Shown here piece by piece: positions 1-64,000 of a stretch of DNA of 64,000 bases (positions are counted from its first letter, which is position 1; every line of letters starts with the position of its first letter). A program made the translations under genes and the position numbers. This DNA comes from Planctomycetaceae bacterium (lineage in GTDB: Bacteria > Planctomycetota > Planctomycetia > Planctomycetales > Planctomycetaceae), in assembly GCA_016795145.1 (NCBI GenBank), contig JAEUII010000347.1, forward strand, positions 1 to 64,000, in the 5' to 3' direction. The notes under the pieces were generated by a model that did not search any database, was not told the origin of the DNA, and saw only the letters and a program-made list of their open reading frames with translations.

Positions 1-1
1 G

Positions 2-640
2 ATTGAAGACTGTGCTCACGCGCATGGGGCGACGCTGGATGGACGTCATGCCGGGACGTTTGGTGAAATCGGCTGCTTCTCATTCTATCCCACGAAGAAC
101 ATTGGAGCCCTGGGCGATGCGGGACTGTGTCTGACTGGAAGTGCCGAACTGGCGGAGAAACTGCGACAGCTTCGCATGTATGGATTTGGTCGAGAGCGAA
201 TCGCGTCTGTGGATGGAGTGAACAGTCGGATTGATGAGCTTCAGGCGGCGATCCTGCGTGTTCGGATGAAACACTTCCCTGAGACTCAGCGAAGGCGAAC
301 TTCCATTGCTGAACGCTACATGACTGAACTGCAAAGCCTGGACGTGCGATTGCCGGTTTCCGATCCGCGTCGTCGCCACGCCTGGCATCAGTTTGTCATT
401 CGCACGCCGAATCGGGAACGTGTGACCGCAGCCCTCGACGAGAAGAGGATTGGCTGGGGGATCCACTATGAGTATTGCCTGCATCGCATGCCGGCCTTTG
501 CTCCATTTTTTCGCGACGGACAGTCGTTACCGGTCACAGAAAAGGCAGCGGATGAGATTCTGTCACTTCCAGTTTCTCCCGAACTCACTGATCAGGAATG
601 TGATCGAGTCATTCGTGTCTTGCGGGAAGTGTTGCGATGA
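2..640 (+). CDS. DegT/DnrJ/EryC1/StrS-family PLP aminotransferase (5' truncated by window edge)
   Basis: The reading frame is open from base 2 and lacks its N-terminus, so only about the last 212 residues are seen. It starts with the family signature: an EDCAHAHGA block, then GTFGEIGCFSFYPTKN, where the lysine (codon 95-97) is the expected Schiff-base residue, then GALGDAG. This family transaminates nucleotide-linked keto sugars to amino sugars with PLP in the cytoplasm. The C-terminal half (VNSRIDELQAAILR, then HAWHQFVIR) also fits. Its stop overlaps the next ATG as ATGA, so it is translationally coupled to a methyltransferase and lies in one operon with a membrane glycosyltransferase. A role in making a modified sugar for a surface glycoconjugate is inferred; the substrate cannot be told. 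Confidence 0.92.
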   Translation: MEDCAHAHGATLDGRHAGTFGEIGCFSFYPTKNIGALGDAGLCLTGSAELAEKLRQLRMYGFGRERIASVDGVNSRIDELQAAILRVRMKHFPETQRRRTSIAERYMTELQSLDVRLPVSDPRRRHAWHQFVIRTPNRERVTAALDEKRIGWGIHYEYCLHRMPAFAPFFRDGQSLPVTEKAADEILSLPVSPELTDQECDRVIRVLREVLR

Positions 641-1455
641 GGGCCGCCGAATACCAGGTGATGGCGGAGGTCGAAGACAGCCATTGGTGGTATGAGGCTC
701 AGCGTTCAGCAATGCAGAGCGTTCTGCAGAAGTCCGGTCTGCTGGAATCTCTAAAAGGTTGTTCCATCCTGGATGCGGGCTGTGGAACAGGAGGGCACCT
801 GAAGTGGCTGCAGACGTTGCTCGGTTCCACCAGACTGGCCGGCTTTGACCGAAGCCACGAAGCGATTTGCAGGGCACGGAGCAAGGTTCCCGAGGCGCAG
901 ATTTGGGTTGATGATCTGACCTGTCTGTCTCCATCGTACTGCGAAAATCACTTTGATCTGATTCTCTGTTCCGATGTGATCTACTCACTGGATCAGACCA
1001 GGGTGTTCTCTGCCCTGGAAGCACTTTTACAGCCTCTGCGCTCTGGAGGATTGTTTCTTTTGCATGTTCCGGCTCTTCCATGGCTTTACAGTCGCCACGA
1101 TGTCTCGGTGGGAACTCGGCATCGCTATCGGGAGAGGGAAGTTGCTGAACTGCTGACGAAGCTCGGTCTGGAAGTGATGTTCCTTTCGTATCGAATGAGC
1201 ATTCTGTTTCCACTTGTTCTTCTGCAGCGACTGCCGTCCATCATTAGCCTTCGATGGCAACGGGGCCGAGGAACAACAGCGGCAGTGGAGTGCCCCGACA
1301 GCGAGCCTGCAGACACGCCATCGCAACTGCGTCTTCCCGCGGCATGGTTGAACGGGCTGTTGAAAACGGTGATGGGCAGTGAGTCGTGGTGGCTGAGTCG
1401 AGGCGGCACTTTCCCGGTCGGATGTTCGATCATCGCATTGGGGAGGAAGCCATGA
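637..1455 (+). CDS. Class I SAM-dependent methyltransferase
   Basis: This 272-residue protein has an N-terminal EDSHWWYEAQR segment, common in sugar/lipid-type methyltransferases, followed by motif I ILDAGCGTGG (about residues 43-52), an acidic GFD at the end of strand 2, and FDLILCSDVIYSL as motif II/post-motif region. It should transfer a methyl group from SAM to a small molecule or glycan precursor in the cytoplasm. The ATG overlaps the stop of the upstream aminotransferase (ATGA), and its own stop overlaps the next gene's ATG, so the start is well supported. The C-terminal 60 residues are less conserved and may carry substrate specificity. The acceptor is unknown; the context suggests a glycan or glycolipid. 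Confidence 0.88.
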   Translation: MRAAEYQVMAEVEDSHWWYEAQRSAMQSVLQKSGLLESLKGCSILDAGCGTGGHLKWLQTLLGSTRLAGFDRSHEAICRARSKVPEAQIWVDDLTCLSPSYCENHFDLILCSDVIYSLDQTRVFSALEALLQPLRSGGLFLLHVPALPWLYSRHDVSVGTRHRYREREVAELLTKLGLEVMFLSYRMSILFPLVLLQRLPSIISLRWQRGRGTTAAVECPDSEPADTPSQLRLPAAWLNGLLKTVMGSESWWLSRGGTFPVGCSIIALGRKP

Positions 1456-3017
1456 CACAGCCTGAGACGCAGTGTGCGAAAGGAACTCCGCCGCAGGACG
1501 GTAAGCCCGGTCGGTTTGCAGTGAGCGTGCTGGTTGTTGCGCTGGTCAGTTGCATTGGTCTTATGCTGCCGATGCTGTTTGCGGGACCTTTGGTTTTGGA
1601 TGAGTATGGCACTTACTGGATAGCGGGAGATGGGCCACTGTCGTTGTGGGAACGCAGTCTGAACTACGAGAACATTCCTCCGCTGGCGCCGGCCATCAAT
1701 CGGTTGTTTCTGAGGCTGTTCGGTGAATCTGAGTTTGTGTTCCGACTTCCTTCTGCTCTGTGCTACGTCGCATCGATCGCTTTGATCTTTCAGCTTGGTC
1801 GCCGAGTCAAGGATGCAGACTTTGGTGCCCTACTGGCTCTGATCCTGGCATGGCATCCTGTTCTGCTGGATGAAGTTCGTATTGCACGGTGTTATGGACT
1901 GACACTGCTGTTGTCGATTGCTGTCCTTCATTCGACAGTACTTTGGATCAAGTCCCTGGAGAGTACTCGTTATCCGCTCATCTGGGCATTGTCATCAGTC
2001 TTGCTGATCTGGACACATTACCTGAATGTCCTCCTAGTCCTGATGACATCTGTTCCGCTCGCGTGGTACCTCTTTAGCGATTCATTTTATGGAAAAAACA
2101 AACTGCTCTTGATGTGGGCGATCATTGGCTGCTGCGTGTATCCGCTATTGCCGTCTCTCATCAGGATGTCCGTCTGGGGTGAGTATTTTGGATTTCAAAC
2201 GGAAGCCAGCGTGACAGAAACTGTCTCGTCATTCTGGTGGGCTGGTTTGCCAGCAGCACTGGTCGCCAGGTACGTGTTCCATCGTGGCGGCTATTTGAAT
2301 TCGTCTTCCCGGAACACAGGGAAGCGGCTGCGATGGGTTTTGTTTTTCTGTTGTGTTGTGCCGATGCTGGGGGCCATCCTCTTCTGTCGCGGCGATTTCG
2401 CAAGTCTCGCGAATCCTCGTTATCGAACGTGCGTTGAAGCAGCGGGAATTTGCCTGTGGCTCGGAATTGTCTCAAAACAACAAAAACCAATTCATAGTAT
2501 TGCCGTCGTTTGTATCGGGCTTGTGGTCACGTGGATTGGCTGTGGGCACCTGCCATGGCATCCCAAACGTCTCAGCACACCGCAAAGTGCTCAGTGGAAG
2601 GAAATGGCCGTCCGCATCCAGTCAGACGGCCATTCGGAACAGACAATCTTTGTTCAGAGCGGTCTTGGTGAAGCGGCCCTGCTGCGCGACTTCTTTGCCG
2701 ATGATGTACTGCAGGACTATGTGGCATGTCGGATGGGGCGAATGTATGTCAAAGGGGACCATCGTCGAATTGGACTCCCATTCGTGTGGAACCTAAACCC
2801 TGAGATGAACCAATGGTACAGGGATCAGCTTCGAGGGATCGCAGCTTCGCGGACAAACAGTTTCTGGCTGGCGGCGGCGACCGACACGGATCTCAATGAA
2901 ACATCAAGTCTCTACTTCGAAGAGATGGCCCGCGAAGAAGGATTTGAAATGTCCCAAAGTCACGTACTTCCGAAAGCAAAGCTGATACTGTTTCAGCACA
3001 GGAACCCTCAGCCGTGA
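1452..3017 (+). CDS. GT39/ArnT-like membrane glycosyltransferase
   Basis: This 521-residue polytopic membrane protein has about ten hydrophobic segments. An LDEYGTYW motif sits in the first large loop (D50-E51), at the place of the catalytic acidic pair of PMT/ArnT/GT39 enzymes, which use polyprenyl-phosphate sugars on the outer face of the membrane. FRLPSALCYVASIALIFQLGRR and the ARCYG segment are typical of the PMT_2 domain, and a soluble C-terminal domain follows. The ATG at 1452 is chosen over an upstream in-frame ATG at 1386 because it overlaps the preceding TGA (ATGA) and has GGGAGG just upstream. It ends inside a GTGA overlap with the next methyltransferase. It probably transfers a sugar to lipid, glycan or protein; the acceptor is unknown. 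Confidence 0.82.
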   Translation: MTQPETQCAKGTPPQDGKPGRFAVSVLVVALVSCIGLMLPMLFAGPLVLDEYGTYWIAGDGPLSLWERSLNYENIPPLAPAINRLFLRLFGESEFVFRLPSALCYVASIALIFQLGRRVKDADFGALLALILAWHPVLLDEVRIARCYGLTLLLSIAVLHSTVLWIKSLESTRYPLIWALSSVLLIWTHYLNVLLVLMTSVPLAWYLFSDSFYGKNKLLLMWAIIGCCVYPLLPSLIRMSVWGEYFGFQTEASVTETVSSFWWAGLPAALVARYVFHRGGYLNSSSRNTGKRLRWVLFFCCVVPMLGAILFCRGDFASLANPRYRTCVEAAGICLWLGIVSKQQKPIHSIAVVCIGLVVTWIGCGHLPWHPKRLSTPQSAQWKEMAVRIQSDGHSEQTIFVQSGLGEAALLRDFFADDVLQDYVACRMGRMYVKGDHRRIGLPFVWNLNPEMNQWYRDQLRGIAASRTNSFWLAAATDTDLNETSSLYFEEMAREEGFEMSQSHVLPKAKLILFQHRNPQP

Positions 3018-3655
3018 CGAAGGATCACCGCTCTTCCACAATGGAGCTGTTTGTTCGCTGGCTCGCATCGATCCCGAGTGTGTTTGATGGGCTTCGATGG
3101 ATTCTGGAAGGTGGCTATCGTGGACACGAATCCGTATTTCGCATCGAACTTAGCAATGCAGTTGTCTCCGAAACATCGCAGCGCGTTCTTGACATCGGTT
3201 GTGGTACAGGACTCCACGCGCCGAGGTTCAAGGCAGACTGTTACCGCGGGGTTGATCTGTCGGATCGTTACGTTCAGGCGGCTCGCAGAAAGTACCCGGC
3301 CCATCAGTTCGATGTGGGTGATGCCCGCAAACTCGTTTTCGGCGATGACTCCTTCCAGACAATCCTGATCTCCGGACTGCTTCATCATCTGAACGACGAA
3401 GATGCCCTTGCCGTGCTGCGAGAAGCCGCGCGCGTTCTGAAACCTGGAGGATCGATTGTGATCTGGGAGGACATTCCAACGACCAGTTTATGGAATCCTG
3501 TTGGAGCCATGATTCATCGACTGGATCAGGGAGACTGGATTCGGACTCCGGATCAATATCGGCAACTCATCGAGCCATCATTCTGCATCGAGAGTGAACG
3601 AACATTTCGCAGCGGGTTCATGGACTACGTTGTATTTCTCGCCAGACCAAAGTGA
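3014..3655 (+). CDS. Class I SAM-dependent methyltransferase (UbiE-like)
   Basis: This 213-residue protein starts at GTG 3014, overlapping the glycosyltransferase stop as GTGA; an internal ATG at 3041 is the alternative. Motif I is VLDIGCGTGLH (about residues 58-68), followed by GVDLSDRYV (end of strand 2), DVGDARKL, then DSFQTILISGLLHHLND and VLKPGGSIVIWEDI, the full Methyltransf_11 pattern. It should methylate a small molecule or lipid-linked intermediate. It is the last gene of the four-gene operon and faces the minus-strand lipoprotein gene across a 35-bp gap. Two methyltransferases in one glycan operon suggest a multiply methylated sugar; that is inference. Confidence 0.88.
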   Translation: MTKDHRSSTMELFVRWLASIPSVFDGLRWILEGGYRGHESVFRIELSNAVVSETSQRVLDIGCGTGLHAPRFKADCYRGVDLSDRYVQAARRKYPAHQFDVGDARKLVFGDDSFQTILISGLLHHLNDEDALAVLREAARVLKPGGSIVIWEDIPTTSLWNPVGAMIHRLDQGDWIRTPDQYRQLIEPSFCIESERTFRSGFMDYVVFLARPK

Positions 3656-3656
3656 C

Positions 3657-3683
3657 TTTGGCCTCACACAGGCTCATGCCAAA
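3657..3683. terminator. Possible short hairpin between convergent genes
   Basis: TTTGGC (3657-3662) and GCCAAA (3678-3683) can pair across a 15-nt loop in the 35-bp gap between convergent stop codons. There is no convincing U-tract on the plus strand, so a bidirectional terminator is only possible. Confidence 0.25.
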
Positions 3684-3690
3684 ACACTGG

Positions 3691-4656
3691 TCAGGGAGAC
3701 GGAGGAGCAGGCAGTGGTTCTGCATTTTCGACAGGAGCTGGAGTTGTGATGACCGACGTCGGAGGGCACATGACGACGGCTGGTTCGGGCTGAGGCGGAC
3801 CGAATTTCGGCGGCGGTGAAAAGAGCCAGTAGGAGCACTTCGTCCAGAAGCCGAGTTCTTTTGGTGCCGGCGGATGGGTTGTCAGGTAATACCATTCTGC
3901 GACATCCAGCGAGATCTCATTGATGAAGGCTCGCGGACTGTTGTGGCCTGGATCAGGATCCGCCGGTCGGGCTTCACCAAAAATTCGATGTCGGATTTTC
4001 CGTTTTGGCTCAGGTTCCAGCAGGCCATATTCTTCAGCCGACCAGGTCGTCGTTGTGTGTTGAATGCACGCCTGAGTTTCGCCGTCCAGGAGCTTTATCT
4101 CCATCGTCGCGCGAAACGGAAAGTAGGGATGATATTCCACGACTCGAACCACAAGGATCTGATTCACGACGGGCGGCGTGGGCGTCAGCAGCAGGGGATT
4201 TGGAGACTGGGGGGGAGGATTCGTATTGAGGGGATCCTGAAAGTTGATCGTCAGAATGTCGCCGGTTGGCACGGGTGCCAATGGTGTTGCCGTAGCAAGG
4301 TGGCTTGGCGGGAGGCTGGCAAGAGGCACAACAGACAGCGATGCTCCACAGAGCTGTAGTTCGCGATGGATGGCCACTCCAAGGTCGGAAGCAAACTTCA
4401 CGTGGATTGGCAGATCCGCGGACTGCATTGCAAGCCCCAGACGACTTGCCGGGTCTCCGAGCGATGGAATAATTGTTCGGTCACCGTGCTTATCTTCAAT
4501 CAACGTATGAGCCGGGTATCGAGTTTGAATCGCAGGGACACGCGCTGATTCCATCATCTCCGGACCGCGGCATCCTGAGAGCAGGCAGGCGATCATGATG
4601 GCGGCGATTTGTCCCCGCCGGCACGGAATTGCGATTCCCTGATTCAGTGCAGACAT
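3691..4656 (-). CDS. Proline-rich lipoprotein of unknown function, end of the flagellar operon
   Basis: This 321-residue protein has a basic N-terminus, a hydrophobic stretch and a lipobox LLSGC near residues 25-29, so it should be exported and lipid-anchored. The middle (PTGDILTINFQDPL; NQILVVRVVEYHPYFPFRATMEIKLLDGETQ) looks like a beta-rich domain; proline-rich segments flank it and form the C-terminus. Its ATG overlaps the upstream lipoprotein stop as TGATG, so the two are coupled. It is the last gene of the minus-strand run that begins with fliL. A role in anchoring or assembling the flagellum in the envelope is suggested only by position. I do not recognise a named family. Confidence 0.72.
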   Translation of the reverse strand: MSALNQGIAIPCRRGQIAAIMIACLLSGCRGPEMMESARVPAIQTRYPAHTLIEDKHGDRTIIPSLGDPASRLGLAMQSADLPIHVKFASDLGVAIHRELQLCGASLSVVPLASLPPSHLATATPLAPVPTGDILTINFQDPLNTNPPPQSPNPLLLTPTPPVVNQILVVRVVEYHPYFPFRATMEIKLLDGETQACIQHTTTTWSAEEYGLLEPEPKRKIRHRIFGEARPADPDPGHNSPRAFINEISLDVAEWYYLTTHPPAPKELGFWTKCSYWLFSPPPKFGPPQPEPAVVMCPPTSVITTPAPVENAEPLPAPPSP

Positions 4657-5294
4657 CAGAGCGATCCAGTTGCGGGAGGCAGCGATTTGAGTTCATTCAC
4701 CGCCTGAGAACCCTCAGGAGCCGGTGGAGTCTGAAGCGGCCCGGGGCTCGACTGTCCGTTAAAATCCTCCGGTGTATCCTCGATCTGGCGCACTGCTTCG
4801 TTGAGCACTTTGAATTGTTCTATATCTCTCCTTGCACGTTCTTCCTGTTTTGCCTGCATATTTTGCAACTGCAACACAAGGTTCTGCATAATAGCCTTTT
4901 GCTCCAGCGCTGTGTTCTGCAGATCGGCGTCCCGTTTCCTGATGTCTTCTTCCAGCCTCATCACCCGCTCTTCACATTCTACCAGTTTGGTTTCCGCAGT
5001 AACGACGGGGGTGACAACGGGAGCAGGGGGCACGGCCGGTGGCTGAGTACCGACAACAGGCGGCGGTGTCATTCCCGGCTGCCCCGCTACTGGTGGAACC
5101 ACCGCATTCTGAGGCGCCGCGCAGGTGGGACAGGCTGCATCCGCCGGGTGGCTGCCACCGGGAATTCGTTCGCCCAGAACCGACCAGTTCGCGACGCATC
5201 CGGTCAGTGAGCAGGTCAGTATGCAAAGAGCCAGCATGCCAGGTCGTGCTGACTGGTTTGAACGAGTGGAATTTGATTGAGTCTGATTCACCAT
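4656..5294 (-). CDS. Lipoprotein with coiled coil, unknown function
   Basis: From ATG 5294 the 212-residue product has a hydrophobic segment ending in lipobox LTGC near residue 30, a proline/valine-rich linker, then a roughly 70-residue heptad-rich coiled coil (about residues 103-172, ETKLVECEERVMRLEEDI onward) and a Pro/Gly-rich tail. An upstream in-frame TTG at 5333 would extend it but has no need to be used. The layout (lipid anchor, flexible linker, coiled coil) fits an envelope tether or scaffold. It lies between the 79-residue protein and a second lipoprotein, and its stop overlaps the next start. Function unknown; flagellar association is inferred from the operon. Confidence 0.7.
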   Translation of the reverse strand: MVNQTQSNSTRSNQSARPGMLALCILTCSLTGCVANWSVLGERIPGGSHPADAACPTCAAPQNAVVPPVAGQPGMTPPPVVGTQPPAVPPAPVVTPVVTAETKLVECEERVMRLEEDIRKRDADLQNTALEQKAIMQNLVLQLQNMQAKQEERARRDIEQFKVLNEAVRQIEDTPEDFNGQSSPGPLQTPPAPEGSQAVNELKSLPPATGSL

Positions 5295-5333
5295 GGTTCT
5301 ATGTCCGGGATGCCGTTCAGAGATTCTGTCCAA

Positions 5334-5573
5334 TCACTTCGACGCATCAGGGTTCTGGTAATCGAGTTCCACGACAGTGACTTCGCCGCAGCTGCAGCGG
5401 AGCTGAATCGAAACAACATCCCCGGTCACCGGATCTGTTGTGATCGAGACATTTGATGGTTGAGTCTGACAGCTGGATGCTTCAATGCTGGTGGAGAGTT
5501 TCACTGGTGCTTCGCTGAACCGAACCTGCTGTCGTGAGAGGACTCGACCTCGATTGGAAACTGCTGCTGTCAT
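5334..5573 (-). CDS. Small protein with CSCG motif in flagellar operon
   Basis: This 79-residue product has no signal peptide. Its N-terminal half is polar (RQQVRFSEAPVKLS), and the C-terminal half contains SIQLRCSCGEVTVVELDYQ, a CxC pair in a beta-strand-like context. It lies 63 bp after fliA on the same strand and 39 bp before the lipoprotein start. I know of no named family. The CxC could bind metal or be redox-active, but two cysteines alone do not show it. Its place directly after fliA makes a small regulatory or assembly role in flagellation possible. Confidence 0.58.
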   Translation of the reverse strand: MTAAVSNRGRVLSRQQVRFSEAPVKLSTSIEASSCQTQPSNVSITTDPVTGDVVSIQLRCSCGEVTVVELDYQNPDASK

Positions 5574-5636
5574 GGTTGTCGTTCGAAAAAGTAAGGCACA
5601 CAGGAATGATCACGAATGGTTCGGTTGCCGAAGGTC

Positions 5637-6356
5637 TCAGCTGACTCTTCGACGGACGATCGACTTGAGCTGCAGTTCTGCAGATGCCAGGAGCCGTGAG
5701 ACTCTGGATTCCGAGAGATTCAGGACTGCTCCGATTTCTTTCATCGTCATGTCGTCCTTGTAATACATCGTGACGGCAAGTCGCATTTTGTCCGGGAGCT
5801 GTTCGATCGCATCGGCGAGTAATCGCTTTTCATCATCACGGTGCGAATCTGCGTCAACCCGAGTCGTTCGTTCGGCCGGAAGCGGCAGCTCACCGAGCTC
5901 TTCGGCCCAGCTTTCCGGGCGAGTGAGTCTCATGGCTGCAAGACACTCTTCGACTTCCTTCACCGACAATCCCGTTGCAGCAGACAGTTTTTCGGCTGTC
6001 AGAGGCGGTGTCATGTGCACAGAGGCCGTTCGAATCTGAGCCCAGTGCTGAAGGATTGCCTGAGGAACCGGGCAGTTACGCCGGAGTTCGTCCAGAATCG
6101 CGCCTCGAATTCGCTGATAGGCGAATGTCGTGAACGCAGTTTCGCGATCCGGGTCAAACTGGCCAGCGGCTTCGACCAAGCCGAGAATTCCGGCTGACTC
6201 AAGGTTTTCCTGATCCACATACTCCGGCAATGTTCCAAGCATCTTGCCGAGTATGTGTTTCACGTAATACAGATGCTCCAGGATCAGACGATCCCGAAGA
6301 TCTGCCTTACAGACTTTTTTGTAAGCTTTGACAGCTGAGTGCATCCGTGTACTCAT
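5637..6356 (-). CDS. fliA: RNA polymerase sigma-28 factor for flagellar genes (FliA/WhiG type)
   Basis: This 239-residue protein has the sigma-70 region 2 signature (LILEHLYYVKHILGK, then LESAGILGLVEAAGQFDPDRETAFTTFAYQRIRGAILDELRR), an intact region 3 (PLTAEKLSAATGLSVKEVEECL) and a region 4 helix-turn-helix (LPDKMRLAVTMYYKDDMTMKEIGAVLNLSESRVSRLLASAE). The length and the AYQRIRGAILDELR block are typical of FliA, which directs RNA polymerase to late flagellar promoters. It follows flhA after one small membrane-protein gene; the usual flhF and flhG are not between them. No anti-sigma factor (flgM) is seen nearby. Confidence 0.92.
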   Translation of the reverse strand: MSTRMHSAVKAYKKVCKADLRDRLILEHLYYVKHILGKMLGTLPEYVDQENLESAGILGLVEAAGQFDPDRETAFTTFAYQRIRGAILDELRRNCPVPQAILQHWAQIRTASVHMTPPLTAEKLSAATGLSVKEVEECLAAMRLTRPESWAEELGELPLPAERTTRVDADSHRDDEKRLLADAIEQLPDKMRLAVTMYYKDDMTMKEIGAVLNLSESRVSRLLASAELQLKSIVRRRVS

Positions 6357-6412
6357 GTCTGTGACTTCGTTTTCAACAGTGGTATTGGCCCGGTGTGCAG
6401 ACTCTGCTTATT

Positions 6413-6637
6413 TCAGCCAGGATCCTGGTCAGGACCAGGTTCACTGATTCTTTGCAGAGTCCACACAAAGAGTCTGACAAAGAGTCCGGAAACGATTGCG
6501 GCCGTTACAGCACGCAGCACAATTTCCGCAGGACCGACACTTCGGAAGATCCCGACAAGGATCACCGCACAGGCAACAAGCAGTCCGAATGCTCGTCCCC
6601 AGGGTCGCTGATCCAGAATGATCTCGTTCAGATTCAT
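6413..6637 (-). CDS. Small two-helix membrane protein between flhA and fliA
   Basis: This 74-residue product carries two predicted membrane helices (about residues 15-34, AFGLLVACAVILVGIFRSVG, and 40-60, VLRAVTAAIVSGLFVRLFVW) with a short soluble start and an acidic PGPDQDPG tail. It sits 63 bp downstream of flhA and 56 bp upstream of fliA on the same strand, so co-transcription is likely. It is much too short and differently built to be FliQ (about 90 residues) or FlhB. I do not recognise it; the operon suggests a membrane accessory of the export apparatus. Confidence 0.6.
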   Translation of the reverse strand: MNLNEIILDQRPWGRAFGLLVACAVILVGIFRSVGPAEIVLRAVTAAIVSGLFVRLFVWTLQRISEPGPDQDPG

Positions 6638-6700
6638 TGAGTTCTTTTTTCAGATCACAAAGTGACTTTCATCGGTGATCATCACTCAGCCACGGCAGCG

Positions 6701-8830
6701 TCATGCTGCCTGAGCTGAGCCTCGTAACGCCGGATTGTCCGCCGGAGTTTCTGCCCCAATGATCTCATCAAACTGCAGCATCACCGCGGCATCGATGACA
6801 AGGTCATTGGGAATTTCCTGGTAGGCAATAACTCCGACATCCGGAGCTGTTCTTGCCAGCAGTCGTTTCATTGGTCGTCGAACGCGCTGATCCACAAGCA
6901 CGGCCAGTGGCTGCTGTCTGCGTTCAGAGTCCTTCCATGCCTTGCTGACCGCTTCAATCAGTCGTGTCAAAGGCCCAGCTCCGAGAGCAAGCTGGTCCTG
7001 GTGAAGCGATTGACGCAGTCGGGTATCCAGCTTTGGCTCCATCGAGAGGACTCGAAGTCGCCCATCGCTGCCTCGGAATCGCTCACAGACAAGACGTCCC
7101 AGATCAATACGAACGTGGTCGGTCAGGTCTTCCGTCGTCTTTGACGATGGAGCATGATTCACGATCGATTCCAGAATCAGCGTAATGTCGGCCAGCGGAA
7201 TGCGATCCTCCGCCAGCTGGACAAGCACCTGATGCAGCGTGCCCATACGAATCACCTCCGGTTTGATTTCATCCACAATGGTCGGGGCGAATTCCTTTGC
7301 CCGATCCAGCATTTGTTTCAGGGCTTCGCGAGTCAGCAGCTCGTGCGCAAATCGTTTCAGAATCTCACCCAGGTGAGTGATCAGAACGCTGAGAGGATCC
7401 ACAACGGTGCATCCATGAACTTCCGCAAGCCGCCGGTTTTCCTGGGCGATCCATCGAGCTGTCAGTCCAAACGCAGGCTCAACAGTAGCCTCACCTGTCA
7501 GATTCACAGGGCGGCCTTCGGGAAGAATGGCCATCAGCTGTTCGGTGCGAAGTTCACCGCCAGCCACTTTTCGACCGGCAACAAGAATTCGATACTCTTC
7601 CGGCTGAAGCAGAAGGTTGCTGTTCACGCGAATGGGAGGAACCCATACGCCCTGTGTTCGTGAAAACTCTCGACGCAGAGCGGTGATGCGTTCCGACAGA
7701 CCTTTGACTTTCTTGCTCTGAATGAACGGAACCAGTCTGGCACCCACTTCCACGACGGCACGATCAGTCACCAGGAATTCATCCAGATGGCGCTCATCGT
7801 CCGGCTGTCCTGGACCACCGTTGGGATCTGTGCCTTCAGGAACTTGAGGTGCGGCAGGAACTGGTTTGCGTCGATTGGCCAGCAGCAGCAGTCCGGCAGA
7901 AACACCAAGGAACGGCAGCTTTGGCAAACCTGGCATCATCGCAATCAGTGCAAGGATGGCAGCACCAATCCAGATCGGGCGTTCTGACTTGAACAGCTGC
8001 CCCTGGATTTCGTCGCCAAGACTGTCGTCCGATGTAGTTTTCGTCACCAGAACACCAGCGGTCGTTGCTATCACGAGTGCTGGAATCTGAGTAACGAGAC
8101 CATCGCCGACGGAAAGAATGGAATAGGTTCGAATGGACTCAACCAGAGTCTTTCCGTTTACGACGCCCATGATGACGCCGCCAACCAGGTTGACTCCCGT
8201 GATGATCAGTCCGGCGATCGCATCACCGCGAACGAATTTGCTGGCACCGTCCATCGCCCCGTAGAACTCAGTCTCTCTCGACAGTTCTTCGCGACGACGT
8301 CGTGCTTCTTTATCGTTGATTGATCCCGCATTCAGCTCTGCATCGATGGCCATCTGCTTGCCAGGCATCGCATCCAGAGTGAATCGAGCAGCAACTTCGG
8401 CGATTCGACCGGCACCTTTTGTGATCACCATGAACTGGATGGTGACAAGGATCAGGAAGATCACGAGTCCCACAACCAGCTGCCCACCGACGACGTAGTT
8501 GCCGAATGCCGTCACGATATGCCCGGCGTCGCCATCCAGCAGAATCAGTCGCGTCGTCGCAACGTTCAGGGAGAGTCGGTAAAGCGTCAGCAGCAGCAGC
8601 AGTGACGGGAAGACCGTCAGTTCCAGGGCTCGCTTTGCGCTGAGAGTGACCAGCAAAAGGAGAGTCGTGGCGGCGAGGTTCGCTGCCAGAAGAACGTCCA
8701 AAAGCCACTGCGGCAACGGAACCAGCATCACCACAAGGCCAATGATCATCCCGAATGACAGCAGAGTCTCGCTCTGCTGCATCCAGCCGGATGGGCCTGA
8801 GGTTTTTGCGGTTACCGCCGGGGCTGACAT
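6701..8830 (-). CDS. flhA: Flagellar biosynthesis protein FlhA
   Basis: This 709-residue protein has the normal FlhA length. The N-terminal half holds about eight membrane helices and FHIPEP-family blocks: YRLSLNVATTRLILL, GKQMAIDAELNAG, RRREELSRETEFYGAMDGASKFVRGDAIAGL. The C-terminal cytoplasmic domain (about residue 360 on) includes EDRIPLADITLILESIVNHAP and a conserved end. FlhA is the largest ring component of the flagellar type III export gate; it couples proton flow to export and binds chaperone-substrate complexes. It is directly preceded by fliP (46 bp) with no fliQ, fliR or flhB between, which is unusual. ATG 8830 has only a weak upstream GGAA. Confidence 0.97.
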   Translation of the reverse strand: MSAPAVTAKTSGPSGWMQQSETLLSFGMIIGLVVMLVPLPQWLLDVLLAANLAATTLLLLVTLSAKRALELTVFPSLLLLLTLYRLSLNVATTRLILLDGDAGHIVTAFGNYVVGGQLVVGLVIFLILVTIQFMVITKGAGRIAEVAARFTLDAMPGKQMAIDAELNAGSINDKEARRRREELSRETEFYGAMDGASKFVRGDAIAGLIITGVNLVGGVIMGVVNGKTLVESIRTYSILSVGDGLVTQIPALVIATTAGVLVTKTTSDDSLGDEIQGQLFKSERPIWIGAAILALIAMMPGLPKLPFLGVSAGLLLLANRRKPVPAAPQVPEGTDPNGGPGQPDDERHLDEFLVTDRAVVEVGARLVPFIQSKKVKGLSERITALRREFSRTQGVWVPPIRVNSNLLLQPEEYRILVAGRKVAGGELRTEQLMAILPEGRPVNLTGEATVEPAFGLTARWIAQENRRLAEVHGCTVVDPLSVLITHLGEILKRFAHELLTREALKQMLDRAKEFAPTIVDEIKPEVIRMGTLHQVLVQLAEDRIPLADITLILESIVNHAPSSKTTEDLTDHVRIDLGRLVCERFRGSDGRLRVLSMEPKLDTRLRQSLHQDQLALGAGPLTRLIEAVSKAWKDSERRQQPLAVLVDQRVRRPMKRLLARTAPDVGVIAYQEIPNDLVIDAAVMLQFDEIIGAETPADNPALRGSAQAA

Positions 8831-8876
8831 AGGGACAATTCCAGAAAGAGGAGTGATTCAGAACGACAGCGAATCG

Positions 8877-9554
8877 TCAGTGGAAGCTTTGCCCAAGCAC
8901 TTTGGAGATCAGTTGCCACCCATCGACCATAACAAACAACAGAATCTTGAATGGTGTCGAGATGACCATCGGGGGCATCATCATCATTCCAAGTGACATG
9001 AGGATGACGGACACGACGAGGTCAATCAGAATGAACGGGATGTAGAGACAGAATCCCATGATGAAGGCTGTCTTCAGTTCGCTGATGACATAGGCCGGAA
9101 TCAGAACAGGAAACGGTGTGTCCGCCGGGGTTTGAATCCTGGTAACACTTGCCATCTTCGCGAACAGAGCAATGTCAGCTTTTCGAGTCTGGCGGATCAT
9201 GAAGTCATGCAGTGCAGCACGGCTGATCCGCCATGCGACCTGACCGTCGATCACGTTACTCAGATAAGGCCGAACGGCGTCCTGTTCAATGCGTGTGACC
9301 GTGGGACCCATGACGAAGAGCGTCAGGAACATCGACAGTCCAAGCACGACCTGTGTCGGGGGAATTTCCTGAGTCGACAGAGCTCGTCGTACAAACGACA
9401 GCACGATGACGATGCGTGTGAACGCCGTCATTGTCACCAGTGCCGCAGACATCAGGGTCATCGCGCCGAGGAACAGCGCGACCTTGATTTGCGGCGAGAG
9501 AGTCTGGAATCCGTCTGATTCCAGAACCTGCTGTACTGTTTCTGCCGAGTCCAT
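8877..9554 (-). CDS. fliP: Flagellar export gate protein FliP
   Basis: From ATG 9554 (AAAGG eight bases upstream) the product is 225 residues; a GTG at 9599 is a weaker alternative. Family blocks are complete: MTAFTRIVIVLSFVRRALSTQEIPPTQVVLGLSMFLTLFVMGP, PAYVISELKTAFIMGFCLYIPFILIDLVVSVILMSLGMMMMPP and PFKILLFVMVDGW. FliP forms the core of the export channel with FliQ and FliR in the inner membrane. The long cleavable N-terminal signal of enteric FliP is short or absent. fliO lies upstream and flhA downstream; fliQ and fliR must be elsewhere. Confidence 0.97.
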   Translation of the reverse strand: MDSAETVQQVLESDGFQTLSPQIKVALFLGAMTLMSAALVTMTAFTRIVIVLSFVRRALSTQEIPPTQVVLGLSMFLTLFVMGPTVTRIEQDAVRPYLSNVIDGQVAWRISRAALHDFMIRQTRKADIALFAKMASVTRIQTPADTPFPVLIPAYVISELKTAFIMGFCLYIPFILIDLVVSVILMSLGMMMMPPMVISTPFKILLFVMVDGWQLISKVLGQSFH

Positions 9555-9659
9555 TCGTGCAACCTTTAACTGAACCTGATCCCTGGAAGACGAGATCACA
9601 TCCTGTGATGCCGTCTGACTCTGTTCCTAAATCGTTCGCTGTATTTGTCGTATCCTCGT

Positions 9660-10703
9660 TCAGAGTTCTGCGATTGTCTGTCCGTGTGCAATGGGTTCCG
9701 TTGGCATTGGCTCGTGCATTTCCCTTTGAAGCTCATCCGGGAAGTTCATCGGAGCCAGTACCAGTGTTTTGATTCCGCCTGCGTCCGCTGCGACAAGGGC
9801 GCGAAGCCCGCCGATCTCGATCAATGAGACAATTCGACCGGGGCCGACCGACAGTGTTTCCACGACACGTGACTGACTGCCGGAGGCCGGAAGCAGTCCG
9901 CGTGCTCGTTGCCATCGACGAATGCCAAGAACCGCAAGGATTAGCAGACAGAAGGCGATCACCAGCCACACGGCAGCGCGAACGATGACGTTGGTCGGTG
10001 ATGTCGCAAGCGTGACTTCCGGCGAATGACCTGGAGAAGTTCCGGATCCGCTGGATCGTCGTTCCGGTTCAAGATCCAGGAATGGTGCGTTGTCTTCGTT
10101 CGTGCTGTCAGAAGAGTCTGTGCCTTCAGCCGACTCGCTGGCCACCGTAGCAACCGGATTCTGCGATTCCGTTACAGCAGAGTCTTCAAATGTTGCGGAC
10201 GCCTGCTGAATGTGAGTTGAACCGGCAGACGACCTGCGTGGAGTGGCTGCTTCCGGTGTCTTTCGGAGGGCAGGCTCTGCGACAGGATTCGATGTTGCGT
10301 TCTTCTTTACTGACGCTTCGGCCACCTTGCGCTGCAATCGAATCTGAAGCGATTCTTCGGTGGAAACTTCCTGCGATGCGGTTGAATCACTGACTTCGTT
10401 GTTCTGATCTCGAGCCTGCCAGCTGCTGGATGAGGTGGATTGTTCACTCTCTTCAGTTGTGTGGCGTGTTTCGCTCGATGAACGTGCGCTTTGAGCTTTG
10501 ATTCGGCTAAGAACTTCCGGGGGAATTGTGTTTTCTGATGCGGAAGAGGACCGGCCCCGAGTCGCTGACTGTGCGAAGACAGAATTAACAGAACTGCAGA
10601 TGAACAGACCCGCAAAGAGGCTCAACAGCAACGAACGAACTGGCACGACCGGTGACGACCGGTGTGTCAGATGGGTTCGAGTGTTGCGTCCTTCCGTGAT
10701 CAC
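9660..10703 (-). CDS. fliO: FliO-like flagellar export apparatus assembly protein with long Ser-rich ectodomain
   Basis: This 347-residue product starts at GTG 10703 with AGGAAGG upstream. It has a signal-like N-terminal hydrophobic segment ending near VFAQ, a roughly 190-residue Ser/Thr/Glu-rich low-complexity region, a membrane helix (about residues 230-255, AAVWLVIAFCLLILAVLGIRRW) and the FliO cytoplasmic domain (VVETLSVGPGRIVSLIEIGGLRALVAAD). FliO helps assemble the FliP ring. Typical FliO proteins are 100-220 residues, so the disordered periplasmic region is an extension. Position between fliN and fliP supports the call. Confidence 0.85.
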   Translation of the reverse strand: MITEGRNTRTHLTHRSSPVVPVRSLLLSLFAGLFICSSVNSVFAQSATRGRSSSASENTIPPEVLSRIKAQSARSSSETRHTTEESEQSTSSSSWQARDQNNEVSDSTASQEVSTEESLQIRLQRKVAEASVKKNATSNPVAEPALRKTPEAATPRRSSAGSTHIQQASATFEDSAVTESQNPVATVASESAEGTDSSDSTNEDNAPFLDLEPERRSSGSGTSPGHSPEVTLATSPTNVIVRAAVWLVIAFCLLILAVLGIRRWQRARGLLPASGSQSRVVETLSVGPGRIVSLIEIGGLRALVAADAGGIKTLVLAPMNFPDELQREMHEPMPTEPIAHGQTIAEL

Positions 10704-10778
10704 TTTGAGAGACCTTCCTGGTTCTCACTGTTCTGTTTGCTTGACTGCAGAGATGTCTGGCGACTTCGACTGCAGTGA

Positions 10779-11183
10779 CTAACGTTTGACGGCTCCTGGT
10801 CGACTTCCGTCTTCGTGACTCACAATTTCCGTGATGCGGACCGCGAATCGATCGTCAATGACAACCACTTCACCGCTCGCAATCCGAACACCCTGAGCCA
10901 TCACATCCACAGGTTCGGAAACCGCGCGATTCAATTCCACGACAGCGCCTTCGCCAAGCTTCAGCAGCTCACCGATGGACATCGTGACACGGCCAATTTC
11001 CACAGAGATCTCGATCGCGACTTCGGCAAATCGTTCCAGAGGCATCGACGAACTGGCGCGAGTGCGAGTGACCTGAGGAAACTCCACGGGGTGAGCTTCA
11101 GGAATCGCAGTTTCCGCGTTCGACATGATCTGATCGATCGCCGTTTCGTTGTTTTCGAGGGTGTCGGCAGACGAAGTACTCAC
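10779..11183 (-). CDS. fliN: Flagellar motor switch protein FliN
   Basis: The product is 134 residues from GTG 11183, chosen because GAGGAG lies six bases upstream and the codon is only 10 bp after the fliM stop; a longer frame up to 11315 would run into fliM. The C-terminal half is the SpoA domain (ISVEIGRVTMSIGELLKLGEGAVVELNRAVSEPVDVMAQGVRIASGEVVVIDDRFAVRITEI), which builds the lower C-ring of the flagellar switch. The N-terminal 55 residues are acidic and variable, as usual for FliN. Confidence 0.92.
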   Translation of the reverse strand: MSTSSADTLENNETAIDQIMSNAETAIPEAHPVEFPQVTRTRASSSMPLERFAEVAIEISVEIGRVTMSIGELLKLGEGAVVELNRAVSEPVDVMAQGVRIASGEVVVIDDRFAVRITEIVSHEDGSRPGAVKR

Positions 11184-11193
11184 GCCTGTCTCC

Positions 11194-12063
11194 TCATTCT
11201 TTCGCTGATGCAAGAATTCGAAATCCCTGTCGCTGCCCCAGACGACACGGGTGTCCGACCCACTGCAGACGCCCGGCAATCTTTGCTTCGAGCGGTGCAC
11301 TGGCGGACTGATCAAGTACCAGGATATCGCCTGCTGCCAGGCGGTTCAGTTCCCCCAGTGTCAGGCTGGCTTTGCCGAGCCCGATCACCAAAGTCACCGG
11401 AAGGCTCTCGGCCAGAGAACGCATCTGTGGCGATGCGGTCTGAACGGGAGCCGCTGGAATGGCCGATTCGTTGATTCCGATGGATGTCAGTCCGGCCTGT
11501 GGCATCAGCAACCAGGCGGAATCGGAACCAACGGGTGTGTGAATATCGATACCGACTCGAACCAGGTTTTCACGTGGCTGGAAGATGCGGCTTCGCAGAG
11601 GTCGAACGATCAGTTGATCCATTTCGACCGGCAGCGGTTCCACTTCGGGCCAGCCCTGACTCATCGCGCGGGAGATTTCGCCCAAAAGGAGTTCGAACAG
11701 AGACTGCTCAGCCGGCGTCAATGGTCGGTTTTCCGGCCAGGTGTCACCGAGTGTTCCGAGCATCTCACTGACCAGAGTCAGAACGGTGCGGGCCGAGAAC
11801 GCAACGATGCTGTCGAAGCGGTCATGACCAATTTTCAGCAGCACACCGTAACCTGGATCCGGCAGAGCCTGTTGAGCTTTCTGCGCGACGGACGAATCAA
11901 TCTGAGCGGGTGACAGAGTAATCCGATTTCCCACGAGTGCCTGCCAGAACTCCTGCAGCACGGAAACGGAAGTCGCGTGCCATGAAGTCAGCGCGCGACT
12001 GGCCGAACCCGTCAGGCGACGAGGTGCCGTGAAGTCCAGGCTTGTGGGATTGGGAACACTCAT
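11194..12063 (-). CDS. fliM: Divergent flagellar motor switch protein FliM lacking the CheY-binding N-terminus
   Basis: This 289-residue protein begins with LDFTAPRRLTGSASRALTSWH, which aligns with the YDF-RP segment after the normal FliM N-terminus. The EIDALL peptide that binds CheY-P is missing. The middle region (LTPAEQSLFELLLGEISRAMSQGW) matches the FliM middle domain, and the C-terminus is a SpoA domain (LPVTLVIGLGKASLTLGELNRLAAGDILVLDQSASAPLEAKIAGRLQW). ATG 12063 overlaps the fliL stop (ATGA), so the short N-terminus is probably real. FliM forms the rotor switch ring; loss of the CheY site implies another way to control rotation. Family usual length is about 320-340. Confidence 0.82.
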   Translation of the reverse strand: MSVPNPTSLDFTAPRRLTGSASRALTSWHATSVSVLQEFWQALVGNRITLSPAQIDSSVAQKAQQALPDPGYGVLLKIGHDRFDSIVAFSARTVLTLVSEMLGTLGDTWPENRPLTPAEQSLFELLLGEISRAMSQGWPEVEPLPVEMDQLIVRPLRSRIFQPRENLVRVGIDIHTPVGSDSAWLLMPQAGLTSIGINESAIPAAPVQTASPQMRSLAESLPVTLVIGLGKASLTLGELNRLAAGDILVLDQSASAPLEAKIAGRLQWVGHPCRLGQRQGFRILASAKE

Positions 12064-12662
12064 TGAACGTTAAACTCTTCGAACAGAACGTCATAGATCT
12101 GGTCGTAACCATCCGGGCAAAGCACTGAATTGAAGTAGTCTCGAATCTCACGACGCAGACGGTTCTGTCCCGCTGCACCGCGAATGTCATCAAGATTCAG
12201 GTCAGAGATTTTGCTCAGCAGCCAGTTGCGAAGAACGATCTTCTTCGCATCAACACGCTTCTTCAGATCTTCTTCTTTGGACTTCGGAATCTGCATCGTG
12301 ATCGCGATTCGCAGGTAGCGAGACATGCGACCTTCGTCGAGATTCACGACGACTTCCTGGTCCTTGTCCGGTTCTCCGAAAGGCAGAAAGACGGTCTCTT
12401 CTTCCTTCGGGAGCTCGAACGCTTTGACTCGTTTTGTGGACTTATGTGAATCGCCTTCTGTGGCTGTGCCATGTTCAGCCGACTCACCGCCTTCTTCTTT
12501 TTCTCCTGTCGCCGCATGGCTTTGGCTGGAGAGGAGAAACGGAACTGCAGTGCCCAGTCCGGCACTGATCACACCGACCGCGATCCATGGCACGATGCTG
12601 CCGCCGGAGGGTTTGTCCTGACCCTCCGCTGGCGGATGTTCTTCTTTCTTATGATCTGACAT
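12060..12662 (-). CDS. fliL: Flagellar basal body-associated protein FliL
   Basis: From ATG 12662 (MSDHKKEE) the product is 200 residues: a short cytoplasmic start, one membrane helix (about residues 22-43, GSIVPWIAVGVISAGLGTAVPF), an acidic linker, and a C-terminal FliL domain (VVVNLDEGRMSRYLRIAITMQI; LRNWLLSKISDLNLDDIRGAAGQNRLRREIRDYFNSVL). FliL sits around the stator and supports torque. It is the first gene of the minus-strand operon; the frame stays open upstream to 12785 but the translated sequence there is not FliL-like. Its stop overlaps fliM. Confidence 0.88.
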   Translation of the reverse strand: MSDHKKEEHPPAEGQDKPSGGSIVPWIAVGVISAGLGTAVPFLLSSQSHAATGEKEEGGESAEHGTATEGDSHKSTKRVKAFELPKEEETVFLPFGEPDKDQEVVVNLDEGRMSRYLRIAITMQIPKSKEEDLKKRVDAKKIVLRNWLLSKISDLNLDDIRGAAGQNRLRREIRDYFNSVLCPDGYDQIYDVLFEEFNVQ

Positions 12663-13088
12663 AATCGACTCACTCAGAAGAGTTTGCTGTTCAGGTCCGT
12701 TCGCCCCCCGCGAACACCAAACCTCAAACCAAACAAAGCAGCGCAGCGCCGTCATGGCGGCTGGCATCTGCCCGTATCTGATCAATCGACCGGTCCGCCG
12801 GAGCCCAACAACGGATTTGCGGATCAGGTAAACTCTGCGGCCTACTGGGTGTTGCTGCCTATAGTGGTGACTCCCTGCCGATCAGGGTGAATTCCTGTGG
12901 CTGAGTGGAGGTTCTCGCCCCTGAGGGAAAACACTCACTGATTGTGAACGCGGGAACTCGGGCCGCTGGTAAGGAGCGAATGCACGACACTATCATCTGA
13001 GACTGCTGTCCAGTCATCTGAAACTGAGGTACAGCATTCCTTCCGGACGTTCCTGCTCCACGCTCCTTCCTGATCGAGATTTCATCCC
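12663..13088. other. Divergent intergenic region upstream of the flagellar operon and an MFS gene
   Basis: This 426-bp gap must contain the promoters for the flagellar operon (leftward) and the transporter (rightward). I see no clear sigma-28, sigma-54 or sigma-70 boxes by eye and no convincing gene; a minus-strand open frame (12859-13152) overlaps the transporter start and looks random. Confidence 0.5.
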
Positions 13089-14606
13089 ATGGGACAACCC
13101 ACGTCTCCCGCTCCGTCGCGGATGGCTCAGTACGCAACGTTGACAGCCGCACTGCTCGGCTGGATGTTTGACGGGTTTGAGATGGGATTGTTTCCGGTGA
13201 TCGGAAAACCCGCCCTGAAGGACCTGCTGACGGACCAGAGTCAGCTGGACCGATGGTTCGGCGTCATCATGGCCGTCTTCCTTGTCGGCGCTGCAAGTGG
13301 AGGTGTCTTATTTGGATGGCTGGGTGACAAGATTGGACGCGTGCGAGCGATGTCGCTCAGCATCTTCACCTACGCGGTGCTGACGGGAATGTGTGGCTTC
13401 GCAACACACGCGTGGCAGATTGCCGTCCTTCGATTTATCGCATCGCTCGGCATGGGCGGCGAATGGTCTCTTGGCGTCGCACTCGTGAACGAAATCTGGC
13501 CCGGAAAATCTCGCGCGTTTATTGCCGGTTTGATCGGTGCGGCATCAAACGTGGGATTCCTGCTGGTCGCGCTGCTCAGTATCGGGCTTGGTCAGATCAT
13601 TGAACGTGTTGAAACGTTGTTGCTGGCAGTCGGACTTTCACAAGGGCTCACCAACACGCTGCTTCAGAATTCTGCGTGGCGGTTCCTGATGATCAGCGGA
13701 GCTTTTCCGGCGTTGCTCATCTTCTTCATTCGGCTGTTCGTGCCTGAATCATCGAAGTGGGAAGAAGAACATGCCTCAGGGAAGACGTCCAACTGGAGCA
13801 ATTCGGACCTGATGGGTGTGCTTGTTGGTTGCTTCGCGGCGATCGGCATCATTGCCGCGTGGTCTCCGATGGCGGCCAATCTGCATCCTGCGATCGCAAT
13901 TGCGATCACTGTGGTTGGGCTGTTGATCGCGATGCTCGGATTCCTTTACCCCGTGAAGATGTACCTCGAACGAACGATTGCTGCGGGTGCGCTTCCGAAT
14001 GGTTCATCTAGCTTTGTGCTTGGCCGGATGCTGCTGGGGGCTGGACTTGCCGGGATTGCACTGCTCGGAACCTGGGGCTCGATTCAGTGGGCTCCTCGCT
14101 GGGCCAGTGAACTGCAGCCGGATACAGAGCAAGTGAAATACTTCGCTGCTCAAAAGACTCAAATCGCGACGGCTCTTGGTGCCATCGTGGCAACAATCCT
14201 GGCTGCCATGGCCGCGGGGAAGTTCGGAAGACGTCCGACCTATGCGGTGCTTTGTCTGGGAGCATTTTTCAGCGCGGTCTATTTCTATCGATTCCATACC
14301 ACGTTCAATATGCAGTTTCTTGTGGCCGGCTTCATTGCGGGCGGAGTCACCGCGTCGTTTTACGGCTTCTTCCCGCTCTACTTTCCGGAACTGTTTCCAA
14401 CAGCAGTGCGAGCAACAGGTCAGGGATTCTCTTTCAATTTCGGGCGCATCATTGCGGCCATCGGTGGGCTGCAGACGGCAAACCTGATGCAGATGTTCGG
14501 CGGCAGCTTTCCGAAAGCCGGATCGCTGCTGGCAGCCATCTATCTCGCAGGAGTCTTCGTGATCTGGCTGGGACCGGAGACTCGGGGGCGGGAACTGCCG
14601 GAGTAG
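13089..14606 (+). CDS. MFS transporter (metabolite:H+ symporter type)
   Basis: This 505-residue protein has about 12 membrane helices. GWLGDKIGRVRAM after helix 2 is the MFS motif A, and LRFIASLGMGGEWSLGVALVNEIWP is typical of the sugar/metabolite:H+ symporters. The second half has AAGKFGRRPTYAVLCLGA (motif A repeat) and YFPELFPTAVRATGQGFSFNFGRI. Some helices are separated by longer loops than usual. It stands alone, divergent from the flagellar operon. Its TAG stop lies within GTAG at 14603-14606, the head of an intergenic hairpin repeat. Substrate unknown; a small sugar or carboxylate is likely. Confidence 0.9.
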   Translation: MGQPTSPAPSRMAQYATLTAALLGWMFDGFEMGLFPVIGKPALKDLLTDQSQLDRWFGVIMAVFLVGAASGGVLFGWLGDKIGRVRAMSLSIFTYAVLTGMCGFATHAWQIAVLRFIASLGMGGEWSLGVALVNEIWPGKSRAFIAGLIGAASNVGFLLVALLSIGLGQIIERVETLLLAVGLSQGLTNTLLQNSAWRFLMISGAFPALLIFFIRLFVPESSKWEEEHASGKTSNWSNSDLMGVLVGCFAAIGIIAAWSPMAANLHPAIAIAITVVGLLIAMLGFLYPVKMYLERTIAAGALPNGSSSFVLGRMLLGAGLAGIALLGTWGSIQWAPRWASELQPDTEQVKYFAAQKTQIATALGAIVATILAAMAAGKFGRRPTYAVLCLGAFFSAVYFYRFHTTFNMQFLVAGFIAGGVTASFYGFFPLYFPELFPTAVRATGQGFSFNFGRIIAAIGGLQTANLMQMFGGSFPKAGSLLAAIYLAGVFVIWLGPETRGRELPE

Positions 14607-14888
14607 GAAGGCTGCCCTCAGCCGTCTGCTTTTTTCCAGCATGGAGGCGTGAGAAACGCGCCTGGTTCGGCGGAGCGAACCGCGACTATGTTGTTGTTTG
14701 CTCCGCAAACAGAACGCCGAGTGATGCTGTAGCACGGGTTGGGTACCGGCTGGCGGCTGGATGATCAGGAATACGCTATGCGTTTCGAACGTGCTGCCCA
14801 TGTGGGATGGCTGCCCTCAGCCGTCTGCTTTTTCCAGCATGAAGGCGTGAGAAACTCGCTCGGTTCGGCGGAGCGAACCGCGACTATG
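14603..14888. repeat. Two direct copies of an ~80-bp hairpin-bearing repeat
   Basis: Copy 1 (about 14610-14690) and copy 2 (about 14809-14888) share nearly all bases, from GGCTGCCCTCAGCCGTCTGC through GTTCGGCGGAGCGAACCGCG. The repeat has two palindromes: GGCTG-CCCT-CAGCC and GGTTCGG..CGAACC. Copy 1 is headed by GTAG, which also supplies the stop codon of the transporter; copy 2 is headed by GTGG. This fits REP-like elements. The rest of the gap to 15010 shows no gene I can support. Confidence 0.8.
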
Positions 14889-15010
14889 GCGAATTTCCTG
14901 GTTTTTCACACCTTTGAGAAGAATTGAGGCTCAACCGGTACCTTGGAATACCCGATTGGAGGCTATTCGGGGCGACTTACCGCGGATTGGAAATCCTGTG
15001 AAATCGTGAT

Positions 15011-15039
15011 TTGATCCGACGGAACAGGATTGCTATCCT
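15011..15039 (+). promoter_or_regulatory. Sigma-70-like promoter candidate for the 29-residue peptide
   Basis: TTGATC (15011-15016) and TATCCT (15034-15039) are 17 bases apart, with a TG extension just before the -10 box. It lies 51 bp upstream of the peptide's ATG. Confidence 0.45.
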
Positions 15040-15090
15040 TCGCCCCCTCGAATGTGAATTTCAGGCTTTCCTTGGGGAGATAACTGGCTC

Positions 15091-15180
15091 ATGGGCACGA
15101 AGAAGACGGGTAAGGGTCGGCGCAAAATCGGTCGCAAGAAAAGAAGAATGCGATCAAGAATCCGACATCGTAAGGGCTAA
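15091..15180 (+). CDS. 29-residue highly basic peptide, possible ribosomal-type small protein
   Basis: ATG 15091 follows GGGGAGA (15074-15080) by ten bases and opens a 29-codon frame ending TAA. The peptide starts MGTKKTGKGRRKIGRKKRR and continues with MRSRIRHRKG, so about half of the residues are Arg or Lys. Such composition is seen in tiny ribosomal proteins (bTHX) and in the AURKAIP1/COX24-type basic proteins; the RRKIGRKKRRMR core resembles the latter, but this is by eye only. It has its own promoter candidate and is followed by a strong terminator, so it appears to be a single-gene unit. Function not proven. Confidence 0.6.
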   Translation: MGTKKTGKGRRKIGRKKRRMRSRIRHRKG

Positions 15181-15325
15181 TACCTGCCGTCCGGCAGCCC
15201 ATGGCTGGTGGAAATTGTCGCCGTATCAACATGGTTGATGGGTTGATGACTGGCGGCTGAACGCGCCAACTGAAAACCGATCAGTGCCCCGCAGTGAACA
15301 CTGAGGCACACTGACCAAAGACTTT

Positions 15326-15365
15326 GAAAGCTCGGCTTGTGACGAACATGCCGAGCTTTCTTTTT
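15326..15365 (+). terminator. Strong intrinsic terminator
   Basis: GAAAGCTCGGC (15326-15336) pairs perfectly with GCCGAGCTTTC (15350-15360) over a 13-nt loop and is followed directly by TTTTT. It probably ends the transcript of the 29-residue peptide gene. The 145 bases between that gene and the stem have no clear frame and could be a 3' UTR or small RNA; the 175 bases after it hold only the approach to the next gene. Confidence 0.85.
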
Positions 15366-15540
15366 GCGCGTTCTGGGAGAACTGGTGAGTCGGAATGGGA
15401 TTCCGGTTTTGCCAAATGGCAGACTTTGAGGGTTGCGGGAAGCTTGACATCGCCGAAAGGAGGTTGAATCCTGTGCAGAAATGCGTGTGCAGACTCATTC
15501 TGGCACCGCATCTTTCCCGCCTGTTCGCTGAGGACTCACC

Positions 15541-18036
15541 ATGCCTCGTCCCCGCCATAACCGGACTACGGTTTCGACCGTTGTCCTGAGCATTACTTTT
15601 GCCACGGTCATTGCCTCCGGCTTACGCGACACTGCGTTCGCTGATCCGCCATTCCAGAATGCTGAGGCTCTTCGACAGAAGATTCAGCAGAAGGAACAGG
15701 AGAAGCAAAACGCCGACAAGGAACTGACTCTGCGAAAGGGAGCGGCTGACGTTTCCATGCAGCGAGTCCAGGAACTGCAGAAGCAGCTGGAGGCGGCTCA
15801 GAAGCGGGCCGTTGAAGAACAGGCCGCCGCTCAGAAAATGGAGGCGGACGTCGCTGCCCTGAGTACTGCTCTGGCCGAACTGCAAAAGGTACTCCCACAG
15901 CATGAAGCAGCTGACGCTCTGGTCGCTCGTGCTGCTGAAGCGTCAGGACGACTGGCGACAATGCAGGAGGCTCGACAGAAGCTTCAGACTGAACTCGCCG
16001 GACTGCGAAAGTCCGCCGTCGAATGGCGCAGCAAGGGGACAGATGCCGATCAGCAGATCGCAGCACTGATCGCCCAGCGCCCGGAACTCGAAAAGAAAGC
16101 CAATGAAACGAAGGCGGCTGCCGATGCCGCTGAAGCCACCGTGACGACTGCTCTGAACCAGTTGAACGCCGCAAAGACGGCGATGGAAACGATGGCCACC
16201 GCACTGAATCAGGACGAGGCTCGGATTGTCGAAGCGAAAGAATCTCTGGACCGAATCGGTCGCTCGATCGGGTCGCTCGAAAAGTCTCTGACAACTCTTC
16301 GCGATGCCGCCAAACTGACGGGGGTCGATTCCACGGCAGCTATTCAAAGTCTGGAGAAGGCTCTGGCAGACTTTGCTCCTGTGAAGACGAACACGGACGC
16401 AGTGCTGGCCAGCCTTGTCACTCGGCGTGATGAGCAGAACAAAAATCTCGCTGTGGCCAAAGCGGAACTGGAAAAGAAGACAGCCGAACACCAGGCGGCG
16501 ACTGCTGCTGCGGAACCAATGCGAGCTGCCTACAAGGCGGCTTCTGAAGCACTGGCGGCGAACGTCTCGAGAGAATCTGGCCTGAAGACCGTGAAGAATG
16601 AAAGCGACATGTGGCAGAAGACCCTGAATGCTCAGCTGACAGGGCTTGAACCTTCCTTGCAGAAGATCGAAGCGGAGCTGCAAATCGTGTCCGCTGAAAC
16701 TCTTGTCGTCCGGCGAGAAGCGGAATCTGCTCTGGAACCGCTGGGACGGTTTGTGTCGTTCTCCCGCCATGTTGCGCCGATCCTGGCGCAGCGATGTGTG
16801 GCGTGCCACAACACTCGAAGTCCTGGTGGTCGACTGAATCTGGATTCCTTCGCCGCGTTGAGCAAAGGTGGTGAAGCAGGCCCGGCCTTCCATGCCAGCA
16901 AGAGCGGTGAATCGCTTCTGTTGACGATGATTCAGGATGGCTCTATGCCGAAGGACGCTGATCCTCTGACGGCCGAACAGATTGACGTTGTTCGTCGCTG
17001 GATTGATGTCGGTGCACCGCTGGATGCAGGTGTTGGCGCTTCGTCTGATCTGTTTGATGTGATGCCGGAACTGGCTCAGCCACAGCCTCCGAAGGAATAT
17101 CGTGTTCCGATTCCGGTGACGGCAATCGCCTTCAGCCCTGATGGAAGTCGACTCGTCTCGTCGGGCTATCACGAAGTGCTGCTCTGGAACGCTGCTGACG
17201 GCTCACTGGCACGGCGAATTACGAATGTGTCCGAACGAGTCTACGATGTTGAGTTTACCGCCGATGGCAATTCGATTGTTGTGGCTGCAGGTACTCCTGG
17301 CCAGCTTGGTGAACTGAAACAGTTTTCTGCTGTGGACGGCAGCCTGACGCGAACGCTGGTTCGATCACGTGATGCGATCTTTGCGGTCGCGATTAGCCCG
17401 GATGGCAGCAAAGTGGCCTGTGCGGGAGCCGATCGATCCATTTCCATTGTGAACATGACGACCGGCGAGCCTGTCGTAAAGATCGAAGATCATGCGGACT
17501 GGGTGATGGACATCAACTGGTCACCGAATGGGCAGCGGCTTGTCAGTGCCAGCAAGGACAAGACCTGTAAAGTGTTTGATGCGACCAATGGCAATCCGGT
17601 GATCACTTTCCCAGGCCATGGCGAACCTGTGTACTCGGCAGCTTTTTTGTCGGACAGCGCGACGGTGACCAGCGGCGGCGGGGACAAACGAATTCGAGTC
17701 TGGCAGTCTGCCGATGCGAAGGAACTTCGCGGCATTGGCGGCTTTGGTGGCGATGTCTTCCGCATTCAGATTCTGCCTGACAATCAGGTTCTTTCTGCCA
17801 GCGGAGACGGCAATGTCTATCAGCATAAGTCGGCCGACGGCGGCCTTGTTCGAAAATTCTCTGGACACAAGGACTGGGTCTATACAGTCTCTTCCAGCCT
17901 GAGTCGAAAGCAGATTGCATCCGGCAGCTACGACGGGGAAGTGCGAGTCTGGAACATGGATGATGGCAGCAGCGTCAGCTCGTTCATCGCCGTTCCTCGT
18001 GAGAATTCCGTCGCTGCCACCGGCGAATCGAAATAA
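15541..18036 (+). CDS. Secreted coiled-coil / cytochrome c / WD40 fusion protein
   Basis: This 831-residue protein has a signal peptide (about residues 1-34, cleavage near AFADP), a long Ala/Glu/Lys-rich coiled coil (about 38-400), a planctomycete-type cytochrome c domain with heme motif CVACH (C419 to H423) and GSMPKDADPLT downstream, then WD40 repeats (about 520-820: AFSPDGSRLVSSGYHEVLLWN; AISPDGSKVACAGADRSISIVN; NWSPNGQRLVSASKDKTCKVFD; and others). The cytochrome part resembles PSCyt1-type domains often joined to other modules in planctomycetes. It would act outside the cytoplasm, in electron transfer or as a heme-bearing scaffold. Substrate unknown. A response regulator gene follows 94 bp later. 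Confidence 0.92.
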   Translation: MPRPRHNRTTVSTVVLSITFATVIASGLRDTAFADPPFQNAEALRQKIQQKEQEKQNADKELTLRKGAADVSMQRVQELQKQLEAAQKRAVEEQAAAQKMEADVAALSTALAELQKVLPQHEAADALVARAAEASGRLATMQEARQKLQTELAGLRKSAVEWRSKGTDADQQIAALIAQRPELEKKANETKAAADAAEATVTTALNQLNAAKTAMETMATALNQDEARIVEAKESLDRIGRSIGSLEKSLTTLRDAAKLTGVDSTAAIQSLEKALADFAPVKTNTDAVLASLVTRRDEQNKNLAVAKAELEKKTAEHQAATAAAEPMRAAYKAASEALAANVSRESGLKTVKNESDMWQKTLNAQLTGLEPSLQKIEAELQIVSAETLVVRREAESALEPLGRFVSFSRHVAPILAQRCVACHNTRSPGGRLNLDSFAALSKGGEAGPAFHASKSGESLLLTMIQDGSMPKDADPLTAEQIDVVRRWIDVGAPLDAGVGASSDLFDVMPELAQPQPPKEYRVPIPVTAIAFSPDGSRLVSSGYHEVLLWNAADGSLARRITNVSERVYDVEFTADGNSIVVAAGTPGQLGELKQFSAVDGSLTRTLVRSRDAIFAVAISPDGSKVACAGADRSISIVNMTTGEPVVKIEDHADWVMDINWSPNGQRLVSASKDKTCKVFDATNGNPVITFPGHGEPVYSAAFLSDSATVTSGGGDKRIRVWQSADAKELRGIGGFGGDVFRIQILPDNQVLSASGDGNVYQHKSADGGLVRKFSGHKDWVYTVSSSLSRKQIASGSYDGEVRVWNMDDGSSVSSFIAVPRENSVAATGESK

Positions 18037-18037
18037 C

Positions 18038-18061
18038 TCAACGCCTCACAAAGAGCGTTGA
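18038..18061 (+). terminator. Weak hairpin after the cytochrome gene
   Basis: TCAACGC (18038-18044) pairs with GCGTTGA (18055-18061) over a 10-nt loop, but no T-run follows, so termination is uncertain. Confidence 0.25.
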
Positions 18062-18130
18062 ATGTTCCCTACCGAATGAAATCAGAGCCTGCCGCAGTCT
18101 TCACGTGGTAGGAACCTGAGACAACAGATC

Positions 18131-18511
18131 ATGACTGAACAGAAAACAATTCTGGTGATCGAAGACGATCGTGATATCTCCGCGACCATTCAAAGTGTAC
18201 TGAGTGGTGCCGGATATCGCGTGCTGACAGCTAACAATGGTCAGGACGGTCGCCGAATCATCCAGCAGCAAAAGCCGGACCTGGTGCTGACCGACATGAT
18301 GATGCCTCGCATGGGCGGATTCCCGGTGCTCGAGTTCCTTGCAGAGATTCCCGAAGCGCCGCCAGTGATCATGATGACTGCGAACGAAGGAAGCCGGCAC
18401 AAAGCCTATGCAGAGATGCTGGGAGTCGTCGACTACCTGCGTAAACCATTTGCGATGGAAGTCATGCTCGAATCCATCGCCCGCGCCATAGCGGCCCGCG
18501 CGGCGGAATAG
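18131..18511 (+). CDS. Single-domain response regulator (CheY-like receiver)
   Basis: This 126-residue protein is a receiver domain only. The acidic pocket E11-D12-D13, phospho-acceptor D55 ([13 protein letters not shown]), T83 and K105 (YLRKPF) are all present. It should be phosphorylated by a histidine kinase that is not in this window and pass the signal by protein contact because there is no output domain. It is not part of the flagellar operon, so a chemotaxis role is not shown, and the FliM here lacks the CheY-binding peptide. Confidence 0.93.
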
Positions 18512-18745
18512 ACAGTGTCCGCCAGTGGGCTGCTGCTTCAACCACCGCAGCATCACACTCAACGCTAAGGGGATTCCCTCGCGCGAATGATCCTGTCGGG
18601 ATGGGGTAACCCGACAGTCAGCCTCTGTTGGGGCCGCCAGACGGAGACTCCCCTACCAGCGTGCCGCGGCAGCTCGTAGCATGCGAGATAAGGACTTCAG
18701 GGAAGAAGTCATCTCCACCCTTATCTTCGGCTGGCAGCTCGCATC
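18512..18745 (+). promoter_or_regulatory. Structured leader upstream of the 1032-residue secreted protein
   Basis: TGTCGGG (18594-18600) pairs perfectly with CCCGACA (18610-18616) around ATGGGGTAA. Further on AGATAAGG (18686-18693) can pair with CCTTATCT (18719-18726), just before the start codon. GGCAGCTCG occurs twice (18668, 18732). This may be a folded 5' leader; I cannot match it to a known riboswitch. Confidence 0.35.
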
Positions 18746-21700
18746 ATGTCGTGGTTCAGTGCACGGAAGTCATCACGTCGAAAGTACTCTCGAGTCTCTG
18801 CGGCAGCAGAAGTGTTTGAAGAACGAGCAATGCTGACGCAGCTCGTTCCTGTTGAAGACTATTCGGGCTGGTATCCACAGGTCGTTAACACAACAGCGGC
18901 CGAAACACTTCTGGCGTCATACCGTCCCGAATCGAAATACATTGACTTACAGATCCTGAACCATGCAACAAAGAAACTGAGTGCGCCCCAGACTATACGG
19001 GGAACTTACTATGTCGAGGCGTCTCCTGATGGTCGGACCATTGCAACGCAGTTTGCAAGTGGCGAGGGCTCGTCTAAAGAGACTACGATCCTATTCTACA
19101 AACGCAATGCAGATGGAAAATTCATCGAGTCAGCCCGATACGTCTTCCCTGCGAGTCCGGGAGAATCTCTGCCATATATCGAGTCGAACGTTACTTTCGA
19201 AGGCGGGTATGCCCGGCTGTCTCCCTCGAAGGGTATCGATAGACTTCTCTGGCTGTCTGCCAGCGAAACCATCAAGCCGAAGGTTGTCTTTGAAGGAGAA
19301 GACTGGCTCGCTCCAGTTGTGGTTCGACGTGGTGATGAAACCTACCTTACTGTGTTCGGTCAGGGCCCGCGTTTGATGACCTCAGGTGTACCTGGAAAGG
19401 CAATTGGGCGCCCCTCATCAGAACCACAAGTCAGGATCGGGAACCGATTGTTGTCGCTTACAGGGTGGTCGTACGAGGGCTGGGCACTCATCTCAACCGA
19501 TACGTCGACAGGGGAAGAGGTTTCTCTGATGAGTATCGCGCCACGCTATGGCTTCGGTGCTGATGTTCCAATCCTTGTAACCGACCAGGGACCGTCTGGA
19601 AAATCAATCTTCCTGCTCCCAACGGAATCGCGATGGAAGGTCGTCGTCACGGATGGCACTGCGGCTGGCACAAGCACATATCTGGGGACCGCAGTTGCTG
19701 ATCTGTTTACCGGCCACACCACTGCAGTCTATGTGCCGGCAACCCAAAGTGTCATCGCCAACTGGGGCGGCAACGAACTCTGGTCTTTTGATCTCCGTAC
19801 CGCCTCATGGCATCAGGTTATTGACACCAATATGTACGGCGGTGACCAGATTACTTCTCTCACAGTTAAGGAAGATGGTGCATGGTTTGAAGCGTTGGAA
19901 TCGGACGGTGATTACGGGCTGTACCGAACAAACGGAATTGAGACGACGAACGAGTACGACTTTGTTGCTCGGGGCGGGTTGGAAGTGGTGGGAGACCATG
20001 ATTCTACGTGGCTCGTCAATCGTGGATACTTCACGGTGCTACCATCGACCTCGGTTCGTCTCTACGAACTGAAACTGGATGCTGAAGCTCCTGTTCCTGG
20101 TCCATCGGGACTATCGGCTGAGATTCGCAATGGACGTGGTGGCAGAACACTCCACATTGAGTGGTCCGCCCAACCTGATGCCCGGAACTACGAAGTTCAC
20201 GTCACACCCTTTGTTGACAGTGGCGAGGATCGGTCCTTTCTGGAGAGTCTCAATGAAAGCTCATGGTCTCAATCCGAAACGACATTCGATGTCCCCATCG
20301 ATGACAAGTCACTCTACGGTTGGCAATCAATTCATGTTCGATCCGTTGGTGCGTATTCCGCACCCAGTGAATGGACGTCAATACAACTGGCAATGACCGA
20401 TGCGCTGAGTCCCCCGAAGCTTGGGCAGTTCTTTTTTGTAGACGACGAGCTGCGATTTGGAGTACGCAGCCTCCCTGCGGACTGGAATGACCTCAGCCTG
20501 ACAATTCGGCGATCGCAGGACTCTTCGATTCTATACAAGACTGAATACCTCGGCGATTATATGGACTTAATATCTCACCAGTCACCTTTTCAGAGTGAGA
20601 TTTGGAATGAACTATATAGATATGTAAGGATCCCGACGTTTGGAGACGGTGACTACCTGGTGACGCTGACGCGGCAGTATATCGATCCGAACCCGACTCC
20701 TGTTGACATGTCACTGCCGGCGAGTGAAGTGACCTATCCGCTCTCTCTTCGTCGTGGACAGGTCGTTCTGAATCCGGATGCAGTGAATGTTGCTGCGGGT
20801 TCAGAGTCCGTCCGATTTTCCTGGGCGGGTACTCAGCGAGGAACGGAAACAGGCTTTCAGCTTTTGGTGAATGATCTAAGTCGAGGCGTGCCGCGTGTCA
20901 TCAACACATCGGTCGTGGGACATTCGTTTGAACAGTCATTGCCGAATGGTCGCTATCGGGCATTTGTTGGCCGGAAAGATTCAATAACCGGCCAGACATT
21001 CTGGAGTCCTGCAAAGGAGTTTGTCGTTACTCGGCAGACTCCGACCCTCACGAATCCCGTCGTCGAAAGTACCAGGGCTCGACCGTCGTTTCTGTGGTCC
21101 GGTGACAAGGCGTTTGATTACGAGGTGTGGGTAAATGATCTGGGGACGGGGAAACGCGTGGCTTTCGACCGAGTTACCCGGACAACTACATGGATACCGT
21201 CATTCGACCTGCCAGCCGGACGCTATGCGATTTGGGTCCGTCAGGTTGTGGCATCCAACGCCGTCTCGAACTGGTCACCTCGTCACGTCTTCGTACAGCA
21301 CGAACCTGCCATCATCGTCACCGATGGGCTGAACCCCGGCCTGGATCAGACGCCGACTATTACCTGGGCTGGCCGAACAGATGCAACTTCATATGACATC
21401 TGGGTCAACCAGGCTGGAAAACCAGGTGCGGTGTATTTACGAAGCGGGCTGTCCGTGACAAGTCACACAATTGAACAGCCGATTGGCAACGGCGTCTTCA
21501 CCGTGTGGGTTCGCGCAGTGCTTCGAGACGGACGACCCACGCCATGGGGAACCGGGCAGAAATTGATCATTGGAGCACCGGTCGTTGTGTCAATCACAGG
21601 TTCCGCTCTCGCCTGGACAACATCTCCGACTGCCACACAGTACGAAGTGTGGATCAACTACGAAGGAGGTGAAGGGCCCAAAGCTGCAAAGGTGGTGAAC

Positions 21701-21844
21701 GATGCGTCTTACAAGTCGACCGTGTTTGCACTGCCGACAACTCTGCTGAGGGGAAGATATCGAGCCTGGGTGCGTGCCATCCGGCAGGATGGTCTGACTG
21801 TGTACGCCGGTGACTGGAGTAAAACCATCGAGTTCACTATTTAG
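18746..21844 (+). CDS. Large secreted protein with N-terminal FEERAML motif and tandem FN3-like domains
   Basis: This 1032-residue protein begins with a basic stretch (SARKSSRRKYSR) and AAAEVFEERAMLTQ, a variant of the L-E-x-R-x-LL motif at the start of many giant planctomycete surface proteins, where it is thought to act in export. Residues ~30-440 look like a beta-propeller-type region (ASPDGRTIATQF; NELWSFDLRTASWHQV). From ~445 there are about six beta-sandwich units; the last four (near 672, 765, 855 and 946) share a pattern of W-x(n)-YEVWVN-...-GRYxxWVRA. No enzyme motifs seen. An adhesin or matrix role is likely; the binding partner is unknown. Confidence 0.8.
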   Translation: MSWFSARKSSRRKYSRVSAAAEVFEERAMLTQLVPVEDYSGWYPQVVNTTAAETLLASYRPESKYIDLQILNHATKKLSAPQTIRGTYYVEASPDGRTIATQFASGEGSSKETTILFYKRNADGKFIESARYVFPASPGESLPYIESNVTFEGGYARLSPSKGIDRLLWLSASETIKPKVVFEGEDWLAPVVVRRGDETYLTVFGQGPRLMTSGVPGKAIGRPSSEPQVRIGNRLLSLTGWSYEGWALISTDTSTGEEVSLMSIAPRYGFGADVPILVTDQGPSGKSIFLLPTESRWKVVVTDGTAAGTSTYLGTAVADLFTGHTTAVYVPATQSVIANWGGNELWSFDLRTASWHQVIDTNMYGGDQITSLTVKEDGAWFEALESDGDYGLYRTNGIETTNEYDFVARGGLEVVGDHDSTWLVNRGYFTVLPSTSVRLYELKLDAEAPVPGPSGLSAEIRNGRGGRTLHIEWSAQPDARNYEVHVTPFVDSGEDRSFLESLNESSWSQSETTFDVPIDDKSLYGWQSIHVRSVGAYSAPSEWTSIQLAMTDALSPPKLGQFFFVDDELRFGVRSLPADWNDLSLTIRRSQDSSILYKTEYLGDYMDLISHQSPFQSEIWNELYRYVRIPTFGDGDYLVTLTRQYIDPNPTPVDMSLPASEVTYPLSLRRGQVVLNPDAVNVAAGSESVRFSWAGTQRGTETGFQLLVNDLSRGVPRVINTSVVGHSFEQSLPNGRYRAFVGRKDSITGQTFWSPAKEFVVTRQTPTLTNPVVESTRARPSFLWSGDKAFDYEVWVNDLGTGKRVAFDRVTRTTTWIPSFDLPAGRYAIWVRQVVASNAVSNWSPRHVFVQHEPAIIVTDGLNPGLDQTPTITWAGRTDATSYDIWVNQAGKPGAVYLRSGLSVTSHTIEQPIGNGVFTVWVRAVLRDGRPTPWGTGQKLIIGAPVVVSITGSALAWTTSPTATQYEVWINYEGGEGPKAAKVVNDASYKSTVFALPTTLLRGRYRAWVRAIRQDGLTVYAGDWSKTIEFTI

Positions 21845-21967
21845 CGTGGATTGACGCCTTCGCAACGTCGGCAACGTTGACTCGAAGGTGCGACGTTGGT
21901 GATTCGGGCTGGCTGACTGTATGTTGCGGTTGTTGAATGGTTCAAACCGTGAACACAGTGAGTCGTT

Positions 21968-22948
21968 ATGTTTCGTCCGCGTGTTGTGATTCCTGCTGAT
22001 TCGCCGCCGCTGGTCGGTGCGTCGCCTTGTCTGGCACAGCTGGATGAGATTGCTGACGTCGTTCTCTATCGCGACCGACCGGCTGATGATCAGGAAAAAG
22101 TTCGGCGAGTTTCCGAAGCAGACATCCTGCTCAACTCACGAGGCAGTCTGAAGTTTCCTCAAGAGGTTCTGCAGCAGCTTCCGCGGCTGAAGATGATTGC
22201 AGTTTGTGGAATTGGGTACGACGCCATCGACCTGCCAACTGCGACTGAGCACCGAATTGTTGTCTGCAACGTCCCCGGTCGAACGGCCACGGTCGTTGCG
22301 GAACACGCTCTGGGGCTGATGTTCGCGGTGGCTCGCAACATGGCCTTTCAGACTCTGGAGCTAAAGGCCGGACGTTGGAGAGGCGATCTTGGTGTGTCTC
22401 TGACCGGTCGGCAGATAGGAGTCATTGGAACCGGCAACATCGGCTGCGAGATGATCCGACTCTGTCGTGCCGTCGGAATGAAGCCTGTCGCCTGGTCACT
22501 TCATCCCGATCCCGCGAAAGCCGCTCGACTGGGGTTTGAATACGTCACGCTGGAAGAGTTGCTGAAGACGTCGGATGTTGTCAGCCTGCATACTCGACTA
22601 TCCGATCAGACTCGAGGACTGATGAACGCGGAACGCTTTGCGATGATGAAGCGCGGATCCATTTTGATCAACACGGCTCGAGGTGCCATGGTGGAGACGA
22701 ACGCTCTTGTGGAGGCTCTGGAATCCGGTCATCTGTTTGGTGCAGGACTGGATGTTTACGACGAAGAACCTTTGCGAGCTGATCATCCGATCCTGCAGTG
22801 TGCTCGCGTCGTGTTGACTCCGCATACGGCCGATACGACTCAGGAAGGTCTGGATGTCCTGACGCTTGGCTGCATCGACAACATCCGTGCGTTTCTGAAT
22901 GGCAATCCACAGAACGTGGTCAACCCCGATGTTCTTCGAGGTCATTAG
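21968..22948 (+). CDS. D-isomer 2-hydroxyacid dehydrogenase (phosphoglycerate dehydrogenase-like)
   Basis: This 326-residue protein has the NAD-binding GVIGTGNIG motif (near residue 150), the catalytic Arg in LINTARGAMV, the Glu in DVYDEEPL and the His in VVLTPHTAD, a complete catalytic set for reducing or oxidising 2-hydroxy acids in the cytoplasm. It lacks the extra C-terminal ACT domain of serine-pathway SerA. It is followed by the NPYAPP membrane protein, an MFS transporter and a ceramidase-like hydrolase, so an uptake and catabolic role for a hydroxyacid or sugar acid fits better than serine synthesis; serC lies nearby on the other strand, so that cannot be fully excluded. Confidence 0.9.
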   Translation: MFRPRVVIPADSPPLVGASPCLAQLDEIADVVLYRDRPADDQEKVRRVSEADILLNSRGSLKFPQEVLQQLPRLKMIAVCGIGYDAIDLPTATEHRIVVCNVPGRTATVVAEHALGLMFAVARNMAFQTLELKAGRWRGDLGVSLTGRQIGVIGTGNIGCEMIRLCRAVGMKPVAWSLHPDPAKAARLGFEYVTLEELLKTSDVVSLHTRLSDQTRGLMNAERFAMMKRGSILINTARGAMVETNALVEALESGHLFGAGLDVYDEEPLRADHPILQCARVVLTPHTADTTQEGLDVLTLGCIDNIRAFLNGNPQNVVNPDVLRGH

Positions 22949-22963
22949 CAGGAGCCCGGGGCC

Positions 22964-23686
22964 TTGAACGACAATACATCACCAACCGGAGACTCCGAAA
23001 ACCCCTACGCGCCGCCGATCAAAGAAGTGCGCACGTCTGTTGGCGACAGTGTGCAGTTTGCTCCAGGGTTCTTTGAAATTGTCGACGGAGTTGTGATCTG
23101 CCGCGGCGACTTCAACATCTCACCACTCTGCATCGAGACAGGAGAGCCTGTTCGGAGCGGTGACAAAAAAGACTACAAGACGACGCTTTTTGCGCCGAAA
23201 CAGAACAGAACAACGCTATTTCGATTTCTCTTCTTTCTCCATCAGTCAATTTTCGTCACTGGATTCGTACTGGGGTATCTGCTCGATTCGAAAATGCTGC
23301 GGATCAGTGACGTTCCGCTCGGTGGCTTCTTCTTCGCGTACCTTGCCTTCATGATCTTCGTTCTGTCTCGCTTGCCTTCAATATCACTTATCTTTCGACG
23401 CAGCAGGGCAGGAGTTCGTATAGGCAATCGGCGCAAACGTCTGCCGGTCATTGTTCTGTTTGCGACGCTGCTTTGCGGCCTGTTCACATTGAAAACTGCC
23501 TTTCACATACACGTGTTGCTGGGTTTGGCAGGTACGGCACTTGCGCTCATCATTCCCACAGTGACTCTACATTATGTGCCTTCTCCGTATGCGACACGAG
23601 ACGCGGCTGGCCGTTTTCATATTCATGGACTGCAGCCGCCACTGATCGAAGCGTTGCAACGTTATGCTCAACAGGTGGGTTCATGA
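22964..23686 (+). CDS. NPYAPP-motif membrane protein, unknown function
   Basis: This 240-residue product starts at TTG 22964 with AGGAG nine bases upstream; no ATG fits. The N-terminus has DSENPYAPPI, a short motif that heads many planctomycete membrane proteins, then a soluble stretch (residues ~20-85) and four membrane helices (about 90-110, 117-137, 160-180 and 182-202). The tail ends QRYAQQVGS. Its stop overlaps the transporter ATG (ATGA), so the two are coupled. I do not recognise a function; a membrane accessory of the transporter or an independent envelope protein are both possible. Confidence 0.78.
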   Translation: MNDNTSPTGDSENPYAPPIKEVRTSVGDSVQFAPGFFEIVDGVVICRGDFNISPLCIETGEPVRSGDKKDYKTTLFAPKQNRTTLFRFLFFLHQSIFVTGFVLGYLLDSKMLRISDVPLGGFFFAYLAFMIFVLSRLPSISLIFRRSRAGVRIGNRRKRLPVIVLFATLLCGLFTLKTAFHIHVLLGLAGTALALIIPTVTLHYVPSPYATRDAAGRFHIHGLQPPLIEALQRYAQQVGS

Positions 23687-24927
23687 TGCGATACCTGATT
23701 CTGATACTCCTGTGCGTAATGGCCTGTATCGCGTATATCCAGCGAGCTGCCGTAAGTGTTCCCGCGGAGACGATAGCAAAAGATCTGAGTCTCGCTGATC
23801 TGGCCCTCAACATGGGGATGATTCAATCCATCTGGTATCTCGGCTATGCAATCTTTCAGATGCCCGCAGGATGGCTCGCAGATCAATACGGCAGCCGAAG
23901 AGTTGTGGTAGCCTTGTGTGTGCTCTGGTCTCTTTTGACGTTGGCAACGGGGTTCTCGTTCAGTTTCCATTCGCTCGCAATCCTGTGGTTTCTAATGGGG
24001 GCAGCACAGGCCGGCGCGTTTCCGTGTGCGGCCAAAGCCATTGGTCAGCAGTTCGATGATTCATCCCGTGCGTTTGCTTCCGGCATGCTGGCCGCCGGGA
24101 TGGCGGTCGGTGGAGCAGCGGCTCCCGTGCTTGCGGGGAAGGGACTGGTTTGGCTGGACCAGCTGACCTCCGGGACGTCACTGCAAACCGTTGCAGAGTG
24201 GCGACTGCTCCTGATGGTGTTTGCCATCCCCGGTATCGTCTGGTCGTTGAGTTTTCTGACACTGGTGCCTCAATCATGCTTGCCGCCGAGTCTCTCGTCT
24301 GCTCAGAAATCCGGATTGGGCATGCAGCAGATTCTGTCGAACCCAAATACATGGTTGCTGTGCCTTCAGCAGTTTTTTCGAGCCGCGGGGATGGTCTTCT
24401 TTCTGACGTGGTTCCCAGTCTTTCTCCAGAAGACTCGGGGAGTCAGCGAGGAGGTCTCCGGCACCCTGACAGGCTATGCTGGAATCGGCGGTGTCTTTGG
24501 AAGTCTTCTGGGGGGAATCACTTCGGACTTCATTCTGAAGGCGACGAATAATCGCTGGGCGGCGAGGCAGGGGCTGGCGATTCTTGGAATGTCGATCTGC
24601 TCCGTTCTAATCCTTGCTTCTTCTGCGATCTCGGATGTTCGGCTTGCCGTGGCCATCATCGGATGCGGGGCGTTTGCCGCGACCTTTGGCGGAGTCAGCG
24701 GGTACACAGTCGCAATTGAGTTTGGCGGCAAGCGAACGGCGACGGTATTTAGCCTGATGAACATGTTTGGCAACATCGGCGCCATGTTGTTTCCCCTGGT
24801 TGCTGGGCTTCTGGTTCGCGTCACCGGACAGTGGAGCCTGATGCTGTATCTGTTTGCTGGTATCATGGCCGTTGATGCCGTTTGTTGGGCGCTGTTGAAT
24901 CCTAAGAAACCGGTGGATGCGGAGTGA
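23683..24927 (+). CDS. MFS transporter, anion:cation symporter-like
   Basis: From ATG 23683, coupled by ATGA to the gene before it, this is a 414-residue protein with 12 membrane helices. IQSIWYLGYAIFQMPAGWLADQYGSRRVVVALCVLWSL is the motif-A region typical of the ACS group (hexuronate, galactarate, phthalate, tartrate carriers). The second half has GVFGSLLGGITSDFILKATNNRWAARQG. It should import an organic acid with H+ or Na+. A hydroxyacid dehydrogenase two genes upstream is consistent with that, but the substrate is not shown. Confidence 0.9.
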   Translation: MMRYLILILLCVMACIAYIQRAAVSVPAETIAKDLSLADLALNMGMIQSIWYLGYAIFQMPAGWLADQYGSRRVVVALCVLWSLLTLATGFSFSFHSLAILWFLMGAAQAGAFPCAAKAIGQQFDDSSRAFASGMLAAGMAVGGAAAPVLAGKGLVWLDQLTSGTSLQTVAEWRLLLMVFAIPGIVWSLSFLTLVPQSCLPPSLSSAQKSGLGMQQILSNPNTWLLCLQQFFRAAGMVFFLTWFPVFLQKTRGVSEEVSGTLTGYAGIGGVFGSLLGGITSDFILKATNNRWAARQGLAILGMSICSVLILASSAISDVRLAVAIIGCGAFAATFGGVSGYTVAIEFGGKRTATVFSLMNMFGNIGAMLFPLVAGLLVRVTGQWSLMLYLFAGIMAVDAVCWALLNPKKPVDAE

Positions 24928-24976
24928 CCCCAGGTCATCCTCGCGCTCCGCTGTTATATCTCATTGCGAGTCTTCC

Positions 24977-26422
24977 ATGCTCAGCCTTTCGACACCTCAG
25001 TTTCGCTGCCTGTCCGCCATTGGACGCTGCGACATTACTCCGCCAGTCGGAATCTATCATCGGATGTGGGGCGCGGCGCTGCATGATCGTGCGACGGGAG
25101 TTCACAGGCCTCTGACGGCCACGATGCTCTGGATGAGGCCGCCGGAAGCTGAGTTGCAGAGCGACGACCGGATCATCGTGTCGCTTGATCACTGCATTCT
25201 GGAAACGTCCGAGATGCAGTGCATCAGTCGGGTAATCAGCGAAGTAACCGGAGTGCCGCCGGAGAACGTTCTTGTTTCACTGACACATACTCATGGTTCA
25301 GGCTGGATGAGTCGTGCTCGGAGTGAATTTCCTGGTGGCGACATGATCGGCCCTTATCTGGAAGAGCTACGCAGGAAGTTGGCTGAGCTCGCCAGAAGCC
25401 TTGTGAACCAGCATGTTCAGTCTCACGTCGTCTGTCAGCCAGGACACTGTTCGCTGGCCGGTTATCGGGACTTCTTCGACGAAGAACGTGGCCATGCGGT
25501 GTGCGGCTTCCAGCCAGAAGGCAGCGCTGATGATACGGTGATGGTGGCTCGATTCACCGATTCGAACGGGCGGACAACTGTGACGATTGTGAACTATGCG
25601 TGTCATCCCACGACCCTGGCCTGGGACAATACTCTGATCAGCCCCGACTGGGTCGGTGCGATGCGTGAGACGGTTGAACAGAACGCCGGGGGACTCTGTT
25701 TGTTCCTTCAGGGCGCGTCGGGTGATCTGGGGCCGCGTGAAGGCTTTGTTGGCGATGTGGATGTCGCTGATCGCAATGGCCGGCAGGTCGGGTTCGCCGT
25801 GCTGTCGACTCTTCAAACGGTTCCGAAACCAGGCACCACTTTTGACTATCAGGGTCCTGTTTTGTCCGGGACATGGATCGGTACGTGGAAGCATGTGTCA
25901 CAAACGCAGGATCAGCAACAGAAGAATGGTCTCTGGAAATGGTGGTCGCTCACTGTTGATCTTCCTTACCGGCACGACTTGCCAACGATCGAAGACACGA
26001 CTTCGAAGCGAACCTACTGGCTGGAAGAAGAAGCGAAGGCTCGATCCACTGGCGACACGGAGCAGCTTCGAAAGTGTCGAGCCAACGCGGAGCAGATGAC
26101 CCGCCAGCTGACTCGCCTTCAGGCACTGGCTCCGGGACGCTGTTGCCCGTTTCCTGTTCGCATTGGTTTGATGGGAACGACGCTCTGGATCTTTACACCC
26201 GGTGAGCTGTATCAGGTGTTTCAGCAGGAACTTCGACGTCGATTCCCGGGCTATGCGATCTTCGTCACGACATTAACCGGAGACTGGCAACCCGGTTATG
26301 TGCCACCAGCTTCGTCCTTCGGTTATGGCATCTATCAGGAAGTGATCGCTGCGACGGCACCGGGTTGCCTGGAAGCACTGATCGAAGAAGTCAGCCGATC
26401 GATTCACAAACAGCTTCGATGA
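24977..26422 (+). CDS. Neutral/alkaline ceramidase-like hydrolase
   Basis: From ATG 24977 (an ATG at 24917, inside the transporter end, is the alternative) the product is 481 residues. It has the N-terminal ceramidase-family pattern: GRCDITPPVGI, VLVSLTHTHGSGW, VTIVNYACHPTTL and LFLQGASGDLGPR, where His residues of HTHG and CHP would bind zinc and the GASGDL segment forms the nucleophile region. No signal peptide is visible. Planctomycetes have many such proteins with unknown substrates, so hydrolysis of an amide in a lipid or other molecule is only likely. It ends the four-gene operon; a GTAG-headed repeat starts nine bases after its stop. Confidence 0.85.
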   Translation: MLSLSTPQFRCLSAIGRCDITPPVGIYHRMWGAALHDRATGVHRPLTATMLWMRPPEAELQSDDRIIVSLDHCILETSEMQCISRVISEVTGVPPENVLVSLTHTHGSGWMSRARSEFPGGDMIGPYLEELRRKLAELARSLVNQHVQSHVVCQPGHCSLAGYRDFFDEERGHAVCGFQPEGSADDTVMVARFTDSNGRTTVTIVNYACHPTTLAWDNTLISPDWVGAMRETVEQNAGGLCLFLQGASGDLGPREGFVGDVDVADRNGRQVGFAVLSTLQTVPKPGTTFDYQGPVLSGTWIGTWKHVSQTQDQQQKNGLWKWWSLTVDLPYRHDLPTIEDTTSKRTYWLEEEAKARSTGDTEQLRKCRANAEQMTRQLTRLQALAPGRCCPFPVRIGLMGTTLWIFTPGELYQVFQQELRRRFPGYAIFVTTLTGDWQPGYVPPASSFGYGIYQEVIAATAPGCLEALIEEVSRSIHKQLR

Positions 26423-26430
26423 TGTGTTCA

Positions 26431-26484
26431 GTAGGTGCCGCTTGCCGAGCGGCACTTCGCGGCCTCGCCGCGACCAGCGACCAA
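26431..26484 (+). repeat. REP-like element with GTAG head and two hairpins
   Basis: GTAG is followed by GTGCCGCT-TGCCG-AGCGGCAC and then a second palindrome CGCGGC-CTC-GCCGCG. A second copy in inverse orientation lies at 51768-51821 and differs by a paired change (T/A there, C/G here) in the first stem. This matches the layout of REP sequences used by RAYT transposases. Confidence 0.75.
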
Positions 26485-26581
26485 CCCGGTCTCCATCGGA
26501 TCACAAGTGAACGTGGAAAAGCAGCATCCACGTTGGTTTCGTTGTTGGAGTGGCGTCGGCATCAAGAGCATGCGAGAACAA

Positions 26582-26625
26582 GGTTCGCCTGGCGGCGAAA
26601 GTCTCGCCCGGCAGGCGAGACCTAC
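26582..26625 (-). repeat. REP-like element whose GTAG head supplies a stop codon
   Basis: On the minus strand GTAG is followed by GTCTCGCC-TGCC-G-GGCGAGAC and TTCGCC-GCC-AGGCGAA. The same scaffold with another stem lies at 51562-51606. TAG of the head (26624-26622) is the stop codon of the phosphorylase-family gene. Confidence 0.75.
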
Positions 26626-27431
26626 AGGGCGCCGTATTTGCGTCGTTCGATGATGTCGCTGATCTGTTCAACCAGTCCGGCGACGAAGCGATCCAGGTTG
26701 GATGCGGCTTCGGCGGATCGAATTCGCCAGTTGTTCAGTTCTGACATTCCTCGCAGGCCGCGAAACAAACTTCCGATGGCGGTACCGACCGACTTGCTGT
26801 CCGGACGAAAAATCATGGAGGCGGCGTTGTCCGGAACCTGTTCTTCGGCCGCATCGATGATGGCTCTTACGACGACCAGCCGAACGTTTTTCTCAGTGCA
26901 CACCTGAGCCACCGCGAGACTGGTGGTGTCAACGGCCAGGGCGCCGCTGGATTCCGCAAATCGTTTCTTTTCCTCGGGCGTTTCCGGGTGCTTGTCCGCG
27001 ACGAGCAGCTTGCCGACATGGATTCGCTTGCGAGCGCCAATTGTGCACTTCACCGGAAGACTGTTTCCGTGAGTATCAGCGATTTCGTTCGCAACGACCA
27101 GGTCACCCGCCTGAAGGTCCGGTGACAAGGCTGAGCTGAATCCGACGCACAGCACCCACGAAGGATGATGTTCGTCCAGAAGCAGCTCCGTCGCCGCTCG
27201 ATGCTGAGCATATCCGACACCCGCTTCGGCGATGACCAGGCGAACCAGTTCCCCCAGAAAGCCGCCTCGAATCGTAATGCGGCCTTCGGAGTAACTTCGC
27301 TGCCGGTCGACTCGCTTCAGGAACGGTTTCATTTCGCCGCGGTGAGTACACACGAAGCCGATGTCCGCCGATCGTCGATCGGGGACAGGCTCGCTGTTCT
27401 GACTTCCGGACTTGCTGGAACCGCTGCTCAC
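26622..27431 (-). CDS. Nucleoside phosphorylase / MTA-SAH nucleosidase superfamily protein
   Basis: This 269-residue protein starts at GTG 27431, overlapping the serC stop as GTGA. The conserved core is [49 protein letters not shown], the glycine-rich phosphate/substrate region of PNP_UDP-type enzymes, followed by [15 protein letters not shown] and [16 protein letters not shown], which correspond to the MExE-and-Asp catalytic region; the usual MExE is changed to DTTS. It may cleave N-glycosidic bonds of nucleosides or hopanoid precursors (HpnG-like); the exact substrate cannot be assigned and the changed acidic residue weakens a classical nucleosidase call. Its TAG stop lies in a repeat head. 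Confidence 0.8.
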
Positions 27432-28510
27432 GCTGACGCCTCAAAGTCCTTCATGAACTGAACGAGTGCATCCACGCCTTCCGACGGAAATGCGTTGTAA
27501 ATGCTGGCACGCATTCCACCAACACTGCGATGTCCCTTCAGCCCGCTGAAGCCTTTCGCTTCTGCCGCCTTGATGAAAGCGTTGTCCTTGTCTTCGTTGC
27601 CGGTGACGAAGGTCACGTTCATCAGCGAACGACTGTCCTTCTGAGCGGTCGTGCGGAAGAGGGAGCTTTGTTCCAGGAAGGAGTACAATCGACCGGCCTT
27701 GTCCTCGTTGCGAGCCGCCATGGCTGCAAGTCCGCCATGCTTCTTGATCCATCGGAAGACCAGCATCATCAGGTAGATGCCAAAGGTTGGCGGTGTGTTG
27801 TACATTGACTCGTTTTCAGAATGAGTCCGGTACTGCAGCATTGTGGGAAGACTCTTACTTCCTGCTTCGACGAGGTCTTTGCGAACGATCACCAGCGTGA
27901 CTCCGCTTGGGCCCAGGTTCTTCTGAGCACCTGCGTAGATCAGTCCGTACTTTGTCACGTCGATCGGGCGGCTGAAGATGTCGCTGCTGGCATCGCACAC
28001 GAGAAATGCGGACGAGGGAATGTTCGTTGGCTCTTCGCGGAACTGAGTTCCAAAGATCGTGTTGTTCGATGTGTAGTGAACGTAGACCGGCGCTTCACTG
28101 TACTGACAGCTTGCCGGGATATAATTGAAATTGGCATCCTTGCTGGAACATGCAATGTGCGTCTTGCCGGAAGACTTCGCTTCCTTCAGAGCCTTCTCGG
28201 ACCACATTCCGGTGACAAGGTAGTCGGCCGTCTTTTCCGGTGTCAGATAGTTCATTGGCACCATAGAAAACTGCAGAGACGCTCCGCCCTGCAGAAACAG
28301 GACGGAATAGTTGTCAGGAATGCCTGCGATTTCGCGGCAGAGAGCCTCGGCTTCGGCCGCCACCGCCATGAAGGGCTTGCCGCGGTGAGAATGTTCGCAG
28401 ATGCCAATTCCCGTGTTCCCAAGCGACAGCAGATTTTCCTGAGCTTCCTTCAGAACACATTCCGGCAGCACTGCCGGGCCCGCGGAGAAATTCCAGATTC
28501 GGTTTGTCAT
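27428..28510 (-). CDS. serC: Phosphoserine aminotransferase
   Basis: This 360-residue protein has the normal SerC length and motifs: [16 protein letters not shown] at the start, [15 protein letters not shown] (phosphate and PLP contacts), [33 protein letters not shown] with the Schiff-base Lys, and [16 protein letters not shown] at the C-terminus. It converts 3-phosphohydroxypyruvate to phosphoserine in serine synthesis and can act in pyridoxine synthesis. It is translationally coupled to the phosphorylase-family gene downstream; a metabolic reason for the pair is not obvious. Confidence 0.97.
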
Positions 28511-28993
28511 TGTCCTTAACTGCTTTCAGATCTTGAGCTTGAGACGGGAATGATGCTTCCGTCGTGTAGAGCCGGACGGAATTCTAGAGGTTCGCGGCCA
28601 ACGGCTCAAACCTGGTCCAATTTGCTTCCGTCCTCAGGGAACCGTTCCGGCCGATCCCAGACAAGGGACTCAGCAACGGGCAAAACACGCTCAAGGGCAG
28701 GAAAATCGGGCCAAACCGGGTCTGACGGTCGTAGTGGTTGTAATTCTCCTTGACCCTGCCGATTTTTCACTTTTAGCATGTTTGCGGAGAAATGGAGAGA
28801 TGCGGTGACTGTTCCTGATCGGTAATCTGTTTGCTTCAGGGCAGGAACTGCGAAAGGATTCCGTTCGAGGCAACCGGACAAGTCGGACGGTTGCGAAGTC
28901 GGAGAAGGATTCCGCCGAAGTTTAGAGTGACAAAATCCGTGGTTGCTTCGACCACATTGCGCCAAATCGGTGCTCAGTTCCGGAGTACTGTTG
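28511..28993. other. Divergent intergenic region without a supported gene
   Basis: This 483-bp gap separates serC from the plus-strand gene. GCAACCG/CGGTTGC (about 28878-28899) and GTGGTTG..CGACCAC could form hairpins, and AAGGATTCCG occurs twice. The open frames here are not convincing and no promoter box stands out. Confidence 0.45.
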
Positions 28994-29911
28994 ATGAACG
29001 TTTATTTGCGATACACCCTTTTCGTCCTGGTCCTGCTTGGTCTTGGGGCACAGGCCTATCTGGCAGGTAGCGTATTGAAGCGTCGTTTTGCGATTGAGGC
29101 AGACCTCGCAAAATCAGTCGTTGACGCCAGCAAAGCCATCGAAGCAAAATCAAAGGCAGAAGTCGAATTCACTACCGCTAAGACGGCACTTGCGTCTGCA
29201 AAGCTTGGATGGGGCAATGAATGGAACTTCCCGGCCGGTGGTCAGGTTGGAGCCGTTCAGGTTGTTGCGGGCGGAAATCTGAATGTGAGCGGACTGGGGG
29301 CAAATACCGGTCTGCGAGCGGTCGATGTCAACGGAGCACCATCGGATCCTGCGGTTCATGTGTTTGGTTTCAGCCCACAGAATCAGCCGGTCTACCTGGG
29401 TGAGTTCCATGCTCCTGTTGCTCAGATTGCAGCAACCAATTGTGTGCTGGTTCCATCCAGCAGCGTGAATCTGGAAGACATTAATCAGGACGCCTTCTCT
29501 CGCGGTATTCGGATGCGAGCGGAGATTCCAGCTGGACCACGTCGGTCGGTCGAAAACCTGGCTCAGAACATTCGACGATCGGTTGAAAAGCGAGACCTTG
29601 CGATTGAAAACGGACGCCGTCAGCAGGACCTGAATACCGCTGCTCTTGAAGGACTTGACACTCGCAAGCGAGAACTGCTTGGCGATCCAAATGGTCCGGA
29701 TGTCGCTGAGTATCCTGAGTATCGAGTCGGGCTGGTGAAGGCACTCGAGAATCTGGAAGAAGAACGAAACGCCGTCCAGCTTTCAGTTGATCAGCTCCGT
29801 CGCCTTGTGAAAGCCGCAACAGAAACTCGACAGCAGAATGTTGAGTCTCTTCAGCAGCTGGCTTCCAGGCTCGAGCGAAGTTCTACCCGCGTGACTCAGC
29901 GAGCTGAGTAA
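28994..29911 (+). CDS. Membrane-anchored coiled-coil protein, unknown function
   Basis: From ATG 28994 the product is 305 residues: an N-terminal membrane anchor (about residues 5-25, RYTLFVLVLLGLGAQAYLAG), a helical segment rich in Ala/Lys, a middle domain (about 75-180, GNEWNFPAGGQVGAVQVVAGGNLNVSGLGANTGL through VLVPSSSVNLEDINQDAF) and a C-terminal coiled coil (about 190-300). The GGxLNVSG pattern suggests beta structure. It probably lies in the periplasm, tethered to the inner membrane. I know of no named family. It is convergent with the 900-residue TPR gene and has no clear operon partner. Confidence 0.75.
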   Translation: MNVYLRYTLFVLVLLGLGAQAYLAGSVLKRRFAIEADLAKSVVDASKAIEAKSKAEVEFTTAKTALASAKLGWGNEWNFPAGGQVGAVQVVAGGNLNVSGLGANTGLRAVDVNGAPSDPAVHVFGFSPQNQPVYLGEFHAPVAQIAATNCVLVPSSSVNLEDINQDAFSRGIRMRAEIPAGPRRSVENLAQNIRRSVEKRDLAIENGRRQQDLNTAALEGLDTRKRELLGDPNGPDVAEYPEYRVGLVKALENLEEERNAVQLSVDQLRRLVKAATETRQQNVESLQQLASRLERSSTRVTQRAE

Positions 29912-30005
29912 TCTGCTGCTAAGTGAGACCGGGCGCTGGTGGCGGGCTGCACTTGCGCTTGTCCTGAGGTTCTCTGTTGCAGCGAGTTTTTAGGGCTGCG
30001 TTCTC

Positions 30006-32708
30006 TCAGCGGCTCGTGCTCTTCGTCATCTGCGGAGCCAGCTGGCTCGTCAGGCTGCGGAAGAGATCCACGTCGGCTGGAAACATATCGGATGACTCTG
30101 CGAACCCTGGAAACTGTTCCAGCGCGGCTCGTGCTTCATCCCGTCGCCCAAGTCCAGCGAGAGCGGCAACGCGATAGGTATGTCCTGCCAGCGACAGTTG
30201 TTTAAGCGGCACGGCTTTCAGAACATCAAACGCACCCGCGGAGTTGTTTTCTGCCAGCAGGACCCTCGCCTGAACTTCACGGTAGGCAGCTTCATCCGGA
30301 TAAGTCTGAATCACGGAGGAGATCAGCTCACGGGCTTCCGGAAGATGCTTCTTTTCCACGGCAAGAAGCCATGCGATGCGACTCTGGATTCGGCTGGGAT
30401 CAATCGTCATCGGCAACACGGACTGCAGAGTGTTCTCCGCCAGTGCATGCTGGCGCGCATAGATCAGCAGGTCTGCGTAGAACGCTCGCAGTTCTGGGCG
30501 CTCAGGATGCTTCACGATCAAATCGTAAACGCCCTTCATCGCATCCGGCAGAACTTTGTCACGATCCGGTGAAGCCTGAACCAGTGACAGCCACGATGCC
30601 GCGCGGGTTACAACCTGCGGTTCCGATGGCTGAGCCTTCAGCACATGCAGAGCTTCTGCAGGCTGGTCGTTGCGGATATACGTACGAATCAGTTCCGGCT
30701 CGAACGCTGGATTCTGCTGAGTCAGCTTCAGGGCAAACCTGGCCGCGGCATCCTTCAGAACCGGCACTGTGTCTTTGCGGTGGACTCGCTGTTCCTGAGT
30801 AATCGCCATTTCTGCGGAGATAATCGCGAGCTGTATCGCCTGATCGCTCGTCATTCCCTTCGGTGGTTCGTTTACAAGCTTCTCAATTTCTTCAACCGCG
30901 GAAGCGGAGTTTTTCCGTCCCAGCGCCAGTCGAATCAGCGCGGCGCGGATTTCGGGGTTCAGAGGTTGTTCGGCAACCAGCGTTCGGAGTCGTCCTTCCA
31001 CGTCCTTTGAAAACTCGCCACTGACGCGCGAGATGGCTGACTGAACTTCCCTGCGAGAAGGAAACTGGAGCGAAGCCTGGTCGAGCACGGACAGTGCCGC
31101 CAGAATCTGGCCCTCAGCAAACAGCCGGTCCGCGCGAAGCAGAGATCGCTGCACGGGATCGGGGATCATCGGCTTCTCTTCACGCAGCAACTCATCCAGC
31201 TGTTCCCAGCGACGAAGCGTCGGACGCTGCTGAAGATTCCGCCGAATCATCAGGTCGGCAAGGTACGGTGCAACGCCAGGCAGATCCGTCAGTTCCTGGT
31301 ACGTTGCGATCGCCATATCCAGCTGTCCGGCTTTCACAAACGCGGAAGCCATTCCAAGTTTGCCAGGCAACGACTGTGGCTGAGTTTCCACGACGGCGCG
31401 AAAAGTCTCCAGGGCCGGTCCCAGATCGCCCGAGCGTGTTCGGCAGATCGCAAGACTAAGCTGTGCTCGCGGGCCAATTTCAGAATCGCCTCGGCTAAAT
31501 GCAATTGCCTGTTCGAGAGCCTTGATGGCTTCCGGCCACTTTTCTTCTTCCATCAGAATGCGGCCCAGGCTGTAACTGTATTCATCACGCGGCAGTGCAC
31601 CAGACGGAATGCTGTCCAGCACACGTCGAGCCTTCGCGGTTTCTCCGGAGGAAATCAAATAGTCGATCAGAGCTTCGTGCTGCTGAAACGCATGAGCATT
31701 CTTCTGGATGCCGGCTTCCAATGTCGTGATTGCGGCCTTTCGCTGACCCGCTTTCCAGCAAACAGCTGCATGAGACAAACGGACGCTGGCATTCGACGGC
31801 TCGCTTTCCACAAGCTTCTCAAAATGCTGCATCGCACGCTTCAACTGCGCTTCGGTACTCTGGTCGCCGCTTTGTGTTTGAGCCTCCGAGTTGGCGCCGG
31901 CGTCCTGCCAGGAAGGAAGACTGCGGACAAGCAGGGAGTTCAGTGTTGCATCGGCCGGAGCCTGTTCGAGAGCGATCCAGAGGTCACTCATCGCCTCATC
32001 ACGTCGACCTTTTTCCAGATAGTATTCTGCTCGCAGGCGGCGCGCTTCCGCAGAATCACACTCCTTCGTCATTCGCGTCAGCAACGCTTCCGGCTGGTAC
32101 TCTTCAGGAGTTTCTTCGTCAGCCAGACGAGCCAGTTCGACATAGGCTCCTGGGAGTTTTTTCGTGCATTGAAGAGAACGTCGCAGGCCATGAATCGTCG
32201 CTTCACGATTTCGCGCGGCGTTCGAACAGAGACTGCTGAGATACCAGACTTCGGCGTTGTCGGCCTGAGTTGTCTGAAGCACTTTCAGATGAGCATCCGC
32301 GTCCGACATCAGGTTCAGTGACACGGCAACTCGGGCCTGACGCAGTCGAAGATCGTCGCTCGTCATTCCTTTGCGGAGCAGGTCTTCGTTCAGTCGAAAC
32401 GCCTGATGCAGTGCTTTCGGAGTCTGAATCTTCTCACTCAACAGCCATGACAGTCGTTCCTGGGCTTCGAGATCCCCGGCCTTCAGAGCCAGGTATTGAG
32501 TGAGGTGCAGCTGAGCCGATCGGTAATCTTCCTTTTCGAGCATGGCCATCGCCGTGCTTCGAAGGAAGTCGAGTGTTCGTGAAAACTGTCGTGCGTGAAG
32601 TTTGCGAAACCCAAACCAAACGCCAAAAAACAGCACCGACATGATGACCGCAGCGCGCAGATTCAGCACTCTGCGTTTGGACGTCGTCTTTGAAGGTGTT
32701 GTGGCCAT
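30006..32708 (-). CDS. Membrane-anchored TPR protein of the exosortase locus
   Basis: From ATG 32708 (AGGA seven bases upstream) the product is 900 residues. It has one N-terminal membrane helix (about residues 20-38, LRAAVIMSVLFFGVWFGF) and then TPR repeats to the end, for example EKEDYRSAQLHLTQYLALKAGDLEAQERL and EEKWPEAIKALEQAIAFSRGDSEIGPRAQLSLAICRTRSGD. Size and layout recall PrsT, the TPR protein that goes with exosortases, but PrsT is a lipoprotein and this has no lipobox. It lies 59 bp after the EpsI-like gene on the same strand, so an operon xrt-epsI-TPR is likely. It may scaffold export or sorting of surface proteins or polysaccharide; this is inference. Confidence 0.85.
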   Translation of the reverse strand: MATTPSKTTSKRRVLNLRAAVIMSVLFFGVWFGFRKLHARQFSRTLDFLRSTAMAMLEKEDYRSAQLHLTQYLALKAGDLEAQERLSWLLSEKIQTPKALHQAFRLNEDLLRKGMTSDDLRLRQARVAVSLNLMSDADAHLKVLQTTQADNAEVWYLSSLCSNAARNREATIHGLRRSLQCTKKLPGAYVELARLADEETPEEYQPEALLTRMTKECDSAEARRLRAEYYLEKGRRDEAMSDLWIALEQAPADATLNSLLVRSLPSWQDAGANSEAQTQSGDQSTEAQLKRAMQHFEKLVESEPSNASVRLSHAAVCWKAGQRKAAITTLEAGIQKNAHAFQQHEALIDYLISSGETAKARRVLDSIPSGALPRDEYSYSLGRILMEEEKWPEAIKALEQAIAFSRGDSEIGPRAQLSLAICRTRSGDLGPALETFRAVVETQPQSLPGKLGMASAFVKAGQLDMAIATYQELTDLPGVAPYLADLMIRRNLQQRPTLRRWEQLDELLREEKPMIPDPVQRSLLRADRLFAEGQILAALSVLDQASLQFPSRREVQSAISRVSGEFSKDVEGRLRTLVAEQPLNPEIRAALIRLALGRKNSASAVEEIEKLVNEPPKGMTSDQAIQLAIISAEMAITQEQRVHRKDTVPVLKDAAARFALKLTQQNPAFEPELIRTYIRNDQPAEALHVLKAQPSEPQVVTRAASWLSLVQASPDRDKVLPDAMKGVYDLIVKHPERPELRAFYADLLIYARQHALAENTLQSVLPMTIDPSRIQSRIAWLLAVEKKHLPEARELISSVIQTYPDEAAYREVQARVLLAENNSAGAFDVLKAVPLKQLSLAGHTYRVAALAGLGRRDEARAALEQFPGFAESSDMFPADVDLFRSLTSQLAPQMTKSTSR

Positions 32709-32794
32709 GGATGTTTCCTGGCGAGCACTGCTCATCCGGGATGAAAGATCAGAAGGATCAATGTGTTGAAGGTCTATCAGAGCGACGACAAGAG

Positions 32795-33457
32795 CTACGA
32801 CTTAAGAACATCGCGAATGACGGGCAGAGCCTGCTTCAGAAAATCCTCAGACTGAGCCAGATCGTCGGCAGACTCCCACGAACGATCGACAGCATACAAC
32901 TTGTAGAGAGCCGGTCGGGCTCGATATGAAAGACGTGGATTGGAAGGAGCATCCCAGAGTCCGTCTTCGCTCCATCCCCAGAAGACTCGTACGGTTTCCG
33001 ACAGCGGCATGTCCTTCAGACGGAAGGCGGCTTTGTTCAGAGTGATAGTCACATCGGTGGCATCTGTTACACCGGTCATCGTTGGGCCGGACACAATCTC
33101 GTAGCCGACGCCTTCGAAGCAGGCCGTGGGCGGATGGACGCTCATCGGGCCGCCGTTGCCGCAGAGGATCGTCAGCGTTGTCGCCAGTCCTGATTCAGAA
33201 TGTCGATATGTTCGGCGGATGTACCCGGCAATCTCGGCCAGCCGCAGCTCACGATCTTCAATCACTTCGTTGGTGGCAGTCCATGCACCAATCACTTCGG
33301 GAATTCGCTTCAGTCGTTCGCAGGCCGCCGCGAGCACCGCCGGATTGTAGATCCCGCGATTGATCAACGCGTCCACACCAGCGCCGGTCAGCAGCAACGC
33401 CGCGCCGCTGAAGCACATTGTGAAATCGCGCCGATTCATTGGTGTTCCGGACGACAC
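32795..33457 (-). CDS. EpsI-like exosortase-associated protein with Tat signal
   Basis: This 220-residue product starts at GTG 33457 with GGAG eight bases upstream. Residues 7-28 (MNRRDFTMCFSGAALLLTGAG) form a Tat-type signal with RRDF. The rest matches the EpsI domain (DUF3485): GAWTATNEVIEDRELRLAEI, LTILCGNGGPMSVHPPTACFEGVGYE, with H108 and C113 in the conserved HPP-x(2)-C segment, and later RVFWGWSEDGLWDAP. EpsI proteins are found beside or fused to exosortases and are linked to exopolysaccharide and protein sorting; their activity is not known. It lies between the exosortase and the TPR gene. Confidence 0.85.
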   Translation of the reverse strand: MSSGTPMNRRDFTMCFSGAALLLTGAGVDALINRGIYNPAVLAAACERLKRIPEVIGAWTATNEVIEDRELRLAEIAGYIRRTYRHSESGLATTLTILCGNGGPMSVHPPTACFEGVGYEIVSGPTMTGVTDATDVTITLNKAAFRLKDMPLSETVRVFWGWSEDGLWDAPSNPRLSYRARPALYKLYAVDRSWESADDLAQSEDFLKQALPVIRDVLKS

Positions 33458-33553
33458 TTCAAAACTCCGAAGAATCCAGGACGGGAACGAACAAGTGACC
33501 TGACGACCGTTGTTCGCGGACTAGTGCTCCGTGAGAACAACGAAGAGAGGGTG

Positions 33554-33619
33554 CGTCATTCCCGTGCAGGCGGGAACCCAGAACGTGAAAGCTGGGTTCC
33601 CGCCTGCGCGGGAATGACG
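33554..33619. repeat. 28-bp near-perfect inverted repeat (REP/MITE-like)
   Basis: Arms 33554-33581 and 33592-33619 pair over 28 bases with one G-U wobble, separated by 10 nt. The core TTCCCGCCTG..CGGGAATGACG is widespread in bacterial genomes as a REP-type palindrome. It lies in the 190-bp gap between exosortase and epsI-like genes, so it will be in the operon RNA and could stall RNA polymerase or protect the message. It has no GTAG head. Confidence 0.85.
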
Positions 33620-33647
33620 ACTAAACCCAAGTTGATGTGACAAACCA

Positions 33648-34610
33648 CTATCGTGACTGTTCCGGCATGACGGAGAACGTATTCGGAATACGCGACGTCA
33701 TGATGGATGGTCTTGCTTCTACCGCTTCCACAAACAGACAATCGATCAGCCAAAGTTCCAGAGATAACAGAAGCATGGCCAGGGGCATCATCAGCCAGCC
33801 GCTGAGATCATGAAAAATCAGGTCAGCGGTTTCCTGTCCAACCGAATGATGAGCAACCGCGGTCGCGACGATTCGAAGAATATTGCAGATCAGAGCAATC
33901 GGAATCGCACTGAACAGAATCAGGATTTTCTCCCATCGCGTTCGGCGACTCACGATGACGGCCGCGGCAGAGATCGCGATGAAGACCATCAGCATTCGAA
34001 GACCGCTGCAGGCTTCCGCAACGCCCAGTCGAGTTTCGCCCATCAGAATCGTGTTCCCCTGAGCAATCGCGGGGATGCCAAAGGCCTGAATGAACCATGC
34101 CGATTCGTTCGCTCCCATCAGCTGCAAAGGAGCCGACAGGAGTTTCTCCACCTGGAATGGCAGAGGCAGCATGAAGGTCAGGAAGAAAACAGCTGGCCAG
34201 ATACCGACAAAGAAACGTCGGCCCCAGATCAGAAGAACGGTGCCAGCGATGAAAAGAATCAGCCCGACGCCATCAATGGCTTCAATGTAAAACCAGGCCG
34301 CAATCAGGTGGGACACAACGCCCAGACCAATCAGAATCAGGCCGGTCTCACAACAGCGTGCATCTCCGCCGGGAATGCGATCTCGCCGGTACCAGCCCAG
34401 CCAGAGCGCGATGAGCGGAATGACGAAGCCGTGCGAATATTGAGGTTCAGTCGTCCAGCGAGACACACTGTTTGTCAGCAAGCCTCGAAAGACCAGCAGA
34501 CCAAGAGCGGCAAACGCGACCGTGAATCCGAGACGGGTGATCCAGTCCGGACATCGCCAATTCGCAGGTTCAGCGTTTGAGGCCATGGTTGTTTGTTGAA
34601 AAGAAAACAT
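33648..34610 (-). CDS. Exosortase (transpeptidase for PEP-CTERM proteins)
   Basis: This 320-residue polytopic protein has about eight membrane helices and the catalytic set of exosortases: Cys201 in VAEACSGLRML, Arg246 in CNILRIVAT and His267 in FHDLSGW (numbers from ATG 34610; ATG 34586 is an equally weak alternative, minus eight residues). Exosortases cut PEP-CTERM signals and attach the protein to the cell surface or a glycan in diderm bacteria. It heads a minus-strand run with an EpsI-like protein and a TPR protein, and its likely substrate is divergent 388 bp away. The subtype (Xrt letter) cannot be assigned by eye. Confidence 0.95.
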   Translation of the reverse strand: MFSFQQTTMASNAEPANWRCPDWITRLGFTVAFAALGLLVFRGLLTNSVSRWTTEPQYSHGFVIPLIALWLGWYRRDRIPGGDARCCETGLILIGLGVVSHLIAAWFYIEAIDGVGLILFIAGTVLLIWGRRFFVGIWPAVFFLTFMLPLPFQVEKLLSAPLQLMGANESAWFIQAFGIPAIAQGNTILMGETRLGVAEACSGLRMLMVFIAISAAAVIVSRRTRWEKILILFSAIPIALICNILRIVATAVAHHSVGQETADLIFHDLSGWLMMPLAMLLLSLELWLIDCLFVEAVEARPSIMTSRIPNTFSVMPEQSR

Positions 34611-36626
<2,016 letters not shown>

Positions 36627-36873
36627 AACGCTTTGCGTGATGAGAGTCGCTCAGAATGAAGAGTACTCGAAGCTCCCTTTCTGCGACCGGCATATAACGC
36701 CGCAATGATGAAGACGGGGATTCGAGCATCGGCATGAATCGGCAAACGCTGCCGAACATCCGTTCCAAAATTTTCCGCGGTCACTGGCTCACATTGACTG
36801 CATCTCCCTGCGCGTCGTACCGTCCGAGGCATTCAAAACGGGCGAGTTGGCAGGCTGTCAGAGGATATCAAAA

Positions 36874-38736
36874 ATGTGTGGAATCGTTGGCTACGTCGGA
36901 TATCGCTCTGTTCCCGAATTGCTGCTTGAAGGTCTGCATCGTCTGGAATACCGAGGCTACGACAGCGCCGGGATCGCGGTCCTTGGCGATCGCGACATTG
37001 AGATTCGCAAGAAGGCTGGTCGAGTCAATCATCTGGCGGAGCTGGTTCGAACAAAGCCAGTCACCGGTCGAGTTGGCATCGGGCATACTCGCTGGGCAAC
37101 TCACGGTGCAACCACCGACCAAAACTCACATCCCCATGTTGGTGGTAACGGCGATGTCGTCATCGTTCATAACGGAGTGATCGAGAACTACGACGTCCTG
37201 CGCAAGCAACTGACTCAGCTTGGCTACGTCTTTCGTTCACAGACCGATACCGAAGTCGCTGCTCATCTTCTTTCCCACCATCTTGAAGAGCAGATTCGAC
37301 TGGGTGGAGAACCTGGTGATGTCGAAACATGCCTCAAGGCCGTGTATGCGACTCTGGATCGACTCAAAGGAACCTACGGTCTTGGCATCCTGTTCCGCGA
37401 ATGTCCGGACACGCTGATCGCCGCACGATGTGGTAGTCCTCTTGTGGTCGGCGTCGGCAAGGATGAGTACTTCCTGGCGAGTGACGCGAGTCCTCTGGTT
37501 GGCTACACCAAAGATGTTGTCTACCTTTCTGACCATGAGATTGCGGTCCTGCAGCCTGGCAATCTTCGCATTGAACACCGCAGCCGCGGCAGTGTCTCTC
37601 CAAGCGTTCAAACTCTGGAGCAAGTGGCGTCTGACACGGACCTTGGTCAGTACGAACACTACATGCTGAAGGAGATCTACGAGCAGCCGCAGACGATTGA
37701 GAATGCTCTTCGAGGCCGACTGGACGGCGAAGAAGCAACGGCGGTGATCGGAGGTTTGAATCTCACAGCGAAGGAACTGCGACGCATCGACCGCATCGTT
37801 CTGACCGCGTGCGGTACCAGCTGGCATTCCGGCCTTGTCGGTGAATACGTTCTGGAAGAGTTTGCTCGTATGCCCACGGAAGTGGAGTATGCCAGCGAAC
37901 TTCGCTACCGCAATCCTCCGATGTCCGACCGAACCCTGGTCTTCGCTATCACTCAAAGCGGTGAGACTGCTGATACTCTGGCGGCCATGCGAGAATGCAA
38001 ACGCAAGGGCCATCCGACTCTGGCGATTTGTAACGTTGTCGGATCAACGATTGCTCGTGAAGCCGACGGCGGAATCTATCTGCACGCTGGCCCGGAAATC
38101 GGTGTTGCATCGACCAAAGCCTTTACGTCACAGGTCACTGTGTTGACCCTGCTGGCTCTGTACCTGGGCCGCATGAGGCACATGTCGTACCCAGCCGGAA
38201 AACGCATCATCGGCCAGCTGCGTGACATGCCGGAGAAGATCAGCAAGGCTCTGGAATGCCATGCTCAGGTGAAGGATGTCGCGGAGCGATACCATCACTT
38301 CAACAACTTCCTGTACCTTGGCCGACTCTACAATTTCCCCGTCGCTCTGGAAGGCGCGTTGAAGCTGAAGGAAATCAGCTACATCCATGCCGAAGGTTAT
38401 CCGGCAGCGGAAATGAAACATGGCCCGATTGCTCTGGTGGACCAGCAGACACCCAGCGTCTTCGTGGTGCCTCGAGGAGGCATTTATCCGAAGGTCGTGA
38501 GCAACATGGAAGAGATTCGAGCACGCCGCGGCCCGATCATCGCGATTGCCTGCGAAGGTGACACGGATATTGCTCGCATCGCCGACGACGTGATCTACGT
38601 GCCCGATGTCGAAGAATACCTGCAGCCTCTGGTCTGCGCGATTCCTCTGCAGCTGCTCGCCTATCACATCGCCCTGCACCGAGGCTGCAACGTCGACCGA
38701 CCTCGAAACCTGGCAAAGAGCGTGACGGTGGAGTAG
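36874..38736 (+). CDS. glmS: Glutamine:fructose-6-phosphate aminotransferase (isomerising)
   Basis: From ATG 36874, with GAGGAT seven bases upstream, the product is 620 residues and starts MCGIVGYVGYRS, so the nucleophile is Cys1 after Met removal; an upstream start at 36847 would mask it and is rejected. The glutaminase domain (RLEYRGYDSAGIAV; HTRWATHGATTDQNSHPH) is followed by two SIS domains (ACGTSWHSGLVGEYVLEE; TQSGETADTLAAMRECKRKG; LKEISYIHAEGYPAAEMKHGPIALVD) and ends LAKSVTVE. It makes glucosamine-6-phosphate for peptidoglycan, LPS and other glycans. No glmS ribozyme is evident upstream. Confidence 0.97.
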   Translation: MCGIVGYVGYRSVPELLLEGLHRLEYRGYDSAGIAVLGDRDIEIRKKAGRVNHLAELVRTKPVTGRVGIGHTRWATHGATTDQNSHPHVGGNGDVVIVHNGVIENYDVLRKQLTQLGYVFRSQTDTEVAAHLLSHHLEEQIRLGGEPGDVETCLKAVYATLDRLKGTYGLGILFRECPDTLIAARCGSPLVVGVGKDEYFLASDASPLVGYTKDVVYLSDHEIAVLQPGNLRIEHRSRGSVSPSVQTLEQVASDTDLGQYEHYMLKEIYEQPQTIENALRGRLDGEEATAVIGGLNLTAKELRRIDRIVLTACGTSWHSGLVGEYVLEEFARMPTEVEYASELRYRNPPMSDRTLVFAITQSGETADTLAAMRECKRKGHPTLAICNVVGSTIAREADGGIYLHAGPEIGVASTKAFTSQVTVLTLLALYLGRMRHMSYPAGKRIIGQLRDMPEKISKALECHAQVKDVAERYHHFNNFLYLGRLYNFPVALEGALKLKEISYIHAEGYPAAEMKHGPIALVDQQTPSVFVVPRGGIYPKVVSNMEEIRARRGPIIAIACEGDTDIARIADDVIYVPDVEEYLQPLVCAIPLQLLAYHIALHRGCNVDRPRNLAKSVTVE

Positions 38737-38867
38737 GCGAGACATCCGATTCCAGTTTTGGAAACTGAGTTTCGCCTAGGAACCCTCTGCTGGAATTTGT
38801 GTCGTGCTTTCTGTGACCACCGATTGCTGGTGGTGGACCGCTTTCATTCTTTACGGAAAGCTGTGTC

Positions 38868-39479
38868 ATGGGACGCGTCGTCATGTCGATTGATCCGGAC
38901 ATCTTTACGGTGAGCAACGTCTTTGCACCGGAAGAATGTCGCTCGCTGATTTCACGAGCCGAAGATTCAGGCTTTGTTGCCGCGTCAGTTCGCACGTCGC
39001 AGGGGCGTCAGATGATGACGCAGCTGCGAAATAATGATCGAATCGAGCTGAACGACCCGGAGCTGTCAGCAGAGCTGTGGAATCGCATTGCTCCATTCCT
39101 GCCCATTCTGGATGGTCATTACCCAACTGGCGTTGATGATCAGTTACGATTCTATCGCTATACCGCTTCTCAGCAGTTCAAACGTCACAAAGATGGTGTT
39201 GTCACGAACGATCGCGGGGAAACCAGCCGACTCTCGTATCTCGTCTATCTCAATGACGACTGCGAAGGAGGAGAGACCGCCTTTCGCGAATTCCGTAATT
39301 CGAACGGTACACCGGAAAAGGTCGAGTACATTGTTTCTCCTTCCACCGGCACAGCATTGCTGTTCAGACATGAACGGTGGCACGAAGGATGCCCTGTAAC
39401 TTCGGGAATCAAATACGTCCTTCGTACCGATGTCTTTTATTCGAAAGAGACCGCTGCAACATCGCAGAGTCGACAGTAG
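38868..39479 (+). CDS. 2-oxoglutarate/Fe(II) oxygenase, prolyl-4-hydroxylase-like
   Basis: This 203-residue protein matches the P4Hc fold. Iron ligands are H107 and D109 (FKRHKDG) and H172 (RHERWHEG); K182 or R186 in GIKYVLRTDVFY would bind 2-oxoglutarate. LSYLVYLNDDCEGGETAF is the conserved core before the third ligand. An internal ATG at 38883 is an alternative start. Such enzymes hydroxylate proline or other residues in proteins and peptides. It follows glmS by 131 bp; its target is unknown. Confidence 0.87.
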   Translation: MGRVVMSIDPDIFTVSNVFAPEECRSLISRAEDSGFVAASVRTSQGRQMMTQLRNNDRIELNDPELSAELWNRIAPFLPILDGHYPTGVDDQLRFYRYTASQQFKRHKDGVVTNDRGETSRLSYLVYLNDDCEGGETAFREFRNSNGTPEKVEYIVSPSTGTALLFRHERWHEGCPVTSGIKYVLRTDVFYSKETAATSQSRQ

Positions 39480-39567
39480 TTTGCAGTCCTGAGCCCGAGG
39501 CGCTAGCCGAGACACGCACAGGACCGGAGCAATTCAGATTCGAATTCCGGCACACGTTATTGAGGTA

Positions 39568-39586
39568 AGAAGGTCGGCTAGCGCCT
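39568..39586 (+). repeat. Short dispersed repeat, copy 1
   Basis: AGAAGGTCGGCTAGCGCCT is identical at 40568-40586, on both sides of the toxin-antitoxin pair. A partial inverse copy (AGGCGCTAGCCGA) starts at 39498. The core GGCGCTAGCC is palindromic. Confidence 0.7.
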
Positions 39587-39686
39587 TAGAGGGCTACGGG
39601 GCTGTCTACCACGGCATGTTGCCACAAGAAAGACCGTGACCTGATGCAATTGTTACGGTAGAATGCTTCGTAAGGAGCCGCCCATT

Positions 39687-39953
39687 ATGACACTCGATGT
39701 CCACCTTCAACTTCCACCCGAGTACATTGACGCACTGCGACAACATGCGGCTGCCAATGGCGAAGACGTCAGTACGTACGTCAGTGCGCTAATCACAGAC
39801 CACTTGCAGTCTGACGCGAATTTCACTCGGAGATCAATTGGCTCCCCGCAGGATTTCGACGAGTGGCTCAACTCGTGGGCAGAGCGACATCCCCAGTTGA
39901 AGCACGTCATTGATGACAGTCGCGAGTCGATCTACGCGGGTTGCGGCGAATGA
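39687..39953 (+). CDS. Antitoxin-like small protein paired with a PIN toxin
   Basis: From ATG 39687 (AAGGAG nine bases upstream) the product is 88 residues. The N-terminal half (DVHLQLPPEYIDALRQHAAANGEDVSTYVSALITDHL) has the strand-helix-helix pattern of a ribbon-helix-helix DNA-binding antitoxin. The rest (DFDEWLNSWAERHPQLKHVIDDSRESIYAG) would bind the toxin. Its stop overlaps the toxin ATG (ATGA). Such pairs usually repress their own promoter. The unit lies between two copies of a short repeat, which may point to transfer. Confidence 0.75.
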   Translation: MTLDVHLQLPPEYIDALRQHAAANGEDVSTYVSALITDHLQSDANFTRRSIGSPQDFDEWLNSWAERHPQLKHVIDDSRESIYAGCGE

Positions 39954-40408
39954 AGATGCTGGTCGACACCAACGTGATTCTGCGATTCACGCAGAAGGCA
40001 AATCCGAGCCATGCTGTGGCCAGATCGGCTCTGACGCACGTGTCGAGATTAGGACATGAACTGTGTCTGGTCCCTCAATCGATCTATGAATACTGGGTCG
40101 TCGCTACCCGTCCAATCGCCGTCAATGGATTTGGAATGTTGGCCGGAGTCGCTGACCGACACGTACAGGAACTTTTGCAGCGATTCACGCTGCTGCGAGA
40201 TGAGCGAGGCATTTATTCACGATGGCATGACCTCGTTGTTATGCACAATGTTCAAGGGAAGCAAGCCCACGACACACGACTTGTGGCCGCGATGGAACGG
40301 CACAGTGTGAAGCGCCTGCTGACTTTTAATAAGTCTGACTTTGGACGCTTCCCGACAATCGTTGCGTTTTCGCCTGATGAGATCGTGTCTGGCATCATGC
40401 CAGCTTAA
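39950..40408 (+). CDS. vapC: PIN-domain toxin, VapC family
   Basis: ATG 39950 overlaps the antitoxin stop. The 152-residue product starts MKMLVDTNVILRF with the first catalytic Asp, has SIYEYWVVATRP with the conserved Glu, and HDTRLVAAMERHSVKRLLTFNKSDF with the last two acidic residues, so the metal-binding pocket of a PIN endoribonuclease is complete. VapC toxins cut tRNA or rRNA when the antitoxin is lost. It stands alone with its partner, unlinked to the flanking genes. Confidence 0.9.
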   Translation: MKMLVDTNVILRFTQKANPSHAVARSALTHVSRLGHELCLVPQSIYEYWVVATRPIAVNGFGMLAGVADRHVQELLQRFTLLRDERGIYSRWHDLVVMHNVQGKQAHDTRLVAAMERHSVKRLLTFNKSDFGRFPTIVAFSPDEIVSGIMPA

Positions 40409-40440
40409 TGCATTTCAAGACAATGAGTTCAGGTTAACAG

Positions 40441-40464
40441 TAGTGGAACTCGCTAAAAATCCCC
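40441..40464 (+). repeat. Diverged copy of a GTAG-headed hairpin repeat
   Basis: TAGTGGAACTCGCTAAAAATCCCC resembles the perfect 23-bp repeat at 45858-45880 and 56658-56680, and the preceding 30 bp (TTCAAGACAATGAGTTCAGG) also match the sequence before 45858. The stem is damaged here. Confidence 0.5.
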
Positions 40465-40567
40465 AGGGGCGCAGCACCGCTCGCAAGGTTGACGCCACGC
40501 GATTCAATGCTTGACGAAGAACTGACAGTCTGTTGAAAAAGAATGTCATACAGTGCACGTCATGGTT

Positions 40568-40586
40568 AGAAGGTCGGCTAGCGCCT
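40568..40586 (+). repeat. Short dispersed repeat, copy 2
   Basis: Identical 19-bp copy of 39568-39586, lying just before the thiolase end; with copy 1 it brackets the toxin-antitoxin unit. Confidence 0.7.
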
Positions 40587-40591
40587 CAGGC

Positions 40592-41824
40592 TCAGAGGGG
40601 CTGGCGGAGGTATGCGGCGATGCCCATTCCGCCGCCGATGCAGAGGGCGGCAATGGCGTTTTGGGAGTGGCCGTTGGCGATTTGCCAGGCAAGGTGACAG
40701 ACCAGGCGAGCTCCGCTGGCAGCCAGTGGATGTCCGATTGCGATGGCTCCACCATGAGCATTCACTTTCACCGATCGACCTTGCCACTTCATCGACTCAG
40801 CGTTTGCGGCATCCTGCCATCCCAGGCCAAGTTCGGTGAAACAGGCAAGGGTCTGAGCAGCGAAGGCTTCGTTGATTTCCAGAGTGTCGATTGCCCCTGT
40901 TTCGACGCCAGCTTCTGCCACCAGCTTTCGAATGGCGTGAACCGGGCCGAGTCCCATGCGGGCGGGATCACAGCCGATCGACGTTCCATGAACCCATTCG
41001 CACAGCACATTCCAGCCGTGCTGTTTTGCAACTTCGGCATCCGCCATCACCAACATCGCAGCGCCGTCGTTGATGCCCGAGGAATTGCCGGCGGTCACGG
41101 TTCCGGCAGCATCAAAGACGGGATTCAATGCAGCAAGATCACTTCGACTCAGGCCTGCTCGTGGATGCTCGTCATTCAGCACGGTGGTGACCGGTTCGAT
41201 CTCGTCCCCAAAATGACCTGCTGCCAGAGCCTGCTGGTAGAGAGTCTGACTACGTACTGCCCACGCATCCTGATGATCACGGCTGATCTGAAATTCCGTC
41301 GCGAGTCGCTCCGCGGTAATCCCCATGTGTTCGCCGTTGAAGCTGTCACGCAGTCCATCGGTCAGCATGGAATCCGCCAGCTGCGAAACGTCCGGCTCCT
41401 GACCTCGGCCTGGACGCGACACCAGCAATGCGGATCGTGTCATCGACTCGACGCCACCAGCCAGCACTACCGAAGCGGCTCCGCTGTGAATCGCCTGAGC
41501 CGCCAGCACGGCCGACTGCATTCCGGAACCACACATCATGTTGACGGTGAATGCAGGAACGCTCTGCGGGAGCCCACATTTCAGCGCAATCTGCCGAGCC
41601 ACATTCATTCCATGACCGGCACTGAGAACATTTCCGACGTTCACCTGATCGATGAGTTCCGGCGGAACAGCTTTCATCGCGGATTGCGCAGCCGCGGCTC
41701 CGAGTTCTGCCGGAGTCAGCTGCGAGAGTCCACCGCGGAATCGACCAAACGGAGTGCGCTTTGCTCCGACGATCACGATCTTCTTTGAAGACTGCCTGGT
41801 CAAGCTGATCCACCTCACGGACAT
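40592..41824 (-). CDS. Thiolase (acetyl-CoA acetyltransferase family)
   Basis: From ATG 41824 the product is 410 residues. It has the acyl-accepting Cys in VNMMCGSGMQSAVLAAQAI, NSSGINDGAAMLVM, EAFAAQTLACF and the catalytic His and Cys at the end: GGAIAIGHPLAASGARLV and CIGGGMGIA. This is the full thiolase set. The biosynthetic type (AtoB/PhaA) condenses two acetyl-CoA to acetoacetyl-CoA; the degradative type cannot be ruled out. No other fatty-acid genes are beside it. A TTG at 41833 is a weaker start. Confidence 0.95.
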   Translation of the reverse strand: MSVRWISLTRQSSKKIVIVGAKRTPFGRFRGGLSQLTPAELGAAAAQSAMKAVPPELIDQVNVGNVLSAGHGMNVARQIALKCGLPQSVPAFTVNMMCGSGMQSAVLAAQAIHSGAASVVLAGGVESMTRSALLVSRPGRGQEPDVSQLADSMLTDGLRDSFNGEHMGITAERLATEFQISRDHQDAWAVRSQTLYQQALAAGHFGDEIEPVTTVLNDEHPRAGLSRSDLAALNPVFDAAGTVTAGNSSGINDGAAMLVMADAEVAKQHGWNVLCEWVHGTSIGCDPARMGLGPVHAIRKLVAEAGVETGAIDTLEINEAFAAQTLACFTELGLGWQDAANAESMKWQGRSVKVNAHGGAIAIGHPLAASGARLVCHLAWQIANGHSQNAIAALCIGGGMGIAAYLRQPL

Positions 41825-41897
41825 CAGTTTCAAGTCACCGAATGAACCTGTTGCTCGTTTCGTGACTTCTCAAAACACTGCCGATGACATCACAACT

Positions 41898-44800
41898 CTA
41901 CTGACGACTTTCCATCGACGGTTCCTGCGCGGTGGATTGTACTGCTCGCCCGGTTCGACGCGACTCATAGAGGCGGACCACTTTCTCCAGCTCCGGTTTT
42001 TCGTTCGCCGGAGCCGCCGATCGAGCTTTCTTCGCCCAGTCCGCCGCCTGGTTCATGTCACCAGCTTCAGCGTAGGCCGCTGCAAGAGTACTCAGGCTCA
42101 TCCATTCTTTGTAGGCCGTTAGTTCGCAGGCCTTTCGAGCGACCACGACCGCTTGTGTTGTATCGCGGATCCTGGAGTTTTCACTGGTCGCAAGGAGCCA
42201 CGCGTAATTATCCCACGCGCGGGCGAAACCGGGACTGAGCTCAATCGCCTTCTCGTAGTCTCGAACCGCCTCTTCATCGCGTTTCAGACGAACCAGAGCG
42301 GCTGCACGGTTGTTGTAAGCTCGAAACAAATTCGGCTGTGAATCGACCGCATGGTTCCAACAGTCAATCGCTTCTTCCAGACGGTTCATATTGAAGAGCA
42401 AGTTTCCCCGATTGTACCACGCGGCAGCATGAGTCGGCTGAACCTTGACGGCCTTCGCATACATCTCAAGAGCCTCATCGCCGTGCCCGTCACTGGCAGC
42501 CATGTTTCCTTTGACATACCACGCATCTGCAAATGACGCATCAAGCTTCAGGCACTGATCGAGATCCTTAACGGCAAGATCTTTCTGCTGAAGCTGATGC
42601 CGTGCCAGTCCTCGGCGATAGTAGATCTCCGCAGTTTCAACGCCCAGGCTCAGCACGCGAGAAAAGTCGTCGATGGCTTTGTCAAAGTGCGCCGCTCGAT
42701 GCTGCATCAGTCCGCGACGAAGGATTGCATCTGTGTTCTTTGGCTGGCGAGCAATGATGGCAGAAAGGTCCTCGATCGCGACCTCGAACTCACCCTGCTT
42801 TTCTGCCAGACTTGCTCGAAGGATTCGAGCCTGTTCATGGGCCGGATGATTCACAATGAAAGAGTCCAGCTCCTGACGTGCTCGAAAATTCTGGTCCAGT
42901 TCCATCAGGCACTGACAACGAATCCACTGAGTCTTCACGGTGTCCTGCGATCGAACGGCGGCGGAGTCCAGGTCTTCGAAGGCATCCTGGAAGTGCTTCA
43001 GGTGGAACTGACACGTGCCCCGGATCCGACGAGCATCAGCGTTCTCCGGGTTCTTGCTCAGCACGGAAGCCGCATCATCAAGTGCCGTCTTCCATTCCCC
43101 CAGATCCGTGCTGACATCTGCGTGCATCAAACGAGCGTCGAAGTTGTCAGGTTCATTCTTCAGGATGATGGCCAGATCATTGCGAGCTTCCACGTACTGT
43201 CCAATGCGAGCCAATGCGGCTGCTCGCAGCATTCGAGATTCTGACGTTTGCTGCTCATCGGAAATGCGATTGATCGCTTCGATGGCATCCGTTTCTCTGT
43301 CCTGCCGAATCGCCAGGTCGGCTCTCAGAATCTGCGCTTTCGGCGAAGCAGCTTCGGGTTCTGTCAGTGCAGCGAGATCCTGATCCGCTTCGGTGAGTTT
43401 TTCGCGGGCAAGGTACAGGGAAGCTCGCAGCAGGCGAAGATTGCCTGGCAGTTCACCAGCATGCTTGTCTGCAAACTGGCTGATCAGCGAAGCAGCTTTC
43501 TCTGTTTCTCCCTGCGAATGAAGTCGTTCGGCCAGAGTCAGCACGGCCGCTGAATCGTCTGGTGCCAGTTCGAGACATCGCTGCATATCCGACATGGAGG
43601 CAACGGCTTCGCCAAGGCTTAGAAACACATCGGCTCGCTGGCGATACAAAGAGGCATTCTTTGGATCAATCCGCAGCGCCTGAGTCAGATCGGCAGCGGC
43701 CAGGGCCGGTTCATTCTTGTCCGAATACACAGCGGCTCGAGCGACAAGACCAGCCACATGATTGGGGTCCTGGCGAAGGAGTTCATTCAGGTCTTCGAGT
43801 GCGAAATCACGTCGCCCGGCTTTGCGATGCAGAAGGGCTCGTTCGTACAGCAGCGGAGACTGTTCACGCGAAAGTGAAATCAGACGCGTGTACGTTTCAA
43901 CCGCTTCGTCTTCGCGATTCAGTTCTCGCAGAAGTCTTGCCCGAATACTGAGCGCATCGATGTTCGAAGGATCGGTTTCTAAAGTCCGTGCGAGTTCGGC
44001 GATGGCCTCTTCCGGCTTGCCAGCTCCTTCAAGACATCGGGCTCGTTCGATTGACACAAGGATCTTCGTCGACTTGTCCTCACCGGACGTTGTCCCTGAT
44101 GCCTTCACCGCTTCAAGATCTTTGAGTGCCGTTTCGTAGTCCTTTGAAGAACTCAACAGCGTCGCTCGAACGAGCCGAGCTTCGGAATGTCCGGGGTTGA
44201 TCTGCAGAACCTGATTCAGATTTGCTGTCGCGGCGTTGGTGTTTCCAAGTTCTGCGTAAGCTCGAGCCAGTTCGACCATTGCATCGGTGTTCTTTGGTGC
44301 CAGCTGCACGGCCATTGAAAGATCGCTGACAGCTTCCCTGGCCTGACCGGAGCGACGCAGCAAACGTCCGCGTTCCAGCCACGGTTCGGCATTTGTCGAA
44401 TTCAGCCGGCAGGCCACATTCAGATCGGCCAGTGCACGATCGACATCGCCGGCAACCGCCCAGGCAATGCCTCGCATCAGCCAGCCTTCCGAATTTTCAC
44501 GATCCTGAGCGACAACGAGATTCAGATCTTCAATCGCCTGTTCAGGAGCCGCATTCAGAAGCAATCGTGCCCGACGCAACCGTCCATTCAGGTGCGATGG
44601 TTCCAACTTCAGCAACACGCCGAGATCGTCGAGACCTCGTTCGCGATCCGCGAGATCCAGAGACGCACAGGCTCGATCGTAGAGAGCTTCTGTTTTCTGA
44701 GGGTTGATTCGCAGGCATTCGGAGAATGATTTGATCGACAGGGCGGTCTCGCCCATCGCTCGCTGAGCAACGCCAAGAGCCAGCCAGCCTTCCGCCCAGT

Positions 44801-45110
44801 CTTCCTTCAGGCGAACTGCGGCCATCAGGTCCGCAACAGCCTCTCGACGATGTTCAAGCGCCGCATGGCTAAGCCCGCGCATGTACCAGGCTTCGGCAAG
44901 ATTTGGATCGAGTGCAATCGCGCGGCTAAGCTGCTGAACTGATTCAGCATGGCGCCCGGCATCACGATGTTCCACGGCCACTCGAACCATGGCCTGAGCC
45001 TGCTTCTTCTGATCCGCGCAGCCGGGGAGCAGAATCACCGTTGCTGCCAAAAGAACCAGCGTTGACAGACGGCTTCCTGCAGAGTGCAAAACTGGATTGC
45101 GTGAATTCAT
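41898..45110 (-). CDS. Giant TPR lipoprotein
   Basis: From ATG 45110, with GGAGG seven bases upstream, the product is 1070 residues: a signal peptide with lipobox LLPGC (about residues 27-31), then more than 25 TPR repeats (first AEWYMRGLSHAALEHRREAVADL-like unit; last RAYNNRAAALVRLKRDEEAVRDYEKAIEL). It is lipid-anchored and should act as an extended protein-binding scaffold. TPR lipoproteins of this size occur with exosortase systems (PrsT) and outer-membrane complexes; the exosortase locus is 7 kb away, so a link is possible but not shown. It lies 65 bp upstream of the thiolase on the same strand. Confidence 0.88.
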   Translation of the reverse strand: MNSRNPVLHSAGSRLSTLVLLAATVILLPGCADQKKQAQAMVRVAVEHRDAGRHAESVQQLSRAIALDPNLAEAWYMRGLSHAALEHRREAVADLMAAVRLKEDWAEGWLALGVAQRAMGETALSIKSFSECLRINPQKTEALYDRACASLDLADRERGLDDLGVLLKLEPSHLNGRLRRARLLLNAAPEQAIEDLNLVVAQDRENSEGWLMRGIAWAVAGDVDRALADLNVACRLNSTNAEPWLERGRLLRRSGQAREAVSDLSMAVQLAPKNTDAMVELARAYAELGNTNAATANLNQVLQINPGHSEARLVRATLLSSSKDYETALKDLEAVKASGTTSGEDKSTKILVSIERARCLEGAGKPEEAIAELARTLETDPSNIDALSIRARLLRELNREDEAVETYTRLISLSREQSPLLYERALLHRKAGRRDFALEDLNELLRQDPNHVAGLVARAAVYSDKNEPALAAADLTQALRIDPKNASLYRQRADVFLSLGEAVASMSDMQRCLELAPDDSAAVLTLAERLHSQGETEKAASLISQFADKHAGELPGNLRLLRASLYLAREKLTEADQDLAALTEPEAASPKAQILRADLAIRQDRETDAIEAINRISDEQQTSESRMLRAAALARIGQYVEARNDLAIILKNEPDNFDARLMHADVSTDLGEWKTALDDAASVLSKNPENADARRIRGTCQFHLKHFQDAFEDLDSAAVRSQDTVKTQWIRCQCLMELDQNFRARQELDSFIVNHPAHEQARILRASLAEKQGEFEVAIEDLSAIIARQPKNTDAILRRGLMQHRAAHFDKAIDDFSRVLSLGVETAEIYYRRGLARHQLQQKDLAVKDLDQCLKLDASFADAWYVKGNMAASDGHGDEALEMYAKAVKVQPTHAAAWYNRGNLLFNMNRLEEAIDCWNHAVDSQPNLFRAYNNRAAALVRLKRDEEAVRDYEKAIELSPGFARAWDNYAWLLATSENSRIRDTTQAVVVARKACELTAYKEWMSLSTLAAAYAEAGDMNQAADWAKKARSAAPANEKPELEKVVRLYESRRTGRAVQSTAQEPSMESRQ

Positions 45111-45611
45111 GTCAGGCCTCCGCCACACCATTCAGAACCCGCGCTCTGCCGACACACTGAGCGCAGCGACGACGACCGGAAGGGACGCCGTATCGGAGGG
45201 ATCGTCAGATTGAGTACAGCAGTTCCGTTCGATCCGATCGACACGGGCGGATTTTTCGGACCAGTCCCGCGCAGCCAGAAAGGTTTGACTGCTTTTGCGG
45301 ACCGGACCTGTGCGGGGCGGGTGATTGCTAGGTGTCACACCTTCGCTGCTGAACAGGACGTCAGCGGGATCGTGGTTGTTCTGTGAGCGAAGCCAGGAAA
45401 TTCCGGCGTGGAACTTCTTCCCTGCCGGAACATGGAGCGTGGCAGATTCCAGTCTGAAGTGAGCCCTCACGAACGGCCGAAATCAGGAGAAGCAGGAATT
45501 GCCGATCAAGTTGTAGGCGTCTGGACTCCGCATGCTTCGGGAGCAACATGGCTGATCTGTCGGCCGGGCGTACAGCGACGTGACGCATTTCGAGTTTGGG
45601 AGTGGAACCGA
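45111..45611. other. Divergent intergenic region without a supported gene
   Basis: A minus-strand frame of 112 codons (45132-45470) is adjacent to the TPR gene but has low-complexity, unrecognised sequence and no clear start signal. I see nothing else definite apart from the promoters that must lie here. Confidence 0.4.
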
Positions 45612-45809
45612 ATGGACCTGTCCGGAATTCTGTCTGACGATCAGATCGGCATCCTTGGCAGCCTGATGGCATTGTCCGTCTGCGGGCTGATCATGGCATT
45701 AAGTTTTCGATTTGGACCTGCAAAGAAGCAGGCATCCCGATCAACCATCGTGACAATCAGCGCGCGAGCTGCGACTCACGAAAAGGCAACGGATCGCAAA
45801 GCAGCCTAG
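45612..45809 (+). CDS. Small single-helix membrane protein
   Basis: ATG 45612 follows GGGAGTGG (45598-45605). The 65-residue product has one membrane helix (about residues 12-33, GILGSLMALSVCGLIMALSFRFG) and a basic tail (KKQASRSTIVTISARAATHEKATDRK). The frame is open further upstream, but that part looks random. Function unknown; it has no operon partner. Confidence 0.5.
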   Translation: MDLSGILSDDQIGILGSLMALSVCGLIMALSFRFGPAKKQASRSTIVTISARAATHEKATDRKAA

Positions 45810-45857
45810 TGCGTCTTCAAGTCAGAGAGTTCGGGTTGGCGGCTGCGGATCCTGCTG

Positions 45858-45880
45858 TAGTGGATCTTGCTAAAGATCCC
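45858..45880 (+). repeat. GTAG-headed hairpin repeat (perfect copy)
   Basis: GTAGTG is followed by GATCTT-GCTA-AAGATC, a perfect stem. The 23 bases from 45858 are identical, in inverse orientation, to 56658-56680. Confidence 0.75.
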
Positions 45881-46126
45881 AGAGTCGCGGCACGATCCGA
45901 AGTTCAGAGCCTGGCGAAAAACCAGGTTCTGTTGTACCGACGAGCAAAACTCTGCGGTTGCCGGGATTTGTCTGTATCAGAACGGTTTTGGCGTTGAGCG
46001 GAAGAATCAGAGCAGAACTTGATTCCGCGGGTGAACAGGGTCTTGCGACAGGAACTGTTCACGCTTATATCTGCACGCAGTCTTTTTCATTGCCGTGTTT
46101 CTCGTGGTTTCCTTCAGGTGCTGACT

Positions 46127-46612
46127 ATGGTCCGTCTTCACAAAGTCGCCGGTGGTTTCTTTCTGCTTGCACTGGGATATTGCCTGGGAAGTCTGAACGT
46201 TCATCAGCCGGAATCGCTGAAAGCTCAGGCGGACGAAGACAACAACAAGTACGGCAGAGAAGTGCTGACAGCCTATCGCAATGTCAACAAGGCAATGCGT
46301 GACCTGAACAGCCTGCTGTCTGCCGGTGGTCAGAACACAACCATTTCGCCAGGCCTGAATTTCTTCGCAGTGTCGGTCGGCGGAGTCAACGCGGAACAGG
46401 ACCTCGAAGAAGGCCGTGGCGTGGATCCTGAAACCTTCGCGGCACTCTACGCAGATCTCGCAAGCCCGAAAATTGCCGAGCATCTTGACTACGATGAGCT
46501 CGGTCGCCTGCGATACAAGAAGAACGTGATCCGATTGTATTCACGCGACCGCCTGCGAGCGGTCTTCCTTGAACGTGACCGTCTGGCTGTGAAGGCTGAA
46601 GCGTCTGAGTGA
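46127..46612 (+). CDS. Exported protein of unknown function
   Basis: From ATG 46127 the product is 161 residues with an N-terminal hydrophobic signal or anchor (VAGGFFLLALGYCLGSLNV) and a helical soluble part: NKYGREVLTAYRNVNKAMRDLNSLLSAGGQNTTISPGLNFFAVSVGGVNAEQDL, then GVDPETFAALYADLASPKIAEHLDYDELGRLRYKKNVIRLYSRDRLR. No family recognised. The frame extends upstream to 46019, without a signal-like start. It stands alone between the small membrane protein and a convergent VWA gene. Confidence 0.7.
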   Translation: MVRLHKVAGGFFLLALGYCLGSLNVHQPESLKAQADEDNNKYGREVLTAYRNVNKAMRDLNSLLSAGGQNTTISPGLNFFAVSVGGVNAEQDLEEGRGVDPETFAALYADLASPKIAEHLDYDELGRLRYKKNVIRLYSRDRLRAVFLERDRLAVKAEASE

Positions 46613-46753
46613 TTCGCACTGTGCCTCGTGTCTCCGACGCGAGACCTCACCACTGTTCACAACCAAAACCGAAACCCGAAAACGGAAGACGGAAAACGGA
46701 ATCGAAGACAGTAAACGGAATTAGAATTTCCCGCCACGGAGTGACGGGGCACT

Positions 46754-49126
46754 TTACGCCGCTTCGCCTCGAACGATCGCCTCGCCGCCGTAGCCGCGTC
46801 GAATTGCTCGCCGAGTCAGCATCAGCTCCACCATCAGGAACACCAGAAAGATTGTCAGCAGTGCGGGCCACAGTTCCGTAACGGTTTCGTCACCATACAT
46901 GCGGCTGGTGAGATCGCTGAGCGAGTCGGTAAAGCAAATGCGATCGTTTGTCACAAGCCGTGCTCGATCTTCATCCGTCAAAAGCACCATTTCGTCTTCG
47001 GTGTGATCGTAGTTCACAACGAATGAGTCTGCGGATTGCTGGCCAGCGAACTTCAGGCCGCTTCGATAGATGCCGGGTGTCAGAGTATCCCGAAACGTAG
47101 CTGTCAGCCGTTCATTGCCTTCAACAACGGGGACTCGCACGTTCTGGCCGCCAGGGACTGCGAACACGAAGTCCGGCAGCTCAGTGGAGTCGTTGCGAGG
47201 TGAATCTCCTTCGACCGACGGGGCATCCTTTGCCACAGCGTAGGCGGCTGCATCCCAGGGCATCTCAGCCAGCAGAGGCTCACCGTACCGGACATTGCGA
47301 TGACTCTGCGCGGAGGAAACGTGGAAGACCGCTTCGTGGAGGAAAGGGATGAAGTCGGACTTCGTTGGCAGGTCATTCCAGGTGCGATCGAGTGTCGTGG
47401 TCATCAGCAACACGAAGCCGCTGCCATAACGAGTCTCCATGAGAAACGGATCACCGTTGCTGAAGGTCGCCAGGACCGCTGGAGGATCATGCTTTACTGG
47501 TGTCGGTGCTGTTTCCTGAGCCGCGCTAGTTGCGGTCGCCCCGCTATTCGCCCCAGCGACATTGGCCGCAGCATTGCCCATCACTGGATTCATTGGAGTG
47601 GTGCGAAACAGGATCCACGACGCGAACGATGCCTTCAATAGACTTCGCCCGGGATCCGACCGAAAGCGGTCCAGCCAGCCAGGCTGAATCGACAGCGGAG
47701 CAACTCGCACCAGGTCATCCGCCTGCGGTGGAGCTTCTCGTGTTCTGACAACATCCAGTTGTGGCAGAATTTGAGTCTGGCGGAAGCACGCATCAAATGT
47801 TTCTATCGTCGTTTGAGGACCGCAGGTAATGATCAACCCTTTGCCTTCTTCGACACCCTTTCGAAGAGCAAGTGCGATGGCAGGCGACAGGCGAGACACG
47901 TTGCAGCAAATCACTACGCTGGCAGCACGCAGGTCGTCTTCTGTCACTTCTGCGGCATCTCGCACCGTCGCCAGAATCCACGGCGGGCGATCTTCCAGAG
48001 GAGCAAAAGCGAGCTCAGCGAAAAACGTCGCTCGCTCAGAGCGGATTGGTGAACTGGAGCCGTTGATCAACAGGACGGGAAGAGACTTTGCCACGTAGAC
48101 GGCCACATGGCTGGAGTTGTCCACGGTGATGGAATCGTCCGTCACATCGGCCTCAACGGTCAGGACATGACTACCAGCTGCGGAGATTGCATGGTCAAAT
48201 TCCAGCACCGTCTCCGACCGGGCTCCAAGTCGAACCGACTGTGTCTCCCCCGCAATCGCCTGGCCGTTTTGAAGCAGTCGAACGGGTATTTGAACTTCGC
48301 CATCGGAGTCATTTCGAACCGAGACCTTCAGGCGAACTGGAAAATCGGGAACTGTAACTTCACGCGACAACTCCACAGCGCCAACAGAGACATTGCGGCG
48401 CATGGGAGCCAGGCCTTTGGTGACGTCGACAGACCAGACCTGAGGTTTGACGGCCGGGAACTTGCGCTGGTCGTCAAACCGAAGCCATGCGGCATCATCG
48501 CCGGCCTTCCATCCGTTCGCCTGTTTGTCGGAGAATACAACGACTTCCCTCGCGGTGGAGCTGCTTCGGCCAAGAATCGCGAGAGCTTTCTCCAGGGCGG
48601 ACATCATGGAGCACGCACCGGATGGCGGCGGGATCTTTCGCAGTTCCTGTTCGATCACGACGGGATCACGCAAAGGAGATTCAATGACGGATCTTGGCTG
48701 ATCGCGGGCATCGATAATCGCCACACTGTCATCGCCGCTCAGTGTTCCAAGGAACTCGATGGCGCGGCGAATCGCATTCTGATGAACCGAGTTCACACCA
48801 TCTGATCTGGACATCGAATTTGAACCATCGATGACCAACACGACCGTACGCGAACCGGAGGAACGGTAGCCTGACAGCCATCCGCCTGGGATCCACGGTC
48901 TCGTGACCGCAAGCACGATCAACGCAATCAGCCCAATACGCAACATCAGAAGCAGAAGCTCTTCCAGCTTAAGCCGTCGCCGAGTCTTCCTGGAGGGATT
49001 CAAAAACTGCATGGCTCCCCATTCGACGACATCGAAACGTCGTCGGCTGAGCAGATGCGCCATGATGGGAAGGCCAATCCCGGCCAGTCCCAGCAGAAGC
49101 CATGGGTTCAGGAAGAACTGAAACAT
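46754..49126 (-). CDS. BatA-type membrane protein with von Willebrand factor A domain
   Basis: This 790-residue protein has the aerotolerance-regulator N-terminus (FFLNPWLLLGLAGIGLPIMAHLLSRRRF, two membrane helices by residue 80), then a VWA domain with MIDAS motif DGSNSMS near residue 98, a large beta-rich extracytoplasmic region and a C-terminal membrane helix (AWPALLTIFLVFLMVELMLTRRA-like). Proteins of this type are common in planctomycetes beside MoxR ATPases and DUF58 genes; those are not in this window. It is divergent from eno. Function unknown; a role in periplasmic complex assembly is likely. Confidence 0.88.
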   Translation of the reverse strand: MFQFFLNPWLLLGLAGIGLPIMAHLLSRRRFDVVEWGAMQFLNPSRKTRRRLKLEELLLLMLRIGLIALIVLAVTRPWIPGGWLSGYRSSGSRTVVLVIDGSNSMSRSDGVNSVHQNAIRRAIEFLGTLSGDDSVAIIDARDQPRSVIESPLRDPVVIEQELRKIPPPSGACSMMSALEKALAILGRSSSTAREVVVFSDKQANGWKAGDDAAWLRFDDQRKFPAVKPQVWSVDVTKGLAPMRRNVSVGAVELSREVTVPDFPVRLKVSVRNDSDGEVQIPVRLLQNGQAIAGETQSVRLGARSETVLEFDHAISAAGSHVLTVEADVTDDSITVDNSSHVAVYVAKSLPVLLINGSSSPIRSERATFFAELAFAPLEDRPPWILATVRDAAEVTEDDLRAASVVICCNVSRLSPAIALALRKGVEEGKGLIITCGPQTTIETFDACFRQTQILPQLDVVRTREAPPQADDLVRVAPLSIQPGWLDRFRSDPGRSLLKASFASWILFRTTPMNPVMGNAAANVAGANSGATATSAAQETAPTPVKHDPPAVLATFSNGDPFLMETRYGSGFVLLMTTTLDRTWNDLPTKSDFIPFLHEAVFHVSSAQSHRNVRYGEPLLAEMPWDAAAYAVAKDAPSVEGDSPRNDSTELPDFVFAVPGGQNVRVPVVEGNERLTATFRDTLTPGIYRSGLKFAGQQSADSFVVNYDHTEDEMVLLTDEDRARLVTNDRICFTDSLSDLTSRMYGDETVTELWPALLTIFLVFLMVELMLTRRAIRRGYGGEAIVRGEAA

Positions 49127-50825
<1,699 letters not shown>

Positions 50826-50859
50826 TCGACAACGGCATCGTTCGACCGGCGACGATGCC

Positions 50860-51534
50860 ATGCAAGACAGCGAACATAACCTTACTGAACCGGCGGATGA
50901 GCTGCAGTCTCCTGCAGAATCATCCGCCGGTTCTTTGTTGGTGTCACTCTCATTCTGGTGCACTCTGACCGCCGCCAGCCTCATGTACGCCGCCGTAAGC
51001 CTGTCACCAAAACTGGAAGAATGGCTGACAGCGCGAGATCAATACACGACGAATGCTCACAGGCTGCAGGTTCTGGAAAATGAAGTCGATGACCTTGAAC
51101 GAGTCGTCACGGCGATGAAGAAGGATCCCGAGTTTGCTCGACGCATGTCGGAGCAGATTCGATTGCTCCCTGGCTCCGTCGCCGAATCGTCATTTCAGGA
51201 TTCACATGTCGATCCGTTGGATGCTCCGGCTCATGCCCCTGCAGGAGCATTCAGTAACGAAGTTCGCCTGCCGTCCGCTTCATTGCCTCGTGAGCTGCGA
51301 CGCTGGATTCTGGACCTTGCAACAGACCCTAAGCTGCGCAGGTGGATGCTGGCCACATCTGCAGGCCTGACCTTGCTCGCGTTCACTTTGCTGAACGAAT
51401 CGGGCAAAGCCATTGTGCTGACCGTCGTTGGGAGCATCGCAGCCATTTTCAAAGGAGCAGTCGGACGATACTTCCGCCGAACTCCGCCGCAGGAACCAGC
51501 AGCGCCGATGACCGATGCTGCGTCAGATGTGTAG
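50860..51534 (+). CDS. Membrane coiled-coil protein beside eno, FtsB/DivIC-like N-terminal half
   Basis: This 224-residue product has a membrane helix (about residues 26-48, LLVSLSFWCTLTAASLMYAAVSL), then a coiled coil (HRLQVLENEVDDLERVVTAMKKDPEFARRMSEQIRLLPG) with the LE-NE-V-DLE pattern and the following short hinge seen in FtsB/DivIC septum proteins. A linker leads to two more helices near 160-205. In many bacteria ftsB follows eno, so the synteny supports a cell-division link. Classic FtsB has one helix and about 100 residues, so this is longer; planctomycetes lack FtsZ, which makes a canonical divisome role uncertain. Its TAG stop is the TAG of a GTAG repeat head. Confidence 0.65.
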   Translation: MQDSEHNLTEPADELQSPAESSAGSLLVSLSFWCTLTAASLMYAAVSLSPKLEEWLTARDQYTTNAHRLQVLENEVDDLERVVTAMKKDPEFARRMSEQIRLLPGSVAESSFQDSHVDPLDAPAHAPAGAFSNEVRLPSASLPRELRRWILDLATDPKLRRWMLATSAGLTLLAFTLLNESGKAIVLTVVGSIAAIFKGAVGRYFRRTPPQEPAAPMTDAASDV

Positions 51535-51821
51535 AGCGATTGTCCTTAATCGCTTGCGGCAGTAGGTTCTTTCTGCCGGAAAGAACTTTCGCCGTCAGGC
51601 GAACCGTGGTCTGACGGGTGCCGTTGCGAAAGCCATGTGCACTGGGACGAACACGCCTGCACTTTGGCTTCCGGCCGCTGCGCGTCACAGGCGTTGCCTG
51701 TGCTACCCGGGGGCGCGGCACTGCGAACGACTCAGCCACGTTGACCGGCGAGAACTTGGAACGTCGCTTGGTCGCTGGTCGCGGCGATGCCGCGAAGTGC
51801 TGCTCGGCAAGCAGCACCTAC
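51531..51821. repeat. Cluster of four GTAG-headed REP-like hairpins
   Basis: (1) 51531-51554 plus: GTAG then AGCGATT-GTCCT-TAATCGCT, supplying the stop of the upstream gene. (2) 51562-51606 plus: GTAG then GTTCTTTC-TGCC-G-GAAAGAAC and TTCGCC-GTC-AGGCGAA. (3) 51686-51706 minus: GTAG then CACAGGC-AAC-GCCTGTG. (4) 51768-51821 minus: GTAG then GTGCTGCT-TGCCG-AGCAGCAC and CGCGGC-ATC-GCCGCG, seven bases after the stop of the dikinase-like gene. This fills the whole convergent gap. Confidence 0.8.
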
Positions 51822-51828
51822 AGAATCG

Positions 51829-53877
51829 CTAATACACCCACGGACGAGCCTGCTTGATGGCGACTTTGCCGTCTTTGGTGATCTTGAACTCGATCTCCAT
51901 GGCGAACTTGTCGGTGTCGGATTTGCCGTAGAGCTTCTGGAAGCGTCCGTGGATCTTCGCCATGTAGCGTCGAAGATCTTCCAGCTGATTCTGGTTCAGG
52001 ATTGGCTTGCCATCAGCCGCTTTTCGAACGACCTGCTGGCCGTCTTCTTTCCACCAGCCCAGCAGAATTTCCTCAGGCGATGAATCCTGATCCGGGTTCG
52101 TGACCAGGTCTTCTCCGACCTGAGCATTCACGTAGTAGTTGCCGTCGGTCTCGTAGAGAACATCGTCCGTGACAGCCACACCGTTTGCGAGTTCATCGCT
52201 AAAATTCGGATGCAGCAGAACGCCCATCGCCACCTGCATATGATCGACTCGATAAAACTCCCGCTCTTCAAACGCGCGGAAGTTCCAGAGGCTTGCGTAG
52301 ACCTGTTTGATCGATGAGGACAGATGGCCCTCGTCAGGACGATGAGTATACGAATCATAAAGGCCTGCCCCGCTGAAGCCTGGAAGGTCTTCGTTGTTGG
52401 TGCTGGAACGGCAGCGAATCCCTGTTCCTTCGGGGAACGTTTTTTGAATGTCGGAGATGGCGGTCATCATCCATTCGGGCATCGTGCCGCCTTCGATCAT
52501 GTCACGAATCTTCTTCAGCTCAGCTTCCTGATTCTCGCGGCTCTGGGAAAACGATTCGCTCTTCAGAACATCAGCCACTTTTTCATAGAAGCCGTTGTGC
52601 TTCATGAATTCGTCATAGAAATAGAACGGCACTGCGGCACCGTTGGGTACCGTCCCTTCCGGGAAACCAAACGACAGCATTGTCGCGATGTTGGTTGTCT
52701 TCACACCAAAGGCTGACGAATCCTGGAACTGAATTTTTGAGAGTGGCAGGATCTCCTTCTTCTCCAGATCACGCTTCAGCAGCTGAGGCTCTGAAGGACG
52801 CAGAGCAGAAAACCACGTGTCGACTTCCTGCTGAGTGGCTTCGCGAATCTTGTAGCCCTGTGAATTCACCTCGTATCGTACATACTTGCCCAGCAGAGAC
52901 TTCACATCGTCGGCCTGAAGAGCATTCGACACATAGGCGTTGGGAACTTTGTCCTGCACAGCTCGCAGATTGACGTGTGACAGTGGCGTCTGTCGAACTT
53001 CCGTGATCACACCAGCAACGCGAGGCATCTGATTTGGCAGAGTTTTGCAGATTACAATGTCGCGCTGATTCGGAAGCGAAGTCCCTTCCATCACAACCAG
53101 TCGACCGAACGATTCGCCGGGGTTCATTGGCAGGAAAGCAATGTCGCCGTAAATGTCACTGTCGAGATACACAGCCACATCGGAATTCGCGTACTTGTCC
53201 TTTTCAGACTCGTAAAGGCGAACGTTGCCTGGCAGCGGATGGAAGGCCAGCTTTCCAGCAACGAACGGCATCGTCTTCAGGATCGTGTCCCGCGCGAATT
53301 TGATCTCTTCGAACGAGTACTGGTCGTTCGGCTGGAAGTCGAAGATGTACAGGCCGACCGTACCGTTGGGGCTGCGAAGTCGAGGCATGTAGCACACCGC
53401 ACCACGCATCATGCGAGTGCCATTACCACCGCCCGGACCGCCGCCACCGCCGGGTCCACCACCGGGGCCGCCGAATCCACCGCGACCTCGGCCGCCACCC
53501 GGTCCGCCCTGCATTCCAATCGCGCCCATGAACTGGGGGTGAGCCTGGTAATTCTGAGTATTCATCCAGTACGTCTTCGCGTTGTCCGACATCGCGTTTT
53601 CGATGATGAACTTCACGAACTCAATCCCGCTCAGGTAGGTATCCATTCTGACGGGTCCCTGGTACGAGAGCTTTTCAAAGGTCTCTCGGTCCGGGACTGA
53701 GGCAACACCCATTTCAAACGGCAACTTGTCCGGTTCGATCTTTTCGCGGTTGCCCTGCTGTCCGCCAAAACCGGGGCCTCCCCCAAAGCCACCACCCGGC
53801 TGAGCATTCACGGATGCGGGACAGATCAGAATTCCGGCCATGATCACACCAAACAAACCAGTTTGAATCGTCTTCAT
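51829..53877 (-). CDS. Secreted phosphohistidine/ATP-binding protein, glucan water dikinase-like
   Basis: From ATG 53877 the product is 682 residues with a signal peptide (1-26, cleaved near VNAQ), a Gly-rich stretch (28-41), an N-terminal domain, a Gly-rich linker (124-153) and, from ~285, a swivelling phosphohistidine-like domain (VAGVITEVRQTPLSHVNLRA, H301) followed by a PPDK/PEP-synthase-type ATP-binding domain (~388-682; GIRCRSSTNNEDLPGFSGAG at 487-506). The order His domain then ATP domain is that of plant glucan water dikinases, not PEP synthase or PPDK. The frame is open upstream to 54204, but no signal peptide would then be N-terminal. An ATP-using enzyme outside the cytoplasm is unexpected. 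Confidence 0.85.
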   Translation of the reverse strand: MKTIQTGLFGVIMAGILICPASVNAQPGGGFGGGPGFGGQQGNREKIEPDKLPFEMGVASVPDRETFEKLSYQGPVRMDTYLSGIEFVKFIIENAMSDNAKTYWMNTQNYQAHPQFMGAIGMQGGPGGGRGRGGFGGPGGGPGGGGGPGGGNGTRMMRGAVCYMPRLRSPNGTVGLYIFDFQPNDQYSFEEIKFARDTILKTMPFVAGKLAFHPLPGNVRLYESEKDKYANSDVAVYLDSDIYGDIAFLPMNPGESFGRLVVMEGTSLPNQRDIVICKTLPNQMPRVAGVITEVRQTPLSHVNLRAVQDKVPNAYVSNALQADDVKSLLGKYVRYEVNSQGYKIREATQQEVDTWFSALRPSEPQLLKRDLEKKEILPLSKIQFQDSSAFGVKTTNIATMLSFGFPEGTVPNGAAVPFYFYDEFMKHNGFYEKVADVLKSESFSQSRENQEAELKKIRDMIEGGTMPEWMMTAISDIQKTFPEGTGIRCRSSTNNEDLPGFSGAGLYDSYTHRPDEGHLSSSIKQVYASLWNFRAFEEREFYRVDHMQVAMGVLLHPNFSDELANGVAVTDDVLYETDGNYYVNAQVGEDLVTNPDQDSSPEEILLGWWKEDGQQVVRKAADGKPILNQNQLEDLRRYMAKIHGRFQKLYGKSDTDKFAMEIEFKITKDGKVAIKQARPWVY

Positions 53878-54145
53878 GGAGCATTTCCGGAAAAGGGGCG
53901 ACATCTGCTGACGGCGAAATGAAAACAGAGATTTCCGTGGTAAACCAGGCTCGAACGGACACTGTTCGCACTTTTTGGCATCTCTGTCCATTTCCTGCAA
54001 CAAACTGCCCTTCGGAATTCGTTCAACGGCTCTCGAGACTGTTGGAGAAATGCCATGTTCAACGCTAGAGTGTCCGCTCTTTCGGCCAGCCCGAATGGGT
54101 GAGATGGCCGAAGCTTTGATACCAATTTGAGCTGATCGTTCTGCA

Positions 54146-54967
54146 ATGAGCCGTGTTTCTGATGTGTTTTCGTCGACCGTCAAATCCTCTCGAATGGCCT
54201 TCATGCCTTTTGTGACGGCCGGTGACCCGGACCTGGCGACTACTCGCGAAGTGCTTCTGGCTTTACGTGATGCGGGTGTGGACCTGATCGAGCTGGGATT
54301 TCCGTACAGCGATCCAATCGCCGACGGACCAGTGATCCAGGCCTCCTACACCAGAGCGCTGGAAAAAGGTGTTACGGTCGAACAGATCTTCGCGACGATG
54401 GCCTCCGTGAAAGATCAGAACCTGCCACCTGTGCTTGCGATGGTCTCCTTTGCCATCATCTTTCGACATGGACCATCGGAGTTCATTCGAAAGGCGGCGG
54501 AAGTAGGCTTCAGCGGGCTCATTATTCCCGATCTTCCCGCCGAAGAAGCGGACGACACCGGAGCACTTGCGAAGAAACACAACCTGGATCTTGTCCAGCT
54601 GATTGCTCCGACGACGACCGAACACAGAACGCAGCAGATTCTGAAAGCGTCAACAGGCTTTCTGTATTGTATCTCCGTCGCAGGCACGACCGGCGCGCGG
54701 CGAGAACTGCCGGCGGAACTGACCAGTCAGCTTCGGTCTTTGCGAACTCAGTCCCGGCTTCCTCTGGCAGTAGGCTTTGGCATCAGTGGTCCCGATCAGG
54801 TGGCAGGGTTGTCGAATGTCGCTGATGGAGTCATCGTCGGATCGGCGATGGTCAAGCGAATTGCCGACGCGGGCAGCTCAGCCGAAGCCGCGAAGGCTGT
54901 GAAGTCATTTGCGGAAGAAATGAAGTCAGCAGCCGCGAAAGCTCGACCGTCCCTGTCGATCAACTGA
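54146..54967 (+). CDS. trpA: Tryptophan synthase alpha chain
   Basis: This 273-residue protein has the expected length. Catalytic Glu49 (DLIELGFPYSDPIADGPVIQ) and Asp60 are in place, followed by GLIIPDLPAEE, LIAPTTTEHR, FLYCISVAGTTGARREL and VGFGISGPDQV with the phosphate-binding GSAMVKRI. It cleaves indole-3-glycerol phosphate and passes indole to TrpB. trpB is not adjacent; the gene stands alone, divergent from the dikinase-like gene. Confidence 0.97.
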   Translation: MSRVSDVFSSTVKSSRMAFMPFVTAGDPDLATTREVLLALRDAGVDLIELGFPYSDPIADGPVIQASYTRALEKGVTVEQIFATMASVKDQNLPPVLAMVSFAIIFRHGPSEFIRKAAEVGFSGLIIPDLPAEEADDTGALAKKHNLDLVQLIAPTTTEHRTQQILKASTGFLYCISVAGTTGARRELPAELTSQLRSLRTQSRLPLAVGFGISGPDQVAGLSNVADGVIVGSAMVKRIADAGSSAEAAKAVKSFAEEMKSAAAKARPSLSIN

Positions 54968-55066
54968 GCGTGAAGAATTCCGGACACGGGGTTCATCTCG
55001 ACTCGGCGCCATTGCCTGCTATGATCTGAAACCAGAAATCACTTCTCCGACCTTCGGAAACTGTTC

Positions 55067-55618
55067 ATGAAAACGCCACAACTCGTCGCCGTGCTGATTG
55101 CTGCGGTCATTGCCATCGCAGCCCGACTTGTTCCGATGCCGATGTACAACTTTTCCGCGCTCAGCGCACTGGCGATTCTTTCTGGAGCCGTCATTCGGCC
55201 CGTTTGGCTGGCCGTGCTGATTCCGGTTGCGGTTCGTCTTCTGACCGACACAATTATTCACCTGTCGACCGGCTACGGCTTCTACGGTTCGATGCCCTTT
55301 GATTACGTTGCTTATGTGCTGCTGGCCGGCATTGCGTATTTCATTCAGCCACGCATGATCCCTCAGGCTATTGGAATGGCGCTGGCAGCAACGCTGATAT
55401 TTTTTGCAATCAGCAACCTCGGTGCCTGGTGCATGCCTCACGCTGGCCAGTACCTGTATCCTCGCACGCTGGAAGGGCTGCTCACCTGCTATCGCAATGG
55501 TCTGCCATTCATGAAAGGGACCTTCGTCAGCGATATGGTGTTCACGATCGTGTTCTTCACGGCTCTGCAGGCATTCTCGGTGAGCGCTAAGCAACCAGCT
55601 GCCGGTGAGGTTCGATAG
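55067..55618 (+). CDS. DUF6580-like integral membrane protein
   Basis: This 183-residue protein has about five membrane helices and the start RLVPMPMYNFSALSALAILSGAVI, like the R-x-P-x-P-x-N-x-S-P motif of the DUF6580 family, which resembles substrate-binding (S) components of ECF vitamin transporters. Whether it transports anything is not known. rph starts three bases after its stop, so they are probably co-transcribed. Confidence 0.75.
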   Translation: MKTPQLVAVLIAAVIAIAARLVPMPMYNFSALSALAILSGAVIRPVWLAVLIPVAVRLLTDTIIHLSTGYGFYGSMPFDYVAYVLLAGIAYFIQPRMIPQAIGMALAATLIFFAISNLGAWCMPHAGQYLYPRTLEGLLTCYRNGLPFMKGTFVSDMVFTIVFFTALQAFSVSAKQPAAGEVR

Positions 55619-55621
55619 TTC

Positions 55622-56329
55622 ATGCGACACGATGGAAGAACGCCCGATCAGCTGCGAACCATTCGTATACAGCGAGGCTTCACGAAGACCTCCATTGCGA
55701 GTGTTCTGATTGAAGCGGGCAGTACGATGGTGCTGTGTACCGCCAGTCTGGAGAAATCACTTCCTCCGTGGCGAAAGTCCAAAGATCCCACCGTGCCACC
55801 AAAGGGCTGGGTCACGGCTGAATACAACATGCTGCCTGGCAGCACGACACCTCGCAAGCAGCGAGATCGCAGCAAAGTGGATGGTCGAACCACGGAGATT
55901 CAGCGACTGATCGGCCGATCGCTCCGCGCGGTGGTGGATTTCGAAGCCCTGGGTGAGAATACTCTGACGATCGACTGCGACGTTTTGCAGGCCGACGGAG
56001 GAACTCGCACGGCCAGCATCACAGGTGGGTTCATCGCACTTGCCGATGCCGTGCGACAGATTCAGGTCCCCGGAGCAAAGCCCATTCTTCTGGACACGGT
56101 CGCAGCCATCAGTGTCGGAGTCGTCGATGGCGTTCCGGTGCTTGATCTGGACTACGTCGAAGACAGTCGTGCGGAAGTCGACATGAACGTGGTCATGACC
56201 GGCAGCGGTAAGTTCATCGAAGTCCAGGGCACCGCGGAAGGAGCTCCGTTTGAACAGGAGACTCTGAACCAGATGCTGTCTCTGGCGAAACTCGGCATCA
56301 CACGCCTGACGGAACTGCAGAAGCCGTAG
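55622..56329 (+). CDS. rph: Ribonuclease PH
   Basis: This 235-residue protein has the RPH layout: [101 protein letters not shown] with the phosphate-binding Arg and catalytic acidic residues, and [20 protein letters not shown]. It trims tRNA 3' ends using phosphate. It follows the DUF6580-like gene by three bases. Its TAG stop lies within GTAG (56326-56329). Confidence 0.97.
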
Positions 56330-56719
56330 TGGTTTGCCAGAACTGGGTAGCACGTACGAATTGCGTGTGCCGAAGGCGCCGGAAGCCGATGCCAGGATGT
56401 GGCATTGAGAGAAAAAGTTCGGCAGAGGTTTGAACCGCGAATGGACGCGAATTCACGCGAATGAATCGCATCAACTTGAGCTTCGCTTTTCGTTCTGCGC
56501 CCGTCCTCAGACGAATGTAATCTCGCCGGCTGTGTTTCCGGCCCAACGGGCCATTCGTTTACCTAGCCTGGGCCATCGGCCCAGGAAAGGTCGTCACCAA
56601 TCCACACAGGCCTGAAGGGCCGATCGTTTAATGATCATCGCAAGGTGCTGTGGCTCAGGGATCTTTAGCAAGATCCACTACCTCCAACCAGGAACAACGA
56701 ACCAAGAACCAAAAAACGC
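56330..56719. repeat. Intergenic block of several structured repeats
   Basis: GTAGCACGTACGAATTGCGTG (from 56347) is a diverged member of the GTAGCAC family found twice near 61734 and 61955. 56434-56466 is a GCGAATGGACGCGAATTCAC-type tandem. 56534-56630 holds CCTGGGCC-ATC-GGCCCAGG and two GGCC/GGGCC palindromes. 56658-56680 is the inverse copy of the 45858 hairpin. The block fills the convergent gap and may shield transcript ends; no gene is seen. Confidence 0.7.
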
Positions 56720-59700
56720 CTACATCGCCGCAGGTTCCGGCTCTTTCGCAGCCTTCTCTTTTTCCAGCTTTTCAGCAAGTGGTTTCACACGTTCGATCAG
56801 GCGTTCGTTGGAGCCGATGGCGTCGATCTTCCATTGACCGTTCTCTCGCTTGAAGCGAACAGGTACCGGCGGTTCATTGGGGATTGTGAGAGTCGCGGTG
56901 GCTGAGTCTCCGGTTTCGGAATACGACGAGACGTCACCTTTGAGCAGCTCCGGCTGCAACTCGGGGTCACCTGTTGCGATCAGAACAAGCGCCATCACTC
57001 CGTAAGCGGCTCGCAGGTGCTCACGCGGATGCAATTTGGTGGCCGCGGAGAGAAGAGCATCAACTTCTTCTGATGGACTGTTCGAAAGCTGTCTGACAAG
57101 TTCATCCGTGTTGACCTCAGGATTCGGCAAGCCTATCTCACCGGTCAGGTCTCCACTCATTTTCGTGACGCGGGCGTGATACTCTTCTGCGGCACGACCG
57201 CTCCAGAATCGGTTCTGTACAGCCTCGACATAAGAACTGCCATTGAGGATCTCACGCACGATGCCTTCGTTAGTGAAGTAGTCAGCCAGCTTTGACCATT
57301 GCTCCGTTTTATACGCCGCTCGAACATTCGCGACGGCCGTCCACGGACCGGGTTCGCGGTAGTAGCGTTGAAGCTCCGTCGGCAGGTCAGGAACTTGCTT
57401 TTTGCCTACAGCCCTGTCTTCAATCTTCAGATCGTATTCAAACCAGCGACCACTGCGAGCAACGCTGATTGTGAGAGGCAAATACTGCGAGTTCCATCCC
57501 AGAAGGCCCGGGCCCCGGACTTCGGTCCCGGGGATCCATCCTCCGGCTGTCGGTGCATACGCGACATTACTGGCCAGCGGAGCCATTGTTCCTTGAACTA
57601 TCGGCATGCCGGAATCATAAAGGTTTAACCTGCTGCGGAACTCAGTCTGTATTTCCACGGGGACAGCATCATCCAGCTTTGTCCACATTTCGTTCTCGAT
57701 CGTTCGCAGCTGATCCGCAAACACTCGGAGTTCCGTCGTCTGTACGCCATTCGAATCCACAGTGACGACGGCATGCTTTGCTTCCTCATTCAAGTACCTG
57801 GTGTGAGTCTCCTTCAGGATCGTATTGACTGTGGCCAGTTGTTCGTCGGTGAGTTTGAACAGTACGGCATTCAGCCGGGGTACAGCGTCTTCGAAGACAA
57901 TGGCTTGCTCTGCAGTCGTGGGCATAGCATAGGCATCGCTCGCAGGCTGAGGTGCCGCTGGGGACAGTTGGGGTTCCGGAACTGAGGTATCGTCTGGCAC
58001 AGGATCCGGTGGTATTGCGGCAGCGTTGAGTTCCGGCGTTCCCGTCACACTCGCCATATTTGAGTCTTCGCTTTCCAATTTCGTAGGCTGCAGCCCCTGC
58101 AGAAGACTCTCGTTAGACCCGATGGCGTCGATCTTCCATTGACCGCCTTCGCGTTTGAAGCGAATAGGAACTGGCGATTGATCAGGAATGTTATTGATCA
58201 CCAGGGTTGCTGATGCCGAGTCGCCGTCCTCGATGAGTGCCGAGAGTTCTCCTCGCAACAGTCCAAACTCATTCTGATCTATGGCAGCCAGGAACAGCAC
58301 CATCATTCCAAATTGTCGCTGAATATCTTCACGAACCAGTTGTTTCGTGCCAGCAGAAATCGCTTCATCGAATTCATCCGGCGGCAAAGCGTGAAGCTGC
58401 TGTCGAAGGGGATCCAGATTCAGTTCCGGAAAGTGGAATGGTGCTCCTGCCTTGGCCCCCGGAACACCGGCAAAATCCAGTGTTTGACCAAGCAGGCTCC
58501 TCACGCGAGTTGGAAATTCGAGCGTACTGTCGTCGCTGTTGACGGACGTCTGCAGCATCTCCATCTGCTCGCCCATTTTGAGCAGTTCACGAACCATTGC
58601 TTCGCTCGTGAAGTGACTCGTAAGCGTCATCCAATGTTGTTTGGAATACTCCGCGCGAGCATTCGCGACGGCCATCCAGGGACCGGGTTCTCGATAAAAC
58701 CGTTGTAGAGTCGTCGGCAGCGCCGGGGCTTTGTTCGAGGGAAGAAAGATCGAGTTGTTTGAATCGATCGCCCACGTGAACCAGCGTCCGCTGCGCGAGA
58801 TCTCGATCTTGAGCGGGTAGTATTCTGAGGACCAGCCAAGTACACCGGGGCCCAGCGAAAGCGGTATCCGTTTCGCGGTAACGGGGCCCATCATTGGTGT
58901 CGATGGCGAGCCATTGAGATCAACACTTTCTCCCGAGACATTGAGTTTCAGCTGTTCTCGAAACGCCTTTTGAATCTCCACGGGCACGACATCATCCAGC
59001 CTGGTCCACATGTCATTTTCAATCGCTCGCATCTGGTCCGGGAACGCACTGATCTCGGTGAGCAACACACCGTTGGCATCCACCGTCACGATCGAATGGA
59101 GTGCTTCTTCTTTGAGGTAACGCTGGTGAGTCTCCTTGAGGATCGTGTTGACGGCAGATCGCTGCTCGTCAGAGAGATTGAACTGGTTCGGATGAATCAT
59201 CGGAACCGAGTCTACAAAACGTATGGCTGACGCCTCTAAACTCGGCGCCATCATGTCCATTGAGCCCCCTTCGCCACCTCCGCTCATCATCATTTCATCG
59301 TTGCTCGGATACACGAATGGTTCCGACACTATGCGGTCTTCCGTTTTGAGCTGATCTCTTGCGGTTGAATTGAGGTCAGCGATCGCCTGCTTCGCCTCAC
59401 GATCGCGAATCGACTGCGAGGTGGTGAACTGCGTCCAGCCTTCCATGCCCAGCAAAATGATTGCAAACAACATCGGTGTCATGAGTGCACCCAGCACAAA
59501 GGCGGAGACAACTCGTCCGACAAGACGCTTCCTTTTCGGGCTATCCGAAGCATGTGAGGATGCTTCTCCACGCAGTGCTTCCACATCGACCTTCAACTGG
59601 CTCGCCTGCTGATAGCGACGATCAGGCTCCTTCGCCAAAGTCCTCAGGACCACTTCATCAAGTCGAACGTCAGTCTGCGATCTTTCCGAAGGTGGTGAGA

Positions 59701-60502
59701 ATCTGCCAAGCGGAAGTTCACCGGTGAGCAGTTCGTAGAAGACAACACCCATCGAATAAATGTCGGCTCGATGATCGATGCTCGGCTGTCCTTCGATCTG
59801 CTCCGGAGCCATATAAGCGGGCGTGCCCATCAGCTGATGAGTTCTCGTCAAAGTCGGCATGGTGGGCGACTGCCCCAGTAGCCGTGCAAGTCCGAAGTCG
59901 GCGATTTTGACGCGACCTCGTTTGTCGATCAGAATGTTCTCCGGCTTGATGTCGCGATGGACAACGCCCTCATCATGAGCAAACTGTAGAGCATCACACA
60001 GCTGACCGACGATCGCCAGAGCATCCCGAGGATTCAGCTTGCGGATGGGCTCGGCCTGAAGGGCTTGCCGCAATGTTACTCCGTCCACAAACTCCATCAG
60101 AAGAAAATAGATCCCCTGTCGCTGCCCGAATTCGTACACCGTGACGATATGAGGATGACTGAGAGACGCCAGCAACCTGGCTTCGCGAAGGAATCGTTCT
60201 GTGAACCCCGCGTCCGCCGCCATTTCGCCTGGCAGAACTTTCAGAGCGGCGATGCGATCAAGCTCCTTCTGGCGCACTTTGAAAACCGCTCCCATTCCGC
60301 CCTGCCCTAGAAGCTGAAGAATCTCGAGCTGCGGAAACGCAGACGTGAGAACGTCAGACGACGGAGGATCCCAGGTTCCTTTTGCCCCTGGTCCAAACGT
60401 GGAGCTTTTCATTCCCTGCTGAAGAAGACACTTCGGGCAAAACGTCTGGCCGTTCGCGGTGACTAATTCTCCGTCGCAGATCGAACATACTGACGGTGTC
60501 AT
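56720..60502 (-). CDS. Ser/Thr protein kinase with zinc ribbon and duplicated extracytoplasmic domain
   Basis: From ATG 60502 (GAGGG eight bases upstream) the product is 1260 residues. A zinc ribbon (C6, C9, C22, C25) precedes a Hanks-type kinase (about 60-320): glycine loop GQGGMG, K88, H182-R183-D184 in HRDIKPENIL, DFGLARL and an APEQ activation segment. A membrane helix lies near 340-365. Two ~400-residue tandem copies of one extracytoplasmic module follow; each has QRxxVNTILKETHxRYL, VPVEIQ, YREPGPWxAVANxRAxY and FKREGGQWKIDAIGSNE. It should phosphorylate cytoplasmic proteins in response to an outside signal. Divergent from an ECF sigma gene, a pairing known in planctomycetes. Confidence 0.93.
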   Translation of the reverse strand: MTPSVCSICDGELVTANGQTFCPKCLLQQGMKSSTFGPGAKGTWDPPSSDVLTSAFPQLEILQLLGQGGMGAVFKVRQKELDRIAALKVLPGEMAADAGFTERFLREARLLASLSHPHIVTVYEFGQRQGIYFLLMEFVDGVTLRQALQAEPIRKLNPRDALAIVGQLCDALQFAHDEGVVHRDIKPENILIDKRGRVKIADFGLARLLGQSPTMPTLTRTHQLMGTPAYMAPEQIEGQPSIDHRADIYSMGVVFYELLTGELPLGRFSPPSERSQTDVRLDEVVLRTLAKEPDRRYQQASQLKVDVEALRGEASSHASDSPKRKRLVGRVVSAFVLGALMTPMLFAIILLGMEGWTQFTTSQSIRDREAKQAIADLNSTARDQLKTEDRIVSEPFVYPSNDEMMMSGGGEGGSMDMMAPSLEASAIRFVDSVPMIHPNQFNLSDEQRSAVNTILKETHQRYLKEEALHSIVTVDANGVLLTEISAFPDQMRAIENDMWTRLDDVVPVEIQKAFREQLKLNVSGESVDLNGSPSTPMMGPVTAKRIPLSLGPGVLGWSSEYYPLKIEISRSGRWFTWAIDSNNSIFLPSNKAPALPTTLQRFYREPGPWMAVANARAEYSKQHWMTLTSHFTSEAMVRELLKMGEQMEMLQTSVNSDDSTLEFPTRVRSLLGQTLDFAGVPGAKAGAPFHFPELNLDPLRQQLHALPPDEFDEAISAGTKQLVREDIQRQFGMMVLFLAAIDQNEFGLLRGELSALIEDGDSASATLVINNIPDQSPVPIRFKREGGQWKIDAIGSNESLLQGLQPTKLESEDSNMASVTGTPELNAAAIPPDPVPDDTSVPEPQLSPAAPQPASDAYAMPTTAEQAIVFEDAVPRLNAVLFKLTDEQLATVNTILKETHTRYLNEEAKHAVVTVDSNGVQTTELRVFADQLRTIENEMWTKLDDAVPVEIQTEFRSRLNLYDSGMPIVQGTMAPLASNVAYAPTAGGWIPGTEVRGPGLLGWNSQYLPLTISVARSGRWFEYDLKIEDRAVGKKQVPDLPTELQRYYREPGPWTAVANVRAAYKTEQWSKLADYFTNEGIVREILNGSSYVEAVQNRFWSGRAAEEYHARVTKMSGDLTGEIGLPNPEVNTDELVRQLSNSPSEEVDALLSAATKLHPREHLRAAYGVMALVLIATGDPELQPELLKGDVSSYSETGDSATATLTIPNEPPVPVRFKRENGQWKIDAIGSNERLIERVKPLAEKLEKEKAAKEPEPAAM

Positions 60503-60795
60503 AAGATCGCCCTCAAGCGAACTGAATCGCATGAATCAAAGTGTCCAGGGAGTGCAATGGCACAAACCTCTTTGATTTGTGGTCTTTGTAGCGGCAGGGC
60601 GCGAGCCCTCCGGTGAAGCACTTGAGCTTACCGGTCAACACCGGACGGCTCGCGCCGTTCCGCGACAAAGTACTTCACAGCGTTGCGTTGTCAGATTCAT
60701 GCCATTGCGAAGGACTCACAGCCCCTCTAATATCAGGAGAAGTATTTCTCGGCGAACGTTACAAACAATTTCTGAAGATTCCGGGGACGCTTTGC

Positions 60796-61545
60796 ATGCC
60801 AACTTCGCCTGTCCCCGTTGAGAACCGTCCGCCAAAGCGATTCGTCACGACTCGCTGGAGCCTCATTCTTCAGGCTCGAGCGACGGACACGACGATTGCT
60901 CGACAGGCCCTGGATGAACTGTGTCGCAGTTACTGGTTTCCCGTGTATGCCTTCATGCGACGCCAGACAAACGATATTCACCTGGCCCAGGACTGGACTC
61001 AGGGACTGTTCGCCAGTCTTCTCGCCGACGAGGCTCTGACTCGGCTGAATCCGGAACGAGGACGCTTTCGATCCTTCCTGCTGGCGGCCGCTCGGAACTT
61101 TGCGTCCAACGAGCGAGATCGTAACGCGGCTCAGAAGCGAGGCGGCAACACTCAGATTCTGGCTGTTGATTTTTCGGAAGGAGAAGTACGGCTTCAGAGC
61201 CTGCCCGTGAGCCAGTTGACCCCAGAACTGCTCTTCGAACAGCAATGGGCGCTTGCTCTGCTGGAACGAGTGATGAATCAGCTTCGTGACTGGTATGTTC
61301 AGGCTGGTGCGATCCATGTCTTTGAACAACTCAGCGCGACGCTCTCCAACGATCCGTCCGCTCAGCCACTGCGTGATTTGGCGCAGCAACTGCAGATGTC
61401 CGAGGAAGCTGTTCGAGTCGCCATGCACCGAATGCGAAAGCGTTACCGCCAGATTCTTCAGAACGAAGTCGCTCAAACGACCTCCAGTGCAGAAGAGGTT
61501 CAGCAGGAGCTGGCGTATCTGCTGAAGGTGTTGTCCCAGCGATAA
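60796..61545 (+). CDS. ECF-type RNA polymerase sigma factor partner of the Ser/Thr kinase
   Basis: From ATG 60796 the product is 249 residues. Region 2 is seen as ALDELCRSYWFPVYAFMRRQTNDIHLAQDWTQGLFASLLADEAL, followed by RGRFRSFLLAAARNFASNERDRNAAQKRGG, and region 4 as PLRDLAQQLQMSEEAVRVAMHRMRKRYRQIL. The short linker and WTQGLF-type block are those of planctomycete ECF factors that lie beside Ser/Thr kinases and are thought to be switched by phosphorylation, not by an anti-sigma factor. The frame is open upstream to 60613. No anti-sigma gene is adjacent. Confidence 0.88.
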   Translation: MPTSPVPVENRPPKRFVTTRWSLILQARATDTTIARQALDELCRSYWFPVYAFMRRQTNDIHLAQDWTQGLFASLLADEALTRLNPERGRFRSFLLAAARNFASNERDRNAAQKRGGNTQILAVDFSEGEVRLQSLPVSQLTPELLFEQQWALALLERVMNQLRDWYVQAGAIHVFEQLSATLSNDPSAQPLRDLAQQLQMSEEAVRVAMHRMRKRYRQILQNEVAQTTSSAEEVQQELAYLLKVLSQR

Positions 61546-61581
61546 GTGCGCCCTCTCCCGAGTTTGCTGGCGCTCGCTCGA

Positions 61582-61608
61582 CCTCTCCCAAACTTCGTTC
61601 GGGAGAGG
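61582..61608 (+). repeat. Hairpin after the ECF sigma gene
   Basis: CCTCTCCC (61582-61589) pairs with GGGAGAGG (61601-61608) over an 11-nt loop, a widespread intergenic palindrome. It may end or protect the sigma-factor RNA; no T-run follows. Confidence 0.6.
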
Positions 61609-61706
61609 GGCGAAGCGGACAATCGTAACCGACCGGTCAACTGAACCTGAGATTCCGCCCCAAAGGGGCATTCAGGGCTCGAATATTGTATAGGTTCACA
61701 AACCCA

Positions 61707-62168
61707 CGGCTGAGGACAGCCGTTCTAAAGTGTGGGTAGCACGTACGAAGTGCGTGTGCCGCAGGCGCCGGAAGCGGTTGAATGCATGCGGTATTGCCAA
61801 ACGCTCGTGCACAGAAACAACCTTGATTCCCCCTGGGCTTCCGGCCGCTGCGCGACACAGGCTTCGCCTGTGCTACCCAGTGTAGAGCGATTGTCCTCAA
61901 TCGCTTTTCAAAGACTCAAATCGCAAACGGCTGAGGACGGCCGTTCTAAAGTGTGGGTAGCACGTACGAAGTGCGTGTGCCGCAGGCGCCGGAAGCGGTT
62001 GAATGCATGCGGTATTGCCAAACGCTGGTGCACTGAAACAACCTTGATTCCCCCTGGGCTTCCGGCCGCTGCGCGACACAGGCTGCGCCTGTGCTACCCA
62101 GTGTAGAGCGATTGTCCTCAATCGCTTCTCAAAAACTCAAATCGCAAACGGCTGAGGACGGCCGTTCT
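61707..62168. repeat. 221-bp tandem repeat built from REP-like hairpins
   Basis: Two full units (61707-61927, 61928-62148) with period 221 and about 97% identity by eye are followed by the first 20 bases of a third. Each unit has CGGCTG-AGG-(A/G)GCCG (the inverse of a GTAG-headed hairpin), GTAGCACGTAC-GAA-GTGCGTG, an inverse GTAGCACAGGC-GAA-GCCTGTG and GTAGAGCGATT-GTCCT-CAATCGCT. The gene-free gap 61546-62474 also holds 61609-61706, where I see nothing definite. Confidence 0.9.
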
Positions 62169-62185
62169 ACCCACGCATGGCATTC

Positions 62186-62455
62186 TCAGCTCAGCATCAA
62201 GTCGGCGACTTCAAAACACGAGGCCTGCTTTCCCGTGACTTTGGGAATTTGAGAAAAATCCGGACTTGTGACAAACGACGCATTTCCGAGGCTCAACCAG
62301 TCTTTACCCGTTTTGCCACGCTGAATTAGAATCAGCAAACTGCGGGGAATACGAATCTGCACACGTGTCCCCTGCGGAAGTCCGCGGAGACCGATTGAGC
62401 TGATACTCAACCGGGTCGAGCGTGTTTGATGGATGCTCAGGAACGGAAATCCCAC
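62186..62455 (-). CDS. Doubtful small open frame
   Basis: An 89-codon frame starting at GTG (62455), just before a secreted-protein gene on the other strand. The product (SIGLRGLPQGTRVQIRIPRSLLIL and SLGNASFVTSPDFSQIPKV) has fairly normal composition but matches no family I know, and no good ribosome-binding site precedes it. It may be a small protein or chance. Confidence 0.25.
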   Translation of the reverse strand: MGFPFLSIHQTRSTRLSISSIGLRGLPQGTRVQIRIPRSLLILIQRGKTGKDWLSLGNASFVTSPDFSQIPKVTGKQASCFEVADLMLS

Positions 62456-62474
62456 AACTCATTCGGTGAATGCA

Positions 62475-64000
62475 ATGAAGATAGCAGTTCGACTGGCTGC
62501 AACAGTCCTCTTCACATTGTCCCTGTTGGTGCCCGCAATGGCCCAGGGACCTCAGGATGCTCAGATTACGGTCGCTCATCCCGGCTTTGATTCACTCAAG
62601 GCGGACCTGAAGGCGATTCTTGATCTGACCACTCCGGCTGAACAGACTCAGTGGGAGAACATCGCCGGTTACATCGACACGTTCGTCGTTGGTACAGACG
62701 GGACTCGGCCATTCCAGGTCCAGGTGCTGACCGGATTGAATCCCAGCGGATTGCTGATTGCCGTTCCACTGTCTCAGTCACAGCCCCTGTTCAAGGAATT
62801 CCGGGAGAACATCGAGTCCCTTGGTTATGAAGTGGCGCGAGACAGCAAAGATCAGACGCTCTACAAGCTGAGTCAGGACCCGGAAGTTGGCTGGCTGCGT
62901 GTTGATGGCGAATCGAAGTATGCGTACTTCATTCTGACACAGCATGCCGACCAGATGCCTCAGCTGCGTGAGATTATCGTGAAGGCAAAGCTGAATGGCG
63001 TCGCGATCAATGGCAACACGATCGCTGAACTTTCGACTCCCGATAAGAGCGAGGCTGCTCAGGGCGTGCGTCGAAAGTCTTTTGATGGCGTTCGAAATCC
63101 AGCGATGGAGAAGATTCAAAAGCGCCCTGAAGAATCAACGACGGAATATGAACTCCGCAAGCTCGCCACAAAGATCACGATGGATGAAGGCGAGCGCATC
63201 GTTGCTGAAACCGATACGCTGAACATGCTGCTGAAGCTGGATACATCAAAGCCAGGGGCTCCAACAGCAAACCTGTTGACGACCTACAAAGCTATTGCTG
63301 GCTCCAGCATGGGCGATGTGCTGGCCCAGTTTAATACTCAGCCTGACGTGTTCGCTTCCATCGCGAAGTTCCCGAACTCTGCATTGTCGATTCGACTGAA
63401 TCATCCGGTTGACGCGATGCGACAGAAGAACTTCAACGAGTTCCTCGACCTGACTCAGAAGGACATGTCAGCTCGACTGGAAGCATCCAAAGAACGAAGT
63501 GCTGCAGAGAAAGAAGCCTCCAGCAAAGTCATCGCGGGCGTTACTGAAGTCGTCAAAGCATCCATCAAAGCGGGCTGGTTCAACGCGTTTGTGGAGTCCG
63601 TGCCCGATGGTCAGGGTGACTTCATGACGATCATCGCCTACACAACACCTGCGGCAAAGAACCTGAATACGATTCTGCCTGATCTGGCCAAGGCCGGGGC
63701 CGGCACCATCGTGGAAATGAACAAAGACAAAGTCGGCGATGTCGACATTCACCGAGTTCAGCTGGCAGAAGGATTCATTGATTTGTTCGATGACGTCTTC
63801 GGTGCCAAGAAAGATATCTTTGTGGGTATCGGCAAGGATCAGGTCTGGATGGTTTCCGGTGTGGGAGCTCTTGATCAGTTGAAAGCATCAATTACCGGAC
63901 TGGGTGCTCCTGCGGCAACGACGACTCCGCTTCACGTCGAAATCAAATTGCTGCCATGGGCCAAACGAATTGATGACATCAAGAAAAAGGCGGAAAAGCC
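62475..64000 (+). CDS. Secreted protein of unknown function (3' truncated by window edge)
   Basis: ATG 62475 opens a frame to the end of the window (508 codons seen). The product has a clear signal peptide (1-24, cleaved near AMAQ), then GFDSLKADLKAILDLTTPAEQTQWENI and a mostly helical/beta protein with repeated features: LLIAVPLSQSQPLFKEF, YFILTQHADQMPQL, FVESVPDGQGDFMTIIAYTT and VWMVSGVGALDQLKASI. The pattern of half-domains scored by position suggests two similar lobes. No catalytic motif is recognised. It is exported, with a weak GGTGA upstream of the ATG. Unknown family; possibly specific to planctomycetes. Confidence 0.8.
   Translation, partial: MKIAVRLAATVLFTLSLLVPAMAQGPQDAQITVAHPGFDSLKADLKAILDLTTPAEQTQWENIAGYIDTFVVGTDGTRPFQVQVLTGLNPSGLLIAVPLSQSQPLFKEFRENIESLGYEVARDSKDQTLYKLSQDPEVGWLRVDGESKYAYFILTQHADQMPQLREIIVKAKLNGVAINGNTIAELSTPDKSEAAQGVRRKSFDGVRNPAMEKIQKRPEESTTEYELRKLATKITMDEGERIVAETDTLNMLLKLDTSKPGAPTANLLTTYKAIAGSSMGDVLAQFNTQPDVFASIAKFPNSALSIRLNHPVDAMRQKNFNEFLDLTQKDMSARLEASKERSAAEKEASSKVIAGVTEVVKASIKAGWFNAFVESVPDGQGDFMTIIAYTTPAAKNLNTILPDLAKAGAGTIVEMNKDKVGDVDIHRVQLAEGFIDLFDDVFGAKKDIFVGIGKDQVWMVSGVGALDQLKASITGLGAPAATTTPLHVEIKLLPWAKRIDDIKKKAEK

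Follow-up and report, generated by a model that had tools for sequence, protein, structure and literature searches.

Dikinases of the PPDK type are viewed as enzymes of the cytosol or plastids that draw on cellular ATP. In the plant enzymes GWD1 and PWD (EC 2.7.9.4 and 2.7.9.5), a phosphohistidine domain stands ahead of a C-terminal PPDK-type ATP-grasp, and the histidine motif of plant glucan water dikinase (GWD) is of the LSHV type. The PEP synthases and pyruvate phosphate dikinases have the same ATP-grasp fold and phosphohistidine chemistry, with the ATP-grasp at the N-terminus, the phosphohistidine domain in the middle and a PEP/pyruvate TIM barrel at the C-terminus. In the cytosolic rifampin phosphotransferases (RPH), the order is ATP-grasp, rifampin domain and His domain. 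Residues Lys22, Arg117 and Thr136 of the Listeria enzyme, RPH-Lm, place the ATP phosphates (PMC4844700).

The locus described here lies in a window of 64,000 nucleotides of planctomycete DNA. The gene at 51829-53877 (-) encodes a protein of 682 residues, and open reading frame, strand and coordinates all proved correct. A signal peptide is followed by an N-terminal domain, a swivel phosphohistidine domain with H301 and a C-terminal PPDK-type ATP-grasp (Table 1). The preliminary description had given this order without mentioning the N-terminal domain. The sequence contains LSHVNLRA, whose histidine is residue 301, and also CRSSTNNEDLPGFSGAG. In Pfam, PPDK_N covers residues 390-679 (E 3.4e-28; 99 bits against a cut-off of 27), and GWD1_pHisD (PF22973) matches residues 287-351 under its cut-off (E 7.8e-5, 22.7 bits, cut-off 27). 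The ATG at 53877, proposed earlier as the start, is likely the true one. An in-frame ATG occurs upstream at 54204, but the longer reading frame would enter, in antisense, a divergent trpA-like gene at 54146-54967 (+). Moreover, the closest homologues have signal-peptide starts of their own at the equivalent position (L067, MRFIFLPAFVVAICAA; L025, MKHLFIVLFVF; L031, MKASFF).

Table 1. Predicted features of the window protein and histidine phosphatase genes at the loci of relatives (L numbers); positions without an L number are those of the window.
Feature	Position	Strand	Basis or context
Sec signal peptide, residues 1-25 (MKTIQTGLFGVIMAGILICPASVNA/QP)	53803..53877	-	sequence; homologues with signal peptides at the equivalent position
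N-terminal domain, ~residues 44-235, with K89 and H113	53173..53748	-	AlphaFold2 pLDDT; invariant residues
Gly/Arg-rich disordered insert within the N-terminal domain, ~residues 126-153	53419..53502	-	pLDDT <50; low-complexity
Swivel phosphohistidine domain, ~residues 245-347	52837..53145	-	PF22973 sub-threshold; structural match to RPH-Lm
H301 in QTPLSHVNLRA, predicted phospho-accepting histidine	52975..52977	-	invariant, 88/88
PPDK-type ATP-grasp, residues 372-682 (K393, R490, D/E661, E663, Q676, R678)	51832..52764	-	PPDK_N; structure; invariance
Histidine phosphatase	L067:7405-8004	+	overlaps dikinase-like gene (Planctomycetales)
Histidine phosphatase	L083:6955-7509	+	adjoins dikinase-like gene
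Histidine phosphatase	L085:8463-9056	-	adjoins dikinase-like gene
Histidine phosphatase	L095:6851-7417	+	adjoins dikinase-like gene
Histidine phosphatase	L098:11660-12208	-	adjoins dikinase-like gene

The likeness to GWD claimed in the preliminary description stands in two respects: the domain order agrees with that of GWD1 and PWD, and PF22973 is the nearest Pfam phosphohistidine model for the window protein. The match is nevertheless weak and sub-threshold, and GWD1_pHisD is found at E<=0.01 in only 13 of 56 family members. In contrast to GWD and PWD, the window protein, with its 682 residues, is exported and has no CFATC redox motif, and Pfam searches with the whole protein or the N-terminal domain gave no match to CBM45, CBM20 or any other carbohydrate-binding module. 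PPDK_N above its cut-off and a catalytic histidine conserved in 88/88 members agree with GWD. Since the score for the curated GWD domain stays below its threshold and the starch-binding modules are missing, the protein was not classed as a GWD. The order itself is not diagnostic, because a signal-less, cytosolic protein encoded on a Streptomyces plasmid (WP_331760287.1, 'PEP/pyruvate-binding domain-containing protein') has the same order and the motifs TPLSH and RSSSNAEDLPGFSAAG, the two sequences being about 27% identical across 70% of the query. In its plasmid (L128:6205-10885, +), this homologue shares a cluster, perhaps a small biosynthetic one, with a second ATP-grasp protein and an MFS transporter.

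Assignment to the PEP synthases or PPDK was rejected as well: the domain order is reversed, the TIM barrel gave no match, and NCBIfam scores were 80-88 against cut-offs of 598-740. A separate PPDK_N protein is encoded elsewhere in the same genome. Rifampin phosphotransferase was likewise excluded (full-length model NF041857, 50 bits against a cut-off of 999), with the His domain of the window protein preceding the ATP-grasp.

The mature protein was modelled with AlphaFold2 using 56 members (mean pLDDT 87.9, pTM 0.83). Model residues 347-657 align with the ATP-grasp of RPH-Lm (5hv1; VIA-align Z 30.7, 2.3 A, 287 residues) and with PEP synthase (2ols; Z 29.9). These two enzymes are the nearest structures to the ATP domain; no GWD structure has been solved (PMC12892837). 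Model residues 220-322 align with the swivel domain of RPH-Lm (5fbu, residues 754-867; Z 10.6, 2.7 A, 97 residues, 24% identity), and a PDB sequence search with the phosphohistidine-domain profile gave no match. The N-terminal domain, for which RPH has no counterpart, reached pLDDT 88.4 when modelled alone (residues 44-245), and its K89, H113, G159 and G175 are invariant in 56 members. It matched nothing in Pfam or in PDB sequences, and fold searches gave nothing above noise (best Foldseek E 0.11; best VIA match, to polyphosphate kinase 1, rejected at Z 4.7). At a guess, by analogy, this domain could be the acceptor-binding part, with K89 and H113 as candidate contacts.

All 88 aligned family members share H301, K393, R490, E663, Q676 and R678; S509 is also invariant, and position 661 is always E or D. 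By alignments and the conserved motif, K393, R490 and S509 correspond to Lys22, Arg117 and Thr136 of RPH-Lm. The protein thus has the features of the PPDK-type phosphohistidine dikinase superfamily, namely an ATP-grasp with the K, R, E, Q and R nucleotide residues and a swivel His domain. The catalytic histidine and intact ATP site of the preliminary description are borne out. Loss of these residues across the family had been named as a result that would speak against it, and no loss was seen, the residues being identical in 88/88.

No orthologue was found among 58 further genomes from its genus, family or class; nearly all hits there span the ATP domain only, consistent with PEP synthases. 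A wider genome collection yielded 185 candidate stretches encoding a relative. The best 80 of these 185 were kept (42-66% identity) and come from Planctomycetota, Poribacteria, Verrucomicrobiota, Bacteroidota and a few Gammaproteobacteria. Further relatives, some of ~1,000-1,900 residues sharing the C-terminal part, turned up in 392 sampled genomes of the phylum. The phosphohistidine/ATP-grasp core is also present in long proteins of planctomycetes that carry FG-GAP repeats and have dockerin-like ends (L105-L127, e.g., L107:334-4374, -). In a quick tree, the window protein and L067, the latter belonging to a Planctomycetales genome, are sisters (support 98) within a mixed Planctomycetota-Verrucomicrobiota clade, and the Poribacteria members form a single clade. 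One Verrucomicrobiales locus (L063) encodes two members ~4 kb apart (1463-3862 and about 8001-9833, +). The patchy spread of the family suggests horizontal transfer. Among phages no full-length relative was found, and plasmids gave only partial Streptomyces homologues. Limited searches of the open-access literature returned no account of such a secreted family and nothing relevant on secreted bacterial GWD-like dikinases. The relatives form a coherent, widespread and apparently undescribed family of secreted dikinase-like proteins.

Export is supported for the family as a whole. By a simple hydropathy rule, not a trained predictor, a signal-peptide-like start was seen in 71/81 members versus 0/16 PEP synthases. 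Among the remaining ten, several show a signal peptide by eye or are incomplete sequences. The T9SS sorting tails of L085 and L075 exceed the curated cut-off of TIGR04183; a search model derived from three tails of this kind detected 22 family members in Bacteroidota, those three included. Relatives are furthermore fused to EF-hands, a P-domain, FG-GAP repeats, CARDB and a sub-threshold dockerin, and calcium-type DxDGDGxDD repeats occur in many Bacteroidota members. These signal peptides, sorting tails and extracellular fusions uphold the export first proposed and make a cytoplasmic location, which would have contradicted it, unlikely. The accompanying idea of a role in the planctomycete periplasm is too narrow, because most members are found outside the planctomycetes and those of Bacteroidota carry cell-surface tails. 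Sequence evidence supports a periplasmic location for the window protein and a cell-surface location for the T9SS-tailed relatives.

Neighbourhoods were clustered over 84 loci. Synteny was lineage-specific, and no conserved operon partner emerged, with one exception: small secreted histidine phosphatases, marked by RHG/RHA and GHS motifs, are the sole neighbour family that stands close to the gene in more than one phylum. PF00300 (His_Phos_1) was above cut-off in the four proteins tested (4/4). The phosphatase gene adjoins the dikinase gene in L083, L085, L090, L095 and L098 and lies about 0.9 kb away in L096. In L092 the dikinase gene runs off the contig, its remainder lying on a second contig, convergent with the phosphatase. 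These seven loci form one Flavobacteriales (Bacteroidota) clade (support 98). The phosphatase is upstream in some and convergent downstream in others; the adjacency therefore outlived a rearrangement. PF00300 genes number only one or two per genome in these Bacteroidota. Outside this clade, L067 has a related phosphatase gene that overlaps the dikinase gene at the latter's end. BLAST with the Flavobacteriales phosphatase found no homologue in the genome of the window protein, and no phosphatase lies near the gene. The histidine phosphatases of that genome were considered as secreted partner and set aside, the C45 gene being ordinary and SixA-like by sequence. As a close homologue is missing there, the partnership is not universal; in some lineages, we infer a functional link between dikinase and phosphatase. 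Sulfatase genes near 11 loci were set aside because they are common in these phyla and have no fixed position. In most lineages, none of the neighbours conserved among the 84 loci reveals a substrate.

Taken together, the protein may be an exported, catalytically competent swivelling-histidine phosphotransferase, i.e., a dikinase, whose phosphate goes to an acceptor outside the cytoplasm, with reversal by the phosphatase in some lineages; we consider this reading equally likely to prove right or wrong. Following Sec export to the periplasm, or to the cell surface in the T9SS-tailed relatives, as the sequences suggest family-wide, the C-terminal ATP-grasp would bind ATP, and the beta-phosphate would pass to H301 of the swivel domain with release of AMP and Pi. 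For these two steps, the invariant residues and the structural similarity to RPH, PEP synthase and PPDK are the guide. The swivel domain would then deliver the phosphate to an acceptor on the family-specific N-terminal domain, and in some lineages the secreted histidine phosphatase encoded next door might remove it again. As a first guess, the acceptor is a surface or matrix glycan, with a surface protein ranked second. To our knowledge, there is no ATP supply outside the inner membrane, which counts against an exported dikinase. A bolder version, rather unlikely in our view, sees in the family extracellular dikinases that, together with the secreted phosphatase in some lineages, use ATP to phosphorylate a surface or matrix polymer reversibly; this system would parallel, outside the cell, the plant pair of GWD and phosphoglucan phosphatase.

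Among the other explanations, an extracytoplasmic ATP scavenger survives best, although it is unlikely. Environmental ATP would phosphorylate H301 with water as the final acceptor, and the resulting AMP and two phosphates would feed phosphate and purine uptake. Such a protein would need no special acceptor, the adjoining secreted phosphatase would suit a scavenging set, and bacteria release ATP to the medium (for example, PMC11335348). For mere hydrolysis, however, an enzyme that works in two steps with a swivel and has a conserved third domain is elaborate, and no nucleotidase or phosphate-transport genes were recognised by eye beside the gene in the window. Distinctly improbable is a role as surface sensor or adhesin, with the fold and nucleotide binding retained but no catalysis. 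The fusions to adhesin-like and calcium-binding modules and the want of an obvious outside ATP source would fit, but a protein that only binds would not be expected to keep H301 and the ATP-site residues invariant in 88 members spanning at least five phyla.

It is very doubtful that the family consists of ATP-driven condensing enzymes which join two molecules through phosphohistidine or ATP-grasp chemistry, like the prodigiosin ligases PigC and RedH. The models of both match the ATP-grasp, and the company of the signal-less Streptomyces homologue points the same way; yet they match this domain only, and no recurrent biosynthetic cluster surrounds the exported family. A true extracellular GWD acting on alpha-glucan is very unlikely: against the shared order of phosphohistidine domain and ATP-grasp and the nearest Pfam model stand the missing carbohydrate-binding module, the sub-threshold GWD score, the equal order in the cytosolic Streptomyces protein, and a neighbourhood in which no starch or glycogen genes were recognised by eye within the window. 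A cytoplasmic protein with a misassigned start is barely credible, as the ATG at 54204 would be its only footing against the trpA-like overlap, the homologues' signal peptides at the equivalent place, and the T9SS tails and extracellular modules of relatives.

That all tested catalytic residues of an exported family are invariant over at least five phyla implies that ATP-dependent phosphotransfer takes place beyond the cytoplasm. Which molecule is phosphorylated on the outside, and what supplies the ATP, are the questions that follow. Phosphotransfer of this kind would touch on extracellular ATP use and on the modification of bacterial surfaces and matrices, as well as on the ecology of marine bacteria associated with particles, biofilms and sponges.
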